Assembly (NCBI GenBank): GCA_019448215.1
Contig: CP080408.1
Coordinates: 868,001 to 932,000 of the forward strand
DNA from: Thalassovita mediterranea
Lineage (GTDB): Bacteria; Pseudomonadota; Alphaproteobacteria; Caulobacterales; Hyphomonadaceae
Length of the DNA stretch: 64,000 nucleotides
Reading direction: 5' to 3'
Shown here in pieces: positions 1 through 64,000 of the stretch. How positions within the stretch are numbered: the stretch's first letter is position 1; the number at the start of each line of letters is the position of its first letter. The notes below the pieces were generated by a model. That model did not search any database, was not told the origin of the DNA, and saw only the letters and a program-made list of their open reading frames with translations. Both the position numbers and the translations under genes were made by a program.

Positions 1-41
1 AAGAGGTCAACCTCGAGACGCTCGACATCGAGAAGTTCTAA
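1..41 (+). CDS. C-terminal end of an unidentified protein (partial)
   Basis: An open frame enters the window and ends with TAA at 39-41, giving the tail EVNLETLDIEKF. Codon choice (GAG, CTC, GAC, ATC, AAG, TTC) is like the surrounding genes. Too little is present to name a family. The next gene on the same strand starts about 150 bases downstream. Confidence 0.45.
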   Translation, partial: EVNLETLDIEKF

Positions 42-196
42 CAAACCGGAAACGGCATCTGTCATATTCGATCGTCTTTCCCATCAGACCTTAACCAAGG
101 CGCGCTTATCACTCCCGGCGGTGACTGAAAACAGGCGCGCCGGAGAGAAGCAGCGAGAACAGACTGCACCCCCGCGCGCCAGAGGCAAGGGTGTTG

Positions 197-1987
197 ATGG
201 TGATGAGACTGCTCAAATCTGCCGTGCGTGAGGCCAAAACTGTGCGCATCCTCCTGCGCGCGAAGAAATGGCTCGACCCGATCACGAATGAATCGACCGA
301 ACTTCTGGCCGATGATCTCGAGGCCGCTGTTGATTCCTACCGCGAAAACCTTGCCTTCATCTTCGAAGGACGGACAACCAGCTACGGCGAGCTGGACGAG
401 CAGGCCAACCGCTTCGCCCATTGGGGCCTTGAGCAAGGCCTGAAGGCGGGCGACACGGTCGCGCTCTTCATGGAAAACCGGCCTGACTATGTCGCGGCCT
501 GGTATGGCCTGTCCAAGATTGGCGTCGTGAGCGCGCTGGTGAATTCAAACCTGACCGGCGAGGCACTGGTTCATTCGCTGAAGACGGTTGAGCCGAAACT
601 GATCATTACGGGCGCCGAACAGGACCGCGCGATGCGCTCGCTGGAAATGGTGCAGGTCCGCCAGCCGGTCTGGACGCTTGGCGGGGAGGTGGGCACACCG
701 CTCGATAGTGAGCTGGCAGGTCAGTCTTCTGAGCGCCCGGACCGCAGTCACCGCGCACATCTCACCAATGCCGATATCGGCTTCTATTTCTACACATCCG
801 GCACAACCGGCCTGCCCAAGGCTGCGAAGATGTCGATCGCGCGCGTGCGCAACATGATGCGCAGCTTCATCTCGCCGCTTGAGATGGGCGAGAAGGACCG
901 GGTCTATATCACCCTGCCGCTCTATCACGGCACCGGCGGTCTCTGCGCCGTGGGTATCGCGCTCTATACAGGTGCCTCGGTCCTGCTGCGGGAGAAATTC
1001 TCTGCCAGCCGCTTCTGGAATGATTGCGCCGATTTCGGCGTGACCACGATTGTCTATATCGGTGAGCTCTGCCGCTATCTTCTGAACCAGCCTGCCCATG
1101 CCAAGGAGCGCAAGCACAAGGTCCGCAAGGGCTTTGGCAATGGCCTGCGCCCGGAGATCTGGGGCAAGTTCAAGTCCCGCTTCAAGATCCCGACCATGAT
1201 CGAGTTCTATGGCTCGACCGAAGGCAATGTGAAGCTGATGAATTTTGACGGCGAGACCGGCGCCTGCGGTCGCATCCCGCCTTACGCCGCGAAATACTTC
1301 GACCATATCGCCTTTGTGAAAGTCGATCCGGAAACCGAAACGCCGCTTCGCGATGAAGATGGCCGTTGCATCCGCGCCGGACGCGGCGAGACGGGCGAAG
1401 CCCTCGGCCGTATTGGCGAGGACATGACGACCCGTTTCGAGGGCTATCACGACAAGCGCGCGTCCGAAGCCAAGATACTTCGCAATGTCTTCGAAGAGGG
1501 CGATGCCTGGTTCCGGACCGGCGACCTGCTGCGCCAGGGTGATCATGGCTATATCTACTTCGTCGACCGACTTGGGGACACGTATCGCTGGAAAGGCGAG
1601 AACGTCTCCACCAATGAGGTCGCCGACGCGCTGGCCGGTGTGCCGGGCGTTGAGACGGCGAATGTCTATGGCGTGCCGATCCCGGGGACGGACGGCAAAG
1701 CCGGCATGGCGTCTATCACCACCAGCGGCTATCTCGATTACAAGGACGTGCTGGACAAGCTGTCGTCTCGCCTGCCGAAATATGCGGTGCCCGTTTTCAT
1801 CCGCGAACAGCAGGAAGCCTCGACGACGACGACCTTCAAGTATCGCAAGAGCGACCTTGTGAAGGACGGTTTCGATCCTGAGCGCGCCGGTGAGAAAGTC
1901 TGGTACTTCGACTCCGAGACCGGGACGTACGAACTGGTGACGCCAGAGACCTATAAGAAGATCGCGTCGGGTGGGGTGAAGTTCTAG
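197..1987 (+). CDS. Long-chain acyl-CoA synthetase (AMP-binding, FATP/very-long-chain type)
   Basis: Activates fatty acids to acyl-CoA through an acyl-adenylate, feeding beta-oxidation or lipid synthesis. The ANL-family phosphate-binding loop YTSGTTGLPKAAK is at about residue 200, followed by the adenylate-site stretch EFYGSTEGN and the hinge region GDLLRQGDHGYIYFVDRLGD. At about 596 residues it has the length of the FATP/FadD6-like branch, which differs from classical FadD. GTG191, ATG197 and ATG203 are all in frame; ATG197 is preferred because AGGCAAGG lies just upstream. It is far from the beta-oxidation operon at 14-21 kb and shows no copy of that operon's operator. Substrate chain length cannot be read from the sequence. 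Confidence 0.88.
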   Translation: MVMRLLKSAVREAKTVRILLRAKKWLDPITNESTELLADDLEAAVDSYRENLAFIFEGRTTSYGELDEQANRFAHWGLEQGLKAGDTVALFMENRPDYVAAWYGLSKIGVVSALVNSNLTGEALVHSLKTVEPKLIITGAEQDRAMRSLEMVQVRQPVWTLGGEVGTPLDSELAGQSSERPDRSHRAHLTNADIGFYFYTSGTTGLPKAAKMSIARVRNMMRSFISPLEMGEKDRVYITLPLYHGTGGLCAVGIALYTGASVLLREKFSASRFWNDCADFGVTTIVYIGELCRYLLNQPAHAKERKHKVRKGFGNGLRPEIWGKFKSRFKIPTMIEFYGSTEGNVKLMNFDGETGACGRIPPYAAKYFDHIAFVKVDPETETPLRDEDGRCIRAGRGETGEALGRIGEDMTTRFEGYHDKRASEAKILRNVFEEGDAWFRTGDLLRQGDHGYIYFVDRLGDTYRWKGENVSTNEVADALAGVPGVETANVYGVPIPGTDGKAGMASITTSGYLDYKDVLDKLSSRLPKYAVPVFIREQQEASTTTTFKYRKSDLVKDGFDPERAGEKVWYFDSETGTYELVTPETYKKIASGGVKF

Positions 1988-1990
1988 CTG

Positions 1991-2113
1991 GCCGCCCCCT
2001 TCGACCCGCATTCGCGGGCCACTTCCCCCGCACGCGGGGGAAGAAGAACCAATGCTAGTGTACCGCCATCCTCCCCCGTTCACGGGGGAGGTGCCCGGCA
2101 GGGCGGAGGGGGC
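1991..2113. repeat. Double-hairpin palindromic repeat, copy A (intergenic)
   Basis: Two GC-rich hairpin arms separated by about 25 bases fill the gap between the convergent acyl-CoA synthetase and lhr genes. The left arm holds CTTCCCCCGCACGCGGGGGA and the right arm CTCCCCCGTTCACGGGGGAG followed by GTGCCCGGCAGGGCGGAGG. The right arm recurs almost exactly, in inverse orientation, inside lhr at 4099-4142. The element abuts the lhr stop codon at 2114. It may act as a bidirectional terminator, but no T-run follows. Confidence 0.8.
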
Positions 2114-4807
2114 TTAACGCCCCATCGCTTCCTGGATGATGTCCATTTCAGCTTCGCGCAGGATGGCGTCGGTGACGCCTTCGGCATTCACGCGCTCGCG
2201 GCCCACTTCGAGCATGACGGGGACGGCGAAGGGGCTGATCTTCTTCAGCGGACGGTGATCGATCTTGCCTCGGATACGGGTCAGCATGTCTGACAGGCGG
2301 CGAATGTCGAGGAGCCCTGTCGCGGCGTCCTGACGGGCGGCCTGTAGCAGGATGTGATCGGGCTCATGGCTGCGCAGCACATCATAGATAAGGTCGGTCG
2401 AGAAGGTGACCTGACGGCCGGTTTTCTCCTTACCCGGCAGGCGGCGCGCGATGACGCCTGAAATCTGCGCGCACTGGGCAAAGGTGCGCTTCATGAGCGG
2501 GCTTTCATCCAGCCATTCCTCAAGATCGTCGCCTAGCATGTCCGGATGGAAAAGCCCGTCCATGTCGATGCTGCCCATATCCTCCATCGCCCAGATCGCC
2601 ATGGCATATTCCGAGGCGACGAAGCCGAGAGGATTGGCCCCTGCCCGCTCCAGCCGCCGCGTCAGCAGCATGCCGAGCGTCTGGTGGGCGAGGCGCCCTT
2701 CGAAGGGATAGGTCACGAGATAGTGGCGCCCTGCCCGCGGGAAGGTCTCGACCAGCAAATGGTCTGGCGGCGGGATTTCGGATTTCTCTCGCTGGATTTC
2801 GAACCATTCACGAACCTGGTCTGGCAGGCCCGACCACTGGTCTGGATCGTGGATCATGTGGCGGACGCGGTCAGCCAGGAATGTGGTGAGCGGAAACTTG
2901 CCGCCATTATAGGTTGGAATGGCCGGCTTGTCGGTTTTCGCGCGTGTGACGAGTACATCAAGCTCCGACACACCAAGGAAGCGAAGGATTTCCCCCGCGA
3001 AGAGAAAAGTGTCTCCCGGAGTCAGGGTCGAGATGAAATATTCCTCGATTTCACCGAGTTTGCGCCCTGCCCGCATGGTGCGCTGATCGCCGCGCACTTT
3101 CTTGAGCTCCTCGCCGCCAGACGCTTCGCCGACCTTTCCGACAAAGCTTGCGAGGCGCACATTCATCAGCTGCGCTTCGACGATGGCGCCGACATTCATG
3201 CGGTGCTGCTGGGCGTCGCGGGCCGTGCGGACACGCCAGACGCCGTCGCGCCCGCGCACGATGCGTTTGAAGCGGTCATAGGTCTTGAGGGCATAGCCGC
3301 CCGTGGCGACGAGATCGACGACGCGCTCATAGGTCTCCCAGTCGAGGCCTTCATAGGGCGCGGCGCGGCGGATCTCATTGAAGAGCGGCTCCAGCTCAAA
3401 CCCGACGCCGCACGCCCGGCCCATAATGTGCTGGGCAAGGACATCGAGCGCGCCGAGGCGCATGGGCTCGCCGTCGATCTCTCCGGCCTCGACAGCGGCT
3501 TCTGCCGCGCGGCATTCGAGGATTTCGAACCGGTTGGTTGGCACGAGCAGTGCGCGGCTTGCCTCATCCATCCGGTGATTGGCGCGGCCAATACGCTGGA
3601 TGAGACGGGCGGCGCCTTTTGGAGCGCCCATCTGGATGACGAGGTCCACCCCGCCCCAGTCGATGCCGAGGTCGAGCGTCGAGGTACAGACCACGCCTTT
3701 CAGGACGCCTGCGGCCATGGCGGCCTCGACCTTGCGGCGTTGCTCTCGGGCGAGAGAGCCATGATGGAGCGCGATGGGGAGCGCGTCTTCATTGGCGCGC
3801 CAGAGCTCCTGAAACAGCATTTCGGCCTGGCTGCGCGTATTGACGAAGACCAGCGCCATCTCCGCTTCCTTTATGGCCTCATAGACCTCCGGCACGGCAA
3901 AGCGCCCCGAATGGCCAGACCACGGGATGCGCTCTCGCGAGACGAGGATATCGATATTAGCGCTTGTGCCGCCTTCTGCGTGGACGAGGTGGACGCCTTT
4001 TTTTGCCGAAGTTGCACCTACTCCTCCCCCGCCTGCGGGGGAGGTGGGCCGCGAAGCGGCTCGGAGGGGGGATATCTCGTGCGTAGCGTTTGCCGCATGC
4101 CCCCTCCGCCCTTCGGGCACCTCCCCCGTGAACGGGGGAGGATGTTCCTGCGGAGATTTGCGGACATCCAGCCAGCTTGCGAGCTGGGCCGGGTCGCGGA
4201 CCGTGGCCGACAGGCCGATGAAGCGGCAGGCGGGTGCCCATTCAGCCAGCGTGGCGAGACCGAGCGAGAGAAGATCGCCGCGCTTGGAGGCCGCGATGGC
4301 GTGGACCTCATCAATGATCACGCATTTGAGGTCCGAGAAAAACTCATCGGCGTGGTCTGACGCAAGGAAGAGCGCGAGCTGTTCGGGTGTCGTCAGCAGA
4401 ATGTCTGGCGGATTGGAGCGTTGGCGCTGGCGTTTTGATTGGGGTGTGTCGCCGGTGCGCGTTTCGATTCGGATATTGAGACCCATTTCAGCGACGGGCG
4501 TGTTGAGATTGCGCTCAACGTCGGTCGCGAGGGCCTTGAGCGGCGAGATGTAAAGCGTGTGAAGCGCGGGCCTTCCTGAATTGGATTTCGGGCGTTCTGA
4601 CAGCTCGATCAGGCTGGCCATGAACCCTGCCAGCGTCTTGCCGCCCCCGGTTGGCGCGATCAGCAGCGCGCTATCGCCTGCAAGCGCGGTTTCAGTGAGG
4701 TCCAGTTGATGCTTGCGCGGCACCCAGTTCCGGCTGGCAAACCAGTCAGAAAAGCGGTCAGGCAGGCTGAAATCTGGTCGCGCAGCGTCCGGCATGGGCA
4801 AGGACAT
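2114..4807 (-). CDS. lhr: Ligase-associated DEXH-box DNA helicase (Lhr family)
   Basis: Superfamily 2 ATP-dependent 3'-5' helicase of the type linked to a dedicated DNA ligase and MBL exonuclease; both partners are encoded at 6428-9285. Walker A APTGGGKT (Lys57), DEVH at 166-169, SAT at 200-202 and the motif VI region QRIGRANHR are visible. The C-terminal part carries the Lhr winged-helix/core region. At 897 residues it is slightly long because about 45-50 residues (roughly 220-268, proline- and glycine-rich) are encoded by a palindromic repeat sitting in frame between helicase domains 1 and 2. ATG4807 has no strong ribosome site; ATG at 4795 is an alternative. The metallophosphoesterase PdeM that often follows lhr is absent here. 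Confidence 0.92.
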   Translation of the reverse strand: MSLPMPDAARPDFSLPDRFSDWFASRNWVPRKHQLDLTETALAGDSALLIAPTGGGKTLAGFMASLIELSERPKSNSGRPALHTLYISPLKALATDVERNLNTPVAEMGLNIRIETRTGDTPQSKRQRQRSNPPDILLTTPEQLALFLASDHADEFFSDLKCVIIDEVHAIAASKRGDLLSLGLATLAEWAPACRFIGLSATVRDPAQLASWLDVRKSPQEHPPPFTGEVPEGRRGHAANATHEISPLRAASRPTSPAGGGGVGATSAKKGVHLVHAEGGTSANIDILVSRERIPWSGHSGRFAVPEVYEAIKEAEMALVFVNTRSQAEMLFQELWRANEDALPIALHHGSLAREQRRKVEAAMAAGVLKGVVCTSTLDLGIDWGGVDLVIQMGAPKGAARLIQRIGRANHRMDEASRALLVPTNRFEILECRAAEAAVEAGEIDGEPMRLGALDVLAQHIMGRACGVGFELEPLFNEIRRAAPYEGLDWETYERVVDLVATGGYALKTYDRFKRIVRGRDGVWRVRTARDAQQHRMNVGAIVEAQLMNVRLASFVGKVGEASGGEELKKVRGDQRTMRAGRKLGEIEEYFISTLTPGDTFLFAGEILRFLGVSELDVLVTRAKTDKPAIPTYNGGKFPLTTFLADRVRHMIHDPDQWSGLPDQVREWFEIQREKSEIPPPDHLLVETFPRAGRHYLVTYPFEGRLAHQTLGMLLTRRLERAGANPLGFVASEYAMAIWAMEDMGSIDMDGLFHPDMLGDDLEEWLDESPLMKRTFAQCAQISGVIARRLPGKEKTGRQVTFSTDLIYDVLRSHEPDHILLQAARQDAATGLLDIRRLSDMLTRIRGKIDHRPLKKISPFAVPVMLEVGRERVNAEGVTDAILREAEMDIIQEAMGR
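4021..4142. repeat. Double-hairpin palindromic repeat, copy B (inside lhr, in frame)
   Basis: Two hairpin arms, about 4021-4071 (TCCCCCGCCTGCGGGGGA core) and 4099-4142 (CTCCCCCGTGAACGGGGGAG core), are separated by about 27 bases. The right arm is the near-exact reverse complement of the right arm of copy A. The arm order is inverted relative to copy A: here the CCTCCCCC hairpins are outermost. The element keeps the lhr reading frame open and is translated as roughly residues 222-262 of Lhr. Confidence 0.85.
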
Positions 4808-4845
4808 AGCGCGAACAGGCCGGTCCTGCGAACCCGGTCGCTGGA

Positions 4846-6315
4846 TTAGTTGTAGCCAGCCTCAGCCGCGGTTGCTTCTGCCTGCGCGTCGAGCCTGTCA
4901 GTATGGGCCTGATTGATCGCGGCGATGACATCGCGCGTGAATGCAGCGACGTCGAAACGCCCGCCATCAGCGGTATCGAAGCCGCGGCGCACGATGACCA
5001 TGTCGAGCGACGGGATGATAACGAGATACTGCCCGCGATTGCCGAACCCGGCATAGGTGTCGGCCGGGACGCCCTCAGAGCGGTCCATGAGCCAGAAGCT
5101 GCCGCCATAGCCGAAATCGCTGGATGAGCGGTCTGGCTGGGCCTCACCCGGTGAAGAGACGAAATCTGTCCAGCCTTCGGCGAGGATGCGCTCGTCGCCC
5201 CACATGCCATCTTGCAGGTAGAGCTGGCCTAGGCGCGCCATGTCGCGGGCAGTCATCCAGACCTGGCTGGACGAGATGAAATCGCCTGCCCAGTCGGTTT
5301 CGAGGACGGTGTTCATTGCGCCGATCTTCCAGAGGACGCTCTCATAAGGAAAGCCCCAGAAGGCGCCGTCATCATCCATGGTCTCACGCAGCGCGCGCAT
5401 GGCGGCCAACGTGTCGTAATTGGAGTATTTGAAGCGCTCGCCTGGCGTGATCTCCAGCGGGTTCACGAAAGCGGTATCGGTCACGAGAGCGCCGCCGAAA
5501 TAGGTGCGGTCGGTGCGATTGCCCGCTACACCTGAATCAAGGCCGCTCGCCATCTGCAGGACATTGCGGAGCGTGATCTCGCCGCGCGGGTCACCGTTGC
5601 GCGACCAGGCGTCGAGCAGCGGCGCGTGGTCGAGGTCGATGAGGCCCTGCTGCACGGCCGCGCCAACGACGCTGGCGGTCAGTGACTTGGCCACCGACCA
5701 GGTGCGCTGCGGCGTCGTGGCGTTGAGGCCGCGAGCATAGCGCTCTGCCATGATCTGACCGTCCATGACGACGAGGACCGCGCTGGTGCGGGTGTCGTCG
5801 CCATAGGTCGCGCCATCGAACGCCGCGCGGACCGGCTCTTCAAGGCGGGCGGCATAAGGCGAGGCGTCGATCAGCTGCACGGCCTGACCCAGCGCAGTGG
5901 AGCTATCCTGCTGGCGCATGGGAAAGTCGTCAGAAAAACGCGGGAGCACGTCGACATCATCGAGGTCCGCGCCAATCGGCAGAAGGGAGCAGCCGAAACC
6001 TTCGCGCCAGGCGGCGATGCGCGGCGGCTCTCCCGGCGCATAGCGCACAGCAACCGTGCGCGAGCGATCCGAGATGTTGGCTTCAGACGTGGAGCGCATC
6101 GGCCCGCGATAATCTGTATAGATGCCGTCGAGCTCATTATACTCAATCTCGGCGCGGCTCTTGTCGGCTGTGAACGTTGCCGAGCAGGTGAAGAGCGCCT
6201 TGTAGCCTGCCGCGAGCGCTTTCTGCATGATCTCTGTTTCGCCGCCCTCCTGGGACTGGGCAGGACCTGCGGCCAGCGCGGTAACGATCAAGGCTGAAAG
6301 AAAAAGACGTCGCAT
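4846..6315 (-). CDS. Class C beta-lactamase-fold serine hydrolase, secreted
   Basis: Member of the penicillin-binding/beta-lactamase class C superfamily, which also holds esterases, 6-aminohexanoate-dimer hydrolases and peptidases. A signal peptide with cleavage near AAGPAQSQ (about residue 22) predicts a periplasmic enzyme. The nucleophile motif SVAK is at 207-210 and the second motif YSN at 297-299; a GNRGQ stretch near the C-terminus replaces the usual KTG. The first 150 residues form an extra N-terminal region. A good ribosome site (GGAG, 9 bases before the ATG) supports the start. It lies between lhr and the exonuclease gene but shows no link to DNA repair. True beta-lactamase activity cannot be claimed. 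Confidence 0.85.
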   Translation of the reverse strand: MRRLFLSALIVTALAAGPAQSQEGGETEIMQKALAAGYKALFTCSATFTADKSRAEIEYNELDGIYTDYRGPMRSTSEANISDRSRTVAVRYAPGEPPRIAAWREGFGCSLLPIGADLDDVDVLPRFSDDFPMRQQDSSTALGQAVQLIDASPYAARLEEPVRAAFDGATYGDDTRTSAVLVVMDGQIMAERYARGLNATTPQRTWSVAKSLTASVVGAAVQQGLIDLDHAPLLDAWSRNGDPRGEITLRNVLQMASGLDSGVAGNRTDRTYFGGALVTDTAFVNPLEITPGERFKYSNYDTLAAMRALRETMDDDGAFWGFPYESVLWKIGAMNTVLETDWAGDFISSSQVWMTARDMARLGQLYLQDGMWGDERILAEGWTDFVSSPGEAQPDRSSSDFGYGGSFWLMDRSEGVPADTYAGFGNRGQYLVIIPSLDMVIVRRGFDTADGGRFDVAAFTRDVIAAINQAHTDRLDAQAEATAAEAGYN

Positions 6316-6413
6316 TCAGGGTCACTCCATTTGCCGGGCAAGGGGACAGAATTTGCTGTGTCTCCCATGCGGAAAAGGCAGAAACATGGCGGGAAACACC
6401 TGACGCCGCGACC

Positions 6414-6419
6414 TATATA
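6414..6419 (+). promoter_or_regulatory. -10 element; probable leaderless start for the exonuclease gene
   Basis: TATATA (in CTATATAAAT) ends 8 bases before the ATG at 6428. A transcript from it would begin at or next to the start codon, and no Shine-Dalgarno sequence lies between. The -35 region is weak. Confidence 0.4.
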
Positions 6420-6427
6420 AATCAGCG

Positions 6428-7459
6428 ATGATCAGACCCGACCTGCTTCTCCATCCCACGCCGAAGGGGCTCTATTGCCCGCCCGGCGATTTCTATATCG
6501 ACCCGGTGCGTGGCGCCGTCGACCGCGCCGTGGTGACGCATGGCCATGCCGACCACGCACGCGCGGGGCATGGCGCCGTTCTCGCCACGCCTGAAACGCT
6601 TGCCATCATGGAAGCGCGCTATGGCGAGGAATTCACCAAGAGCCGCCAGCCCATCGAATATGGCGAGACAGTCGAGATCAACAGCGTCACCGTCTGGATG
6701 TCGCCGGCCGGGCATGTGCTCGGTTCTGCACAGGTCGTCGTCGAATGGAAGGGCCTGCGCATGGTCTGTACCGGCGACTATAAGCGCCGCCGCGACCCAA
6801 CCTGCCGCCAGTTTGAGCCTGTCCCCGGCACGCATGTCTTCATCTCTGAGGCGACGTTTGGCCTGCCGGTCTTCAGGCACCCGGACACCGATGGAGAGAT
6901 CAGGAAGCTGCTGGACAGCGTCGCCATGTTCCCGGAGCGTACGCACCTCGTCGGCGTCTACGCGCTCGGCAAGGCGCAGCGTGTAATCAAGCTGCTGCGC
7001 GAGGCAGGCTATAATGAGACGCTCTATATTCACGGCGCGCTGGAAAAGCTCTGCAAGCTATATGAGGATCACGGCGTGGCGCTCGGCCCGCTGGACACCG
7101 CGACGCTGGACACGAAAGAACGCGGCGCGCAGGAGCGGTTTCGCGGCAAGATCGTGCTGGGCCCGCCTTCCTCCTTTCATGACAAATGGGGACGTCGCTT
7201 CCCCGACCCCCTGCCCTGTTTTGCCTCTGGCTGGATGAGCGTTCGTCAACGCGCCAAGCAATCGGGCGTCGAGTTGCCACTCATCATTTCCGACCATGCC
7301 GATTGGGATGAGTTGACCGACACCGTCCGCGAGGTCGATCCCGAAGAGCTATGGATCACGCATGGGCGCGAAGATGCGCTGGTGCGATGGGCCGAACTGG
7401 AAGGGCGCAAGGCACGGCCGCTGCGGCTTGTCGGCTATGAGGATGAGAGCATCGATTGA
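6428..7459 (+). CDS. Ligase-associated DNA exonuclease (metallo-beta-lactamase fold)
   Basis: Beta-CASP/SNM1-like nuclease that works with the ligase-associated Lhr helicase and the ATP-dependent ligase in DNA repair. The zinc-binding motif HGHADH is at 38-43, and further conserved parts are SPAGHVLGSAQV and SDHADWDEL near the C-terminus. The length of 343 residues is typical. The ligase gene follows on the same strand after 180 bases that contain palindromic repeat copy C. The start sits 8 bases after a -10-like box with no ribosome site, suggesting a leaderless mRNA. Confidence 0.9.
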   Translation: MIRPDLLLHPTPKGLYCPPGDFYIDPVRGAVDRAVVTHGHADHARAGHGAVLATPETLAIMEARYGEEFTKSRQPIEYGETVEINSVTVWMSPAGHVLGSAQVVVEWKGLRMVCTGDYKRRRDPTCRQFEPVPGTHVFISEATFGLPVFRHPDTDGEIRKLLDSVAMFPERTHLVGVYALGKAQRVIKLLREAGYNETLYIHGALEKLCKLYEDHGVALGPLDTATLDTKERGAQERFRGKIVLGPPSSFHDKWGRRFPDPLPCFASGWMSVRQRAKQSGVELPLIISDHADWDELTDTVREVDPEELWITHGREDALVRWAELEGRKARPLRLVGYEDESID

Positions 7460-7467
7460 TGCAGGAG

Positions 7468-7587
7468 GCCCCACCCCGACCCTCCCCGCAGGCGGGGAGG
7501 GGGCGATGGTCCTGGATGTGTCGGCTCACCTCAAGTCAGGTATGACGCCATCCCCCTCCCCATTCATGGGGAGGGTCGGGGTGGGGC
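7468..7587. repeat. Double-hairpin palindromic repeat, copy C (exonuclease-ligase gap)
   Basis: The ends are perfect 20-bp inverted repeats: 7468-7487 (begins GCCCCACCCCGACC) and 7568-7587 (ends GGTCGGGGTGGGGC). Each arm also folds on itself: CCTCCCCGCAGGCGGGGAGG on the left, and CCCTCCCC with GGGGAGGG around ATTCAT on the right. Size and architecture match copies A and B, with a slightly different core sequence. Confidence 0.85.
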
Positions 7588-7641
7588 GAGGGACGCACAT
7601 CGCTCTCTGTCATTGTTGTCGCCCCCTCCTATGTCATTCCG

Positions 7642-9285
7642 ATGCAGGCCTTTTCCGACCTTCTTGAACGTCTGATCCTGACCGCTTCGCGCAATACGAA
7701 GATCGAGCTGATGGTGAATTATTTTCGCCAGACGCCGAACCCGGCGCGCGGCTGGACGCTGGCGGTGCTGACGGGGGAGCTCGACATTCCCGGCGTCAAA
7801 GGCGGGTCGATCCGCAGGCTGATCGAAGACCGGGTCGATCCCGAGCTGTTTCGCATGTCGTATGACTATGTCGGCGACCTAGCCGAAACCGTCAGCCTGA
7901 TGTGGCCGGGCACGCGCGGCGCGAACCGCATTCCGCCCATCGATGATGTTATCGAGGCGCTGCTCGGCGCGACGCGTGCCGAAGGCGAGCGGCTGGTCGC
8001 TGGCTGGCTGGACATGCTGGAGCCGCCGCAGCGATGGGCCCTCATCAAGATGGTAACCGGCGGGCTGCGGATTGGCGTGTCGGCGCGGCTTGCCAAGGTG
8101 GCGCTGGCCGAGATGGGCGATGTTGAACCGGCCGAGATCGAAGAGATCTGGCATGGCCTCGCCCCGCCCTATGAAAGCCTGTTCGACTGGTTGGACGGCA
8201 ATGCCGAGAAACCGTCACCGGACATCAAGGCCCCGTTCAGGCCGGTCATGCTGGCCCATCCGCTGGTGACCAAGAACAAGCGGGATGACCCGGACGCCAT
8301 CGACCCGGCGATGATCGACCCCGACATCTTTGCCGCCGAATGGAAGTATGACGGCATCCGCGTTCAGGCGGTGTCCGAGCGCGGTGTACGGCGCATGTAT
8401 ACGCGGACCGGCGACGACATCTCCCACACCTTTCCGGACGTACTCGCAGCGATGGATTTCGAGGCGGCCATTGATGGCGAACTTCTTATCCGCGCCCCAA
8501 ATGGCGAGGTTGCCCCCTTCAATGAGCTGCAGCAGCGCCTCAACCGGAAGACGGTGACGAAGAAACAGATGGAGGCGCGCCCGGCCATGATCCGCGCCTA
8601 TGACATACTGGTCGAGGGCGATGAGGATCTAAGGTCGCTGCCTTTCTCTGAGCGCCGCAAACGGCTGGAAGCCTTTGTCGAGAAGTCCGCCAGCGAGCGT
8701 ATCGATATCTCGCCGCTGGTGCCCGTGACGAACCTCGAGGCGCTTGAAGCGGCCCGCAACGAGCCGCCCGCGCCAGAGATTGAAGGGCTGATGCTGAAGC
8801 GCTGGGACAGCGTCTATGAAGCCGGGCGTCCGACGGGCCCATGGTACAAGTGGAAGCGCGACCCGTTCCTGATCGATGCGGTGATGATGTATGCCCAGCG
8901 CGGGCACGGCAGGCGGTCCAGTTTCTATTCCGACTTCACCTTCGGCGTCTGGCGCGAAGGCGAGGACGGCGATGAAATCACGCCGGTCGGCAAGGCCTAT
9001 TTCGGCTTTACCGATGAAGAGCTGAAACAGCTCGACAAGTTCGTTCGCGAGAACACGATCGACAGGTTCGGGCCTGTGCGGTCCGTGACGGCGAACAAGG
9101 AGAAGGGCCTCGTGCTGGAGGTCGCCTTTGAAGGCCTGCAGCGAAGCCCCCGCCACAAGTCGGGCCTTGCCATGCGCTTTCCCCGCATCAATCGTATCCG
9201 CTGGGACAAGCCGAGCGCCGAAGCCGACCGGCTTGAAACGCTTGAAAAAATGCTTCCGGCAGACCCGCTTTTGGATAAAGGCTAG
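7642..9285 (+). CDS. ATP-dependent DNA ligase (cisplatin damage response type)
   Basis: Seals nicks with ATP. An N-terminal DNA-binding region (1-200) is followed by the nucleotidyltransferase core with motif I EWKYDGIR, where Lys235 is the adenylated residue. Then come motif III (FEAAIDGELLI), motif IV (EGLMLKR), motif V (YKWKRDPFLID) and an OB-fold. At 547 residues this is the branch encoded with Lhr and the MBL exonuclease, distinct from NAD-dependent LigA and from multidomain LigD. The nearby ATG at 7631 is out of frame. The next gene begins 5 bases downstream. Confidence 0.93.
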   Translation: MQAFSDLLERLILTASRNTKIELMVNYFRQTPNPARGWTLAVLTGELDIPGVKGGSIRRLIEDRVDPELFRMSYDYVGDLAETVSLMWPGTRGANRIPPIDDVIEALLGATRAEGERLVAGWLDMLEPPQRWALIKMVTGGLRIGVSARLAKVALAEMGDVEPAEIEEIWHGLAPPYESLFDWLDGNAEKPSPDIKAPFRPVMLAHPLVTKNKRDDPDAIDPAMIDPDIFAAEWKYDGIRVQAVSERGVRRMYTRTGDDISHTFPDVLAAMDFEAAIDGELLIRAPNGEVAPFNELQQRLNRKTVTKKQMEARPAMIRAYDILVEGDEDLRSLPFSERRKRLEAFVEKSASERIDISPLVPVTNLEALEAARNEPPAPEIEGLMLKRWDSVYEAGRPTGPWYKWKRDPFLIDAVMMYAQRGHGRRSSFYSDFTFGVWREGEDGDEITPVGKAYFGFTDEELKQLDKFVRENTIDRFGPVRSVTANKEKGLVLEVAFEGLQRSPRHKSGLAMRFPRINRIRWDKPSAEADRLETLEKMLPADPLLDKG

Positions 9286-9289
9286 AGGC

Positions 9290-10042
9290 ATGAGCCGGAA
9301 AGTTGGCATCGCACTCCTGGTCGTCGCCATCGCGCAGTTTCTGGCGCCGATGTTGCCGACCATTGGCATAGGTGAACCGATCGGCACGCGCGGCGATGTA
9401 GCTGTGAGGCCGCCGGAGCTGCCGCCCGGCCCCTTCTTCTCGATCTGGGGCGTCATCTTTCTGGGCTATCTGGTCTTTGCCCTCTCGAGCCTCTGGAAGC
9501 CAGGCTATCTGGAGCACCGGATCGCCATGCCCTTGCTGTTCGCAGGCATCGGCAATGTCGTGTGGATGATAAGCGCCCAGTCGCTTGCCAATCAGTATGT
9601 CGACCTTTTGCTACTGGTCCCGATCCTTGGTTTTAGCTGGCTCTCAGCGCGGCGGCTGCACCGGATGGGCGGCTTCGATGGGACGCTGGCGCGTTTCAAT
9701 GCCTGCGTGCTGACAGGGCTTTTCTCTGGCTGGACTACGGCGGCGCTGTCGATCTCACTCGCCGCAACCTGGAGGGAAGCAGCAGGCATGGCACCCAGTG
9801 ACCATGTGTGGGTTTCGCTCTGGATCGCCCTGCTGAGTGCTGGCCTTCTCGCCTGGGTCTTTGCCAGCCGGATCAGCGCGAGCCTCTTCTATTTCGCAGC
9901 CCTTGGCTGGGGGATTGCCGGTATCGCGGTAAACAACTGGTACCTGACAGACCTGCACTGGCTGAGCGCGGCAGCAGCGCTGTTCGGTCTCTACATCCTT
10001 TGGCGGCGGCTGCGCTACGGTGCGCGGCCAGCCTTCGAATAA
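9290..10042 (+). CDS. TspO/MBR-like polytopic membrane protein
   Basis: A 250-residue hydrophobic protein with about six to seven membrane segments. The stretch PPGPFFSIWGVIFLGY resembles the conserved Pro/Trp segment of the tryptophan-rich sensory (TspO) family, but the whole protein is longer than classical TspO. The ATG follows the ligase stop by 4 bases with AGAGG overlapping the stop, so the two genes are probably cotranscribed. Function is not known from sequence, and family assignment is moderate. Confidence 0.7.
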   Translation: MSRKVGIALLVVAIAQFLAPMLPTIGIGEPIGTRGDVAVRPPELPPGPFFSIWGVIFLGYLVFALSSLWKPGYLEHRIAMPLLFAGIGNVVWMISAQSLANQYVDLLLLVPILGFSWLSARRLHRMGGFDGTLARFNACVLTGLFSGWTTAALSISLAATWREAAGMAPSDHVWVSLWIALLSAGLLAWVFASRISASLFYFAALGWGIAGIAVNNWYLTDLHWLSAAAALFGLYILWRRLRYGARPAFE

Positions 10043-10045
10043 GGC

Positions 10046-13000
10046 CTAGCTTTTCGCCTCAGCGATGCGAGCGTTCAGGCTTTCGATGAGCTGGGGTGAG
10101 ACATTGCCCGTCTCGTTCAGACCATTCTCACGCTCATAGTTTCGGATCGCGGCCTGCGTGCCTCCACCGAGGAGACCGTCAGCCGGGCCCGGCTCATGCC
10201 CGAGCGCGGCGAGCGCGTTCTGGACGGCGGCAATCTGTTGCGGCGTCGCGGCGTCTTGTGAGCCCTGCTGCGGGAAGATGCCGTTTGCGGCGCGGTTCGG
10301 ACGGGTCGGCGTCCATCCAGCGGCTCGCGCGCGGATCTGTGCGGCCTGCTCCTGACCAACAGCATTTGTCAGTTCGGCGACTTTTGGCGGAGCTTCGCTG
10401 TCACCCTGATTGGCCGCAACAGCATACCAGTAGAGCGCTTCAGCCGGGTTTTCGCTGACACCGAGGCCAAGCTCGTGAAGGACGGCGAGATTGTACTGGC
10501 CGTCGGTTACGCCGAACTCGGCTGCCTTGCGGAACCACTCCGCGGCGCCTGCATAGGTCTGCGGACCGCCTTCGCCTTCGGCGTAATAGACGGCGAGGTC
10601 GTACATGGCTTTGACATTGCCGCCAGCTGCGCCGCGCTCGGTCCATTCGCGGGCCTTTTCGAGGTCGCGCGGGACGCCGAGGCCGGACTCGTGGAGCTTT
10701 GCCAGACGATATTGAGCGACGGCAAGGCCCTGCTCTGCCGCGCGGCGGATCATCGATGGTCCTGAGGTATAGTCACCTGCTTCGAGCTGGCGCTCACCAA
10801 GCTGATATTGCGCAATCGCATCACCGCCCGCGGCGGCCTGTTCAAGCGACTGGCCAGCCGGGATTAGGTCGACCTCTGCCAGAGTTGGCCGGGGGTTTTC
10901 TACAGCGGGCGTAGCGGTCGGCGTTTCATCTGGATCGCGAACACCTGCGAGGCTCACTTCAGCTTCTTCAGGCGCCGCGTCTTCTACGGGTAGCGTGTCC
11001 TGAAGTTCAGCGGACGATGCGGCCGGTTGCATTGAATTGACGGTTTCGGAAGGTGTGTCGCTGGCGGCAGTCTCTGAGGCCTCTGTGCTGTTCTCGACCG
11101 TATCGGGTTGGACTGGCGTGTCTGCTTCAGCAACTTCAGATGGCTGACCGGCATTTACCGGAACCGCAACATCCGAGCGGGTGGCGATCTGCGGACGATC
11201 GTTGGCGGACAGCATGTCCTTGCCGAAGTAGAACCCAGCGGCAACGGCTACGAGTGCGGCAGCCGCGACAGCAGGAATGAGCGGGAACTTGCCGGACTTC
11301 TCTTCACGCGGTTCGGCTTTCTTGCGTCCACGCTTCGAAGCAGAAGCTTTCTGAGGGGGCGCCTCATTGGCGTCGAGTGCGGCCTGACGCGCACGGCTGA
11401 GATAATCATTGCCGCCGCGGCTGCGCGTCGCTGTCTGCGGCGCGCCCCAGTCGAGATCGCTGGACGTGTCCTCATAGACAGCGTCATCGCCCGTGAAGGG
11501 CTCATCGTCTGCAGTGTCGAAGTCGTCGAACTCAGCGAAGGGGTCGCTTGATGCCGGCTCGTCATGAAGATCGGTTTCATAGTCGAAGCTATCGTGGCTC
11601 GCGACAGGTGGCGGGGCTGCGCGATCATCTTCGTCGAAGTCGAAACGCTCATCGAAAGATGGCTCTTTCGCTGGCTGGCGACGGGCGGCTGGCGGCGGAG
11701 CGACAGCTTCTTCCTGCTCTTCATCCTCATTGGACATGAAGGTCGCGAAGTAGTCATCGTCTGCGGTTTTGCGCGGCGCATCAGCCTTGCGTGCAGCTTT
11801 CGAACGCGGTGCCGCTGCATCCTCAAAGGCTTCAAGCCGGGCAGCAAGCGAAGCGATTGCCTTCTGAACAGGTGACAGCGAACTGGTCGACCGCTCCTGG
11901 ATCTCTTCCATCCGGTCGGAGACACCGCTGAGCGCGTCGGAGAGGCGCTTCTGCTGCTCGTTACGCTCCGTTTCGATGCTCTGCTCGAGGTCACGCAGCG
12001 AGCGTTCCTGGCGGGCCTGAAGGCGTTGGGAAACGCTGGAAACCTGTTCGCCAACCTGCTCGATCGCCTTTGCGCTGCGCTTCTCGCTTTCGTCGACGCG
12101 CGCTTCGAACTGTTCGGCCATCTGCTTCAATTCGGCGCTGAACTTCTCAAGCATGGCATCGCCCTGCCCGCCGGCGTTGCCGAGCTGGAGCGTCACCTCA
12201 TGCGAAAGCGCGTGCATGTCCGCACGGACTGCTTCGATCTGGGCGGCGTAGTCTCGGTCCTCGACCTGCTGGATACGTTTGCCGAGATGGTCGGAAATCT
12301 GGCGCACAGCTTTCTGGACCGCAGCAATCTTTTCGGGCGCTACTGCGTTACGCGCGGCAGTGTCGACCTGACCGCGCAGCGCGGCAAGTTCGCTGAGAGC
12401 CTTGTCGTGATTGGCTTCCATACGCTCACGCAGGTCCGCAAACGCTTTCGGGGATACGGCATCTTTGGCCTCGAAGCGCTGGCGCAGCGTTTCGAGGGCG
12501 GCTTGCGATGCGTTCCAGTTGGTCTCGACACGCTTGGCGAGGTCATCAACAGACGTCCGCGACGTGCGGCCTGAAGACTCCATGTCCTGGCGGAGCGTCG
12601 CGATGGCAGCGAGCGCGTTGGAATCCTTGCGGTCGACGGCGTCGGCGAGGTTGGAGAGCGAGTCCTTCAGCGCATCGATCTGTTCCGGGCGCGCCGAACG
12701 TGTGGCGGCGGCGTCGATTTCGCTGGCGAGCTTCTGGCGTGTGCTTTCAATGGACGCGCGAAGTTCTTCGGAAAGGCCTTCGAAGCGGCTTTCGAACTGT
12801 CTGCGAAGCGCCATTGCGGTATCTGGTAGCGCCGTATCAGCGAGCGCGCTGACGCGCTCACTCAGAGCACCGAACGTCTTGTCGACCTTGTCGAGAGCTT
12901 CATTGGTCTGGGCTTCGGCCCTGTCGAGACGGGCCTGCAGCGCCTCCACCAGGCTTTCCATCGACGTCAGCGATTTACTGGTCGTGGTCTCGACTGTGTC

Positions 13001-13807
13001 GAGACGGGTGGTGACGTCATCAAGGCGTGCAAGACGCTGGGCAACATTGGTTTCAAGGTCGCTGAAGCGTCCGGACAGGTGCTTCGTTGCGCCTTCGGTG
13101 CGAAGCTCAGCCTGCTCGATCTTTTTTGCGAGGCGGTTCGCAGCTTCGTCCAGTGTCTTGTCGATACGGCCTTCAACGTTTGATACGCGTCCGCCAAGCT
13201 CTTCAAGGCCGGTTTCCACGCGCCTGCGCATATCCGCCGAATTATCTTTCTGGCGGGAGCTTTCCTCATGGATATGAGAAGCGAGTTTGCCGAGCGCGCG
13301 CTCAAGCGACTTCAGCGCTTTCACATCACGGCGGCCATCGCCGCCATGCTCGAGCGATTCCAGTTTCGAGCGCAGGGCGTCATGGGTCGAGCGGATATCC
13401 TCGATCACTGTCTCGTAATTGTTCGAAAGGCCATCGGTGCGGCGTTGCGCATCTTCGAGGCGTTCGGTGAGGCTCATGATCGAGCGGTCGATGCCGCTGA
13501 GCGCTACGGCGGAGCGCGCTTCGACGGCTTCAAGCCGGCCGAGCAGATCGCGGACGAGGCCTGCAGAGCCCGCCCCCGGATAGTCGCCGCCGCCATCGCC
13601 GCCGCCTGCTGCGAGGCGCGGCGCATCGCCCGAGCGTGTGCTCGCGCCCGAACCGCCAACGGTGCCACCGGGGCCGTCGGTCTCCATCTTGAGCATACGG
13701 TTAATGTATTCGCCGATGGTCAGGCCCTCTTCACGGGCCGCTTCCCGTGCGGCTTCGCGCGCGCGCTCGTCGCTCCCCTTCACGCTCCAGGGCCCGTAGT
13801 TTGACAT
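10046..13807 (-). CDS. podJ: PodJ-like polar localisation protein (coiled coil, TM, Sel1 repeats, peptidoglycan-binding)
   Basis: Large bitopic scaffold resembling Caulobacter PodJ, which organises one cell pole. The N-terminal signature SNYGPWSVKGSDERAREAAR is typical. Residues 60-620 are a long coiled coil, 620-830 are acidic and disordered, and one transmembrane helix lies at about 840-862. The periplasmic part has several Sel1/TPR-like repeats (AEQGLAVAQYRLAKLHESG) and a C-terminal PG_binding_1 domain ending near 1250. ATG13807 is chosen over upstream in-frame codons because GAGGAG precedes it and the family signature starts there; length is then 1253 residues. A CtrA-type box lies about 90 bases upstream. 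The podJ symbol rests on architecture. Confidence 0.82.
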   Translation of the reverse strand: MSNYGPWSVKGSDERAREAAREAAREEGLTIGEYINRMLKMETDGPGGTVGGSGASTRSGDAPRLAAGGGDGGGDYPGAGSAGLVRDLLGRLEAVEARSAVALSGIDRSIMSLTERLEDAQRRTDGLSNNYETVIEDIRSTHDALRSKLESLEHGGDGRRDVKALKSLERALGKLASHIHEESSRQKDNSADMRRRVETGLEELGGRVSNVEGRIDKTLDEAANRLAKKIEQAELRTEGATKHLSGRFSDLETNVAQRLARLDDVTTRLDTVETTTSKSLTSMESLVEALQARLDRAEAQTNEALDKVDKTFGALSERVSALADTALPDTAMALRRQFESRFEGLSEELRASIESTRQKLASEIDAAATRSARPEQIDALKDSLSNLADAVDRKDSNALAAIATLRQDMESSGRTSRTSVDDLAKRVETNWNASQAALETLRQRFEAKDAVSPKAFADLRERMEANHDKALSELAALRGQVDTAARNAVAPEKIAAVQKAVRQISDHLGKRIQQVEDRDYAAQIEAVRADMHALSHEVTLQLGNAGGQGDAMLEKFSAELKQMAEQFEARVDESEKRSAKAIEQVGEQVSSVSQRLQARQERSLRDLEQSIETERNEQQKRLSDALSGVSDRMEEIQERSTSSLSPVQKAIASLAARLEAFEDAAAPRSKAARKADAPRKTADDDYFATFMSNEDEEQEEAVAPPPAARRQPAKEPSFDERFDFDEDDRAAPPPVASHDSFDYETDLHDEPASSDPFAEFDDFDTADDEPFTGDDAVYEDTSSDLDWGAPQTATRSRGGNDYLSRARQAALDANEAPPQKASASKRGRKKAEPREEKSGKFPLIPAVAAAALVAVAAGFYFGKDMLSANDRPQIATRSDVAVPVNAGQPSEVAEADTPVQPDTVENSTEASETAASDTPSETVNSMQPAASSAELQDTLPVEDAAPEEAEVSLAGVRDPDETPTATPAVENPRPTLAEVDLIPAGQSLEQAAAGGDAIAQYQLGERQLEAGDYTSGPSMIRRAAEQGLAVAQYRLAKLHESGLGVPRDLEKAREWTERGAAGGNVKAMYDLAVYYAEGEGGPQTYAGAAEWFRKAAEFGVTDGQYNLAVLHELGLGVSENPAEALYWYAVAANQGDSEAPPKVAELTNAVGQEQAAQIRARAAGWTPTRPNRAANGIFPQQGSQDAATPQQIAAVQNALAALGHEPGPADGLLGGGTQAAIRNYERENGLNETGNVSPQLIESLNARIAEAKS

Positions 13808-13893
13808 ACGCGAACTCCTCAATTCCGGGGCAGCACTTCTGCAGAAAGCGCATGCCGGATCACCGCATTGATCCACCGATGCCGAGGTTCGTC

Positions 13894-13908
13894 TTAAAAG
13901 GTCGTTAA
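13894..13908 (-). promoter_or_regulatory. CtrA-type box (TTAA-N7-TTAA) upstream of podJ
   Basis: TTAA at 13894-13897 and TTAA at 13905-13908 are separated by exactly 7 bases, the full CtrA consensus spacing in Caulobacterales. It sits 87 bases upstream of the podJ start and also about 125 bases upstream of the divergent merR gene. CtrA control is inference. Confidence 0.5.
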
Positions 13909-13996
13909 AATGGTAAACAGAATGGCCAGATCGATTCAGACATCAGCAGCTGACGCTGCGGAGGGGCTTTACTCTGACGCAAAGGTAAGGCTAACG

Positions 13997-14012
13997 TTGA
14001 CGTATACGTAAA
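13997..14012 (+). promoter_or_regulatory. MerR/LiuR-type operator, site 1 (upstream of merR)
   Basis: TTGACGTATACGTAAA fits the palindrome TTnACGT-nn-ACGTnAA. It lies 22 bases before the MerR start codon and shares 14 of 16 bases with the site at 16497. It probably mediates autoregulation by the adjacent MerR protein. Confidence 0.7.
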
Positions 14013-14033
14013 TAACAAAATCAGGAGGAAGTC

Positions 14034-14513
14034 ATGCCAGACACAGCTACATCCCTTTCGATCTCCGAAAGCCGGACCTACTCGATTTCTGAGCTCGCAC
14101 GCGAGTTCGGCATCACGCCGCGCGCGCTGCGCTTCTATGAGGACAAGGACATGCTGCACCCTGCCCGGGACGGCATGACCCGCGTCTACTCCCACCGCGA
14201 CCGCGCCCGCGTCACGATCATCGTTCGGATGAAGCGCCTCGGCCTGCCGCTAGCTGACATCCGCGAAATCCTCGACCTGTACGGCCTTGGCGACAATGAG
14301 CGCGCCCAGAAGCGCAAGACGCTCGAGAAGTTCCGCAACCAGGTCAAGGAATTCGAAAACCAGCGCGAAGACATCGAGATCGCTCTCGGCGAACTCCAGA
14401 AGGGTATCGACTGGCTCGAGAACGATCTTGCCAAGATCGGCCCGGCCAATGACCAGGCCCGCAATGTTGCGGCATATGATGCCGTCGCCCGCAAACAGCT
14501 GGACGACGCGTAA
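14034..14513 (+). CDS. MerR-family regulator of fatty-acid/branched-chain catabolism (LiuR-like)
   Basis: A 159-residue dimeric regulator. The N-terminal winged helix-turn-helix (YSISELAREFGITPRALRFY, about 15-35) is followed by the MerR wing and an antiparallel coiled coil (residues 85-130). No metal-binding cysteines are present. MerR proteins of the LiuR group control leucine and fatty-acid degradation in Proteobacteria; its position at the head of a beta-oxidation operon and the two ACGT-type operators agree with that. The ribosome site AGGAGG lies 5 bases before the ATG. The effector is probably an acyl-CoA (inference). Confidence 0.88.
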   Translation: MPDTATSLSISESRTYSISELAREFGITPRALRFYEDKDMLHPARDGMTRVYSHRDRARVTIIVRMKRLGLPLADIREILDLYGLGDNERAQKRKTLEKFRNQVKEFENQREDIEIALGELQKGIDWLENDLAKIGPANDQARNVAAYDAVARKQLDDA

Positions 14514-14544
14514 GCCACGCGTAAAATCCGCGTAGAACCAAGGT

Positions 14545-14573
14545 AACCGGCCCGTCTTCGCGATGGGCCGGTT
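14545..14573. other. Stem-loop between merR and the first acyl-CoA dehydrogenase
   Basis: AACCGGCCC (14545-14553) pairs perfectly with GGGCCGGTT (14565-14573). No T-run follows, so it may be an attenuator or processing site, not a strong terminator. Confidence 0.5.
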
Positions 14574-14608
14574 GCATTGCAATTTCAGACTGAAGAGAGC
14601 TTTCACGA

Positions 14609-16390
14609 ATGCCACGCTATGACGCGCCGATCCGGGACATGAAATTCATCTTCCACGATGTGCTGGCCCTGCAGAACTATTCCAACCTCGATGGCTTTGC
14701 TGATGCGACCCCGGACATTGTCGATCAGATCCTGGAAACGAGCGGCAAGTTCGCAAGTGAAGTCCTCTTCCCGCTGAACAGCGTTGGCGACAAGCAAGGC
14801 TGCAAGCGCGCCGAAGACGCTTCCGTGAAGACGCCAGACGGCTTTCCGGACGCCTATAAGCAATTCGTCGAAAATGGCTGGCCGCTCCTGTCGAAGACGC
14901 CGGAGATGGGCGGACAGGGCCTTCCTCATGCGCTGTCCATCGCCGTCAGCGAGATGATGTCTGCCGCCAATATGGCGTTTGCCATGTATCCGGGCCTGAC
15001 CTCTGGCGCCTATGAGGCGCTTATGGCTGGCGGCTCTGACGAGCAGAAGCAGACCTATGGCCCAAAAATGGCGACCGGCGAGTGGGCCGGCACCATGAAC
15101 CTGACGGAGCCGCAATGCGGCACCGATCTTGGCCTCATCAAGACGAAAGCCGTGCCGCAGGGCGACGGCTCCTACAAGCTGTCTGGCCAGAAAATCTGGA
15201 TTTCAGGCGGTGAGCAGGACCTCACCGAGAACATCGTCCACCTCGTGCTCGCCCGCATCGAAGGCGCGCCAGAGGGCATCAAGGGTATCTCGCTCTTCGT
15301 CGTGCCGAAATACTTCGTCAATGAGGACGGATCGCTGGGTGAGCGCAACAAGGTCTCCTGCGGCGGCCTTGAAGAGAAGATGGGCATTCACGGCAATGCC
15401 ACCTGCGTGATGAACTATGACGAGGCGACCGGCTGGCTGGTCGGCGACGAGCATAAAGGCATGCGCACCATGTTCATCATGATGAACGAAGCACGCCTTG
15501 GCGTCGGTATGCAGGGCCTCGCCCAGGCAGAGGTCGCCTATCAGAACGCCGCTGACTTTGCCCGCGAGCGCCTGCAGAGCCGTGCGCTCTCCGGCCCGAA
15601 AGCGCCGGAGAAGCCTGCCGACCCGATCATCGTGCACCCGGATGTGCGCCGGATGCTGATGGACACGCGCGCCTTTATCGAAGGCGCCCGCATGTTCAGC
15701 TACTGGACGGCGTTGCACGGCGACCTTCTGCACAAATCACCTGACGAGAAAGTGCGCGAGAAGGCAGGCGACTATATGGCGCTGATGACGCCAGTGGTGA
15801 AAGCCTTCCTGACCGATCGCGGCCTCAAGGCCTGCAATGACGCGCTGCAGCTACATGGCGGCACCGGCTTCACCAAGGACCAGGGCGTCGAGCAGTATGT
15901 TCGCGATGTGCGCATCGCCCTCATCTATGAGGGCACGAACGGTATTCAGGCGCTCGATCTCGTCGGCCGGAAGCTGGCGGCCAATGGCGGACGCGCTGTC
16001 TTTACTTTCTTCGCAGAGCTCGACGACTTCATTGCCGAAAATGAGGGCGATGGGGAGCTGAAGCCGTTCATCGACGCCCTCAGCGCTGCCAAGGGTGAGC
16101 TTCAGGAAGCGACCAGCTGGCTGATGCAGAACGGCATGAGCGACTTCAACAATGCCGGTGCCGCCTCCATGGATTATCTGGAGCTGTTCGGCCTGACGGC
16201 GCTTGGCTATATGTGGGCCAAGATGGCGAAGACCGCAATCGCAAAGCGCGGCAGCGACCCGTTCTATGACGACAAGCTCGTCACAGGACGGTATTATATC
16301 AGCCGTATCCTCCCAGAGACGTCGGCCCACCTGGCCAAGCTGAAAACCGGCGCAGAGCCCCTTATGGCGCTCGCGGCTGACCGGTTCTGA
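14609..16390 (+). CDS. Acyl-CoA dehydrogenase, long form (about 600 residues)
   Basis: FAD-dependent first step of beta-oxidation, passing electrons to ETF. At 593 residues it belongs to the group with an extra C-terminal domain. The FAD/substrate stretch MNLTEPQCGTDLG is at about 150-165 and YEGTNGIQALDLVGRKL carries the catalytic-Glu-type motif at about 440. It is second in the merR-led operon; the gap of about 95 bases holds a stem-loop. Chain-length preference cannot be read. Confidence 0.92.
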   Translation: MPRYDAPIRDMKFIFHDVLALQNYSNLDGFADATPDIVDQILETSGKFASEVLFPLNSVGDKQGCKRAEDASVKTPDGFPDAYKQFVENGWPLLSKTPEMGGQGLPHALSIAVSEMMSAANMAFAMYPGLTSGAYEALMAGGSDEQKQTYGPKMATGEWAGTMNLTEPQCGTDLGLIKTKAVPQGDGSYKLSGQKIWISGGEQDLTENIVHLVLARIEGAPEGIKGISLFVVPKYFVNEDGSLGERNKVSCGGLEEKMGIHGNATCVMNYDEATGWLVGDEHKGMRTMFIMMNEARLGVGMQGLAQAEVAYQNAADFARERLQSRALSGPKAPEKPADPIIVHPDVRRMLMDTRAFIEGARMFSYWTALHGDLLHKSPDEKVREKAGDYMALMTPVVKAFLTDRGLKACNDALQLHGGTGFTKDQGVEQYVRDVRIALIYEGTNGIQALDLVGRKLAANGGRAVFTFFAELDDFIAENEGDGELKPFIDALSAAKGELQEATSWLMQNGMSDFNNAGAASMDYLELFGLTALGYMWAKMAKTAIAKRGSDPFYDDKLVTGRYYISRILPETSAHLAKLKTGAEPLMALAADRF

Positions 16391-16394
16391 TTTT

Positions 16395-16432
16395 CAGCCC
16401 CGAAGCCCGTCACCAAACGGGTTTCGGGGCTG
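16395..16432. other. Long stem-loop between the two acyl-CoA dehydrogenase genes
   Basis: CAGCCCCGAA pairs with TTCGGGGCTG, and inside it CCCGT pairs with ACGGG around CACCAA. No T-run follows on either strand. It lies 65 bases before the second MerR-type operator and may separate the upstream transcript from a second promoter. Confidence 0.55.
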
Positions 16433-16496
16433 CTAAAACTAGCGCGGCCTGACGCGGCGTGAGGACTCGTCCCGCAAGAGGACGGGCCTTATAAGA

Positions 16497-16512
16497 TTGA
16501 CGTGAACGTAAA
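16497..16512 (+). promoter_or_regulatory. MerR/LiuR-type operator, site 2 (upstream of second acyl-CoA dehydrogenase)
   Basis: TTGACGTGAACGTAAA shares 14 of 16 bases with the site at 13997. It is 41 bases before the ATG at 16554 and follows the sequence TATAAG. This indicates a second, separately controlled promoter inside the operon. Confidence 0.7.
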
Positions 16513-16553
16513 CGACAACTTGTCGATGCAGACGCGATAAGAGGGAGATATCG

Positions 16554-17717
16554 ATGCAGGACGTGCTGAACGTACCACCAGCAAAATGGCGTGATGATGA
16601 GGAGATTTCGATCTTCTCCGACGCCGTCGGCCAGTTCTTTGAGCGCGAGTGCAAGCCGCACGTCGAAGAGTGGCGCAAGCAGGGTTACGTGCCCCGCGAG
16701 ATGTGGAAGAAGGCAGGCGAAGCCGGTCTCCTCTGCGCGTCTATTTCTGAGGAACATGGTGGCGCAGGCGGCGATTTCCGCCATGAAGCGGTGATCATTG
16801 AACAGCAGCAGTGGAAGGGTATCGACGGCTTCGGCATCACCCTGCACAACGCGATCATCGCCCCTTACATCGAGACGTTCGGCTCTGAAGAGCAGAAGAA
16901 GAAGTGGCTGCCACGCCTTGCTTCCGGTGACCTCATCGCTGCCATCGCCATGACAGAGCCGGGCACCGGCTCTGACCTTCAGGCGGTGAAGACGACGGCG
17001 ACGAAGGACGGCAATCACTATGTCATCAATGGCTCGAAGACCTTCATCTCGAACGGCCAGACGGCGAACCTGATTGTCACCGTCGCCAAGACCGACCCAA
17101 GCAAGGGCGCCAAGGGTATCTCTCTCGTCGTTGTCGAAACCGACGAGGTCGAAGGCTTCGAGCGCGGCCGCAATCTTGAGAAGATCGGCCAGAAGGCGTC
17201 CGACACGTCAGAACTTTTCTTCAATGATGTGCGCGTGCCGACCTCAAACCTGCTCGGCCCAGAAGAGGGCCAGGGTTTCGTCCAGCTGATGACGAAGCTG
17301 CCGCAGGAGCGTCATGTCATCGGCCTGCAGGGCGTTGGCATGATCGAGCGCGCGATTGCCGAAACCACCGCTTATGTGAAGCAGCGCAAAGCCTTTGGCG
17401 GCACGATCTGGGATTTCCAGAACACGCAGTTCAAGCTGGCAGAGTGCAAGACCGAAGCGACAGTTGCCAAGGTCTTCGCAGACCACTGCACGCAGCTGCT
17501 GATCGAGAACAAGCTCGATGCGGCGACGGCGTCGATGTCGAAATACTGGATCTCTGATCTGCAGTGCAAGATCATCGACGAGTGCCTGCAGCTTCACGGC
17601 GGCTATGGCTACATGGACGAGTACCCGATCGGCCAGATGTATGCCGATGCACGCGTCCAGCGCATCTATGGCGGCGCGAACGAAGTCATGAAAATGCTCA
17701 TCGCGCGGACGATGTAG
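16554..17717 (+). CDS. Acyl-CoA dehydrogenase (LCAD-like, 387 residues)
   Basis: Second FAD-dependent acyl-CoA dehydrogenase of the operon, of standard length. AMTEPGTGSDLQ is the FAD-contact region. The C-terminal YGGANEVMKMLIAR lacks the Glu found in medium- and short-chain enzymes, as in long-chain/isovaleryl types where the base sits in an earlier helix. A Glu is present in AETTAYVKQRKAFG. The ribosome site is GAGGGAGA. It has its own operator at 16497. Together with the 593-residue enzyme it probably covers different chain lengths. Confidence 0.92.
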   Translation: MQDVLNVPPAKWRDDEEISIFSDAVGQFFERECKPHVEEWRKQGYVPREMWKKAGEAGLLCASISEEHGGAGGDFRHEAVIIEQQQWKGIDGFGITLHNAIIAPYIETFGSEEQKKKWLPRLASGDLIAAIAMTEPGTGSDLQAVKTTATKDGNHYVINGSKTFISNGQTANLIVTVAKTDPSKGAKGISLVVVETDEVEGFERGRNLEKIGQKASDTSELFFNDVRVPTSNLLGPEEGQGFVQLMTKLPQERHVIGLQGVGMIERAIAETTAYVKQRKAFGGTIWDFQNTQFKLAECKTEATVAKVFADHCTQLLIENKLDAATASMSKYWISDLQCKIIDECLQLHGGYGYMDEYPIGQMYADARVQRIYGGANEVMKMLIARTM

Positions 17718-17722
17718 CGCAG

Positions 17723-17905
17723 ATGATACGCTGGCTCGGCATAGCGTCCATTATCCTCGGGATCATCTCGGTCCTGATGGGGGCGTATGTCGAGTTTGGC
17801 CGACCAGACGCGGGTGTCAGCGGATTTGCGCCGATCGCGCTCGGCCTCGGCTCGCTCGTGATCGGCCTCATCGTCTACCGCCAGTCCAAACACCTGAATA
17901 AATGA
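17723..17905 (+). CDS. 60-residue two-helix membrane protein
   Basis: Begins [16 protein letters not shown] with a second hydrophobic segment [17 protein letters not shown]. It starts 5 bases after the dehydrogenase stop and ends 25 bases before the thiolase start, so it is read as part of the operon. No family is recognised. Codon use matches its neighbours, and the spacing argues for a real gene. Confidence 0.6.
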
Positions 17906-17930
17906 ATGTCCTGAAAGGAGCTTAATCCAA

Positions 17931-19136
17931 ATGACTGAAGCCTATATCTACGACGCTGTGCGCACGCCGCGCGGCAAAGGCAAGCAGAGCGGTTCGCTGC
18001 ACGAAATCACCTCGCTCTCGCTGGCCACGCAGGCGCTCCAGGCGATCCGTGACCGCAACGAGCTCGACACCAACTATGTCGATGACGTGGTCCTCGGCTG
18101 TGTGTCGCCTGTCGGCGAACAGGGCGGCGACATTGCCCGTATCGCCGTGCTGAATGCCGAGTATGCCGAAACGACCGCTGGTGTTCAGGTCGACCGTTTC
18201 TGCGCCTCGGGCCTTGAGGCCTGTAACATGGCAGCAGCCAAGGTCATGACCGGCGAAGCCGACATGGCAATTGGCGGCGGCGTCGAAGCAATGTCGCGCG
18301 TTCCAATGGGCGCAGCTGGTGGTGCCTGGTCGTCCGACCCGTCCATCGCGATCAAGTCCTACTTCGCCCCGCAGGGCGTCGGCGCAGACACGATTGCGAC
18401 CAAGTGGGGCTTCTCACGCGATGATGTCGACGCTTATGCCGTCGAGTCGCAGAAGCGCGCGGCAGCTGCCTGGAAAGAAGGCCGCTTCTCCAAGTCCATC
18501 GTTCCTGTGAAGGACCAGATGGGCGCGATCATCCTCGATCATGACGAGCATATGCGTCCTGACGCAGACATGCAGTCGCTCGCAGGACTCAACCCATCCT
18601 TCGCAGGCATGGGCGGCATGGGCTTCGACGAGGTCATCAAGCAGCGCTATCCAGAGCTGGAAAAGATCGACCACGTCCACCACGCCGGCAACTCCTCGGG
18701 TATCGTTGACGGTGCATCCGCGGTGCTTTTCGGCTCCAAGGAAATGGGTGAACGTCTTGGCCTCAAACCACGTGCCCGCATCAAATCCATGGCTTCGATC
18801 GGTTCTGAGCCAGCCATCATGCTGACCGGCCCGACGGCTGTGTCCAAGAAGGCGCTCAAGAAGGCGGGCATGGAAGTCGGCGACATCGACATCTACGAGC
18901 TTAACGAAGCTTTCGCCTCGGTTCCGATGCTGATGATGCACCTGCTTGGCATTCCGCATGAGAAGATGAATGTAAATGGCGGCGCCATTGCATTCGGTCA
19001 CCCGCTTGGCGCGACCGGCGGCATGCTGCTTGGCACCATGGTCGACGAGCTTGAGCGTTCCGACAAGGAAACCGCACTCGTCACGCTCTGTGTGGGCGCC
19101 GGCATGGGTACGGCTACGATCATTGAGCGTGTCTAG
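17931..19136 (+). CDS. Acetyl-CoA C-acyltransferase (thiolase)
   Basis: Last step of beta-oxidation, thiolytic cleavage of 3-ketoacyl-CoA. The nucleophile Cys is in [17 protein letters not shown] (about residue 88), the His motif is [18 protein letters not shown], and the second Cys is in CVGAGMGT. The 401-residue length is normal. The ribosome site AAAGGAG lies 13 bases upstream of the ATG. It probably pairs with the FadJ-type protein at 19367 as a complex. Confidence 0.94.
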
Positions 19137-19346
19137 ATGAGCAATGAGGCGTTCCAGAAAGGCCTGCCTGTTGGCATAGCCGTTGGCGTGGCGATCGGTG
19201 CCGCGTTCGGGGCTGCGCTCGGCAATATGGCCTTCATGGGCGCCGGCATTGCCATCGGCATCGCGCTTGCCCCTGCTTTCGGCAAGGGGCAGCTCGATCA
19301 AAAAGACCCTGAAGAGAAGACGGACGAAGACGGCCCACAGGGCTGA
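19137..19346 (+). CDS. 69-residue glycine-zipper membrane protein
   Basis: Starts directly after the thiolase stop (TAGATGA). A single long hydrophobic, Gly/Ala-rich stretch with G-x3-G spacing (GVAIGAAFGAALGN, GAGIAIGIALAP) is followed by a charged tail (DQKDPEEKTDEDGPQG). Its tight position between thiolase and FadJ genes suggests translational coupling and a role at the membrane with the beta-oxidation enzymes, but no function is known. Confidence 0.6.
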   Translation: MSNEAFQKGLPVGIAVGVAIGAAFGAALGNMAFMGAGIAIGIALAPAFGKGQLDQKDPEEKTDEDGPQG

Positions 19347-19366
19347 GCTTCAAGAGGAAACACAAG

Positions 19367-21598
19367 ATGGAACTCGAAACATTCAAATTCGACATTGACG
19401 GCGATGGCATTGCGCACGCCGCATTCGACGTGCCGGGCCGCAGTATGAACACGCTGACCGGTCAGGCCGTTCAGGACATCATCGCAATCGCCAAAGAGGT
19501 TGCCAGCAACGACAAGATCAAGGGCCTCGTCCTTTCATCGGGCAAGCCTTCCGGCTTCTGCGCCGGTGCAGACCTTGGCGAAATGGGCAACCGTGCAGGG
19601 GCGGCAGACAGCTCCAGCAAAAGCGAAGACGAGAAGCTGAAAGAGCGCTTCAATCAGGGCTTCGCCCTCAACAAGACGCTTCGTGAGCTTGAGACCTGCG
19701 GCAAGCCTGTGGCCTGCGCCCTGAATGGCCTCGCGCTCGGCGGCGGTCTCGAAGTGGCGCTGGCCTGTCACTACCGCGTTGCAGCCAATGACAATCCGAA
19801 GCAGCAATTCGGCCTGCCGGAGGCCAAGATCGGCCTCCTGCCGGGTGCGGGTGGCACGCAGCGCCTGCCACGCCTCGTCGGTGTTCAGGCAGCCCTGCCA
19901 CTGATCCTTCAGGGCGAGAGCTTCGATGCTGAAAAAGGCAAGGCGATGGGCGTCATCCAGGAGCTCGCACCGGGTGCAGAGGTCGTGGAGAAAGCAAAGG
20001 CCTGGGTGAAAGCGAACCCGACCGCCAAGGCGCCATGGGACGAAAAAGGCTTCAAGGTTCCAGGCGGCGTGCCGCACAAGAGCCCGGGCGCCGGTCAGGT
20101 CATGACGATGGCGAACGCCATGCTTCACGCCAAGACCTATGGCAACTTCCCGGCTCAGAAGAACATCCTGTCCTGCGTCTATGAAGGCATTCAGGTGCCG
20201 ATCGATGCAGGCCTCCGGATCGAGACGCGCTACTTCATCAACACCCAGTCGCGCCCTGAAGCCAAGGCGATGATCCGCTCGCTCTTCCTGTCGACGCAGG
20301 CCCTGTCCAAGGGCGGCAACCGTCCGGAAGGCTATCCGAAGACCGAGTTCAAGAAGATCGCGGTCATCGGTGCTGGCCTGATGGGTGCAGGCGTTGCCTA
20401 TGTTCAGGCAAAAGCCGGCATCCCGACCGTGCTCGTCGATGTGTCCAAGGAAAACGCCGAGAAGGGCAAGGATTATTCCCGCCGTCTCGTCGAGAAGGAC
20501 GTCTCACGCGGCAAGTCGACCAAGGAAAAGGGCGACAAGCTGCTCGACCTGATCACCACGACCGACAATTATGACGATGTGAAGGGCGCAGACCTGGTCA
20601 TCGAGGCGGTCTTCGAGAACCAGGAACTGAAAGCGAAGATCACCGAGCAGGCCGAGGCTGTGCTGGGCGAAGATGCTGTCTTCGGGTCCAACACCTCGAC
20701 CCTGCCGATCACCGGTCTCGCCAAGGCATCGAAACGCCCTGAGAACTTCATCGGCATCCACTTCTTCTCTCCTGTGGAGCGGATGGGTCTGGTTGAGATC
20801 ATCTCTGGTGAGAAAACGTCCGAAGCGACGCTGGCCAAGGCGGTCGACTATGTCCTCGCCATCCGCAAGACGCCGATCGCGGTCAATGACAGCCGCGGCT
20901 TCTACACCTCGCGCTGCTTCGGCACCTATACGCGCGAAGGCATGGAAATGCTGGCCGAAGGCATCAAGCCGGCGATCATCGAGAATGTCGGGCGCCAGTC
21001 CGGCATGCCGATGGGCCCGCTGGAAGTGTCCGACTCCGTCGGTCTCGACACGGCCCTGAAAGTGACGCGTGCAACCGCAGAGGCGATGGGCGTCGACATC
21101 CAGAAGGATGACCGCACCCAGTTCCTTGCATGGCTCGTTGAAGACAGTGGCCGCGTTGGACGTAAGGCTGGCAAGGGCTTCTACGACTATAATGAGAAGG
21201 GCAAGCCAGAGCGCCTCTGGCCGGACCTCAACACCCGCATCGATGTGAAAGTCGATGAATGCCCGCCAGAGCTGAAGAAGCACTACATCAACCGCCTCCT
21301 GATCCGGCAGGCGATTGAGGTTGCCCGCTGCTTCGAGGAAGGCGTCATTACCGATGCACGCGATGCCGACATCGGCTCTATCCTCGCCTGGGGCTTTGCG
21401 CCTTATACGGGCGGCTGCTGTTCCTATGTGGATCTCGTCTGGGGCATCAAAGCCTTTGTCGAGGAAGCCACGAAAATGGAAGAGAAGTATGGTGAGCGCT
21501 TCAAGGTGCCTGAACTTCTGAAAGACATGGCTGCCAAGGGTGAAAGCTTCTATGACCGCTTCCCACCGGGCGGCGTGAAGGCAAAAGTCGCCGCATAA
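19367..21598 (+). CDS. fadJ: Fused enoyl-CoA hydratase / 3-hydroxyacyl-CoA dehydrogenase
   Basis: Multifunctional beta-oxidation protein, 743 residues. The crotonase domain (1-190) has the oxyanion-hole regions [13 protein letters not shown] and [14 protein letters not shown]. The NAD-binding Rossmann motif GAGLMGAG is at about 336 and the 3-hydroxyacyl-CoA dehydrogenase domains follow, with [15 protein letters not shown] around 465. The ribosome site AAGAGGAAA precedes the ATG. It is the last gene of the operon, with a strong terminator 26 bases downstream. fadJ is used by architecture; fadB is the close alternative. Confidence 0.93.
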
Positions 21599-21623
21599 GC
21601 AGCGGCTCACAAAATAAAAGCAG

Positions 21624-21658
21624 AAGGCCGGGGCAGTTGCCTCGGCCTTTTCTTTTTT
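21624..21658 (+). terminator. Rho-independent terminator of the beta-oxidation operon
   Basis: AAGGCCGGGGC and GCCTCGGCCTT form a stem around AGTT, followed by TTCTTTTTT. It lies directly after the fadJ-type gene. Confidence 0.85.
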
Positions 21659-21773
21659 AATTACAATAACTTACAATGAATACAACTGAAGTATAAATTT
21701 TTAATCGGTACTATTCCCTATTACCCCTTATGGATGTGTGTTCCACATGAGAGGCGCGTGACAGGGGAATCTC

Positions 21774-22409
21774 ATGGCCAGACCAGCCGGCGTCAAGAAT
21801 CAGGACTATGAAGAAAAGCGCGCCGCGCTCCTCGATGCGATGATCGGCCATGTCGAGCGTGAGGACGTCGTCCAACCGTCTCTGCGCCAGCTCGCCATTG
21901 CCGCTGGTGTGTCTGATATCAATCTCAAACACTATTTCGGAGATCGCCGCGGTGTGGTGATCGCGCTTTTCAAGCATATGCGTGACACAACAAGGCAGGT
22001 GCGGGCCGCGATGCGCAGCCCCTTTCAGACGGTCAGCGAAGCCATCGAAGACTATGTCCGGCTCGCGAGCCAGGCAGGTACCGATGCGCCCTATATCCGG
22101 CGGCACGTATTTGCATTGCGCGAAGCGATCGCCGACAGCGAAGTCTATAGTCACTACATTGTCGAGATTCTTGAGCCTGCAGCTGAAGCCATGTCCGAGA
22201 GACTCGTTGCATCAAGCAACGGAGCCATGACGCCGGAAGCCGCGCATCAGGCCGGGACGCACATTGTGTTCAACTCGATGTTTCTCGCCATGCAGAAAGC
22301 GATGGATCCGTCGGACATTGATGCCAAGGAATTCAGAGCGAAGCTTGAACGCTTTGGTCGCTGGATGGCTGCCGGCCTTGAAGCCGAAATCAAGGTTGCC
22401 GCTGCCTGA
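21774..22409 (+). CDS. TetR-family regulator (paralogue of the gene at 50090)
   Basis: 211 residues with an N-terminal HTH (SLRQLAIAAGVSDINLKHYFGDR, about 41-63) and a ligand-binding helical domain. The start MARPAGVKNQDYEEK closely matches MARPAGVRNQDFEQK of the TetR protein at 50719-50090, so the two are paralogues. The 115 bases upstream are unusually AT-rich for this genome and probably hold its promoter. The regulated genes are unknown; the neighbouring fad operon and OmpA lipoprotein gene are candidates. Confidence 0.88.
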   Translation: MARPAGVKNQDYEEKRAALLDAMIGHVEREDVVQPSLRQLAIAAGVSDINLKHYFGDRRGVVIALFKHMRDTTRQVRAAMRSPFQTVSEAIEDYVRLASQAGTDAPYIRRHVFALREAIADSEVYSHYIVEILEPAAEAMSERLVASSNGAMTPEAAHQAGTHIVFNSMFLAMQKAMDPSDIDAKEFRAKLERFGRWMAAGLEAEIKVAAA

Positions 22410-22424
22410 GCGGTGCGCACAAAA

Positions 22425-22452
22425 AAGGCCGCAACATTGCTGCTGCGGCCTT
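22425..22452 (-). terminator. Terminator for the OmpA-like lipoprotein gene (possibly bidirectional)
   Basis: AAGGCCGCA pairs with TGCGGCCTT. Six A residues before it on the + strand give a T-run on the minus strand, terminating the gene that ends at 22477. A weaker T-rich stretch follows on the + strand for the convergent TetR gene. Confidence 0.75.
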
Positions 22453-22476
22453 CCCTATTTCGTCTAGCCGAATAGC

Positions 22477-23121
22477 CTAGCTGGTCGTGACCGGCGTCAG
22501 CAGGACTTCAACGCGGCGGTTCGCTGCGCGACCTGCCTGCGTGTCGTTGCTGGCGATCGGCTGCGTCTCACCGCGGCCATAGGCAGAGATGCGAACCGCA
22601 TCGACACCGCGGCTCACGAAGTAGTTGGCAACCGTGTTGGCGCGCTGCTCGGACAGACGCATATTGTAATCGTCCGGGCCGTCAGCACTGGCGTGGCCGA
22701 CAACGTCAACGCGGGTGGATGGGTATTCCTGAAGCACACCAGCGATTTCGTTCAGCGGGCCATAGGCGCTCGACTGAAGCTCTGCGCTATTGACGGCAAA
22801 GTTCACGCTGGAGTTCGATGGCATGGTAAGAGCGATCTGGTCGCCCTGACGCTCAACCTGGATCTGGGAGTTCGCGGTGCGCTCACGGAGGGCGCGTTCC
22901 TGACGGTCCATATACGTGCCGACAGCGCCGCCCGCGAGAGCGCCAACTGCTGCGCCAATGGCTGCGTTACGGCCGTCATCGCCGCCCGCGAGCGTACCGA
23001 GGGCTGCACCTGCAAGTGCGCCACCACCAGCACCATAAGCCTGGTTCTGAGACAGGCCGGTGCCTTCGCATGCGGTGAGAACGAATGCAGCTGCGGCTGC
23101 GCCAATCATCATCTTATTCAT
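22477..23121 (-). CDS. OmpA-family outer-membrane lipoprotein (YiaD-like)
   Basis: A lipoprotein signal with lipobox LTAC (Cys about residue 18) is followed by a glycine-zipper segment (about 30-80, GGALAGAALGTLAGG) and a C-terminal OmpA peptidoglycan-binding domain (about 105-212). The domain motif VDVVGHASADGPDDYNMRLS and the NRRVEV end are visible. ATG23121 is chosen over the ATG at 23136 because AGGAG lies 7 bases before it; length is then 214 residues. It anchors the outer membrane to the wall. The divergent gene is the SRAP peptidase. Confidence 0.9.
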   Translation of the reverse strand: MNKMMIGAAAAAFVLTACEGTGLSQNQAYGAGGGALAGAALGTLAGGDDGRNAAIGAAVGALAGGAVGTYMDRQERALRERTANSQIQVERQGDQIALTMPSNSSVNFAVNSAELQSSAYGPLNEIAGVLQEYPSTRVDVVGHASADGPDDYNMRLSEQRANTVANYFVSRGVDAVRISAYGRGETQPIASNDTQAGRAANRRVEVLLTPVTTS

Positions 23122-23212
23122 ATGATATCTCCTCATAAAGCTTTGCCCCCTACCCTTTTGGAGGAGGTGTTTGATCGGAAACGTTCACTTTCTGACTTCG
23201 TTCCAATACGCT

Positions 23213-23241
23213 TTGACGACATTAGCGTTTCAGGATGAATA
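23213..23241 (+). promoter_or_regulatory. Probable sigma-70-type promoter for the SRAP gene
   Basis: TTGACG (23213-23218), a 17-base spacer, then TGAATA (23236-23241). Transcription would start only a few bases before ATG23251, so the mRNA would have a very short leader. Confidence 0.4.
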
Positions 23242-23250
23242 CAGGGCAAC

Positions 23251-23919
23251 ATGTGCGGACGATTTTTTAGACACGGCGTTACTTGGTCCGACTTTCATGC
23301 CTGGCTGAACCTTATTCCGCCAGATGAGGTCGACCCGCCTGAAGCCACCTACAATGCGGCACCGGGCTCATACCAACCCATCCTGCGCAAGGCACATGGG
23401 GGACACGTCGAACTTGCGCCCGCGCTATGGGGACTGGTCCCCTCCTGGTGGAAAAAACCGCTGAAGGAGAAAACCTTCACTACTTTCAATGCCAAGTCCG
23501 AAACGGTGGCGGAGAAGCCAGTCTTTCGCGGCGCCTACCGCCATCATCGCTGCCTGATCCCCGTCAGCGGCTACTATGAGTGGACCGGACGGAAGGGCGC
23601 GAAAACGCCCTTCGCGATCGGGCTTCAGAACCGGCGGCATTTCTGTCTCGCCGGCCTTTACGATGTGGCGCTCATTGAAGGGTCAGAGCTGCATAGCTTC
23701 ACCGTCCTGACGACTGAAGCGAATGAGGCGACATCAGGCGTGCACCACCGTATGCCTGTCATCCTGCACCAATCGGACTTCGCGCGCTGGCTGGACGTCA
23801 GTGAGAAGGTGGATGACCTGATGGTGCCCTTCCCATCGGAAGACATGACTGTCTGGCCGGTGCACCCGGATGTCGGGAATGTGCGCAACAATCATCCGGA
23901 TTTGCTCTTGGAACGATGA
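23251..23919 (+). CDS. SOS response-associated peptidase (SRAP/HMCES, YedK family)
   Basis: Forms a protective thiazolidine crosslink with abasic sites in single-stranded DNA. Cys2 (MCGRF, after Met removal) is the crosslinking residue. Other active-site parts visible are YNAAPGSYQPI, GYYEW with the catalytic Glu, and VHHRMPVIL with the conserved His. The length of 222 residues is normal. No LexA-type GTTC-N7-GTTC box was found upstream, so SOS control is not supported here. Confidence 0.93.
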   Translation: MCGRFFRHGVTWSDFHAWLNLIPPDEVDPPEATYNAAPGSYQPILRKAHGGHVELAPALWGLVPSWWKKPLKEKTFTTFNAKSETVAEKPVFRGAYRHHRCLIPVSGYYEWTGRKGAKTPFAIGLQNRRHFCLAGLYDVALIEGSELHSFTVLTTEANEATSGVHHRMPVILHQSDFARWLDVSEKVDDLMVPFPSEDMTVWPVHPDVGNVRNNHPDLLLER

Positions 23920-23976
23920 GCCGCTAGAACCGTCAGTGTGACAGTTTATTAAAGCTTTTCGGACACTAGTGTAACG

Positions 23977-24036
23977 ATGCGCACCATTTATTTTATCTTC
24001 GTCAGCCTGCTCACCATCGCTGCTATTGCAGCCTGA
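23977..24036 (+). CDS. Possible 19-residue hydrophobic peptide
   Basis: ATG to TGA encodes MRTIYFIFVSLLTIAAIAA, a plausible single membrane helix. It lies in the gap between the SRAP gene and the alpha/beta hydrolase. No ribosome site is clear (CTAGTGTAACG precedes it). Low confidence. Confidence 0.25.
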   Translation: MRTIYFIFVSLLTIAAIAA

Positions 24037-24071
24037 GTTGAGCGCCTGATCGGACTAAGCGGAAACCTCGC

Positions 24072-25121
24072 TCAGTCCTCATCGATCTCGAACGATTTGT
24101 AAGCTTCGGCGACCAGCGAAGCGATCTCTTCGCATGCCCGGCGGGCGGCGGGAACGACGCCTGTAAAGGCGGTGAAGCCGTGGGCGAGGCTGTCATAGCA
24201 TTTATAGCTGGCTTTCACCCCGGCCTTGCGGAGAAGCTGGGCGTACGCTGCACCGTCGTCGACGAGTGGGTCGAAGCCGGCTGTTGCGATGATCGCTTGT
24301 GGCAGCTTCTCGAGGTAGGCCTCACGGGCAGGTGACAGGCGCACATCGGCGCGGTCCTGTCCCTCAGGAATATACTGCTCCATGAACCAGCGCATTGTGT
24401 CGGCATTCAGCGGATAAGTCTCGCCATAGGTCTGATAGGATGGAAACTCGCGGTCGATATCGGTCGCGGGATAGATCAGAAGCTGCAGTAGCGGCACGGG
24501 CTTGCGCTCACGCACCATTTCCTGCGCGACGACCGCGGAGAAATTTCCGCCCATACTATCGCCGCCAATCGTTGCGACACCCGCAGGTGCCCCATACTTG
24601 CGTGCGTTGCGCAACGCCCAGTCATACGCATCGATACAGTCGTCGAGGCCAGCGGGGAATTGATGCTCTGGTGCAAGGCGATAATCGACGGACAGGACAG
24701 GGCATTTGGCCGCCTTCGCAATCATCGTGCAGAAGACATGGCAGGTCTCCAGATCGCCGATCACGCCGCCGCCGAAGTGGTAATAGACCATCATCGGCGC
24801 GGCAGCATCCTGATCGTCCGGGCGATAAATGCGCACCGGGATCTGGTGGCCGTCGGACGACTTGATCGCCGCGTCTTCCCAGGTGACGCCGGGTTCTGGC
24901 TTGTCAGCGAACATGGCGAGCCCAGCAGCGGAAGCGGCGCGCGCCTCCTGTGGTGACAGGCTCGACATGGCTGGCTGGGCTTTTGCGCCGGTCATCATGA
25001 ACTGGAAGCGCGGGTCGAGCGTGCGTCCGCCAAGCTCCAGCGGCTTGCCACCGGACAGCCTGACGAGAAGGCTATCGGGAAGTTTCAGAAGCAGTTTTGC
25101 GATCGTGGCTTGCAGGCTCAT
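24072..25121 (-). CDS. Alpha/beta hydrolase, hormone-sensitive-lipase-like esterase
   Basis: 349 residues. The oxyanion region reads YYHFGGGVIGD (HFGGG instead of the common HGGG). The nucleophile elbow is GDSMGG, the acid lies in FDPLVDDG and the His in HGFTAF. Probably hydrolyses short- to medium-chain esters in the cytoplasm, as no signal peptide is seen. It follows a TetR gene by 12 bases on the same strand, so the regulator probably controls this operon. Confidence 0.9.
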   Translation of the reverse strand: MSLQATIAKLLLKLPDSLLVRLSGGKPLELGGRTLDPRFQFMMTGAKAQPAMSSLSPQEARAASAAGLAMFADKPEPGVTWEDAAIKSSDGHQIPVRIYRPDDQDAAAPMMVYYHFGGGVIGDLETCHVFCTMIAKAAKCPVLSVDYRLAPEHQFPAGLDDCIDAYDWALRNARKYGAPAGVATIGGDSMGGNFSAVVAQEMVRERKPVPLLQLLIYPATDIDREFPSYQTYGETYPLNADTMRWFMEQYIPEGQDRADVRLSPAREAYLEKLPQAIIATAGFDPLVDDGAAYAQLLRKAGVKASYKCYDSLAHGFTAFTGVVPAARRACEEIASLVAEAYKSFEIDED

Positions 25122-25133
25122 TGGCGTACACCC

Positions 25134-25766
25134 TCAGCTATTGCTTTTGGACGCCAGCGCACCTGCCCCATGCAGGAAGAGCTGCGTCGCGAACTCGGTT
25201 GCCCCTCTTGTATCGACCGGGCGGCGCATCAGCATATGGTCACCCACTTCACGCGCAATACCAATTGCAGCCGCTGTCAGAAATCCTGAGTCGGCCAGCG
25301 ACAGACCCGTCGACTTGGCAACCTGCTCAAGGTCGGTGCGGATTTCTTCGAAGACGGCCTGCATCTCAGGCGTGTCGACCCGCACGCCGATCATGGCCGC
25401 ATGGGGCGCGCCTTGCCGGATCGCCTCTTCATTCTCTTCGTTCAGGAATTCGAAATAGGCGCTGTAAGCTTCGAGCAGGTAGTCCTGAAGCGAAGACGCA
25501 TTTTCGCGGATTGAGGCGAGCCGTGGGCGGAAGCGGCGCACGCCTTCATCGGCGAGCGCTTCGAAGACTTCTTCCTTGGACCGGAAATAATTGTAGAAAG
25601 TACCCGCAGCGAGGTCCGTTTCACGGATGATGTCACGGACTGTGGTCGCCTCAGCACCAAGCCGAGCGAAGACCTGCCGGGCTGCCTCAAGTATGGCCTG
25701 GCGGTTTGCCGCCTTGGTCCTGGCCCGCTTGCCCTGCCCCTGTGCCGGTTGCGCCGCTGCCACCAT
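25134..25766 (-). CDS. TetR-family regulator in operon with the esterase
   Basis: 210 residues. After a basic N-terminal tail the HTH (TTVRDIIRETDLAAGTFYNYF, about 42-62) is standard for TetR/AcrR. The gene ends 12 bases before the esterase start, implying cotranscription and likely autoregulation. The ligand is unknown. Confidence 0.88.
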   Translation of the reverse strand: MVAAAQPAQGQGKRARTKAANRQAILEAARQVFARLGAEATTVRDIIRETDLAAGTFYNYFRSKEEVFEALADEGVRRFRPRLASIRENASSLQDYLLEAYSAYFEFLNEENEEAIRQGAPHAAMIGVRVDTPEMQAVFEEIRTDLEQVAKSTGLSLADSGFLTAAAIGIAREVGDHMLMRRPVDTRGATEFATQLFLHGAGALASKSNS

Positions 25767-25801
25767 GAAAAGCCCCTGATCTGTAACAGTTTTAGCAGTG
25801 A

Positions 25802-26497
25802 TCAGATTGGTGACACTTCGTCAACTTTAGGTCCATGATGGGCTGCGATTTCCTGCTGGCGGCGGACCGATTGCAGCGCGCCCCATGCCGCTCTGAGCAG
25901 AATGAGGGCGAGGACACCGATCAATGGCTCACCCAGCCAAACAAGCAGGCCAAAGCCCGCAAAGAGAGCGACGTGCAAGACAATGATACGTCCATAGGGC
26001 TTGCCCATTTCCGAGATAAGGTCTGTTTCGCGGTATTCGCCGCGAAGGAGGAAGTCGCGCACAAACAGGAAAAGCTGCAGCGCGAGGATCGCGCCAAGGA
26101 ACCAGACCATCCCGTCTCCGGTCGATAGCGCATAGCGCATCAGGCCAAACGGGCTAATTTCAAAATCACCACCAGAGCCGCCCTGTATCTCTGCGAAGGC
26201 CATCAGGAAGATTCCGTGCACAAAGCAGAACATGCCATAGTGGAAAGTGAAGAAGGCCCCGAAGACGAGCGCTCCTATAATTGCTGCGAACCCTGTACCA
26301 GCAGCCGCGGCAACCATGCGAAGCAGGGTGATGAAACCGATGACGAGGTTTTCGAGCCAGTAGAGCATCACCAGGGCCGCTGCGCCCCAGCCGAATTGGA
26401 AAATGGCGATGATGGGAAAGAGGTCGACGGCGAGGACCAGCCAGGAAACAGGGTCGCGGTAAGCCTGCGCGAGCGCGGCCGGTGTCAGTCTTGGCAT
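25802..26497 (-). CDS. Polytopic membrane protein, DUF6498-like
   Basis: 231 residues with about five to six membrane helices. The segments WLVLAVDLFPIIAIFQFGW and MLYWLENLVIGFITLLRM resemble the DUF6498 family, whose function is unknown. The gene lies between the TetR gene and the M23 lipoprotein gene on the same strand, with a 22-base gap to the latter. Confidence 0.7.
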   Translation of the reverse strand: MPRLTPAALAQAYRDPVSWLVLAVDLFPIIAIFQFGWGAAALVMLYWLENLVIGFITLLRMVAAAAGTGFAAIIGALVFGAFFTFHYGMFCFVHGIFLMAFAEIQGGSGGDFEISPFGLMRYALSTGDGMVWFLGAILALQLFLFVRDFLLRGEYRETDLISEMGKPYGRIIVLHVALFAGFGLLVWLGEPLIGVLALILLRAAWGALQSVRRQQEIAAHHGPKVDEVSPI

Positions 26498-26519
26498 GTT
26501 CGGGGTCCCCGTCCCTTTA

Positions 26520-27215
26520 TCAGTATGACGCGCTTTGCGCCAAATAGGCCGGGAAGGAAAGCGGATTGTGCGCCGTCAGGCCGCTTGGATAGCTACCGGT
26601 CAACACTTCGAAATGAAGGTGGACGCCAGTGCTGCGGCCGGTTGTGCCCATAATGCCGAGTGGCTGGCCAAAGCCGATAACCTGACCGGCTTCAACGCCG
26701 GACTCGATGTTCGCAAGGTGAGCGTAGCGGGTGAAGATGCCCTGCCCGTGATCGATCAGGATCGTATTGCCGAAGCTGGGGCTGCGCTTGGCTTCGCGGA
26801 TCGTGCCGGGCGCTGCTGAGTAGACCATGCCGGCGGGCCGCGAGCGCACATCCAGCCCCTTATGCGTGCGCCCCATCCGGTGGCCGAAGCCCGACGTCAT
26901 ACAAGCGTTGTTCGTCGGCACCGCGGCGATGACGACCTTCCCGTCGACCAGCACGATCGGATTGAAGTTCAGGACCCGGAAGTCGGCGTCGTACTCGAAA
27001 GCATTCGTGATGGTGCTGTTCGGGCAGAGGAACAGCTCGGCATCTGGCTGGAAGGGCCCCTGCTCTGCGCTAACGCTCGCAGTGGTCGTGATCGCGCTTG
27101 GAGGCGCGACCCGGCCATCCATCGGATAGGAGACGGGTGCAGGCTTCGTACTACAGGCGGTCGCCAGCAACAGTCCAGTAAGGCATGCGAGCACGGTTCG
27201 CAGCATGAGAGCCAT
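26520..27215 (-). CDS. M23-family metallopeptidase lipoprotein
   Basis: 231 residues. A lipoprotein signal with lipobox TAC (Cys about residue 21) is followed by a linker and an LytM/M23 domain (about 105-225). Zinc ligands are visible in GHRMGRTHKGLD and HLHFE, so it is probably an active cell-wall endopeptidase and not a degenerate NlpD-like activator. It ends 22 bases before DUF6498. ATG27206 is an in-frame alternative start. Confidence 0.9.
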   Translation of the reverse strand: MALMLRTVLACLTGLLLATACSTKPAPVSYPMDGRVAPPSAITTTASVSAEQGPFQPDAELFLCPNSTITNAFEYDADFRVLNFNPIVLVDGKVVIAAVPTNNACMTSGFGHRMGRTHKGLDVRSRPAGMVYSAAPGTIREAKRSPSFGNTILIDHGQGIFTRYAHLANIESGVEAGQVIGFGQPLGIMGTTGRSTGVHLHFEVLTGSYPSGLTAHNPLSFPAYLAQSASY

Positions 27216-27236
27216 CCATGAGGTCAGTAACCCAGA

Positions 27237-28568
27237 TCAGGCGGTGGCTTTTGCGCGCTTCCGCCCACGCTCTATCTCTTTCATGAGATCCTTTACGTAA
27301 GCGTTAAAATCGACCTGCATGGTGTGCCGCGGCGCATCGTAGAAATGGCCGAGATGGAACTGCTCATCCTCCTTGATGATCTCCTTCATCTCTTCTTCTG
27401 GCGGGTATTCATACTCCCCGGCAATCTTCGCCGCGCAGAGCTTTGACTGCTGTTCAGCAAAGTTCACGAGGGTCGGCAGAGGCTGCGCCAGCCCAAGGAA
27501 GAAGAGGTTATCAAGGCCCGGCTTCACCATGCGCTTGAAGAGCGGAAACTTGTTCTCAACCGGCTTCAGGCGGTCATCGTCGAAGAATGGGAAGGTCACA
27601 TTGTAGCCCGTCGCCCAGACGATGGCGTCGACCTTTTCGCGTGTACCGTCCTTGAAGACGACACCGTCACCGTCGAGCTTTTCAATCGCTCCCTTGGGCG
27701 TTATGTCGCCGCAACCAACGCGCGTCAGGAATTCACCTGAGACAGACGGGTGCCCGTCGAGCGGCTCATGGTCAGGCTTTGGCAGCCCATAGTCTTCCAT
27801 ATTGCCGATACGTTTCTTGATCGCAGCGCGGGCCATCTTCCGCCCAAGTTTGGTCGGCATCCAGGACGGCAACACCGCCTTATCGGCTGGTTGGCCATTC
27901 ATGTATTTCGGCAGCACCCAGACGCCCCGGCGCATCGAGATGAAAAGCTTCTCTGAAATCGGGCGCTGGGACAGCTCCGAAGAGATGTCCATGGCGGAGT
28001 TGCCGCCCCCAACGACCATGACGCGCTTGCCGCGGAAGTCGTAAGGCTCGAACGGGTCGCGGTAGTGGTGCGAGTGAACCTGATAGCCATTGAACTCACC
28101 CGGATACTCCGGCGTGCGAGCATCCCAATGGTGACCATTGGCTACGAAGAGCCACTGATATGTCCGCGTCTCACCGGTCGAGAGCGTAACGTCCCAGTCG
28201 CCGTCAGAGCGCCGCTCTGCCTTCTCGACTGCGGTATTGAAAGTGATCGTCTCGCGCAGGCCGAAATGGTCGACATAGTCGTGGAAATACTGGAGCAGCT
28301 GGGCGTGATGCGGGAAATCCGGCCAGTCTTCCGGTACGGAATAGTCCTCAAAAGCGAGACGCCATTTGGACGTGTCGATGTGGAGGCTCTGATAGCAGGA
28401 CGAAAGTCCGTTCGGATTACGGTAATACCAGTTGCCACCGATATTGTCCGACATCTCGAAACAGTCATAGGCAATGCCATAGTCTTTCAGGCGCTTTGCC
28501 ATGGTGAAGCCTGAGCAGCCCGCTCCGATGATACAGGCCTTGCCGCTTGAACGTCCGTCGAATGCCAT
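27237..28568 (-). CDS. Flavin-containing monooxygenase
   Basis: 443 residues. The FAD motif IIGAGCSG is at about 14, the NADPH motif VVGGGNSA at about 190, and the FMO fingerprint FNGYQVHSHHY fits FxGxxxHxxxY exactly. It oxygenates N, S or carbonyl carbon with NADPH and O2; the substrate is unknown. It is divergent from a pair of hotdog thioesterases, with about 100 bases between starts. Confidence 0.92.
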   Translation of the reverse strand: MAFDGRSSGKACIIGAGCSGFTMAKRLKDYGIAYDCFEMSDNIGGNWYYRNPNGLSSCYQSLHIDTSKWRLAFEDYSVPEDWPDFPHHAQLLQYFHDYVDHFGLRETITFNTAVEKAERRSDGDWDVTLSTGETRTYQWLFVANGHHWDARTPEYPGEFNGYQVHSHHYRDPFEPYDFRGKRVMVVGGGNSAMDISSELSQRPISEKLFISMRRGVWVLPKYMNGQPADKAVLPSWMPTKLGRKMARAAIKKRIGNMEDYGLPKPDHEPLDGHPSVSGEFLTRVGCGDITPKGAIEKLDGDGVVFKDGTREKVDAIVWATGYNVTFPFFDDDRLKPVENKFPLFKRMVKPGLDNLFFLGLAQPLPTLVNFAEQQSKLCAAKIAGEYEYPPEEEMKEIIKEDEQFHLGHFYDAPRHTMQVDFNAYVKDLMKEIERGRKRAKATA

Positions 28569-28670
28569 GTTTTTCCTCCCGCAGCGTCACTCATTGTGTT
28601 CGCTTTTCGTGATGGTATCGACCTAGGATGCAGCGTCAATTTCACGTCGCGGCAACAGCGAGGGGCCGGT

Positions 28671-29186
28671 ATGAGCGAAGAGAACGAGCGTCAGGACATG
28701 ATGCTCAAGCTGATGCAGCAGAATGCCCGGCGGATCATGTCGACGGTCCCTTGGGCGCAGGCGCTCGGCTTTGAGCTGACCGGCATCGAAAAGGGCCGCG
28801 CCTTCGCAAAGGTAGGTTGGCGCGAAGACCTTGTCGGCGACCCCGATACGGGCGTCATCTATGGCGGCGTGCTGACCGCGCTGCTCGATAATCTCAGCGG
28901 CGTCTGCATCAACACGGCGCTCACGAAGCCGATGTCCATGGCGACGCTGGACCTTCGGATCGACTATATGCGCCCAGCCGACAAGGGCCGCGATATCCTG
29001 GCTGAGGCCGAGTGCTATCACGTTACCCGCAATGTCGCCTTCACCCATGCCTGGGCGTATCATGAGAGCCGCGACAAGGTGATCGCAACGGCCGCCGGCA
29101 CATTCGCGCTGAACGACATTAGCCGCTGGGCAAGCGGCAATGAGGCAATGGACATCGCGAACAAGGTGCTGGGAGGCGAGAAATGA
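28671..29186 (+). CDS. PaaI-type hotdog thioesterase 1
   Basis: 171 residues with a hotdog fold. The stretch GVIYGGVLTALLDNLSGVCINTAL is the helix typical of PaaI/YbgC-like acyl-CoA thioesterases. The start at 28671 is preferred over 28596 because AGGGG lies upstream and the family begins near there. Its stop overlaps the start of a second thioesterase (ATGA), giving translational coupling. Acyl substrate is unknown. Confidence 0.85.
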   Translation: MSEENERQDMMLKLMQQNARRIMSTVPWAQALGFELTGIEKGRAFAKVGWREDLVGDPDTGVIYGGVLTALLDNLSGVCINTALTKPMSMATLDLRIDYMRPADKGRDILAEAECYHVTRNVAFTHAWAYHESRDKVIATAAGTFALNDISRWASGNEAMDIANKVLGGEK

Positions 29187-29602
29187 GTTCACGCGCTGAC
29201 CAGCTGCAGGCCTTTCTGGATCGCACACCATTTGCCCGCTTCATCGGCATGGAGTTCGAGGCGGACGGCGATACGCTGATCGCCAGACTGCCGTTTCAGG
29301 AAAAGTTTATTGGCAACCGCGCCATCAATGCCCTGCATGGCGGCGCAACGGGTGCCTTTCTGGAACTGACTGCTGTTGCGCAGGTCTATCTTCAGTCTGA
29401 TTTGCAGCGCCCGCCAAAGCCGATCAATCTGACAATCGACTATCTGCGCAGCGCGAAGGGTGAGGATCTCTATGCCCGAGCCATCGTGCACAAGCTTGGC
29501 CGGCGCATGGCGAGCGTGCGGGCCGAGGCCTGGCAAGGCGACGATCCGGACAAGGTCGTCACTGCCCTACAGGCGCATTTCCTGGTCGCTGAGGACGGTT
29601 GA
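29183..29602 (+). CDS. PaaI-type hotdog thioesterase 2
   Basis: 139 residues. INALHGGATGAFLELTAVAQVYL is the hotdog central helix. It starts inside the stop of the first thioesterase. The two differ in sequence and may form a heteromer. Its 3' end overlaps the convergent MFS gene by 36 bases. Confidence 0.85.
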   Translation: MSSRADQLQAFLDRTPFARFIGMEFEADGDTLIARLPFQEKFIGNRAINALHGGATGAFLELTAVAQVYLQSDLQRPPKPINLTIDYLRSAKGEDLYARAIVHKLGRRMASVRAEAWQGDDPDKVVTALQAHFLVAEDG

Positions 29603-30871
29603 GGTTTCCAGCGCGCGATTGAGGCGGACCGAGAGTACGTAAAAGCCGAGCGCAATCGCGCTGAGGGCGGCGCAAGCGGCGAATGCTGCCTCATAGCCAC
29701 CTGCACCGCGGAGCCAGCCAAGCTGCCCAGCGCCGATGCTGGTGCCGAAGTTTAGCAGCGCCATGAAGATCGAGAATTGCGTCGCCGCCACGCTGCCGCG
29801 CGACTGGCCCATCGCGATGGCGTAAGTGCAGACCGACATCAGCACGAACAGCACACTGTAGAGAAGCAAATAGGCAAAATAGAAGCCTTCGGCCTGCCAC
29901 ATCGCGGTCGCTGCCGCGTTGAGCACCGCCATGCCGATAAGCGCCCCGCCGAGCGCGCGAAGTGGCCCAACCTTGTCGGCCAGCCAGCCCGACACGAAGA
30001 TGCCGAACAGACCGCCGAGAAGGTCCGCAGTCGCATCCCTGTCGGTGAAGAGACCCCGGTCCCACTGGAGCTCCTGCACGGCAAGCGTTGGCGAGAAGGC
30101 CGTCTTCAGGCCGTAGGCCAGGAATGCGACCAGAATACCTGCTGCGAGGGCGAGACTGGCGGGCCGCTTCATCGCCTTGAATACGCCCGTCACGAGTGGC
30201 CACCAGCGTTTAACCTGCACTGACTGGGTGTGTGTGGAGGCCTGCCCCTCGCTCCACGGCATCAGCTTTTCACCGGCGCGCTCTCTCAGAAGCAGGGGAA
30301 GCAGCATGACGACCGCGACGAAGGCCGCCGTAACGATCGCGGCGAGTGCATGGCCTTCATCGCTGATGAGACGCCCCGTCAGAAACGCAAAACCCGCAGT
30401 GCCGAGCGTCTTGCCACCCCACATCAGGCCATTGGCCGTGGCGCGCTCTTCCTCACCCAGTATGTCGATAGCCATCCCGTCGATGGCGACGTCCTGAAAG
30501 GCCCCTGCGAAGTTCACCGCAAAGCCAGCAATAGCAAACCAGAGAAGCGCCTCGGTCGGCTCACCGAGACCTGAAAACCAGACAAGACTGCCGATCAGGA
30601 TGAGTTGAGCCAGGATCAGCCAGGGCCGCTTCCGGCCCATTGGCGCCCATGTATAGCGGTCCATCAGGATGCCGTTGAAGAGCTTGAAGCTCCAAGGCAG
30701 CAGGATGATCGCGATATAGCCTGCAATGGCATCGGCCCCGACGCCCTGCGCCGCGAACCATGCGGGGATCGCGATGTAGAGCAGCCCTTCAGGCGCGCCC
30801 TGAGCGGCATAGAGCAGCATAAGGCTGCCAAGCCTGAGCGGTTTGTTCTCGCTCAGCGCTGGAAGCTTCAA
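29567..30871 (-). CDS. MFS permease, AmpG-like
   Basis: 434 residues with about 12 membrane helices. The N-terminal GAPEGLLYIAIPAWFAAQGV and DRYTWAPMGRKRPW resemble AmpG, the muropeptide permease of peptidoglycan recycling. Other substrates are possible. The start is TTG30871, overlapping the TGA of the nitrilase gene (TTGA), with GGAAGGA 7 bases upstream. The 3' end overlaps the convergent thioesterase. Confidence 0.85.
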   Translation of the reverse strand: MKLPALSENKPLRLGSLMLLYAAQGAPEGLLYIAIPAWFAAQGVGADAIAGYIAIILLPWSFKLFNGILMDRYTWAPMGRKRPWLILAQLILIGSLVWFSGLGEPTEALLWFAIAGFAVNFAGAFQDVAIDGMAIDILGEEERATANGLMWGGKTLGTAGFAFLTGRLISDEGHALAAIVTAAFVAVVMLLPLLLRERAGEKLMPWSEGQASTHTQSVQVKRWWPLVTGVFKAMKRPASLALAAGILVAFLAYGLKTAFSPTLAVQELQWDRGLFTDRDATADLLGGLFGIFVSGWLADKVGPLRALGGALIGMAVLNAAATAMWQAEGFYFAYLLLYSVLFVLMSVCTYAIAMGQSRGSVAATQFSIFMALLNFGTSIGAGQLGWLRGAGGYEAAFAACAALSAIALGFYVLSVRLNRALETSTVLSDQEMRL

Positions 30872-32421
30872 CCGCCATCCTTCCAGGCTACGCGGTAGAG
30901 ATCGAACCGGCGGTCGCGAAGGTTTCTGACCGTGCCTTCCGACCGGGCGAAATTGAGGTCATTAAGGTCCAGATCAGCCATGACGACTGCTTCCACATTT
31001 TCTGCAATCTCTGCTGCGATGCCTTCGCGCGCGAAAGGATAGTCGCACGGCGTCAGGATCGCAGACTGGGCATAGTTGATGTCCATATTCTCTACGTTCG
31101 GGAGGTTGCCGGTGCAGCCGGATGTGACGACATAGAGCTGGTTCTCGATGCAACGTGCGTGGCAGCAGTAGCGCACGCGAAGATAGCCCTGGCGGCTGTC
31201 GGTGCAGAACGGCGTGAACAGGATGCGCGCGCCTTCATCGGTCAGGCGGCGGGCAAGCTCCGGAAACTCTGAATCATAACAGATGAGCACGCCGATCGGG
31301 CCGCAATCGGTCGGGATGACATCGACACTGTCGCCGCCCTTGATGTTCCACCAGTGGCGCTCATCCGGCGTCGGATGGATCTTCTCCTGCGCGTGGACAG
31401 AGCCATTGCGGAGGAAGACGTAGGCGACGTTCTGGATGTCACCATCATCGGTCCGGGTCGGGTGCGATCCGCCGATGATGTTGATGTTGTAGGAGATGGC
31501 GAGCTCCCGCATCTCCTCAATGAAGCGCGGCGTGTAGCGGGTCAGCGCTTCGATGGATTCTGCCGGGCTGAGCTTGCGTTTCTCGAAGGCAAGGAGCTGG
31601 AGGGTGAACAGTTCCGGGAACACGACGAAATCGGCGCGCCGGTCAGAGCAGACATCGACGAAGTATTCGACATTGCTCATGAACTCTTCAAAGCTTTTGA
31701 CCGCCCGCATCTGCACCTGAACGGTCGCGACGCGCACGCGCTCCTTCACGGCGTAGGAGACCTTGTTGGCAGGCTTTACTTCGACCGCATAAGGGTTGCG
31801 CCAGACCATATGCGTGGCGTGGCCGCCGCTGTCGGTGTCTTCCTCGAGATAGTTGTGAAGCACGCCAATCGGCTCGAAACCCGCGCGTAGATGATAGCGG
31901 ATGACCGGGTCGGTGATCTTCTGCGCCTTGACCGCTTCGACATAGTCTTCCGGATTCGGATACTGTTTGCGCTTGCGCTTCCAGCCCGGCATCCGACCGC
32001 CAAAGACGATGCCTTTCAGTTCCCAGTCCTCACAGAGTTGCTGGCGTGCATTGTAGAGGCGCTGGCCGATCCGGGTCCGGCGGATTTCAGGATCGACGCA
32101 GACTTCCATACCGTAGAGCCAGTCGCCTTCCGGGTCGTGCCGGGCGGCATAGCCATTGCCGGTAATCTCGATCCAGTCATGCGGCTTCAGCGCCAGGTCT
32201 TCAGAGACGAGAAAGCTCGCAGCATAGCCGACGATCTCGCCGTCATACTCAACGAGGAACTGGCCTTCTGGAAAGGAAGATATCTGCCCGCGCAGCATGC
32301 CCGGCGTGTAGCCATCGGCCGGTCGGCCATACACTTTCAGGACGAGCGCGGCGATTGCCGGCACATCGTCGAGCGTTGCATTCCTGACGACAACAGAAGC
32401 CTTGGTTCTTTCGCTGGGCAT
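30868..32421 (-). CDS. GNAT acetyltransferase fused to carbon-nitrogen hydrolase
   Basis: 517 residues. The N-terminal GNAT domain (about 10-190) is followed by a nitrilase-superfamily amidase (about 225-510). The hydrolase triad is visible as Glu in VVFPELFTLQ, Lys in QEKIHPTPDE and Cys in ICYDSEFPEL. This fusion is a known conserved architecture of unclear substrate. ATG32421 is chosen because AGGGGGA precedes it; the longer frame to 32478 lacks a ribosome site. The gene couples to the MFS permease downstream. Confidence 0.9.
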   Translation of the reverse strand: MPSERTKASVVVRNATLDDVPAIAALVLKVYGRPADGYTPGMLRGQISSFPEGQFLVEYDGEIVGYAASFLVSEDLALKPHDWIEITGNGYAARHDPEGDWLYGMEVCVDPEIRRTRIGQRLYNARQQLCEDWELKGIVFGGRMPGWKRKRKQYPNPEDYVEAVKAQKITDPVIRYHLRAGFEPIGVLHNYLEEDTDSGGHATHMVWRNPYAVEVKPANKVSYAVKERVRVATVQVQMRAVKSFEEFMSNVEYFVDVCSDRRADFVVFPELFTLQLLAFEKRKLSPAESIEALTRYTPRFIEEMRELAISYNINIIGGSHPTRTDDGDIQNVAYVFLRNGSVHAQEKIHPTPDERHWWNIKGGDSVDVIPTDCGPIGVLICYDSEFPELARRLTDEGARILFTPFCTDSRQGYLRVRYCCHARCIENQLYVVTSGCTGNLPNVENMDINYAQSAILTPCDYPFAREGIAAEIAENVEAVVMADLDLNDLNFARSEGTVRNLRDRRFDLYRVAWKDGG

Positions 32422-32504
32422 TCGTCCCCCTGATAGAATTGGATGCTCCAAACCTAAGCAGCGCAGGCGAAGCGGCAAGAGATGGATGGCGGCAAACGCC
32501 GGTG

Positions 32505-34346
32505 CTAGGCGGCTTCAGCCACAATCCGAGCGATATCATCGGCGTAGCGGCCAGCCTTCTTTTCCCCAACGCCGCTGATATTGCGAAGTTCATCGCCTGA
32601 TGCAGGCCGCTCTGCCGCGATCGCGGCCAAGGTCCGATCGTGGAAGATCACATAAGGGGGCACGCCCTTGGCCTTGGCTGTTTCTAGACGCCAGTTGCGC
32701 AGCGCCTCGAAGAGGGACTGGTCGCGCTCGGAAAGATCATGAACTGCCGCAGCCGCCATCCCAGAGCGCTTGCGTGTGGTCTTGCGCTGGCTGGGATCCG
32801 TGCGCAGCCAGACTTCGCGGTCACCCTTGAAGAGCGCGCGGGCCGCTTCCTGGTCCGGCACGGCAAGGACCGGCCGCATCGCATCACCCGTCTCAGCAAG
32901 GAGGCCTGAGAAGAGAAGCTCGTCGAAGACGGCGCTCCAGCCCTGTTTCGACAAGTCAGTTCCAATTCCGTACGTAGACAGCTGTGCGAGGTCCTCATCG
33001 AAGCCGTCGCGAGCAGATCCGGTAAGGTGGATGATGAGTCGGCCACGTCCGATACGCTGCCCGCAGCGGATGACGGCGGAGACTGCCATCTGGGCAAAGC
33101 GCGTTGCGTCGAACCCCTCGCCCGGCTCGCGCTGGCAATTGTCGCACTCCCCGCACGGGGCGACATTTTCCTCGCCGAAATAGCGTCGCACAGCGCCGCG
33201 CCGACACTCCGTTCCATTCAGGAACGCGAACAGTTGCCGCGTCTTCGTAAGCTGGACACGCTTGACCTCTTCGGCAGCATCGCTTTCGACCGTCCAGCTG
33301 ATCGAGCGGCGCATATCAGCCGGGCCAAACAGCGCAAAGGCCTCGGCAGGCTTTCCATCGCGGCCTGCGCGGCCAACTTCCTGCCAATAAGCTTCCAGCG
33401 TCTTTGGCGGGTCAGCATGGATGACAAATCGCACGTCTGGCTTGTCGACGCCCATGCCGAAGGCGACAGTGGCGCACATGACGATGCCGTCCTCAAGCAG
33501 GAAGCGGCGCTGACGCTCTGCTCGCACTTCCGGGTCGAGGCCGGCATGATAGGCCAGCGCAGAAAGACCTGCCCGCTCCAGGCTTTCAGCCAGCATCTCG
33601 GTCGCATCGCGCGTGGCCGCATAGACGATGCCGCTCTCGCCGGAATGGGCCTTTGCGAGAGACGCCACGCGGTCGGCGCGCTTTCCGGCTTTCGGTTCTG
33701 CGCCGAGCGTCAGGTTCGGCCGATCGAAGCTCGCGACATGGACCTGCGGGGAGGTGAGGTCGAGCTCATGCAGGATATCATCGCGCGTGCGCTCATCGGC
33801 CGTCGCCGTCACGGCGATACGCGGCACGCCCGGGAAAAGCTGCTTCAAGCGGCTCAGGGCGCGGTAATCCGGGCGGAAGTCGTGGCCCCACTGGCTGACG
33901 CAGTGCGCCTCATCAATGGCAATCACCGAAACGCCGAGCCGTACGAGAACGCCAGCGAGGCCGGTACCAAGCGCCTCTGGTGAGACATAGAGCATATCCA
34001 TCTCGCCGCGGCGCGCCGCTTCGAGCGCGGCCTGCTTGTCTTCAGGCGCCATCGAAGAATCCAGCCGCTCAGCGCGCACACCGAGCGCCTTCAGCGCATC
34101 GACCTGGTCTGCCATCAGCGCGATGAGCGGCGAGACGACGAGACCGACGCCGTCGCGCAGGATAGCGGGTATTTGGTAGCAGAGCGACTTGCCGCCGCCT
34201 GTTGGCAGCACGGCCAGCGTGTCACGGCCCGCCATCACATCGTCGATGACGTCAGCCTGCAGCCCCCGGAAAGCGTCATAGCCATAGACCCGCTTCAACA
34301 GGGAAAGCGGCGTCTCTGATGCGATTTCGGAGTTTGTGACGGACAT
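32505..34346 (-). CDS. recQ: ATP-dependent DNA helicase RecQ
   Basis: 613 residues, 3'-5' helicase in recombination and repair. Walker A LPTGGGKSLCYQ, DEAH, and the aromatic-rich loop region are present. The RQC zinc site has Cys in ECRRGAVRRYFG and CGECDNC. The C-terminal HRDC domain (about 525-605) is complete. The ribosome site AAGGATAGGG precedes ATG34346. It ends 83 bases before the nitrilase start and may be the head of that operon. Confidence 0.95.
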   Translation of the reverse strand: MSVTNSEIASETPLSLLKRVYGYDAFRGLQADVIDDVMAGRDTLAVLPTGGGKSLCYQIPAILRDGVGLVVSPLIALMADQVDALKALGVRAERLDSSMAPEDKQAALEAARRGEMDMLYVSPEALGTGLAGVLVRLGVSVIAIDEAHCVSQWGHDFRPDYRALSRLKQLFPGVPRIAVTATADERTRDDILHELDLTSPQVHVASFDRPNLTLGAEPKAGKRADRVASLAKAHSGESGIVYAATRDATEMLAESLERAGLSALAYHAGLDPEVRAERQRRFLLEDGIVMCATVAFGMGVDKPDVRFVIHADPPKTLEAYWQEVGRAGRDGKPAEAFALFGPADMRRSISWTVESDAAEEVKRVQLTKTRQLFAFLNGTECRRGAVRRYFGEENVAPCGECDNCQREPGEGFDATRFAQMAVSAVIRCGQRIGRGRLIIHLTGSARDGFDEDLAQLSTYGIGTDLSKQGWSAVFDELLFSGLLAETGDAMRPVLAVPDQEAARALFKGDREVWLRTDPSQRKTTRKRSGMAAAAVHDLSERDQSLFEALRNWRLETAKAKGVPPYVIFHDRTLAAIAAERPASGDELRNISGVGEKKAGRYADDIARIVAEAA

Positions 34347-34415
34347 ACCCTATCCTTCGCGGGAGTCGGGGCCATTCATCAATATGGAAGCGTCAGCCAG
34401 CGGCGCTATGCGCGC

Positions 34416-35072
34416 CTAGAACATGTATTCCAGCAGCCGGTCGCGGGAGTTCGCGTGCACCCAGGTGCCGCCAGCATCCTCAACCAGCGCTTCCCAGGCT
34501 TCGAGGCGCTCAAAATAGGCGTTCGGGTCGGACGCGTCGCGGTCTGAGCGCGTGACGTTCGTGACGATCACCGTGATGCCTTCGAGGTCGAGCTCCAGAC
34601 CACTCGTATCACACTCGGGCGAAACATCCTCGACGAGGTCAGAGACGACGACGATGTAGCGGCTTGCCTGTTCAGACTGTTCCAGTTCGGCCGCCGCATA
34701 GCGAAGACCACCCTTGATGTCGGTCCAGCCCGTCGGCTGGACGTTCGCTGCATAGAATTCGAGGCTTTCGAAAACATCCTGTTTGGCATAGGCCGCCTCG
34801 CTCGGCGTGCCGGGAAGGGTCCGGCGCACAACGAGGCTATTGTCCGTGAAGCTGCAGGAGCCGATCTCGCCGAAGGCGAACATGTCATTCGAGTTCAGCT
34901 TCGAGGTCAGCAGCTTCGCTGTTACGACCGCATCCGGCACTTCACGCACATAGGTGCCTGACGCGTCCACCAGCATGAAGACAGCCTTGGAGTTGGAAGT
35001 GACAGCCCCGCAGGCCGAAATGCCTGCAAGTATAAGCCCAGCCGTCAGCGCCTTGAGGGTCTTGGTAATCAT
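34416..35072 (-). CDS. vWA-like lipoprotein of unknown function
   Basis: 218 residues. Signal peptide with lipobox ISAC (Cys about residue 19), then one von Willebrand A-like domain. FMLVDASGTY carries a MIDAS-like DxSGT, followed by TDIKGGLRYAA and YIVVVSDLVED. The ATG overlaps the stop of the upstream membrane-protein gene (ATGA). The open frame to 35324 lies inside that gene and is rejected. The pair forms a coupled operon that I do not recognise; the lipoprotein may be a periplasmic adhesion or assembly partner. Confidence 0.75.
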   Translation of the reverse strand: MITKTLKALTAGLILAGISACGAVTSNSKAVFMLVDASGTYVREVPDAVVTAKLLTSKLNSNDMFAFGEIGSCSFTDNSLVVRRTLPGTPSEAAYAKQDVFESLEFYAANVQPTGWTDIKGGLRYAAAELEQSEQASRYIVVVSDLVEDVSPECDTSGLELDLEGITVIVTNVTRSDRDASDPNAYFERLEAWEALVEDAGGTWVHANSRDRLLEYMF

Positions 35073-36457
35073 GTCGCTCCAGAAGCTTGTTTCTTGCGCG
35101 CAGGCGCGCGGATCCGCCTGAACATCTTTTCCACCGTAAGCGGCAGGAAGATCAAGAGATCGTACACCCTCAGCACGAACAGACCGAGAGCCTTCAGCAC
35201 GGTTGCGAGGATCGCAAAGATGAATGCGAGGAACATGGTGATCTGGTGCATGACAAGGCGCAGGATCAGGATAAAGTTCTGCACCACCGTCTCCAGCGGA
35301 ATGGCTGCCACAGCGAGCAACCATGGGATCAGGATGGCCAGTATCATCTGCCCGATCATGGTGAGCGATATGCCGCCGGTCTCACCAGCCTCGTCGGCAG
35401 GTAGCTCACCGAGCGCCCTGCGGGTTGTTTCTTGGTCGATGCCGATCAGGACTTCGCGCTGGATAGCGAGGATGGCCTCGAAGAAAGAGAAGGCCGCAAG
35501 AAAGGCGAAGGCTGCATAGAGCAGAACGCGTTTGTGGATGCGCGGCAGGGTCGAGATGAGCGTGATCTTTGTGATCCCAGCGGCATCCATGAGGACGATA
35601 CCAGCAACTGCCTCGAGGAAGATGACAACTAGAGCCGCCGCCGTCGGCAGGCCGACACCCAGAACCTGGAGGTCGTCGCCGACAATCTCTGCCATCGGGC
35701 GCTGGATCAGGAAGAAGTTCAGGAATACGCCGGTCAGCGCCACCGTCATGACAAGCAGCGAAAGCAGCCACGGGATCAGGATGGACTGGCGCTGGGCCGC
35801 CTCGCGGCGGTGCTCATAGTCGGGATGGATGCACTCTTCGAACGTCGCAAGATCCTTGTTGATCTGCTTCGAAGACCGGCTGAGCTCGTTCGAGATTGAC
35901 CGAAGACGGGTGATGTTCTCCGCCATCGGTTTGAGTTCAGAGCGCAGGGCATTGATCTGCGGACGAAGCGGCGAAAGCTCTTCCTTTACGGCGCGGCGCA
36001 CATCGGAGGCTGCGCTGGCGAGCTTGGCCCGGCTTTGCCCATTGCCGTTTGCCTCGATGCGGTTGCGCACCGTTTCCAGGGTGCGCTCATCAAGGTCTAC
36101 CGCGCGGAAAGCCTCAAGCGTCTCGGACAGGTCGGACTGGTTGGTGTCCAGCTTGTCGACAATGCCGCTGATGCGCCGGTCTATTTCCGGCGCGCGCTTT
36201 TCCAGCTTCATTTCCTGGCTGACAAGCCGCTGCTCAAGCGTTTCGGCGGTGTGCGAGGCGACGAGCTCTATGTACTGGCGATAGATATTATTGCTGGCAT
36301 TCTCGAGGCGTCTTGCAACATCCCGCAGGACATAGGCGAGACCGAAGAAGATCCCGCGAAACAGCCCGTGCAGATAAGGTCGCCCGACGTAGAGGAGCAG
36401 GATAATACCCGCCACCACCAGCCACAGTTGCCAGTCAGTCCATGCCAGCCCAAACAT
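35069..36457 (-). CDS. Large coiled-coil polytopic membrane protein of unknown function
   Basis: 462 residues. An N-terminal helix (about 10-35) is followed by about 180 residues of predicted coiled coil (45-225), then about five more membrane segments grouped at 225-320 and 360-440, and a basic tail. Conserved-looking features are the TM stretch LPTAAALVVIFLEAVAGIVLM and two segments with AILIPWLLAVAAIPLETVV. No known family is recognised. It is translationally coupled to the vWA lipoprotein. A TTAA-N6-TTAA motif lies just upstream. Confidence 0.75.
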   Translation of the reverse strand: MFGLAWTDWQLWLVVAGIILLLYVGRPYLHGLFRGIFFGLAYVLRDVARRLENASNNIYRQYIELVASHTAETLEQRLVSQEMKLEKRAPEIDRRISGIVDKLDTNQSDLSETLEAFRAVDLDERTLETVRNRIEANGNGQSRAKLASAASDVRRAVKEELSPLRPQINALRSELKPMAENITRLRSISNELSRSSKQINKDLATFEECIHPDYEHRREAAQRQSILIPWLLSLLVMTVALTGVFLNFFLIQRPMAEIVGDDLQVLGVGLPTAAALVVIFLEAVAGIVLMDAAGITKITLISTLPRIHKRVLLYAAFAFLAAFSFFEAILAIQREVLIGIDQETTRRALGELPADEAGETGGISLTMIGQMILAILIPWLLAVAAIPLETVVQNFILILRLVMHQITMFLAFIFAILATVLKALGLFVLRVYDLLIFLPLTVEKMFRRIRAPARKKQASGAT

Positions 36458-36515
36458 CCCGCAGGTGCTCCAGTCTGATTGCTTAGCAGTATTGCCGGTT
36501 AACAGTCGTTAAGGA

Positions 36516-37445
36516 TTATTGAGGCGAAGAAAAGGCACTTCGCCCTTCAGGCGCAGTTGCAGCTGCAAGTGCATCCACCATGAAACTGTGCCTGCGCGCG
36601 ACGGCAGCGGCGTCTTTTTCATAGCCGCCGCCGAGCACACCGACGAGTGGAATGCCGCGTCTGGCGCAGGCTTCCGCAACTCTGCGGTCACGCTCTCGAA
36701 GGCCATCATCGCTCAGCGAAAGTAGTCCCAGACGGTCATTCTGATGAGGGTCGACGCCAGCATTGTAGAAAACGAGGTCCGGCTTTGCGCGGCTGAAGAT
36801 AGTGGTCAAAAAGCCATCCAGCGCGTCGAGATAGTCGCTGTCCCCTGCCCCGCGTGGGAGGCCAAGGTCGAGATCGGATGGCGGCTTGATGCGCGGCCAG
36901 TTGTCCTCGCAATGCATGGACGCGGTGAAGACGCGGTTGTCCTCGACGAAGATGCTGGCCGTGCCATCGCCATGGTGCACGTCGCAATCGATGACCGCGA
37001 CCTTGCGGCAAAGTCCCTCCTCCAGAGCGACCCGCGCGGCGACGGCGACATCGTTGAAGACGCAGAAGCCTGCCCCGCTTTCATAGCTTGCATGATGGCT
37101 GCCGCCCGCAAGACTGACCGCCGCGCCATGCTGGACGGCGAGCCGGGCGGCAAGACATGTGCCGCCCACAGAGGCGCGCGTCCTCGCGGCAATGGCTGGC
37201 GTCATCTCGAAGCCGATCTTTCGCGCCGTTTTCGCGTCCACAGAAGAGGTCAGCACCGCCGTCACATAGGACGGGTCGTGCGCAAGATGCAGCCAGCGTT
37301 CGGGGGCATGTGCGGGCACGGCAAATGTCTCTCCTCTCGCGCGCAAGAGGTCGGCAAGCAGCGAGTATTTGCGCATGGGGAAGCGATGGCTGTCCGGCAC
37401 GCTCTCAGCGTCATAGTCAGGGTGATGAACGATCGGCAGCGCCAT
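36516..37445 (-). CDS. Histone deacetylase-family amidohydrolase
   Basis: 309 residues. Zinc-dependent deacetylase of the acetoin utilisation/HDAC class IV-like bacterial group. Active-site signatures are GGSHHASYESGAGFCVFND and VIDCDVHHGDGTA, with Asp in YNAGVDPHQND. The substrate may be acetyl-polyamine or acetyl-lysine; it cannot be told here. ATG37445 fits the family start; in-frame ATG37511 would overlap the divergent MATE gene. Confidence 0.9.
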   Translation of the reverse strand: MALPIVHHPDYDAESVPDSHRFPMRKYSLLADLLRARGETFAVPAHAPERWLHLAHDPSYVTAVLTSSVDAKTARKIGFEMTPAIAARTRASVGGTCLAARLAVQHGAAVSLAGGSHHASYESGAGFCVFNDVAVAARVALEEGLCRKVAVIDCDVHHGDGTASIFVEDNRVFTASMHCEDNWPRIKPPSDLDLGLPRGAGDSDYLDALDGFLTTIFSRAKPDLVFYNAGVDPHQNDRLGLLSLSDDGLRERDRRVAEACARRGIPLVGVLGGGYEKDAAAVARRHSFMVDALAAATAPEGRSAFSSPQ

Positions 37446-37509
37446 GACGGGTGAGATGTCGGCAGGCGGCTGATTGTCAAGCAGGGTCCAGCGCCATAAG
37501 CCGCTTGCC

Positions 37510-38838
37510 ATGTCAGATGCCGTCCTCACCCGCTCAAAGGTCGTTGCGCTTGCCGTGCCGGTGATGCTGGCACAGGCGGCGACCGCATCGACCGGCATTG
37601 TCGACACGGCAGTCATGGGTCTCTACGGCACCAAATTCGACCTCGGCGCTGTTGGCGTTGCCGCTGTGGTGATGAACTTCCTCTATTGGGCGTTCGGATT
37701 CCTGCGCATGTCGACGACAGGCCTGACCGCGCAGGCAGCGGGCGGCGGTGACCGGCTGGAAGCGCAGACCGTGCTGCAGCGTGCGCTTCTGCTCGGCGGG
37801 GCGCTTGGTCTCACAATTCTCATCCTGTCACCGCTCCTGAAGCTCGCCGTCTTTCAGCCCTTTGAGGCGAGCCCTGAGGTGAAGTCGCTCGCCCGGGACT
37901 ATTTCGACGCGCGTGTCTGGGGCGCACCTGCCGTCCTGATGGGGTATGCGATTACCGGCTGGCTGCTGGGCACGGGGAAGACCGGGCAGTTGCTGGCCTT
38001 CCAGATTGTCATGAACGGCACGAATGCCGCCCTCGATATCTGGTTCGTCGCAGGCCTTGGCTGGGGACCAGCCGGGATTGGTGCAGGCACAGCCATCGCT
38101 GAATGGGTCGCGCTCGCCTTCGGGCTGGTCCTCGTGCGCAAGGGCTTCTCGCGTTCCGGCAAACTGTTTGACCGTGAGCGGCTGGCCGCCCTCATCAATG
38201 CGAACCGCGACATCCTCATCCGGACACTGGCGCTGCTGTTCTGCTTTGCCTGGTTCGTGAATTCAGGCGCGAGCCTTGGCACCGCGACGCTGGCTGGCAA
38301 TGAAGTTCTTCTCCAGTTCGTGTCGGTATCGGCCTTTGTTCTGGATGGCTTTGCCTTCGTCGCCGAGAAGGAGATTGGCGAAGCCTATGGCGCGAGAAGC
38401 CGTGCGCGCCTGATGCGCGCCATGCGCCTGACGACCGAAATCGCGCTCGCCTGCGCCATCGTCATCACGCTCGCCTATTTCATTGGCGGCGGCTGGATCA
38501 TCGAAAATTTCGTGGCGGATGCAGACGCCCGCGCCGTGGCGCTGGCCTACCTGCCCTATTGCGCTGCGGTGCCGCTTATCGGTCTGGCCTGTTGGCAACT
38601 CGATGGCTTCTTCCTTGGCGCGACGCAGGGCAAGGCGCTGCGAAACGCGGGCGTCGTCGCCGCCATTCTCTATGTCGGGACAGACGTGCTTCTGAAGGAT
38701 GCCTTCGCCAATACGGGCGTCTGGATTGCTTTTCTGACGATGTATGTCTGGCGGGCAGCCGCACTCGGCGTATACCTGCCGTCAATGATTGCCAAGGTCA
38801 GCGAAAGTCAGCCCCGACAGCCTGCTCAACAGACGTAA
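37510..38838 (+). CDS. MATE-family efflux transporter (DinF-like)
   Basis: 442 residues with 12 predicted membrane helices, exporting drugs or organic cations against Na+ or H+. The ALAVPVMLAQAATASTGIVDTA start is typical for the DinF branch. The start is ATG37510 by homology-type N-terminus; it lacks a clear ribosome site. It diverges from the HDAC-like gene and its 3' end overlaps pyrD by 41 bases. Confidence 0.9.
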   Translation: MSDAVLTRSKVVALAVPVMLAQAATASTGIVDTAVMGLYGTKFDLGAVGVAAVVMNFLYWAFGFLRMSTTGLTAQAAGGGDRLEAQTVLQRALLLGGALGLTILILSPLLKLAVFQPFEASPEVKSLARDYFDARVWGAPAVLMGYAITGWLLGTGKTGQLLAFQIVMNGTNAALDIWFVAGLGWGPAGIGAGTAIAEWVALAFGLVLVRKGFSRSGKLFDRERLAALINANRDILIRTLALLFCFAWFVNSGASLGTATLAGNEVLLQFVSVSAFVLDGFAFVAEKEIGEAYGARSRARLMRAMRLTTEIALACAIVITLAYFIGGGWIIENFVADADARAVALAYLPYCAAVPLIGLACWQLDGFFLGATQGKALRNAGVVAAILYVGTDVLLKDAFANTGVWIAFLTMYVWRAAALGVYLPSMIAKVSESQPRQPAQQT

Positions 38839-39889
38839 AGCCGTCGGCATAGAGCCTTGCGGCAAGGTCCTTGTTGATCTGCGCCACCAGCGATGGCCCC
38901 TTATAGACCAGCGCTGAATAGAGCTGCACGGCATGCGCACCTGCGCGGATCTTCTGATAAGCCTCCGCGCCGTTCGAGATGCCGCCCGCACCGATCAGGT
39001 CGAACTCACCGAGAAGCTCCCGCGCGAACGCACGGAGCACCTGCGTAGACGGCGTGAAGAGAGGCGCGCCGGAGAGGCCGCCGCCTTCCGCCTTGTGTTC
39101 GCTCTGCAGGGTCTCGGGGCGCTCCAGCGTCGTGTTGGAGATGATCAGCCCCGACAGCCAGCTTCCCGGGCCACGGACGACCGCAATGATGTCATTGATA
39201 GCCCGCTCATCGAGGTCTGGCGCAAGTTTCAGGAAGACCGGCTTTCGCGGCGTTTGGCCTGCGTCGTCCAGTTCAGCATGCGCCATGGCGACAGCTTCAC
39301 CGCATCTCGTCAGCAAGGCTTCCAGCGCGCCCTTGTCCTGCAGCCCGCGAAGCCCCGGCGTATTCGGAGACGAGATGTTGATCGTGATGTAGCCCGCCAG
39401 CGGATAGACGGCCGCAATACCGGCTTCGTAATCAGCAATGCGGTCGTCGCTGTCCTTGTTTGCCCCGACATTCGCGCCGACCGGGCAAGACGCGCGGTCT
39501 GCATGGCGAAGGCGCTGGGCGAAAGCATCGAGCCCTTCATTGTTGAAGCCCATCCGGTTGATGACCGCCTTGTCCTCACTCAGCCTGAAGAGGCGCGGCT
39601 TCGGATTGCCCTCCTGCGGGCGCGGGGTCACTGTTCCGCATTCGACAAAGCCGAACCCGAAGTGGGACATTGCCGTGAACACTTCGGCATTCTTGTCGAA
39701 GCCAGCGGCCAGCCCGACCGGGTTGCCGAGGCGAAGGCCTGATTTTGGCAGGGTCACCGGCGTGTTCCAGCGCTTTGGCTTGATACGCGGTACGCCGACA
39801 CCGGTCTTCAAGGCCCGGATTGTAGCCGTGTGTGCTGCCTCAGGCGGCATGGTGCGGAAGAAGCGGGCGCCAATCGATGAGAGTGCCAT
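38798..39889 (-). CDS. pyrD: Dihydroorotate dehydrogenase, quinone-dependent
   Basis: 363 residues, class 2 membrane-associated enzyme that oxidises dihydroorotate to orotate in pyrimidine synthesis. The FMN and substrate stretches GFVECGTVTPRPQEGN, NRMGFNNEG and INISSPNTPGLRGLQ are clear. The N-terminal hydrophobic helices typical of class 2 are present. It starts directly after the stop of the DUF952 gene, so the two are coupled. Confidence 0.95.
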   Translation of the reverse strand: MALSSIGARFFRTMPPEAAHTATIRALKTGVGVPRIKPKRWNTPVTLPKSGLRLGNPVGLAAGFDKNAEVFTAMSHFGFGFVECGTVTPRPQEGNPKPRLFRLSEDKAVINRMGFNNEGLDAFAQRLRHADRASCPVGANVGANKDSDDRIADYEAGIAAVYPLAGYITINISSPNTPGLRGLQDKGALEALLTRCGEAVAMAHAELDDAGQTPRKPVFLKLAPDLDERAINDIIAVVRGPGSWLSGLIISNTTLERPETLQSEHKAEGGGLSGAPLFTPSTQVLRAFARELLGEFDLIGAGGISNGAEAYQKIRAGAHAVQLYSALVYKGPSLVAQINKDLAARLYADGFTSVEQAVGADFR

Positions 39890-40240
39890 CTAGCGTACCT
39901 CTTCTGGCAGGACGGGATTGCCCTGGTCGTCTGTTTCGAGCGTCCAGCGCCGCTGTGCATCTGACAGGCGCAGCGTGCCGTAGAGGTGCGGGAACAGATC
40001 TCCGCCGCGGGACGCCTCCCATTTCACATCGCCGCCGAGGCGCTCTGCGATGAACTCATAGAGGCTGACCCCATGCTGACCGGCATAGTGCAGCCGTAGC
40101 GTTTCGGCGACCTGGTCCTTCGAGGACAGGTGCACATAGCCGTCGCGGGCATCGAGATCAGTATCGGTATGGCCAAGCTCGCGGGCACGTTCGTCGTCCG
40201 CGGCACTCAGGATTTTGTAGACGGGTGTATCAAGCATCAT
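39890..40240 (-). CDS. DUF952-family protein
   Basis: 116 residues. YKILSAADDERAR, GYVHLSSKDQVAETL and FPHLYGTLRLSDA match the small DUF952 family, commonly paired with pyrD in Alphaproteobacteria. The biochemical role is unknown. ATG40240 or ATG40237 are both possible starts; the longer frame to 40282 lacks support. The gene abuts pyrD. Confidence 0.85.
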   Translation of the reverse strand: MMLDTPVYKILSAADDERARELGHTDTDLDARDGYVHLSSKDQVAETLRLHYAGQHGVSLYEFIAERLGGDVKWEASRGGDLFPHLYGTLRLSDAQRRWTLETDDQGNPVLPEEVR

Positions 40241-40335
40241 GAGAGCGGTCTTACAGGCTTCCTCAGACGCGGCAAGCATCAAGCTTGCTAGGTATTTGTT
40301 CCCATGTTAGGAAATCAGGGAGCAAGCGGAGATCA

Positions 40336-40959
40336 ATGATCATGCGCCACGGCGACGTCTGGAAGGGCATAGATCTTCTGGCAGAGAAGAACGGCCTCAG
40401 CGCCTCTGGCCTTGCCCGTCAGGCGGGTCTCGACCCGACAAGCTTCAACCCCTCCAAACGCCAGGCCAAGGATGGACGCCTGCGCTGGCCATCGACCGAA
40501 AGCATTGCCCGGGCTCTGGAAGCAGTGGGCGCGGGCATGGATGATTTTGCAGCCCTTATCGAAGGCCATCGCGGCGCGACGGCCCCGCTCATTGGCCTTG
40601 CGCAGGCTGGTGCCGATGGCTTCTTCGATGATAGCGGCTTTCCAACCGGCGGCGGCTGGGACGAGGTCCGGTTTCCCGGCCTTGGCGGCGATCCTGTCTA
40701 TGCGCTGGAGATCACCGGCGACAGTATGGAGCCTGCCTATCGCGAAGGCGACCGCATCATCGTCGCCCCCGGCGCACAGGTGCGCAAGGGCGACCGTGTT
40801 GTGGTCAAGACCGAGGACGGCGAGGTCATGGCGAAGGTGCTCGGTCGGCAGACCGAAACGCAGGTCGAGCTTGTCTCACTCAATCCCGACCATCCTGTCC
40901 GCACTTTTAAACCGTCGCAAATCAACTGGATTGCGCGCATCCTCTGGGTGAGCCAGTAA
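40336..40959 (+). CDS. S24 (LexA-like) peptidase with N-terminal HTH
   Basis: 207 residues. An N-terminal helix-turn-helix region (about 10-75) is followed by an S24 self-cleaving domain. Catalytic Ser130 is in GDSMEP and Lys158 in VVVKTEDG; Ala91-Gly92 (LAQAGADG) is a LexA-type cleavage pair. No other phage genes are near, so it is a chromosomal regulator and not part of a visible prophage. GCGGAGATCA precedes ATG40336. Target genes are unknown. Confidence 0.88.
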   Translation: MIMRHGDVWKGIDLLAEKNGLSASGLARQAGLDPTSFNPSKRQAKDGRLRWPSTESIARALEAVGAGMDDFAALIEGHRGATAPLIGLAQAGADGFFDDSGFPTGGGWDEVRFPGLGGDPVYALEITGDSMEPAYREGDRIIVAPGAQVRKGDRVVVKTEDGEVMAKVLGRQTETQVELVSLNPDHPVRTFKPSQINWIARILWVSQ

Positions 40960-40971
40960 GCACCTGCAGCG

Positions 40972-40986
40972 TTCGCATACGCAGCA
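40972..40986 (+). promoter_or_regulatory. 15-bp box upstream of lysR (VtlR-type autoregulatory site)
   Basis: TTCGCATACGCAGCA, identical to 42004-42018. CATAAT directly follows (40987-40992), in the same register as TTTAGC follows the second copy. The start codon of lysR is 50 bases downstream. Confidence 0.65.
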
Positions 40987-41035
40987 CATAATCCGCTTGC
41001 CCTGACGTCCGTGAGCGTGTCATCCAAAAGACGTT

Positions 41036-41950
41036 ATGGACTGGGACAAGCTCAAATCCTTCCACGCTGCGGCAGAAGCTGGCAGCCTGACGGCCGCGGG
41101 TGAACGCCTCGGCATTTCGCAGTCGGCTGTCTCGCGGCAAATTTCCGCCCTTGAAGAACAGCTTGGCGTCTCGCTATTCCAGCGCCATGCGCGCGGTCTT
41201 GTCCTCACGGATGCTGGCCATACGCTTCACCGCTCGACCATGGACATGGCCTCTGCGGCGCAGTCGGCCAATGCAGCCCTTCGCGACCAGCAGGATGTGG
41301 CCCAGGGCGACCTCGTGGTTACAGCCCCTGTAGCTTTCGGCTCGACCTGGCTGGTGCCGCGACTGGGCAACTTTCTCAGCGCCAATTCCGGGATGCGGAT
41401 CGATCTGCGCCTCGACGATGGCGAGACCTATGACCTTCTGAAGCTGGAAGCGGAATGCGCCATCCGCCTCTGGGCGGCTGACAAGTCCGACCTGATCCAG
41501 CGCAAGCTCGGCACGGTCGCGACGAACCTCTATGCGTCACCGGAATACCTGAAGGCGCATGGCACGCCGCGCACGCCGCAGGATCTCGATAATCACCGGA
41601 TCATTGGCTACGGCACGGAAAATACGCCGCTGGACGCGATGAGCTGGGCCCAGCGGGTTGGCCGCGATGATACGCTCCCGCGCAAGGCAACGCTGCAGGT
41701 GCGAAACGTGCCAGCCATGCTGCGCGCCGTCGAAGCCGGCATCGGGATCGCGGACCTTCCAGACTATATGGTGAGCGCGGTGCCGAAGCTGGTGCGCGTC
41801 CTGCCGGACCATACCGGGCCGACCTTCGACCTCTTCTTCATCTATCCAAGCGACCTCAAGCGATCCAAGCGAATCGCGGTGTTCCGGGACTTCCTCACGG
41901 CCGAAGTGGACGCGATCAAACGCGAAAACCTGCAACTTCGTGCAAGCTGA
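41036..41950 (+). CDS. LysR-family regulator, VtlR/LsrB type
   Basis: 304 residues. The N-terminus MDWDKLKSFHAAAEAGSLTA followed by SQSAVSRQISALEEQLGVSL and FQRHARGLVLTDAG is the hallmark of VtlR (Brucella) and LsrB (Sinorhizobium), known activators of AbcR-type small RNAs. The effector domain occupies about 90-300. An identical 15-bp box lies upstream of this gene and 54 bases after its stop, in front of a small-RNA candidate. The gene has no obvious ribosome site (CAAAAGACGTT precedes the ATG). Confidence 0.9.
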   Translation: MDWDKLKSFHAAAEAGSLTAAGERLGISQSAVSRQISALEEQLGVSLFQRHARGLVLTDAGHTLHRSTMDMASAAQSANAALRDQQDVAQGDLVVTAPVAFGSTWLVPRLGNFLSANSGMRIDLRLDDGETYDLLKLEAECAIRLWAADKSDLIQRKLGTVATNLYASPEYLKAHGTPRTPQDLDNHRIIGYGTENTPLDAMSWAQRVGRDDTLPRKATLQVRNVPAMLRAVEAGIGIADLPDYMVSAVPKLVRVLPDHTGPTFDLFFIYPSDLKRSKRIAVFRDFLTAEVDAIKRENLQLRAS

Positions 41951-42003
41951 CCCTAGGTAACATGCAGAAATGCATGGCTTCAATACTGAAACGGGTGTTT
42001 TCT

Positions 42004-42018
42004 TTCGCATACGCAGCA
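42004..42018 (+). promoter_or_regulatory. 15-bp box upstream of the small-RNA candidate
   Basis: TTCGCATACGCAGCA, an exact copy of the box at 40972. TTTAGC follows at 42019-42024 as a possible -10, placing transcription start near 42031. Confidence 0.65.
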
Positions 42019-42030
42019 TTTAGCTGACGC

Positions 42031-42141
42031 GCATGCCTTGGTTCCGGCTTCAGCCAATCTCCTCCGATTGTGCGTTTCCTCCCTCCAAGTAGGAACCGAT
42101 ACTTAGAGCCCGGCGCGATCACTCGCAGCCGGGCTTTTTTT
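42031..42141 (+). ncRNA. Candidate small RNA with anti-Shine-Dalgarno loops (AbcR/alpha-r15-like)
   Basis: About 111 bases between lysR and dps. Hairpin 1: CAATC (42055-42059) and GATTG (42066-42070) enclose the loop TCCTCC. Hairpin 2: TTCCT (42076-42080) and AGGAA (42091-42095) enclose a 10-base loop starting CCCTCC. An outer pairing of GGTTCC (42040) with GGAACC (42092) is an alternative fold. The terminator is AGCCCGGC/GCCGGGCT (42107-42135) followed by seven T. The pyrimidine-rich loops and the position after a VtlR-like gene match AbcR small RNAs, which repress transporter mRNAs with Hfq in Rhizobiales. Its 5' end is inferred; no coding frame is present. Confidence 0.7.
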
Positions 42142-42168
42142 CTGCCTTTTTGACTGACGGGCCACCAG

Positions 42169-42615
42169 CTAGATGCTGGCGCGCAGCATCCATGCCGCCT
42201 TCTCGGATATCGCCGCGCGCTGTGTGAGCAAGTCGGCCGTCACGACGTCGCCATCGCTTTCGGCAGCCTCGACGCCCTTGCGCGCAACTTCCGCCAGCAT
42301 CTCATGACCGCGCACGAGATTGTTGATCATGTCTTCAGCGTCCGGCACGCCATTGTCCGGCTTGATCGTCGCGCTGGACAGGATTTCTTCGGTTGAGCCG
42401 GGTGCGAACTTCCCAAGCGCCCGCAGGCGCTCGGCAAGCTCATCCAGCGCCGTCCAGAGCTCCGTGTATTGCTGCATGAACAGCTCGTGTAGCGACTTGA
42501 AGCGCGGCCCGGTGACGTTCCAGTGATAGCCGTGCGTCTTCACATAAAGCGCATAGGTGTCGCCCAGCACATTACGCAGGGCCTCAATCGATGCATTTCG
42601 ATCTGTATTACTCAT
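42169..42615 (-). CDS. dps: Dps-family ferritin-like DNA-protection protein
   Basis: 148 residues. Iron-oxidising dodecamer that protects DNA in starvation and oxidative stress. Ferroxidase residues are in KTHGYHWNVTGPRFKSLHE and QQYTELWTALDELAERLR. A strong GGAGG precedes ATG42615. It is convergent with the small-RNA candidate. Confidence 0.93.
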   Translation of the reverse strand: MSNTDRNASIEALRNVLGDTYALYVKTHGYHWNVTGPRFKSLHELFMQQYTELWTALDELAERLRALGKFAPGSTEEILSSATIKPDNGVPDAEDMINNLVRGHEMLAEVARKGVEAAESDGDVVTADLLTQRAAISEKAAWMLRASI

Positions 42616-42706
42616 TTCGATACCTCCAGACGTGTCTCATCGTCTTCAGTGACCAGTGATGGCACTGAAATGGGGACCCGCCGGAGCGCATACAAATTGG
42701 ATTTAG

Positions 42707-42743
42707 AAGCTCCAGCTATAGAGCCTGCCTATAGCTGGAGCTT
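42707..42743 (-). terminator. Perfect 14-bp hairpin after the aminotransferase gene
   Basis: AAGCTCCAGCTATA (42707-42720) pairs perfectly with TATAGCTGGAGCTT (42730-42743) around a 9-base loop. It lies 11 bases beyond the aminotransferase stop. No long T-run follows on the minus strand (CTAAATCC), so it may be a weak terminator or an mRNA-stabilising element. Confidence 0.55.
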
Positions 42744-42754
42744 GAAAGTCTGGG

Positions 42755-44080
<1,326 letters not shown>

Positions 44081-44165
44081 CTAGCCGCAGTAGATGCAGT
44101 CCGCAGCACGCCTGACAGCTGCCCAACTAGGCGGCGGGCGCGGCTGCCATTAGGTTAGCGCCAGC

Positions 44166-46055
44166 ATGTCAGAAACCTCATCCAACAGACCAGCCCGGCG
44201 GGGCGTCGATGTCATCAAGGACAATCTGAAACGCCTGCCCGCAAAGCCAGGCGTCTATCGCATGTTCGGGACCAAGGATGAGGTCTTGTACGTCGGCAAG
44301 GCCCGCAATCTGAAGGCGCGCGTTTCGAACTATGCCCGCCTGGGTGGCCACACACAGCGTATCGCCGCGATGATCGCGCTCACTGCGCGCATGGAATTCG
44401 TTGTCACGGAGACAGAGACCGAGGCGCTGCTGCTGGAAGCGAGCCTCATCAAGTCGCTGAAGCCGCGCTTTAACATCCTGCTACGCGATGACAAATCCTT
44501 CCCCTACATCCTGATCCGCCGCGACCACGACTATCCGCAGATCCTGAAATATCGCGGCTCCAAGCAGGACCGGGGCGACTATTTCGGCCCGTTCGCCAGC
44601 GCCAATGCAGTGACGCGCACCCTCGACACGCTGCAGAAGGCCTTCCTGCTACGCACCTGCGAGGACAGCGTTTTCTCGCAACGCACGCGGCCCTGCATGC
44701 TGCACCAGATCAAGCGGTGCTCTGCCCCATGCGTCGACCTTGTCAGCGAGGAGGCCTATACAAAGCTCGCCAATCAGGCGGCCGACTTCCTGAAGGGCAA
44801 GGCCACCGACCTTCAGGCAGACCTCGCCAGCGAGATGGAAGCTGCCGCCGAGAATATGGAGTTCGAACGCGCCGCAAGCCTGCGCGACCGCATACGGGCG
44901 CTGGCTGTCGTCCGCGCGCAGCAGGACATCAATCCGGACGGGATCGAGGAAGCAGACATCTTCTCCATCGCAATGGAGGGCGGGCAGTCTGCCGTGCAGG
45001 TCTTCTTCATCCGCGCCGGTCAGAACTGGGGCGCGACGATCCACTTCCCGCGCCACGAGAAAGAAGAGACCGCGCCGGAAATCCTGTCGGCTTTCCTCGT
45101 CCAGTTCTATGACAAGCGGCCGCCGCCAAAACTGGTCCTGACCAATCAGGCGCCGGATCAGGGCGAGCTGATTGCCGAAGCTCTTGAGCTGAAGTCCAAC
45201 CGGAAAGTCGAGATCCGCACCCCGCAACGCGGCGACAAGCGCGAGCTCGTCGCGCAGGCGACGCGTAATGCGGCCGAGGCGCTATCACGCAAGCTTGCTG
45301 AAACGGCAAGCCAGCAACGCCTGCTCAAGGATCTCGCGAAAACGTTCGATCTGCCCGGAGAGCCAAAACGGGTCGAAGTCTACGACAACAGCCACATCCA
45401 GGGCTCGAATGCCGTTGGCGGCATGGTGGTTGCCGGGCCTGAAGGCTTCATCAAGGGCCAGTACCGAAAGTTCAACATCAAGGACACCGCGCTGGAGCCA
45501 GGCGATGACTATGGCATGATGCGCGAAGTCATGCGGCGCCGGTTCAAGCGCCTGCTCAAGGAAGCCGACGAGCAGAAGGTCACGATTTCTGAGCTGGAGA
45601 CATACCCAGACCTCGTCCTAATCGACGGCGGCCTTGGCCAGCTGAGCGCCGTGACCGAGACGCTGACGGAGCTTGGCCTCAGCACAGACGATGTCACGCT
45701 GGTGTCCATCGCGAAGGGGCCTGACCGGAATGCGGGGCGCGAGAAATTCTTCCGCCCCGGCAAGGCGCCCTTCCAGCTGCCGCCAGACACGCCCGTCCTC
45801 TACTACCTGCAGCGCCTGCGCGATGAGGCGCACCGCTGGGCCATTGGCGCACACCGCGCCAAGCGCTCCGCGGACATCAAATCCTCACCGCTGGATGAGA
45901 TCGAAGGGATCGGACCGTCCCGCAAAAAAGCACTTTTGCATCACTTCGGGTCGGCAAAAGGCGTGTCACGTGCCAAGCTGGTTGATCTTGAAAGCGTTGA
46001 GGGAATCAATCGCTCACTCGCTGAACGTATCTATGGCCATTTCAATGGCGGTTAG
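44166..46055 (+). CDS. uvrC: Excinuclease ABC subunit C
   Basis: 629 residues, nucleotide-excision repair nuclease making both incisions. The GIY-YIG domain (PGVYRMFG and VLYVGKA, about 27-45) is followed by the UvrB-binding UVR motif (about 220-255), the RNase H-like C-terminal nuclease (EVYDNSHIQGSNAVGGMVV) and a helix-hairpin-helix pair (EIEGIGPSRKKALLHHFGS). pgsA follows after 6 bases, the classic uvrC-pgsA order. Confidence 0.96.
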   Translation: MSETSSNRPARRGVDVIKDNLKRLPAKPGVYRMFGTKDEVLYVGKARNLKARVSNYARLGGHTQRIAAMIALTARMEFVVTETETEALLLEASLIKSLKPRFNILLRDDKSFPYILIRRDHDYPQILKYRGSKQDRGDYFGPFASANAVTRTLDTLQKAFLLRTCEDSVFSQRTRPCMLHQIKRCSAPCVDLVSEEAYTKLANQAADFLKGKATDLQADLASEMEAAAENMEFERAASLRDRIRALAVVRAQQDINPDGIEEADIFSIAMEGGQSAVQVFFIRAGQNWGATIHFPRHEKEETAPEILSAFLVQFYDKRPPPKLVLTNQAPDQGELIAEALELKSNRKVEIRTPQRGDKRELVAQATRNAAEALSRKLAETASQQRLLKDLAKTFDLPGEPKRVEVYDNSHIQGSNAVGGMVVAGPEGFIKGQYRKFNIKDTALEPGDDYGMMREVMRRRFKRLLKEADEQKVTISELETYPDLVLIDGGLGQLSAVTETLTELGLSTDDVTLVSIAKGPDRNAGREKFFRPGKAPFQLPPDTPVLYYLQRLRDEAHRWAIGAHRAKRSADIKSSPLDEIEGIGPSRKKALLHHFGSAKGVSRAKLVDLESVEGINRSLAERIYGHFNGG

Positions 46056-46061
46056 GACAGC

Positions 46062-46694
46062 ATGACTTTGAAATGGCTGCCAAATGCCCTGACGATCGGA
46101 CGCTGCATTCTGGCGATCGTTGTCGGCTACACCATTCTGGATTTCAGTACGCGCCTGCGCGCAGGTGATGGCGCGACACTGATGGCATTTCTGCCCTTTG
46201 CGCTCTTTTCATTCGTGGCGCTGACGGACTGGCTCGATGGCTGGCTGGCAAGGAAGCTTGATGCAGAATCGGCCTTTGGCGCGCGGCTTGACCCGATCGG
46301 TGACAAGCTGCTGTCAGCGTCCAGCCTTCTCGCGCTCGCCTTTATCGATAAATGGTCGTGGTACATCACCCTGCCAACACTCGCCATTGTGAGCCGCGAC
46401 GTGCTCATCACCGCCATGCGCGAAGCGATGGGCAATCCTGGCACGATGAAAGTGTCCAACAGTGCCAAGATGAAGACCGCGCTCGTCCTTGGCGGTATCG
46501 CGCTCGTCCTTCTGGGCATGGCGATCAGCGCTGTTGCAGCGGACGCCGACACTTATTCGCCGAACTGGGTCCTGTCGCGCGGCACACTTTTGGCCGGGCT
46601 CGTCATGGTCTGGGTCGCTGCGGTCCTCGCGGTGATGACGGCCATCGACTATGTGAAGGGCCTGACCGCGTCAGACGACGACCCTCACCAATAG
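46062..46694 (+). CDS. pgsA: CDP-diacylglycerol-glycerol-3-phosphate 3-phosphatidyltransferase
   Basis: 210 residues. Makes phosphatidylglycerol phosphate at the inner membrane. The CDP-alcohol phosphotransferase signature is complete: DWLDGWLARK and GARLDPIGDKL. It is cotranscribed with uvrC. The last 10 bases overlap the convergent NUDIX gene. Confidence 0.94.
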   Translation: MTLKWLPNALTIGRCILAIVVGYTILDFSTRLRAGDGATLMAFLPFALFSFVALTDWLDGWLARKLDAESAFGARLDPIGDKLLSASSLLALAFIDKWSWYITLPTLAIVSRDVLITAMREAMGNPGTMKVSNSAKMKTALVLGGIALVLLGMAISAVAADADTYSPNWVLSRGTLLAGLVMVWVAAVLAVMTAIDYVKGLTASDDDPHQ

Positions 46695-47143
46695 CCATCA
46701 TCCGGCCCACCGGAAAAGACTTCAGCGACGCGCCGCTGGGTCGCAGGCGTCGTATCCTCCGGCAGGGCGTGCGGGTCTGCCCAGACAATCTCTGAAATCT
46801 CACCCACACTGGTTGCTTCGCCGCCCACCCAGTCGCCGGGCCGCAAATGATAGAAGACGACGTGATCGTTCGGAAAGATTGCCTCGTTTGAATAGATGCC
46901 GACAAGTCGCGGCGTGCCGGTCAGCTCGACCCCGCCCTCTTCCTTCAGCTCACGCAGGAGTGACACGCTGGCAATCTCGCCTTTCTCGACACCCCCGCCG
47001 GGAAGGTAGAGCCCCTTGGTATAGGTATGGCGCACCAGCAGGACCTTGCCGTCAGATCGCTCCACCAGAGCGCGCACGCCGAGCGTCATTGGCCGCCTGA
47101 AGCGGAACCATGCCTGAAAGATTCGCTGCCTGATGCGGGCCAT
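46685..47143 (-). CDS. NUDIX hydrolase
   Basis: 152 residues. The NUDIX box GGGVEKGEIASVSLLRELKE plus EGG is intact. Hydrolyses a nucleoside diphosphate linked to an unknown moiety. ATG47143 with GGTAGAG upstream is preferred over TTG47155. Confidence 0.88.
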   Translation of the reverse strand: MARIRQRIFQAWFRFRRPMTLGVRALVERSDGKVLLVRHTYTKGLYLPGGGVEKGEIASVSLLRELKEEGGVELTGTPRLVGIYSNEAIFPNDHVVFYHLRPGDWVGGEATSVGEISEIVWADPHALPEDTTPATQRRVAEVFSGGPDDGYW

Positions 47144-47233
47144 AACTCTACCCAATCTGTGAAAACGCCCCTCGCCAAACGGGCTAACACAGTCTAGTTA
47201 GCGCAGCGAACGACGAATTCGGAGCTAAAGACC

Positions 47234-47314
47234 ATGTTTGCACTCTTCGCAATCGGCGCAACTGTCGCCATTTTCGGCATCCTGAACCTGATCGACTATC
47301 GCCGTCTCGACTAG
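47234..47314 (+). CDS. 26-residue membrane microprotein
   Basis: Encodes a hydrophobic helix (MFALFAIGATVAIFGILNLI) ending DYRRLD. GGAG (47221-47224) precedes the ATG. Its hydrophobic-then-basic layout resembles short membrane peptides seen in other Alphaproteobacteria. It lies 18 bases before the antiporter start and is probably cotranscribed with it. Confidence 0.55.
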   Translation: MFALFAIGATVAIFGILNLIDYRRLD

Positions 47315-47332
47315 GTTACCTGAAAAGTACCC

Positions 47333-48325
47333 TTGCCTGACCTGACGCTTCTTGCAGCCCTTGTCGGCGGCCTCGTCATTCTCGCCGTTGCGGGCGACTT
47401 CCTTGTAAACGGGGCCGTGGCACTCGCACGCCGGATTGGCGTGTCTCCACTCGTGGCCGGTATATTGATTGTCGGCTTTGGCACATCGGCGCCAGAAATG
47501 GTCGTCGCGGTTGATGCCTCCAGTCAAGGACAGCCCGGCATCGCGATCGGCAACATCGTCGGCTCGAACATCGCCAATATCTGGCTGGTGCTCGCCGTCC
47601 CCGCCTTCCTCATCCCACTCGCCACGCGCCAGTTCGGCCTTCGCCGGTCCTACTGGATCATGATTGCTGTGACGGCCGTCTGGATTGGCTGGACGGCTTT
47701 CATGCCGCTAACGCCGGTCTTCGGCTTCGTGCTGCTCGGCAGTCTCATTCTCTACTCGATTCTGATGCTGGTCTGGACATCTCAGGGCATCCGCAAAGGA
47801 ATCGATGTCGGCCTTGAAGATGAAGGCGAGTCGCTTGGCACCGTGGCCATGTGGGTGAACCTGGTCATCGGCCTGGTCGGCCTGCCGCTTGGCGCGCATC
47901 TCATCGTCGAAGGCGGCGTGGGCATCGCTCGCATCTATGCCGTGCCTGAGGAAGTGATCGGCCTGACCCTGCTCGCCATCGGTACTTCGCTGCCAGAACT
48001 TGGCGCAGGCATCGCAGCCGGCCTTCGTCGCCGCGGCGAGGTCGTGATTGGCAATGTCATTGGCTCCAACATCTTCAATCTGGCAGGCTCTGGCGCGATC
48101 ATCGCTTTCTTTGGCCCGACAGATCTCGCTCCGACCTTTCTTCAGTTCGACCACTGGGCACTTGCGGGCGCCGCTATAGTTCTCGGCCTGTTCGTCCTGC
48201 CACGCAGCCGTGTGACGCGGCTTGCAGCGCTTGCAATGCTGCTCGTCTATGCCGCGTATATCTACGGCCTCATCCATGGCTGGGACATCACTGGCGAAGT
48301 GGAGAGCTGGATTGGCAGATCATAG
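47333..48325 (+). CDS. Calcium/sodium antiporter (CaCA family, YrbG-like)
   Basis: 330 residues with 10 or more membrane helices. The two alpha-repeats are GFGTSAPEMVV with GSNIANIW, and AIGTSLPELGAG with GSNIFNLAG. The start is TTG47333; the family N-terminus (a short leader into a first helix) fits. The 3' end overlaps the SDR gene by 14 bases. Confidence 0.9.
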   Translation: MPDLTLLAALVGGLVILAVAGDFLVNGAVALARRIGVSPLVAGILIVGFGTSAPEMVVAVDASSQGQPGIAIGNIVGSNIANIWLVLAVPAFLIPLATRQFGLRRSYWIMIAVTAVWIGWTAFMPLTPVFGFVLLGSLILYSILMLVWTSQGIRKGIDVGLEDEGESLGTVAMWVNLVIGLVGLPLGAHLIVEGGVGIARIYAVPEEVIGLTLLAIGTSLPELGAGIAAGLRRRGEVVIGNVIGSNIFNLAGSGAIIAFFGPTDLAPTFLQFDHWALAGAAIVLGLFVLPRSRVTRLAALAMLLVYAAYIYGLIHGWDITGEVESWIGRS

Positions 48326-49079
48326 GCTGACCCCGAAACGCGCTTTGATTACAGGCGCAGGCAAACGCATTGGCCGCGCGCTCGCTGAAGCGCTGGGCGA
48401 AGATGGCTGGAGCGTTGCGGTGCACTACCGCTCATCTGCCGAAGGCGCGCAGGAAACTGCGGATGCGATCAGCAAGGCTGGCGGCATGGGCGTCATCGTG
48501 CAGGGCGACCTCACTGAAGAAAAAGACCTAAAGGCACTGATACCATCCGCGCAGGAGAAGCTCGGCGGACCGCTCAGGCTGCTCGTCAACTCTGCATCAG
48601 CCTTTGAAGATGACACGGCCCTCGACCATGACCGTCAGGGCTGGGACCTTCATTTCGATGCCAATCTGCGCGCACCGATCGCGCTCTCGCAGGCATTTGC
48701 CAAGGCGCTACCGGGCGACGAGAAAGGCCTGATCATCAATGTGATCGACCAGCGCGTCTGGAAGCTCAATCCGCAGTTCTTCACTTACACCCTGTCCAAA
48801 GCGGCGCTCCTGACAGCGACGAAGACACTGGCGCAGGCGCTGGCCCCGAACATCCGGGTAAACGGCATCGGCCCCGGCCCGACGCTCGCCAGCGTTCACC
48901 AGAGCGACGAAGAGTTCGAAGCGGAGAGACAGGCAACGCTGACGCAGGAAGGCTCCCGCCCCGAAGAAATCGTCCGCGCCATGCGCTATCTCATCGAAGG
49001 CGACAGCGTCACCGGCCAGATGATCGCCACTGATGGCGGCCAACATCTCATGTGGCAGACACCCGATACGCAGGTCTGA
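48312..49079 (+). CDS. SDR-family oxidoreductase (pteridine reductase/FolM-like)
   Basis: 255 residues from TTG48312, chosen because GGAG lies 7 bases upstream and the Rossmann fold starts soon after. TGAGKRIGRALAEAL has the TGxxxRIG form of pteridine reductases; the catalytic pair is Tyr and Lys in YTLSKAA. C-terminal VTGQMIATDGGQHL is standard. It overlaps both the antiporter stop and the threonine aldolase start (TGATG). The substrate is inferred only. Confidence 0.82.
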   Translation: MADHRLTPKRALITGAGKRIGRALAEALGEDGWSVAVHYRSSAEGAQETADAISKAGGMGVIVQGDLTEEKDLKALIPSAQEKLGGPLRLLVNSASAFEDDTALDHDRQGWDLHFDANLRAPIALSQAFAKALPGDEKGLIINVIDQRVWKLNPQFFTYTLSKAALLTATKTLAQALAPNIRVNGIGPGPTLASVHQSDEEFEAERQATLTQEGSRPEEIVRAMRYLIEGDSVTGQMIATDGGQHLMWQTPDTQV

Positions 49080-50101
49080 TGAACTTCTCTTCCGATACGT
49101 CCGCACCAGCCCATCCAGCCGTGCTCGAAGCCCTTGCCGGGGTGAACAATGGCATGCAGCCGAGCTATGGCGCCGACGAGGTGACGACGCGTCTGCGCGA
49201 TGAGCTGACGCGTGTTCTGGAGACCAGCGACTTCGATTTCTGGCTCTGTGCTTCGGGCACCGCGGCGAATGCGCTGGCCCTCTCCTGTTTCTGCCCGCCC
49301 ATGGGCGCGATCCTCTGCCATGAGGAAGCTCACATTGCGCGGGACGAACGCTCGGCGCCTGAATTCTTCACCGGCGGCGGCAAGCTCCAGCTTTTGCCCG
49401 GCGAGGGGGCGCAGATTGATGAAGCGGCGCTTCGCGAGGCGATCGCAGGCATCAAGCCGGATTTTGTACATGAGACGCCCGCGCACGTCCTCTCGCTGAC
49501 CAACCTCACCGAGTCTGGCACGGCCTACCCGGTCGCTCAGGTCAAACATTTCTGCGCGCTCGCGAAGGATGCAGGCCTTACGGTCCACCTTGATGGCGCA
49601 CGCTTTGCCAATGCGCTCGTCTCAACCGGCGCGTCGCCAGCGGAGATGAGCTGGAAGGCGGGCGTTGATGTACTCACGCTCGGCCTGACCAAGACGGGCG
49701 CGATGGGGTGCGAGATTATTATCCTGTTCGGCAGTGCCCGGCAGAAATTCAATGAGCTGAAAGCCCGCGCGAAGCGCTCGGGCCATATGCCGCCCAAGAT
49801 GCGCTATCTGGCGGCGCAGGCGATCGCGATGTTCGCAGATGACCGCTGGCTCTCCCTCGCCGCCACTGCAAACCAGCGCGCGCGCGAAGTCTCAAACCTT
49901 CTTTGCCGCGATGGCGAGACGGAACTGGTTCACCCTGTTCACGGCAATGAGATCTTTGTTCGCCTCAGCGATGCCAATCTGCGCGCGCTGACAGATGCGG
50001 GCGCGACCTTCTATCCCTGGATTGGTGGCTCGCACCGGCTCGTTACAAGCTGGTCTACGCCTGCAGAGACAGTCGAACGGCTTTCAGACCTACTCGCCTG
50101 A
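49079..50101 (+). CDS. Low-specificity L-threonine aldolase
   Basis: 340 residues, PLP enzyme cleaving threonine to glycine and acetaldehyde. The PLP lysine is in LGLTKTGAMG, and HLDGARFANALV is conserved. It starts within the SDR stop and its last 12 bases overlap the convergent TetR gene. Confidence 0.92.
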   Translation: MNFSSDTSAPAHPAVLEALAGVNNGMQPSYGADEVTTRLRDELTRVLETSDFDFWLCASGTAANALALSCFCPPMGAILCHEEAHIARDERSAPEFFTGGGKLQLLPGEGAQIDEAALREAIAGIKPDFVHETPAHVLSLTNLTESGTAYPVAQVKHFCALAKDAGLTVHLDGARFANALVSTGASPAEMSWKAGVDVLTLGLTKTGAMGCEIIILFGSARQKFNELKARAKRSGHMPPKMRYLAAQAIAMFADDRWLSLAATANQRAREVSNLLCRDGETELVHPVHGNEIFVRLSDANLRALTDAGATFYPWIGGSHRLVTSWSTPAETVERLSDLLA

Positions 50102-50719
50102 GGTCGGCCTCAGGCCGTTGAGCAGCCATTCGCCGACCCGCTCAAAGTAGATGTCTTCATCGAGCGGCTTGTGGACTTTCCCCCTCAGAACTTCCTGGTG
50201 GACGACGCGAAGGAGCGAGGCTGACACGATCAGGATGGCCGCATGGCGGGCTTCGTCAAATGATTTCATGCCACCCTTCGAACGCACCAGACGCTCGGCC
50301 ACGGAATCTATGCCGGATGCGAGATACTTCTGAAGGTAGAATTTCTGGATTTCCTCGTCAGCCATCGCCTCACGAATCCCGAAGGCGTGCACCTTTACGT
50401 AAGAGTCGGTGCGCGTGAGCGCCGCCATCTGCCGGAAATATCCTTTCACCGCGTCATCGAGATTCTCCTGCGGCTGCCGCAGGGCCTCTCTCATCGGCTC
50501 TGATCGGTCGTTGATCTGCTCCAGAAGGTGAATGATCAGACCTGTCCGGTCCTTGAAATAGTGGCGAAGGGTCGGTTCGGATGTTTCAGCCGCGATGGCC
50601 AGCTGCCTGAAGGAGGGCCTGTCGACGCCATCACTCAGTACAAAGGCCAACAGCTTGTTCGTAAGCGCCTGCTTTTTCTGCTCAAAATCTTGATTTCGGA
50701 CGCCTGCCGGCCTTGCCAT
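50090..50719 (-). CDS. TetR-family regulator (paralogue of the gene at 21774)
   Basis: 209 residues. HTH SFRQLAIAAETSEPTLRHYFKD (about 38-60). The first 15 residues match the TetR protein at 21774 at nearly every position. The two proteins diverge in the ligand domain. Its 3' end overlaps the threonine aldolase gene by 12 bases. Ligand unknown. Confidence 0.88.
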   Translation of the reverse strand: MARPAGVRNQDFEQKKQALTNKLLAFVLSDGVDRPSFRQLAIAAETSEPTLRHYFKDRTGLIIHLLEQINDRSEPMREALRQPQENLDDAVKGYFRQMAALTRTDSYVKVHAFGIREAMADEEIQKFYLQKYLASGIDSVAERLVRSKGGMKSFDEARHAAILIVSASLLRVVHQEVLRGKVHKPLDEDIYFERVGEWLLNGLRPTSGE

Positions 50720-50837
50720 TACAACTCCTAAAAGGTCTCGGGAGACATTCGAATTTCTATCGAACGCGCAATATAAAACCCATAGCTTTCAATGCTTTGC
50801 ATTGTTAGCCCGTTTGTTTTCATCGTCAAAGTAATTC

Positions 50838-52535
50838 TCACTGCACCAGCACTGGAGCGTTGCAGGACGCAGTATGCACCCAGACATCAGCCTCCCCGAG
50901 CCCAAGCCCCAGGGCTGACGTCAGGCTGAAGACGAGCCGATCGAGCGGGGCTGCGAGGTCACTGAACAGGGATGAGAGGATGGACGCGATATAGGCGTCA
51001 CTCAGCAATTGGAGGCCGACCACGTCGATCTCATAGTCGAGATTTGTGATTGCAGACGACAAAAGTCCTTCCAGCGCCTTGTTGGTGCCTGCCGTTTTCG
51101 GGCCACCTCCAATTTCGTGGCGAAGAAAGCGTAGCTGCGTATCGTCAGGATTGGCAGCCTGTACATCTGCGAAGGCCTCTATCTGGATCAGTCGGCCGTC
51201 AAGGATTTTGGCTGACTGGACCCGTCCCGACTCCTCAATTTCCGCAATCCGCAAGCGCGCAATGGACGGCTTGACCGCCACTTGTACCCGCTCGGCCTCA
51301 CGTTGGCCCTGTTTGCAGGCAATGTCTGTGATGCGCGCGTCGGCGGAGGCGAGGTCAATATGGATGGGCAATCTGACAAGCGCATTGGAAAGAAGCCGCC
51401 CGCCCCCGATTTCCGCCACGACTGAAAGACGCAACTGCGCCGTCGACACCGTTTCGCCCGGAAGACCCGATAGCGCAAACCATGATTGCCCTTGCGGGCG
51501 CTCGCCAATCACGAGCGTAGCGTCGACATGGACAAGCTGCCCCGCACGCGCCGATAGCGCCAGATCGATCTGGTTCTCCCCATTCGCGACCATTGCACTC
51601 GCCATGAGCATGGGAAGCGCATTCAGCAAAACTCCCGCGGCTGCAGATGGGTCACCAAGCGCGCGCGGTTCGATCCGACCGAGTTCGATGAGCTCGCCAA
51701 GCCGAAGCGTGCGCGCATCGCCGCGAGCGTCGTCGGCCAATGTACGCAAGGCCTGCCGCGCGAGAACGTTCTCGCCTGCTGTTTCCGCCATCGCCGACAG
51801 GAGGTCTTCCAGACCGATATTCGTTTCGAGGACGTCAGAGTAGGTGACGGCCGTGAGCTCAAGATCCTCGGCCAACCACTCAATGCAATCGATCATATCG
51901 ACTTCTACATCGAGCAGCGCTTCGTACGACATTGCCGAAAGACTCACTTCGGCGCCGAGTAAAGCGGACAGAAGATCGTTCAGAATGCCGCCTTCAAGGC
52001 GGGCGAGCCGGGAGCCGACGGAAATGCCAGCCTCTGAAGATATGACAGCGACCCCGGTGACATCGACAGGCTTTGACGAGGCGCCAAGGAAGTCGAAGAA
52101 TCTATGCTGCGGCTCAGAAAGGGACACGCGAGCGGCGTTGAGCGGCTCCTGCCCGACGATGAAGCGTTCGGAGGCTGAAAGGTTTCTGTCAGCTGTGTAC
52201 CTGCCTGTTTCGACGCGCATGGTGGCGCCCGCGGTGGAGCGGACCTCTTCACCTCCTTCGCTGCGCGCAATCTCAATTCCGGTCCGCCCATTGTCGGCCA
52301 GATAAGCCTGGGCGACGCGCTCGGCATTGAGAAGGTCTGATGCAGCAACCAGCGCAGCCATGTCCGCATGGCCTTGCAGCGCGCGCTTTTGCGTCGAGAT
52401 TGCGCCAGTGTCGATCGCCATTGCGGCCATCATTGCCGCGATAGGCGCGAAGGCCGCGGTAATTACGGCAACATTGCCCGCGCGAGAGCGGGCAAGTTCT
52501 TTCAAAGGTCTCGCAGGGTTCAGGATTTGAGGCAT
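50838..52535 (-). CDS. TadG-like pilus-assembly/Tad-domain protein
   Basis: 565 residues. The N-terminus RSRAGNVAVITAAFAPIAAMMAAMAIDTGA is the TadE/TadG transmembrane anchor, followed by a large extracytoplasmic domain rich in Ala and Ser. Made with the adjacent TadE-like protein (start overlaps its stop, ATGA). TadG proteins act in Flp pilus or surface assembly. No other tad/cpa genes are in the window. Confidence 0.82.
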   Translation of the reverse strand: MPQILNPARPLKELARSRAGNVAVITAAFAPIAAMMAAMAIDTGAISTQKRALQGHADMAALVAASDLLNAERVAQAYLADNGRTGIEIARSEGGEEVRSTAGATMRVETGRYTADRNLSASERFIVGQEPLNAARVSLSEPQHRFFDFLGASSKPVDVTGVAVISSEAGISVGSRLARLEGGILNDLLSALLGAEVSLSAMSYEALLDVEVDMIDCIEWLAEDLELTAVTYSDVLETNIGLEDLLSAMAETAGENVLARQALRTLADDARGDARTLRLGELIELGRIEPRALGDPSAAAGVLLNALPMLMASAMVANGENQIDLALSARAGQLVHVDATLVIGERPQGQSWFALSGLPGETVSTAQLRLSVVAEIGGGRLLSNALVRLPIHIDLASADARITDIACKQGQREAERVQVAVKPSIARLRIAEIEESGRVQSAKILDGRLIQIEAFADVQAANPDDTQLRFLRHEIGGGPKTAGTNKALEGLLSSAITNLDYEIDVVGLQLLSDAYIASILSSLFSDLAAPLDRLVFSLTSALGLGLGEADVWVHTASCNAPVLVQ

Positions 52536-52972
52536 CAGTATCCTCCCGCCCTGATGATTGCCTCCCGGCGTATCGTCTTTTCAGGTAGAGGAAGCCCGCT
52601 ATAGAGATTCCAGACAGGCAAATCGCTCGCGTCGAAGGCGACCACTACGCGCAGATAGCTTGAATCGTCCTCAAGTGTTTCGACGCTCACACTCACTGCG
52701 TCCCGCGTGAGAAGTCCGCCATCAGCCAGCGAGGACGCAAGGTGCTGCTCTACCAGAGCCTGGCGCTCAGCCAGATCAAGGCCACTGATGGCAGCTCGCG
52801 CACTGTTCGCCGCAAGCTGCTGCACAGAATGAACGGCGCCGAAGAAAATGCCGTATGCGATGATGCCGAAGAGAAGGAAAAGAAGCACCGGCGTTACGAT
52901 CGCAAATTCGACCGCCGAAGACCCCTCAGTGCGCTTTAATAGTGACCACTTCTGTACTCTGATACGCTTCAT
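52535..52972 (-). CDS. TadE-like pseudopilin
   Basis: 145 residues. TEGSSAVEFAIVTPVLLFLLFG is the TadE-type membrane segment. ATG52972 is chosen because GGAGG precedes it; the in-frame GTG52975 is too close to that site. It is coupled to the TadG gene. Confidence 0.82.
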   Translation of the reverse strand: MKRIRVQKWSLLKRTEGSSAVEFAIVTPVLLFLLFGIIAYGIFFGAVHSVQQLAANSARAAISGLDLAERQALVEQHLASSLADGGLLTRDAVSVSVETLEDDSSYLRVVVAFDASDLPVWNLYSGLPLPEKTIRREAIIRAGGY

Positions 52973-52975
52973 CAC

Positions 52976-53426
52976 CCCTCCTTGCGAGTACGCGCCCTCT
53001 GGTAGAAAGACGCATATTATTTCCCGCTTTGAGAGTGATTAGTCGAAACAGTCATTAACGGATTATTCCGGGGCTCTTCCCAATTCGTAGTAACGATTGA
53101 GCATGCTAGCGATTAACCAAGTTAAACCTTGTATTTCCGATGTTTTTTCTGCCGGCAGCAAGTGATCGCGTCATTTATATTTTTTGTTTTATTGAATGTT
53201 GTCTATGCTATAGAGAAATCGATAGATGATACCGCGCCTGACGATAAACTCTGGAATTTTCTTATTAAATACAAGGACTTCTGTGCGTTGCGCAATGCTT
53301 CGGCACGATGGGGGCGTCTGAAAGAGAAGAATTACGACCTGCATCTCGGTCGATGGCAAACGCCCGCCATATCACATGCGCGCCTCGGCTTCGGCAGCGG
53401 AGATTTCGATGTCAGGATTTGGAAAA
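52976..53426. other. AT-rich intergenic region between tadE and tRNA-Val
   Basis: About 450 bases, clearly more AT-rich than the surroundings, especially 53100-53280. It contains TTAACCAAGTTAA near 53113, upstream of tadE, resembling half of a CtrA site but with a 5-base spacer. An open frame from 53129 runs into the tRNA gene and is not real. No gene is supported. Probably holds the tadE promoter. Confidence 0.6.
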
Positions 53427-53501
53427 TGGTGGGCGGTACAAGGATCGAACTTGTGACCCCTACAATGTCAATGTAGTGCTCTACCGCTGAGCTAACCGCC
53501 C
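53427..53501 (-). tRNA. tRNA-Val (anticodon GAC), CCA encoded
   Basis: Acceptor GGGCGGT, D-arm AGCTCAGCGGTAGAGC, anticodon stem CTACA/TGTAG with loop TTGACAT, T-arm GTTCGATCC and discriminator A, then CCA in the genome (53427-53429). The body spans 53430-53501. Confidence 0.95.
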
Positions 53502-53519
53502 ATCCGTTTCGAAGCGGCC

Positions 53520-53548
53520 CTAATCGGACGTCGGAGCGTCCAAGTCAA
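53520..53548 (-). promoter_or_regulatory. Sigma-70-type promoter of tRNA-Val
   Basis: TTGACT (53543-53548), a 17-base spacer, then GATTAG (53520-53525), giving a start near 53513, about 12 bases before the tRNA. Confidence 0.75.
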
Positions 53549-53568
53549 GCCTGTTTCAGCTGCAAATG

Positions 53569-53928
53569 TCAGGCAGCGATGACGCGGTCGACTTCCTCGA
53601 CCAGCTCACGCAGATGGAATGGCTTCGACAGGATCTTTGCACCTGCAGGCGTCGGCGTGCCGGACGCCAGTGCGACAGCAGCGAACCCGGTGATAAAGAC
53701 GATCTTCATGGCCGGGTCGAGCTCTGCGCCGCGGCGGGCGAGTTCGATACCGTCGATGCCAGGCATGACGATGTCAGTCAGCAGCAGGTCAAACACCTCA
53801 CGCTCAAGCGCGTTCAGCGCTGTCTCGCCATCCTCGAAGTCCTGAACATCGTGTCCGGCACGCTTCAGCGAGGCAGCCAGAAAGGTGCGCATCATTTCAT
53901 CGTCTTCGGCGAGAAGTATCTTACTCAT
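53569..53928 (-). CDS. cpdR: CpdR-like single-domain response regulator
   Basis: 119 residues, receiver domain only. The acidic pocket is in LAEDDEMMR, the phospho-Asp in LLTDIVMPG, the Thr/Ser region in VFITGFAAVAL and the Lys in ILSKPFHLRELV. The GFAAVAL...SKPFHL end is typical of CpdR, which in Caulobacter couples the CckA phosphorelay to ClpXP proteolysis at the pole. The neighbouring N-formylglutamate amidohydrolase gene is a common partner in Alphaproteobacteria. The longer frame to 54192 is rejected. Confidence 0.88.
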   Translation of the reverse strand: MSKILLAEDDEMMRTFLAASLKRAGHDVQDFEDGETALNALEREVFDLLLTDIVMPGIDGIELARRGAELDPAMKIVFITGFAAVALASGTPTPAGAKILSKPFHLRELVEEVDRVIAA

Positions 53929-54048
53929 GGGGACTGCGTTCCGGCTATCTGACTGTCGTTTGATCGCACAAAGCACGGTTCGGGTAAATCGACGGTGAAC
54001 GTGGGAGTAAAGCTTGACCCGGAAAGGCAATGACCGACCTATGGCACG

Positions 54049-54939
54049 ATGACGATTGAGGCGACAGAAGAGCAGAGCCCGATGCCGGGCAATGGGCTGA
54101 GCTTGCCGGCCTTCTCTCTCGTCATGCCTGAAACAGATGAACGCCCGCTGATATTTGCGTCCCCCCACAGCGGGCGGGAATATCCCGACCACTTCCGCAA
54201 CAGTTTGCGTGTGCCACTTCTGGATCTAAAACAGACAGAAGACGCCTATGTCGATGAGCTGTTCGCGAACGCGCCTCTTTATGGTGCGCGGCTGCTGAAA
54301 GCGACCTATGCGCGCTCCTTTGTCGATCTCAACCGCGATCCGCGCGAGATTGACGCCTCCATGTTTCATGGTGACCCGCCAGGGCCTGTCGCTGCACCCA
54401 CAGTCCGGGTCGAAGCGGGACTGGGCTGCTTCCCGCGTATCGGTGCGCGCGGTGAGTTCATTTATGCAAAAAAGCTGGACCCAGCTGACGGGCGCGCCCG
54501 TCTGGACTTTGTTCACACGCCGTATCACGCCGCATTATCGGGCGAGATTGCTGCACTGCGTCAGAAGCATGGCTGCGCCATTCTGATCGATTGCCACTCC
54601 ATGCCGTCGACCCAGCCGGGCCGCCCTGACTTGCCCGATTTCGTGCTTGGCGACCGCTTTGGGTCGAGCTGCACAGGCCAGCTGACCGGCCTTGTGGAGC
54701 GAACATTACGCAAGGCAGGATACAGCGTTGTGAGGAATGCGCCTTATGCTGGCGGCTTTACCACACGGAAGTATGGCCGGCCGAAACAGCACGTCCACGC
54801 CTTGCAAATAGAGATAAACCGGCGACTTTACCTTGATGAAGCTCAAGTCACAGCGATTGACGCGATGGCCGCGCTGTCGCATCAGCTAGATGGGCTGATG
54901 GAAAATATCTCTGAATTGAGCGACCGCTTGCGCCCATAA
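54049..54939 (+). CDS. N-formylglutamate amidohydrolase
   Basis: 296 residues from ATG54049. IFASPHSGREYPDHF, RSFVDLNRDPREID and ILIDCHSMPS match the HutG/N-formylglutamate amidohydrolase family, which hydrolyses N-formylglutamate in histidine breakdown or a related zinc-dependent role. ATG54082 is an alternative start. Divergent from cpdR, 120 bases apart. Confidence 0.9.
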   Translation: MTIEATEEQSPMPGNGLSLPAFSLVMPETDERPLIFASPHSGREYPDHFRNSLRVPLLDLKQTEDAYVDELFANAPLYGARLLKATYARSFVDLNRDPREIDASMFHGDPPGPVAAPTVRVEAGLGCFPRIGARGEFIYAKKLDPADGRARLDFVHTPYHAALSGEIAALRQKHGCAILIDCHSMPSTQPGRPDLPDFVLGDRFGSSCTGQLTGLVERTLRKAGYSVVRNAPYAGGFTTRKYGRPKQHVHALQIEINRRLYLDEAQVTAIDAMAALSHQLDGLMENISELSDRLRP

Positions 54940-55025
54940 AAAAAGGGCCGCGCCAAGGCTGGCGCGGCCGAATAAGGTAAAGGGAGGAAACGCCAGAAGG
55001 CGTTAGCACCGCAGTGCTGAGACCA
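54938..55025 (-). ncRNA. Candidate minus-strand small RNA with free UCCUCCC
   Basis: Read on the minus strand: hairpin AGCAC-TGCG-GTGCT (55018-55005), directly followed by hairpin AACGCC-TTCT-GGCGTT (55004-54989), then an unpaired segment TCCTCCCTTTACC, then a terminator of 10 perfect pairs (GGCCGCGCCA/TGGCGCGGCC, 54969-54946) and seven T (54944-54938). The unpaired part shares GTTTCCTCCCT with the candidate at 42031. The terminator points away from any minus-strand gene, so it must end its own transcript. The 5' end near 55025 is a guess; AATAAG-like sequence lies just upstream. Confidence 0.65.
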
Positions 55026-55188
55026 ACTTATTGTGCGGCGCACAAAATGCAAGACCCAAAATCTGCATCGATGCGTTTTTGCATGAAATCAGACTGAGAC
55101 AACCGGACGGCATGAAGTTTGCTCTCCATCTCTGCGACGCTCAAACCGGGACGATCCCGGGCTTAAGGATGATCAAGGGGAGCCGGGC

Positions 55189-55581
55189 ATGACTGACAAT
55201 ACCGACCTTCACGTAGGCAAGAGACTACGCCGCCGCCGCAGGCTGCTCGGCCTGACCCAGCAGGAGCTGGCGTCCCAGGTGGGGGTCCGCTTCCAGCAGA
55301 TCCAGAAATATGAGTGCGGCGCAAACCGCATGACCTCGTCCCGCCTTTTCGATCTCTCGAAAGCGCTGAACGTCTCGGTCCAGTACTTCTTCGACGGCAT
55401 CGAGCAGGACGACCTTCTCGCCGCGAATGACGCCGACACGATGGACGGCGACATCCTGAGCCAGAAAGAGACCCTCGAACTGGTGCGGGCATACTACCGC
55501 CTCGGCGAGCGTCCACGCCGCCGCCTGCTCGAGCTCGCCAAAGCGCTGGAATCCGACCAGAGTGGCACAGGCGCAGCTTGA
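55189..55581 (+). CDS. XRE-family HTH regulator
   Basis: 130 residues. HTH KRLRRRRRLLGLTQQELASQ and VGVRFQQIQKYECGANRMT (about 11-55) with the SxRLxxLxKALxVxxxYFF end common in Alphaproteobacteria. The C-terminal half has no catalytic motif. AAGGGGAG precedes the ATG. Targets unknown; it is 32 bases before the hisN-like gene and may be cotranscribed. Confidence 0.88.
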   Translation: MTDNTDLHVGKRLRRRRRLLGLTQQELASQVGVRFQQIQKYECGANRMTSSRLFDLSKALNVSVQYFFDGIEQDDLLAANDADTMDGDILSQKETLELVRAYYRLGERPRRRLLELAKALESDQSGTGAA

Positions 55582-55613
55582 CCTTCCTGTCTCGCGCGCC
55601 ATAAGCGCGAGGC

Positions 55614-56423
55614 ATGACCCTCCCTGCATCGCAGTCTGATCTTGTAGACCTAGCCTGCCGGCTCGCTGACGCGGCCTGGCAGGCGATTTCGCCGCATTTT
55701 CGCGCCGGCATTGATGCCGAAAACAAGGCAGGCGGCGCCGCTTACGACCCCGTCACAGTTGCGGATCGCGCTGGCGAGGAGGCCATCCGTGCCATCCTTG
55801 CAGTCGAGCGCCCGGATGACGGCATCGACGGCGAAGAGTTTGGCAAGCATGAAGGCAGATCCGGCTGGACCTGGCTGCTCGACCCAATCGACGGCACACG
55901 TGCCTTTCTCGCAGGCCTTCCTGTCTGGACCACGCTCATTGCGCTGGCGGACCCGGACGGCAATCCCGTCATTGGCATCATTGACCAGCCCGTCCTCGGC
56001 GAGCGCTATATCGGCGCACCGGGCGAGGCCTGGTTGCAAACGCCAAAGGGCCGCACGCCGCTGCGCGTGTCTTCCTGCAATGACCTGCGACAGGCAATCA
56101 TCGCCACAACCGATCCGTTCATCATGAACCCGGCCGAACAGGGGGCATGGACGCATATCCGGCACACGGCCCGCATCTGCCGCTATGGCCTTGATGCCTA
56201 TGCCTATGGTCGCCTTGCTGCTGGCAGCATCGATCTGGTCTGTGAATCGGGCCTGCAGCCACATGATGTCGCAGCGCTTATTCCGGTTGTACGGGGCGCT
56301 GGCGGCATTGCGAGAGACTGGCGGGGGCGCGAAGCCAAACAGGGGCCCCAGATTGTCTGCGCATCATCGGAAGCCGTCTTCGAGCAGGCCTTCATCTCGC
56401 TGCGTCGCTCTGCTGGCGATTAA
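55614..56423 (+). CDS. hisN: Inositol monophosphatase-family phosphatase (HisN histidinol-phosphatase-like)
   Basis: 269 residues. The lithium-sensitive phosphatase signatures DGIDGEEFG and WLLDPIDGTRAF, and the C-terminal ESGLQPHDVAALIPVVRGAGG, are complete. The GLQPHD form is that seen in HisN, which removes phosphate from histidinol phosphate in histidine synthesis. Inositol phosphatase is the alternative. Confidence 0.87.
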   Translation: MTLPASQSDLVDLACRLADAAWQAISPHFRAGIDAENKAGGAAYDPVTVADRAGEEAIRAILAVERPDDGIDGEEFGKHEGRSGWTWLLDPIDGTRAFLAGLPVWTTLIALADPDGNPVIGIIDQPVLGERYIGAPGEAWLQTPKGRTPLRVSSCNDLRQAIIATTDPFIMNPAEQGAWTHIRHTARICRYGLDAYAYGRLAAGSIDLVCESGLQPHDVAALIPVVRGAGGIARDWRGREAKQGPQIVCASSEAVFEQAFISLRRSAGD

Positions 56424-56476
56424 TCAATTACAGCGACGCTGGTCACCTGCCCGACTTGTGCGCTAGGTTCTGTTGC

Positions 56477-59302
56477 ATGAGCGAACAGAGCGACTCCCTC
56501 GTCCACCGCAAGCTGCCGACCCGTCGCTGGCCGAGCAAGTGGAACATATCCAACATCATTGATGGGCGCGCGCTTCGCGTGAAGCTCACCTCGGACTTCC
56601 TCGACAATCTGTCTGATGAGGCCAAGGCGCGCAAACAGGTGCTCGACCACCTTCACGGTGCGCTCTTCCGCGGCCGGATGATCGCGCAGGAACGCCTGCA
56701 ACAAGGCGCAGGCGGTCTCGATACGGCGCGGCTTCTCTCTGCCGTCATGGATGAGACGCTGCACGCGCTCTATGACTATATCACCGTCCATGTGCACCGC
56801 GCCCGCAACCCCACAGAGGGGGAGCGCCTCGCCGTGTTCGCGACCGGCGGCTATGGCCGCAACGTCCTCGCGCCATCGAGTGATGTCGACCTGCTCTTTA
56901 TCCGCCCCTACAAGGCATCGGCCCATGCAGAGAGCGTCATCGAATACATGCTCTACGCCCTCTGGGATGTCGGCATAAAGGTCGGTCACGCCTTCCGGAC
57001 GCCCGAAGAGTGCATCCGCCTGTCCAAACAGGATGTGACGATCAAGAGCTCCCTGCTCGATGCGCGTTTTCTTTTCGGCGATGAGCAACTCGCTGCTGAA
57101 ACCAAAGCAAAGTTTCGCAAGGAGGCCGTTGAAGGCTACGACGCGCAGTTCATTGCCGACAAGCTGGCAGAGCGCGATAGCCGCCACGCCAAGCAGGGCA
57201 ATACGCGCTACGTGGTCGAACCTAATGTGAAAGAGGGAAAGGGCGGCCTGCGTGACCTGCAGACGCTCTACTGGATCACCAAGCACATGTATGACGGCGT
57301 CTCGCTTGAAGACGTGATGAAGTCAGGCCCCTTCACCAAGCACGAATACAGCGTTTTCATCCGCGCAGCGCGCTTCTTCTGGACGGTGCGCTGCCATCTT
57401 CATTATCTCACAGGCCGCGCCGAAGAGCGGCTGAGCTTCGACCTTCAGCCAGAGATTGCCTCCCGCATGGGCTACCGCGACCGGTCGGGCCAGCTTGGCG
57501 TCGAGCGCTTCATGAAGCACTATTTCCTCGTGGCGAAGGATGTGGGTAACCTCACTCGCATCCTTGCGGCAAAACTCGAAGCCGATCAGATCAAGAAGCC
57601 TGAAGGCTGGCGCCGCTTTATCCGCACCGGCACACCAAAGCCCATGGAACATGAAGGCTTTGTCCTCGATGGCGAACGCGTCAGCGTCACGGATGAAGAC
57701 GTCTTCAAGAAGTCACCGGAAAACCTGATCCGCCTTTTCCAGCTGGCTGATGAGACCGAACACGACATCCACCCCGACGCCATGACGATTGCGGCCCGCA
57801 ATGCCCGCGTCATCAACTCGCGCACGCGCTCCAAGCCAGAGATGAGCAAGATCTTCATCGACCTTCTGGTGAACGGCAAAAACCCCGGGCTGGCCCTGCA
57901 CCGGATGAATGAGGCTGACGTGCTCGGTCGCTTCATTCCGGAATTCGGCGGCATCGTCGCGCAGACCCAGTTCAACATGTATCACCACTTCACGGTGGAT
58001 GAGCATACGATCCGCGCTGTCGATTACATGGCGCAGATGGACCGGGAGGGCGGCGAAGGCTTTGAACTGCCCCACCGACTGTTCCAGAAGATCGACAACA
58101 AGCACATTCTCTATCTGGCCATGCTGCTGCACGACACTGGCAAGGGTCACGGCGACCAACAAATTGAAGGCACGAAGACAGCAACGGCTGCAGGCAAACG
58201 CCTCGGCCTGTCCGATGCCGAGACAGACCTCGTTGCCTGGCTGGTCGGCCACCACCTCGAAATGAGTGAGACCGCTCAGAAGCGCGACATCGCAGACCCG
58301 CAGACCATCGTCCGCTTTGCCTCCATGGTGGGCTCAATCGAACGACTGCGGTTGCTCTATATTCTCACCATTGCAGACATCCGCGCCGTGGGGCCTGGCA
58401 TCTGGAATGCCTGGAAGGGCCAGCTTCTGGAAGACCTATACCAGAACACCGAAGCCGCGCTGCGCGGTGGGCGCACCGACGCCGTCAGCGTCTCTCGCGA
58501 ACTTGAAGGCCGCGCCGCACTGAACCGTGAGCAGCTCGCAGACCGCGTGGGCACGATACCCGAAGTGATGTCCGACATGGATCCAGCCTACTGGACCGGC
58601 TTTGACCTCGACGCGCTGGAGCAGCATGCCCGCACGATCCGCGCCGGGGACCCACCCATCGTCTCTGCGCATGTCCGCGAAGATGGCGGCGGTGTCTCGC
58701 TACTTGTTGCCGGTCAGGACAGGCTGGGCCTCTTCTCACGCCTTGCCGGGACGATTGCATCACAAAGCGCCAATGTTGTCTCCGCGCAGGTTTTCACCGC
58801 GCCATCGGGCTTCATCGTCGACGTTTTCATCCTTCAGGATGGCAAGGGCGGCGTGTTCGCTGCGGGTGATGAGGGCCGTCTGAGACGCCTCGAAAATGAG
58901 GTTCGCCGCGCCTTCGCCACCAATGAGCCTGTGGCCAACATCCCAGCCAAGTCCTACCGGCGCGAAGCGGCCTTCAAGGTCATCCCGCAGGTCAAGATCG
59001 ATGACACGCTGTCTGATGGTTACACGGTCATCGATGTGGCTGGCCGCGACAGGCCGGGCCTTCTGCACGATGTCGCCCGCCTTCTGGCCGACGAGAACAT
59101 CTCCATTCATTCCGCTCATGTCGGCAGTTATGGTGAGCGGGTGTTCGATGCTTTTTACGTCCAACTCCCTGCGAGCTATACCGACGTGAAGCTTGCTGCC
59201 CTCAAGGAGAAGCTGCTGGAAGTGCTACAGCGTGAAGAGCCAGATGCGCCGCGCACGCCTGCCCGCAGCCTGAAGCAGGCAAATGCGGCAGACAGCTTCT
59301 GA
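56477..59302 (+). CDS. glnD: Bifunctional uridylyltransferase/uridylyl-removing enzyme for PII
   Basis: 941 residues, the nitrogen sensor that modifies PII proteins. The nucleotidyltransferase motif GGYGRNVLAPSSDVDLLF is at about 123-140, the HD phosphohydrolase motif LLHDTGKGHGDQ at about 550, and two ACT glutamine-binding domains lie at about 735-815 and 850-930 (DRPGLLHDVARLLADENISI). ATG56477 fits the family start. murJ follows after 31 bases. Confidence 0.95.
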   Translation: MSEQSDSLVHRKLPTRRWPSKWNISNIIDGRALRVKLTSDFLDNLSDEAKARKQVLDHLHGALFRGRMIAQERLQQGAGGLDTARLLSAVMDETLHALYDYITVHVHRARNPTEGERLAVFATGGYGRNVLAPSSDVDLLFIRPYKASAHAESVIEYMLYALWDVGIKVGHAFRTPEECIRLSKQDVTIKSSLLDARFLFGDEQLAAETKAKFRKEAVEGYDAQFIADKLAERDSRHAKQGNTRYVVEPNVKEGKGGLRDLQTLYWITKHMYDGVSLEDVMKSGPFTKHEYSVFIRAARFFWTVRCHLHYLTGRAEERLSFDLQPEIASRMGYRDRSGQLGVERFMKHYFLVAKDVGNLTRILAAKLEADQIKKPEGWRRFIRTGTPKPMEHEGFVLDGERVSVTDEDVFKKSPENLIRLFQLADETEHDIHPDAMTIAARNARVINSRTRSKPEMSKIFIDLLVNGKNPGLALHRMNEADVLGRFIPEFGGIVAQTQFNMYHHFTVDEHTIRAVDYMAQMDREGGEGFELPHRLFQKIDNKHILYLAMLLHDTGKGHGDQQIEGTKTATAAGKRLGLSDAETDLVAWLVGHHLEMSETAQKRDIADPQTIVRFASMVGSIERLRLLYILTIADIRAVGPGIWNAWKGQLLEDLYQNTEAALRGGRTDAVSVSRELEGRAALNREQLADRVGTIPEVMSDMDPAYWTGFDLDALEQHARTIRAGDPPIVSAHVREDGGGVSLLVAGQDRLGLFSRLAGTIASQSANVVSAQVFTAPSGFIVDVFILQDGKGGVFAAGDEGRLRRLENEVRRAFATNEPVANIPAKSYRREAAFKVIPQVKIDDTLSDGYTVIDVAGRDRPGLLHDVARLLADENISIHSAHVGSYGERVFDAFYVQLPASYTDVKLAALKEKLLEVLQREEPDAPRTPARSLKQANAADSF

Positions 59303-59333
59303 TTGTTAACCTTGGCGGTATAGCGCACCCAGC

Positions 59334-60887
59334 ATGAGCGTTCTTCGCAATACGTTGACCCAGTCGAGCTGGACGCTTGGCAGCCGCATCCTCGGCTTTG
59401 CCCGCGACCTTGTCATTCTCGCCAAGCTGGGCGCAGGCCCGGTGGCTGACGCCTTCTTCACCGCCCTGATGTTCCCGAACCTGTTCAGACGCGTCTTTGC
59501 CGAAGGCGCATTCGCGCAGGCCTTCGTCCCCGCCTATGCGCGCACCATGGAAGCCGAAGGCGAAGAAGCTGCCCGCAAACTTGCTGAAGAAACGCTGAGA
59601 GGGCTCCTGGCAGTCACGGTGGGTCTAGTCATCATAGCGCAGGTCGCCATGCCTTGGATCATGCTGCTGCTGCACGGCGGTTATCGCAATGACCCGGTCC
59701 ATTTTCCGCTGGCGATCCTGCTGACGCAGATCACCATGCCGTATCTCGCCTTCATGGCGCTTGCGGCGCTCCTGTCAGGTGTCCTGAACTCTGCCGGGCG
59801 CTTTGGCATGTCGGCAGGCGCGCCAACCCTGCTCAATCTCTGCCTGCTCGCAGCAGCCTTCATGGGATCGGACAATTATGCTGTCGCCCAATCACTCGCC
59901 ATCGCCGTCACCGTGGCAGGGGCGCTTCAGGTCGCACTGCTCTGGTACGGGGTCTCCCGCCAGAAAGTCCGGCTGAGCATCGGCTTTCCCAAGATCACGC
60001 CTGGCGTGAAACGCGTCGCGGCGCTCGCCATTCCCGGCACGATCGCGGCGTCCGGCATGCAGATTAACATCGTCGTCAGCCAGGCGCTCGCAAGCTTTGA
60101 GGCGGGCGCAAAGTCCTGGCTCTATTCAGCCGACCGGCTTTACCAGCTGCCGCTCGGCCTCGTTGGGGTAGCCGTTGGCCTCGCAATCCTGCCGCGCCTC
60201 GCCCGCGCGGCCCGTGCCAGCGATGAGGGCGACAGCCGCGATATCATGGACAATGGCATCGGCCTCGCCATGGCGCTGACGGTCCCCGCCGCTGCGGCGC
60301 TCATGGCCGCGCCTTTCCTCTTCGTCGACAGCTTTTTCACGCGCGGCGACTTTACCAGCGACGATGCAGCACTAACGGCGCAGGCGCTCTTCCACTTCGG
60401 TTGGGGCGTACCTGCCTTCGTGCTAATCAAGGTGCTCGCGCCGGGCTTTTTCGCGCGCGAAGACACGCGTACACCGATGAATTTCTCTCTCATCTCTGTG
60501 GTTGTGAACACGGTGCTGGGCGCTGGCCTCTTCTTTTTCCTGAAGTCGCAGGGCGTCTACGGCTTCCCCGGCCTTGCCATCGCGACCAGCACAGCGGCGT
60601 GGATCAACGTCATCCTGCTCTTTGCGACCCTGAAACGCCGCGACTGGTACAATCCGGGGCCGGAGCTTCTCAAACGCCTCGTCTCCGTCATGCTGGCCTC
60701 ATCGGCACTCGGCGCACTGCTCTGGTATCTCGCCAGCATCAGCGGCCAGATTTCCGAGGTCGCGCTCGATTCCAAATTCGTCGGCGCCATCGTGATCTCG
60801 CTAGCAGGGGCCGCAGCCTATCTCGTTTTCGCAGTCCTGTTTGGCGCTATTCGTCTCAGTGACATGAAGGGGGCTTTGCGCCGCTAG
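59334..60887 (+). CDS. murJ: Lipid II flippase MurJ
   Basis: 517 residues with 14 predicted helices. [22 protein letters not shown] and [21 protein letters not shown] are the MurJ/MviN signatures. Moves lipid II across the inner membrane. It is in the conserved glnD-murJ-trpS order of Alphaproteobacteria, 23 bases before trpS. Confidence 0.94.
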
Positions 60888-60910
60888 AGGCATGCGCTAA
60901 ACGCCCCGCC

Positions 60911-61951
60911 ATGAGCGAGCAAGACACACCGACCTATACCGGGCCCAAGCGGGTCTTTTCCGGTATCCAGCCCACCGGCAATCTCCACCTTGGAAATTAC
61001 CTTGGTGCCCTGAAGAAATTCACCACGCTGCAGAATGATGGTTGGGACTGCGTCTTCTGTGTCGTTGACCTGCACGCCATCACCATGCCGTTTGACCAGT
61101 CGCAGCTGGCCAACCAGACCCGCCAGATCGCAGCTGCGATGATGGCGAGCGGCGTCGATCCCGACAAGTCGGTCCTGTTCGCGCAGTCCTCGGTCCGTGT
61201 GCACACCGAACTCACCTGGATTTTCGATAGCGTCGCCCGCATGGGCTGGCTGGAGAAGATGATCCAGTTCAAGGAAAAGTCCGGCAAGGACGCTGAGCGC
61301 TCTTCGGTCGGCCTCTTCAACTATCCAGTGCTGCAGGCTGCCGACATCCTTGCCTACAAGGCGACGCACGTTCCGGTCGGCGAAGACCAGCGCCAGCACC
61401 TCGAGCTCTCGCGTGACATCGCAGACCGCTTCAACCGCGACTACGGCGCGCCGGGCTTCTTCCCCCTGCCTGAAGCCCTGACCGAAGGCCCCGGCGCCCG
61501 GATCATGAGCCTCAAAGACGGCACGAAGAAGATGTCAAAGTCTGATCCGGCCGAAAATTCGCGCATCAACCTTATCGACGATGCCGACACCATCTCGCGC
61601 AAGATCAAGAAGTCGAAGACCGACACGCTGGGCGACGTCCCTTCGGAAGTCGCTGGCCTCGAAGGACGCCCGGAAGTCGCAAACCTTGTCGGAATCTATG
61701 GCGCGCTTGCAGGCATGAGCGACGAACAGGTGCTCGCCGAGTATGGCGGCAAGGGTTTTGGCGTGTTCAAACCGGCGCTTGCCGACCTCGCCGTCGATCA
61801 CCTCGCCCCGATCACCAATCGCATGCGCGAGTTGATGGATAATCCAGGCGAGATTGACGCTGCCCTGCGCATCGGTGCCGAGCGCGCGAACGCAATCGCG
61901 GAGCCGATCATGGAAGAAGTCCGCCAGACGGTCGGGTTCTGGCGCCCATAA
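60911..61951 (+). CDS. trpS: Tryptophanyl-tRNA synthetase
   Basis: 346 residues, class I synthetase. The HIGH-type motif is in [16 protein letters not shown] and the KMSKS motif is KKMSKSDP. Charging of tRNA-Trp in the cytoplasm. No ribosome site is clear. Confidence 0.96.
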
Positions 61952-62000
61952 GCCACTTTAACTCTCCCCACTCCCTCCCCCTCTCGTGAAAGTCATTTCC

Positions 62001-62453
62001 ATGAAACGCCTGTCTGCCCTGCTTCTCGCCCCTGCCCTTATCGCAGCCTGCAGCCAGCCGGCTGAGACCGATGGCCCGGTGCTCTCCTATGAAGACGCTT
62101 TCGTGATGGCCCCGATCGCCGGACGCGATGTCACCATGGGCGGGATCGAGATTTCGGTGGAAGGCGGCAATGTCACGCTGACGGGCGCGATCTCTGACAT
62201 CGCCGGCACGGTCGAGATGCACACGATGGAAATGAATGATGGCTCGATGCAGATGCGCCCTGTCGAGAGCTTCGAGATCGCCGACGGCGAGACGCTGACG
62301 CTCGAGCGCGGCGGCAACCACCTCATGTTCTTCAGCCTGGTTGAGGATCTCTCTGCCGGTGAAGTCGCAAATATCTCTTTCAGCTTCGAGACCGAAACCG
62401 GTGAGACGCTGACACTGGAAGCAGAAGCCGAAGTCCGCGCGCAAGGCGAATAG
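62001..62453 (+). CDS. PCu(A)C-type copper chaperone lipoprotein
   Basis: 150 residues from ATG62001. Lipoprotein signal with lipobox IAAC. The copper site H-M-rich stretch VEMHTMEMNDGSMQM is followed by NHLMF (HxM), the PCu(A)C pattern. Delivers Cu(I) to cytochrome oxidase, usually with an SCO protein; a truncated SCO gene lies at the window's end. Confidence 0.85.
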   Translation: MKRLSALLLAPALIAACSQPAETDGPVLSYEDAFVMAPIAGRDVTMGGIEISVEGGNVTLTGAISDIAGTVEMHTMEMNDGSMQMRPVESFEIADGETLTLERGGNHLMFFSLVEDLSAGEVANISFSFETETGETLTLEAEAEVRAQGE

Positions 62454-62470
62454 GCCAAACCCTGACGGGG

Positions 62471-62492
62471 CGCGCTAGCGAGAACTAGCGCG
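62471..62492. other. Short hairpin between copper chaperone and phaZ
   Basis: CGCGCTAG (62471-62478) pairs with CTAGCGCG (62485-62492) around CGAGAA, overlapping the phaZ stop codon. No T-run follows, so terminator function is only possible. Confidence 0.4.
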
Positions 62493-63717
62493 TCTTGGTC
62501 ACGTGCTTCTGGAAATTGATCACGCGCGGCACGATCTTCTCGCGGAATTTCGAGCCATTGAACACGCCGTAATGGCCGACGCCTGACTGCACATAGTCTT
62601 CCTTCAGCGTGTCCGGAATATTGGCGCAGAGGTCATGGGCCGCCTGCGTCTGACCAATGCCGGAAATGTCATCCAGCTCACCCTCGACCGTCATCAGGCC
62701 GACAGTTGAGATCGCTTCCGGTTTGACGAGGCGCTGGTCGCGGTAGCGATATTCGCCCTTGGCCAAAAGCGCCTTCTGGAAAACACGCTCAATCGTCTGG
62801 ATATAGAATTCTTCGGTCAGGTCCAAAACGGACAGGTATTCGTCATAGAACGCCTGGTGCTTCTCGGCGCCGTCTTCATCGCCCTCGATCAGGTGCTCGA
62901 AGAAGCGGTGCTGGGCATCGACGTGACGTTCCCAGTTCATGTGCATGAATGAGCTGAGCTGGATGAAGCCCGGATAGACCCGTCGGCCAGCCCCTGCCCA
63001 AGGCAGTGGCACCGTGTGAATCATCTTCGATCGGAACCAGTCGAGGCTTCGCTCTTCAGCCAGAAGGTTCGGCACAGTCGGGGAGCGGCGCACATCGATC
63101 GGTGAGCCCATGAACGTCATCGTCGCTGGCAGCGCGTCTGACCCGTCCTCTGCCATCATCGAAATCGCAGCGAGGACTGGCGGGCCGGGCTGGCAAACGG
63201 CGAGCACATGCGCGCCTGCACCCAAGAATGCCAGCATGTCCTGGATGTGGTCGATATAATCGTCCAGATCGAAGCGGCCGAACCAGATCGGGGCCATGCG
63301 CGCATCGGTCCAGTCGGTGATGTAGACATTATGGGTCGGCAGGAAGGCTTCGACCGTGCCGCGCAGCAGCGTTGCATAGTGGCCAGACAGCGGCGCAACA
63401 ATAAAGAGGTTTGGACGGTTCGCGGGCGCGCCAGCAGTCTCGAAATGGACAAGCTGGCACCATGGCGAGGACCAGGCCGTGACAGGCATGACCGCATGGG
63501 TCCGGCCTTTGATTTCAGTCGACTCGATCTGCCACTCAGGTTTGCCGTAATAGCGCGTCGCCCGCTCGAACACGTTCGCCGCCGCGGCAATCGCGCGGCC
63601 CGCTTCGGTGTCACGGGCGGGGTTGATCGGGGAGCTCCAGAAGGATGCGGTCGCCTTGGCCTGCAGGCGCAGCGGCGCCATGGCCGCGCGGTTCATTTCA
63701 ACAAGAGCGTAAAGCAA
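62485..63717 (-). CDS. phaZ: Intracellular polyhydroxyalkanoate depolymerase
   Basis: 410 residues. Mobilises stored PHB granules. LYALVEMNRAAMAPLRLQAKA and VLAVCQPGPPVLAAI (with the nucleophile-type Cys) match the PhaZ1 intracellular family. The start is TTG63717, with GGAAGG 7 bases upstream and the family N-terminus beginning there. ATG63696 is the alternative. Confidence 0.9.
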   Translation of the reverse strand: MLYALVEMNRAAMAPLRLQAKATASFWSSPINPARDTEAGRAIAAAANVFERATRYYGKPEWQIESTEIKGRTHAVMPVTAWSSPWCQLVHFETAGAPANRPNLFIVAPLSGHYATLLRGTVEAFLPTHNVYITDWTDARMAPIWFGRFDLDDYIDHIQDMLAFLGAGAHVLAVCQPGPPVLAAISMMAEDGSDALPATMTFMGSPIDVRRSPTVPNLLAEERSLDWFRSKMIHTVPLPWAGAGRRVYPGFIQLSSFMHMNWERHVDAQHRFFEHLIEGDEDGAEKHQAFYDEYLSVLDLTEEFYIQTIERVFQKALLAKGEYRYRDQRLVKPEAISTVGLMTVEGELDDISGIGQTQAAHDLCANIPDTLKEDYVQSGVGHYGVFNGSKFREKIVPRVINFQKHVTKTR

Positions 63718-63783
63718 TGCGTCACCTTCCGTATGCTGCAGCGCAACATAGGCAGGGAAACGACCTTTTGCAATCAGCCAGTT

Positions 63784-64000
63784 CTAACCGAAGATGGTTT
63801 CCAGACAGGTCGCCATCTCTTCGGGATTGGTGATCGTCTCGGAGAAGAAGGTTTTCAGCTTCCAGTCCGGGCCCATCACATAGATGAGCGATGTGTGGTC
63901 CATCGTATACTCGGCCACGCTTTCTGGCGTCTCAACGCGTGAGAAGGCGGCGCTGAACTCATTCGCGACCGCTTCGATCTCTTCCGGCGTACCCGTCAGG
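63784..64000 (-). CDS. SCO-family copper protein, C-terminal part (truncated by window)
   Basis: The last 72 residues of a SCO1/SenC/PrrC-like thioredoxin-fold protein. MDHTSLIYVMGPDWKLKTFF has the conserved copper-binding His. The CxxxC motif lies beyond the window. Works with PCu(A)C to load CuA of cytochrome oxidase. Confidence 0.82.
   Translation of the reverse strand, partial: LTGTPEEIEAVANEFSAAFSRVETPESVAEYTMDHTSLIYVMGPDWKLKTFFSETITNPEEMATCLETIFG

What the first reader, a model, noticed from the sequence alone, without database searches (positions are those of the whole stretch)
40972..42141. VtlR-like LysR gene followed by an AbcR-like small RNA, both behind an identical 15-bp box
Seen: TTCGCATACGCAGCA occurs exactly twice, at 40972-40986 (50 bases before lysR) and 42004-42018 (before a non-coding stretch), each followed in the same register by a -10-like hexamer. 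The non-coding stretch folds into CAATC-[TCCTCC]-GATTG, TTCCT-[CCCTCC...]-AGGAA and a strong terminator with seven T. Known: VtlR/LsrB LysR proteins with this N-terminus activate AbcR (alpha-r15) small RNAs in Rhizobiales, which pair with Shine-Dalgarno regions of transporter mRNAs. Inference: the same circuit exists in this Caulobacterales-like genome, with autoregulation.
Basis: partly seen in the sequence, partly recalled or inferred. Interest (0 to 1): 0.87.

Follow-up and report, generated by a model that had tools for sequence, protein, structure and literature searches.

The report
LysR regulator with its own small RNA
A marine bacterium carries, right behind a LysR-type regulator gene of the VtlR/LsrB kind, an uncatalogued small RNA that looks built to block ribosome-binding sites, and the same order of regulator, DNA site and small RNA recurs in many Alphaproteobacteria, which suggests that a circuit so far studied in rhizobia and their kin is older and wider.

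Summary
The 15-bp box, first hairpin and terminator are real; the second hairpin is not, and only the lysR-side hexamer (CATAAT) looks like a -10. The genome is Henriciella-like (Hyphomonadaceae). The LysR is the best match of S. meliloti LsrB (VtlR) in its genome. Behind it lies a covariation-supported sRNA of about 112 nt: an outer stem enclosing a hairpin with a UCCUCC loop and the invariant GUUUCCUCCC, then a terminator. It follows lysR in 23 of 25 genomes of the genus and reaches no Rfam cut-off, neither AbcR (ar15) nor alphaR8. The likely LysR site is not the 15-mer but ATGC-N6-GCAT at 41962-41975, whose right half matches the published VtlR box GCAT-N3-TG-N3-T in 6 of 7 letters. That palindrome (N6 or N7) followed by an anti-Shine-Dalgarno motif occurs behind lysR in 41 of 48 Hyphomonadaceae loci and 42 of 101 other loci of the class, 0 in controls; AbcR (S. 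meliloti, R. leguminosarum) and SorX/SorY-like RNAs (Paracoccus) hold the same slot. The site also precedes the genome's alphaR8 sRNA, in the same window. Autoregulation through the 15-mer is unsupported. Expression and binding are untested. New variant of a known kind.

The parts
41036..41950 (+). lysR gene, 304 aa, VtlR/LsrB ortholog
   Evidence: Pfam HTH_1 + LysR_substrate; best match of S. meliloti LsrB in the genome, 44% identity; tree
41962..41975 (+). proposed LysR recognition site, palindrome ATGC-N6-GCAT
   Evidence: exact ATGC-N6-GCAT within 250 nt after lysR in 43 of 50 Hyphomonadaceae loci, 0.2 expected from shuffles
41972..41984 (+). counterpart of the published VtlR/LsrB box GCAT-N3-TG-N3-T (here GCATGGCTTCAAT, 6 of 7 fixed letters)
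   Evidence: published box in PMC7486931 and PMC8844928 passages; same register in the class consensus and in Rhizobiaceae
40972..40986 (+). 15-bp box, copy 1, before lysR; its protein unknown; followed by CATAAT
42004..42018 (+). 15-bp box, copy 2, before the sRNA; its protein unknown
42018..42026 (+). probable -10 region of the sRNA, weak match to consensus
   Evidence: placed only by alignment with TATCTA/CATATA-like stretches of relatives; not found by the consensus scan
42030..42141 (+). sRNA gene, about 112 nt; 5' end inferred
   Evidence: model R1 92.3 bits at 42035-42139, the one match in the genome at E<=0.01
42040..42045 (+). outer stem, 5' arm (pairs with 42092-42097)
   Evidence: covariation; minimum-energy fold
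42055..42070 (+). inner hairpin CAAUC-UCCUCC-GAUUG, aSD1 in its loop (42060-42065)
42074..42084 (+). aSD2 GUUUCCUCCCU, holding the alphaR8 10-mer UUUCCUCCCU (42075-42084); unpaired in the fold
   Evidence: GTTTCCTCCC invariant in all 40 aligned rows; fold
42092..42097 (+). outer stem, 3' arm
42107..42141 (+). intrinsic terminator with seven T
   Evidence: 98.4% of cells paired in 40 relatives; sequence
54931..55008 (-). second aSD sRNA of the genome: alphaR8/MmgR/SisA ortholog
   Evidence: RF00519 47.4 bits, cut-off 41; beside the FGase gene 54049-54939 (Pfam FGase 245 bits)
55071..55084 (-). palindrome of the same type (ATGCAAAAACGCAT) before the alphaR8 sRNA

Best explanation
The VtlR/LsrB-type LysR (41036-41950) binds the palindrome at 41962-41975 and its 3' extension, about 60 bases before the inferred start of a stand-alone sRNA gene, and activates it. 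The sRNA ends at its own terminator and exposes two C/U-rich stretches, UCCUCC in a hairpin loop and UUUCCUCCCU in the open region within an outer stem. It base-pairs with Shine-Dalgarno sequences of transport and metabolism mRNAs, probably with Hfq, and lowers their translation. The same LysR probably also drives the alphaR8 sRNA at 54931-55008, which carries the same type of site, so that one regulator would command two aSD sRNAs. Shown by sequence comparison: LysR orthology, structure and conservation of the sRNA, the conserved site and its place before the sRNA. Inferred: transcription, LysR binding, direction of control, Hfq, targets. The 15-bp box is a further element shared by the lysR and sRNA promoters in a Henriciella subgroup; its protein is unknown.
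For: Orthology: S. meliloti LsrB hits the window gene at E 1.4e-75, the next own gene at 7e-33; 44% identity to LsrB and to PDB 9HH1, which PMC11975290 deposited as A. tumefaciens LsrB; 25 orthologs group apart from six own paralogs (89/93). sRNA: 9 pairs and 52 cells with changes on both sides, 0 of 500 shuffles as high; model hits above 60 bits in 34 of 81 genomes, all of family f1. Site: exact ATGC-N6-GCAT in 43 of 50 Hyphomonadaceae loci (0.2 expected), ATGC-N7-GCAT in 43 of 101 other loci (0.6 expected). Site then aSD motif, exact: 41 of 48 and 42 of 101, against 0 on the opposite strand and 0 upstream. The class consensus AGCCATGC-N7-GCATGGCTG-N3-T holds the published box in register; in S. 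meliloti and R. leguminosarum the palindrome overlaps that box before the first AbcR gene. Published: removing the LsrB motif lowers PabcR1 more than 22-fold, and two aSD motifs act by base-pairing (PMC8844928 passages). A palindrome ATGC-N6-GC(A/G) lies before alphaR8 in 11 of 12 genus relatives, in one more (L257) and in the window.
Against: No expression or binding data. No good -10 or -35 before the sRNA. The window box differs from the published one by one letter (TT for TG). Spacing is N6 in Hyphomonadaceae, N7 elsewhere. The palindrome was first seen by eye in the loci then counted. Of 101 other loci 59 lack the exact site-plus-aSD pair (35 with one mismatch allowed); 21 of 21 Pelagibacter-type orthologs lack the site. 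Of three Rhizobiaceae loci Shinella (L289) has the published box but no exact palindrome; Azospirillum (L290), Paracoccus (L291) and Methylobacterium (L292) have neither. Hyphomonas TMED17 (L042) has lysR but no sRNA core. LsrB's redox cysteine C273 is missing and trxB is not the neighbour, so the signal must differ. One study found LsrB not involved in AbcR expression in S. meliloti (PMC7486931), another that it drives AbcR1 (PMC8844928).
Confidence: 0.72

Rival explanations
1. The sRNA is a divergent alphaR8 (MmgR/SisA) paralog whose place behind lysR is accidental and whose control is independent of the LysR, as each Caulobacter SisA-D sRNA has its own promoter control.
For: It holds the alphaR8 10-mer UUUCCUCCCU downstream of a hairpin and before a terminator (family traits and SisA-D promoters from PMC12559287 passages); ar15 and suhB share Rfam clan CL00108.
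Against: 18.8 bits against a cut-off of 41; the outer stem is not among the traits named for alphaR8; a true alphaR8 with its FGase neighbour exists 13 kb away; a conserved LysR-type site precedes the sRNA.
Confidence: 0.15
2. One reading: the 15-bp box is the LysR operator at both promoters and gives autoregulation.
For: Identical box in both promoters; both copies kept in 6 loci, with differing middle letters in 5; the A. tumefaciens trxB-lsrB operon is reported to autoregulate.
Against: Absent before the sRNA in 45 of 51 Hyphomonadaceae loci, 43 of which have the sRNA core; does not fit GCAT-N3-TG-N3-T; by alignment it fills the stretch just before the -10 region, an unusual place for a LysR activator site.
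Confidence: 0.12
3. The stretch is only the 3' UTR and terminator of lysR, or an sRNA processed from it, without its own promoter.
For: It starts about 80 nt after the lysR stop on the same strand; no consensus promoter was found; 3' UTR-derived aSD RNAs exist (SorX, PMC6238624 passages).
Against: A conserved palindrome lies between lysR and the RNA; S. meliloti abcR1 at the same place has its own sigma70 promoter (PMC8844928 passage).
Confidence: 0.12

Closest known systems
VtlR/LsrB-AbcR1/AbcR2 circuit (Rhizobiales; ar15, RF02345)
   Same: Orthologous LysR; sRNA directly downstream on the same strand; LysR box about 60 bases before the sRNA start; two aSD stretches, one in a 5' hairpin loop, one unpaired; terminator
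   Different: sRNA not recognised by the ar15 model; aSD2 lies inside an outer stem instead of between stem-loops; one sRNA instead of two in tandem; no trxB neighbour; no C273
alphaR8 sRNAs (MmgR, SisA-D; RF00519)
   Same: 10-mer UUUCCUCCCU after a hairpin, terminator; same Rfam clan as ar15
   Different: Scores below cut-off; outer stem and a second aSD loop; linked to lysR, not to FGase; the genome's real alphaR8 is at 54931-55008
SorX/SorY (Rhodobacterales; RF02784, RF02651)
   Different: Other stems; neither model matches the window at E<=5
alphar14/NfeR1, 'cuckoo' RNAs (RF02344)
   Same: aSD loops that repress transporter mRNAs (PMC7143759 passages)
   Different: 20.0 bits against 58.8; three hairpins each with the loop motif
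OxyR-OxyS
   Same: LysR-type regulator gene beside an sRNA gene (stated in PMC11975290 section 31)
   Different: Other sRNA and other LysR family (recalled)

Membership tests
VtlR/LsrB LysR | Full-length orthology to LsrB/VtlR | tested here: met
   LsrB finds the window gene first in its genome; the window gene finds one place in the S. meliloti record CP090106 at E<=1e-50, lsrB (not the whole S. meliloti genome); tree (long paralog branches)
VtlR/LsrB LysR | Binding element GCAT-N3-TG-N3-T before the linked sRNA | tested here: inconclusive
   6 of 7 letters at 41972-41984; binding not testable
VtlR/LsrB LysR | trxB upstream (typical context, not defining) | tested here: not met
   S24-peptidase gene upstream; trxB in 1 of 51 Hyphomonadaceae, 77 of 102 other loci
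VtlR/LsrB LysR | Redox cysteines C144 and C273 (reported for Rhizobiales; not defining) | tested here: not met
   C144 kept in 50 of 50 Hyphomonadaceae rows and 16 of 102 others; C273 in 0 of 50 and 1 of 102
AbcR / ar15 (RF02345) | Covariance model above 40 bits | tested here: not met
   Not listed at E<=5 nor in 10 relatives at E<=3; positive controls S. meliloti 110.2 and 106.5, R. leguminosarum 127 and 116.3, Shinella 103 and 97.1
AbcR / ar15 (RF02345) | Gene next to vtlR/lsrB | tested here: met
   R1 hit 87-114 nt after the LysR match, same strand, in 23 of 25 genomes of the genus, own included
AbcR / ar15 (RF02345) | Hfq binding and transporter mRNA repression | not testable with these tools
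   -
alphaR8 / MmgR (RF00519) | Covariance model above 41 bits | tested here: not met
   18.8 bits; in 10 relatives at most 31.7, a Hirschia copy
alphaR8 / MmgR (RF00519) | Unpaired 10-mer UUUCCUCCCU and terminator | tested here: met
   42075-42084; many relatives read UUUCCUCCCC instead
alphaR8 / MmgR (RF00519) | Beside an FGase gene (most species) | tested here: not met
   The FGase-linked copy is at 54931-55008
alphar14 (RF02344) | Covariance model above 58.8 bits | tested here: not met
   20.0 bits

The most novel reading that the evidence does not exclude
VtlR/LsrB and an aSD sRNA right behind it form one ancestral alphaproteobacterial module: the same LysR, the same operator ATGC-N6/7-GCAT-N3-TG-N3-T and an sRNA in the same slot, known in Rhizobiaceae as AbcR1/2, seen in Rhodobacterales as a SorX/SorY-like RNA, in Hyphomonadaceae as the RNA described here. 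The sRNA bodies have diverged beyond recognition while regulator, site and aSD core stayed; in Henriciella the LysR has in addition taken over the alphaR8 sRNA. Redox sensing through C144-C273 would be a late addition in Rhizobiales.
Probability: 0.6. Interest if true: 0.8.

Novelty: new variant of a known kind. Interest (0 to 1): 0.7.

Why it matters
VtlR/LsrB matters for symbiosis and virulence, yet a 2025 paper calls LsrB unique to Rhizobiales on the basis of a few reference species (PMC11975290 section 31). Here orthologs, the same operator and an aSD sRNA in the same slot appear across the class, also in marine Hyphomonadaceae that lack the redox cysteine C273. That separates a conserved output (one LysR, one or two SD-blocking sRNAs) from a lineage-specific input, gives a defined operator to search for, adds an uncatalogued sRNA family, and makes testable whether AbcR, SorX/SorY-like and Hyphomonadaceae RNAs are the same gene.

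Tried and rejected
Rejected: (1) the second hairpin TTCCT..AGGAA. (2) ar14, alphaR8, Betaproteobacteria toxic sRNA, NsiR1 and anti-hemB as family of the window RNA: all below cut-off; ar15 not listed. (3) The 15-mer as VtlR box. (4) The 1-mismatch copy of the 15-mer at G000:C1:1527609, near a TonB-receptor gene: it lies inside the reading frame of the divergent neighbour; taken as chance.

Led nowhere: ar15 searches over 142, 61 and 385 genomes found nothing above cut-off (one search had 10 weak matches); controls rang in none or one, so these say nothing on absence; the AbcR controls came from the plasmid collection instead. The strict palindrome ATGCANNNNNGCATG gave 15 matches in the genome; their contexts were not classified. 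Perfect complements of GTTTCCTCCC: 10 places against 3 for the reversed pattern; three are the aSD RNAs themselves; L311 stands 5 nt before a receptor gene's ATG, L305 4 nt before the ATG of an unexamined 147-aa frame. A duplex energy had no control and is not used. Structure prediction was not run.

Rows dropped: one search counts 93 of 94 loci (L139 too short); the loci are mostly the best-scoring of 166 genomes with a match, not all, and one (L118) is itself Hyphomonadaceae by its family label. A1 holds 40 of the 49 loci with a core: left out were L010, L022, L036, L053, L054, L065 (same as or close to others), L026 and L040 (truncated), L051 (divergent); L031 (truncated) and L042 had no core. 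In one search the paralog rows reach up to the previous stop, so their N-termini are too long. Change after checking: the sRNA-side -10 is weaker than first written, so I lowered the main confidence from 0.75 to 0.72 and raised the 3' UTR rival from 0.08 to 0.12.

Full report
What is there. The window lies in a 3.22-Mb single-contig genome. The six best named lysR matches, 96-100% identical, are all Henriciella. Order: S24-peptidase gene, lysR (41036-41950, +), sRNA (about 42030-42141, +), Dps-like ferritin gene (-). The 15-bp box is exact before both and has no other exact copy in the genome.

The LysR. Pfam finds HTH_1 and LysR_substrate. S. meliloti LsrB as query finds the window gene first (E 1.4e-75; next own gene 7e-33). 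Identity is 44.2% to S. meliloti LsrB, 42.8% to an R. leguminosarum protein that its record names VtlR, 44.2% to 9HH1, deposited as A. tumefaciens LsrB (PMC11975290 passage). Across the class 166 of 289 genomes match at E <= 1e-50, 160 of them with one match and 6 with two to four. In a 31-row tree 25 orthologs stand apart from six own paralogs (89/93; the paralog branches are long). trxB is upstream in 77 of 102 other loci but in 1 of 51 Hyphomonadaceae; [quoted passage not shown] This speaks against LsrB being unique to Rhizobiales (PMC11975290 section 31). C144 is kept in 50 of 50 Hyphomonadaceae rows and 16 of 102 others; C273 in 0 of 50, 1 of 102, and 3 of 3 Rhizobiaceae rows. So the C144-C273 switch cannot form here.

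The sRNA. Of 51 Hyphomonadaceae loci 49 carry the core TTTCCTCC within 320 nt after lysR; L031 is truncated, L042 has none. An alignment of 40 supports an outer stem (columns 8-14/63-69), an inner hairpin (23-29/38-44) and a terminator: 95.9% of cells paired, 9 pairs and 52 cells changed on both sides, 0 of 500 shuffles as high; slid versions 23-53% paired. GTTTCCTCCC is invariant in all 40 rows. Model R1 gives one match in this genome (92.3 bits), hits above 60 bits in 34 of 81 genomes, all of family f1; 6 more f1 genomes at 34-48 bits, 9 f1 genomes none; 6 of 32 genomes of other families at up to 39 bits. In 23 of 25 genomes of the genus, own included, the hit follows the LysR match on the same strand by 87-114 nt; G007 has no hit, and in G023 lysR is at a contig end and the hit on another contig. 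Hirschia (L051) has two tandem copies, at 26.4 and 35.9 bits.

Known families. No Rfam family reaches its cut-off on the window RNA; ar15 is not listed at E <= 5, whereas six AbcR genes score 97-127 bits with the same tool. It holds the alphaR8 10-mer (traits from PMC12559287 passages), but the genome's real alphaR8 is a separate gene in this window, 54931-55008 (-), 47.4 bits, facing an FGase gene. ar15 and suhB share clan CL00108, so a remote common origin is possible.

The operator. Between lysR and sRNA, exact ATGC-N6-GCAT occurs in 43 of 50 Hyphomonadaceae loci (0.2 expected from shuffles), and ATGC-N7-GCAT, an instance of the LTTR motif T-N11-A, in 43 of 101 other loci (0.6 expected); before lysR in 0 of 51 and 3 of 102. 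Palindrome (N6 or N7) followed by an aSD motif: exact 41 of 48 and 42 of 101, with one mismatch 46 of 48 and 66 of 101; on the opposite strand 0, upstream 0 exact and at most 1 with a mismatch. The aSD motif alone within 400 nt: 70 of 93 loci, opposite strand 5, upstream 3 and 8, shuffles 19.3. The consensus of 45 class sites reads AGCC-ATGC-R-N5-Y-GCAT-GGCTG-N3-T; its right part is the published box GCAT-N3-TG-N3-T (PMC7486931, PMC8844928 passages). In S. meliloti and R. leguminosarum palindrome and box overlap before the first AbcR gene; Shinella has the box only; Azospirillum, Paracoccus and Methylobacterium have neither. All three further letters (T, G, T) fit in 13 of 44 class sites and 11 of 50 Hyphomonadaceae loci, at least two in 37 of 44 and 32 of 50. 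The window, ATGCAGAAATGCATGGCTTCAAT, has two of three. With a start near 42030 (inferred) the box spans about -58 to -46; S. meliloti -61 to -49 (PMC8844928). The palindrome was first seen by eye in these loci, so the counts describe it; the fit to the published box and the finding before alphaR8 came afterwards. No sigma-70 consensus promoter was found in 40900-42200.

Second sRNA. The alphaR8 gene carries ATGCAAAAACGCAT before its promoter. One search examined 25 relatives: of 12 of the same genus, 11 have ATGC-N6-GC(A/G) at -94/-95 of the core with varying centre (5 of them ATGC-N6-GCAT; L235 has none); of 13 from other families, 1 (L239) matches the relaxed pattern. One search adds L257 (exact) and, among 10 further genus genomes, 6 matches to a still looser pattern at -87/-88; the nine other aSD-like loci there have none. 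The link is thus lineage-specific.

Other lineages. Behind the LysR ortholog lie SorX/SorY-like RNAs in P. denitrificans (SorX 52.6 bits, cut-off 46.6; SorY 57.7, cut-off 111) and in L214 and L215 (SorX 41.5 and 52.3; SorY 62.1 and 52.8). CCTCCCTG(T/A) follows lysR within 420 nt in 54 of 94 loci. Whether SorY of R. sphaeroides itself is behind its LysR was not tested. Of 21 Pelagibacter-type orthologs none has the operator, one an aSD motif, and all 21 a 26-aa basic ORF at once downstream.

The 15-mer. TTCGCA-N3-GCAGCA is before lysR in 12 of 51 and before the sRNA in 6 of 51 loci. It is real and shared by both promoters of a subgroup, but it is not the class operator. Its protein is unknown.

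Literature. Seen as passages: PMC7486931, PMC8844928, PMC7143759, PMC3927594, PMC6238624; outline with abstract and passages: PMC12559287; passages and section 31: PMC11975290; all others as listings only. [quoted passage not shown] The listings of searches (one search showed 8 of 82 papers) show no paper titled on an sRNA behind lysR in Hyphomonadaceae or on LysR control of SorX/SorY; the library holds open-licence papers only, and most listed papers were not read.

Verdict. A VtlR/LsrB ortholog with a linked, uncatalogued aSD sRNA: it works like the LsrB-AbcR pair, but the RNA is not an ar15 member by model. Confidence 0.72 for the mechanism.

Noticed in passing
window 54931-55084 (-): alphaR8/SisA/MmgR ortholog facing an FGase gene, with a LysR-type palindrome before it.
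   Followed up: yes
L268 321-402 (G000:C1:1254800-1255500): A third aSD RNA (RF00519 37.1 bits, cut-off 41) right after the stop of a gene whose end looks like an ammonium transporter (recalled, not searched), with a GCGTTTCCTCCC core and terminator; the same in six relatives (L271-L276): perhaps a 3' UTR-derived sRNA.
   Followed up: partly
L312 about 1490-1557 (G000:C1:2302535): Intergenic hairpin GTTTC-TGGGAG-GAAAC plus terminator after hisG (Pfam HisG); perfect complement of the aSD core, a candidate sponge like Caulobacter CrfA. Conservation not tested.
   Followed up: partly
L311 1500-1516 (G000:C1:1527916): TonB-dependent receptor gene (Pfam Plug) whose SD GGGAGGAAAC, 5 nt before the ATG, is a perfect complement of GTTTCCTCCC; candidate target.
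   Followed up: partly
L066-L087 (without L068): Pelagibacter-type lysR orthologs are followed at once by a conserved 26-aa Arg/Lys-rich ORF (MGYPKKHRGRRKRGSKYRRNKRRQKKK and close variants), 21 of 21 loci, instead of an sRNA.
   Followed up: partly
window 40990-41035 and relatives: A CTTGC element about 40 bases before lysR is kept in many loci beyond Henriciella; many show no SD before ATG, so lysR may be leaderless there. Not counted.
   Followed up: no
window 55020-55060 (-): TTGTGCGCCGCACAA palindrome in the alphaR8 promoter, also in relatives: perhaps the site of another regulator.
   Followed up: no
L042: Hyphomonas TMED17 has lysR but no sRNA core within 320 nt, and its genome (G007 by coordinates) no R1 match.
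   Followed up: partly
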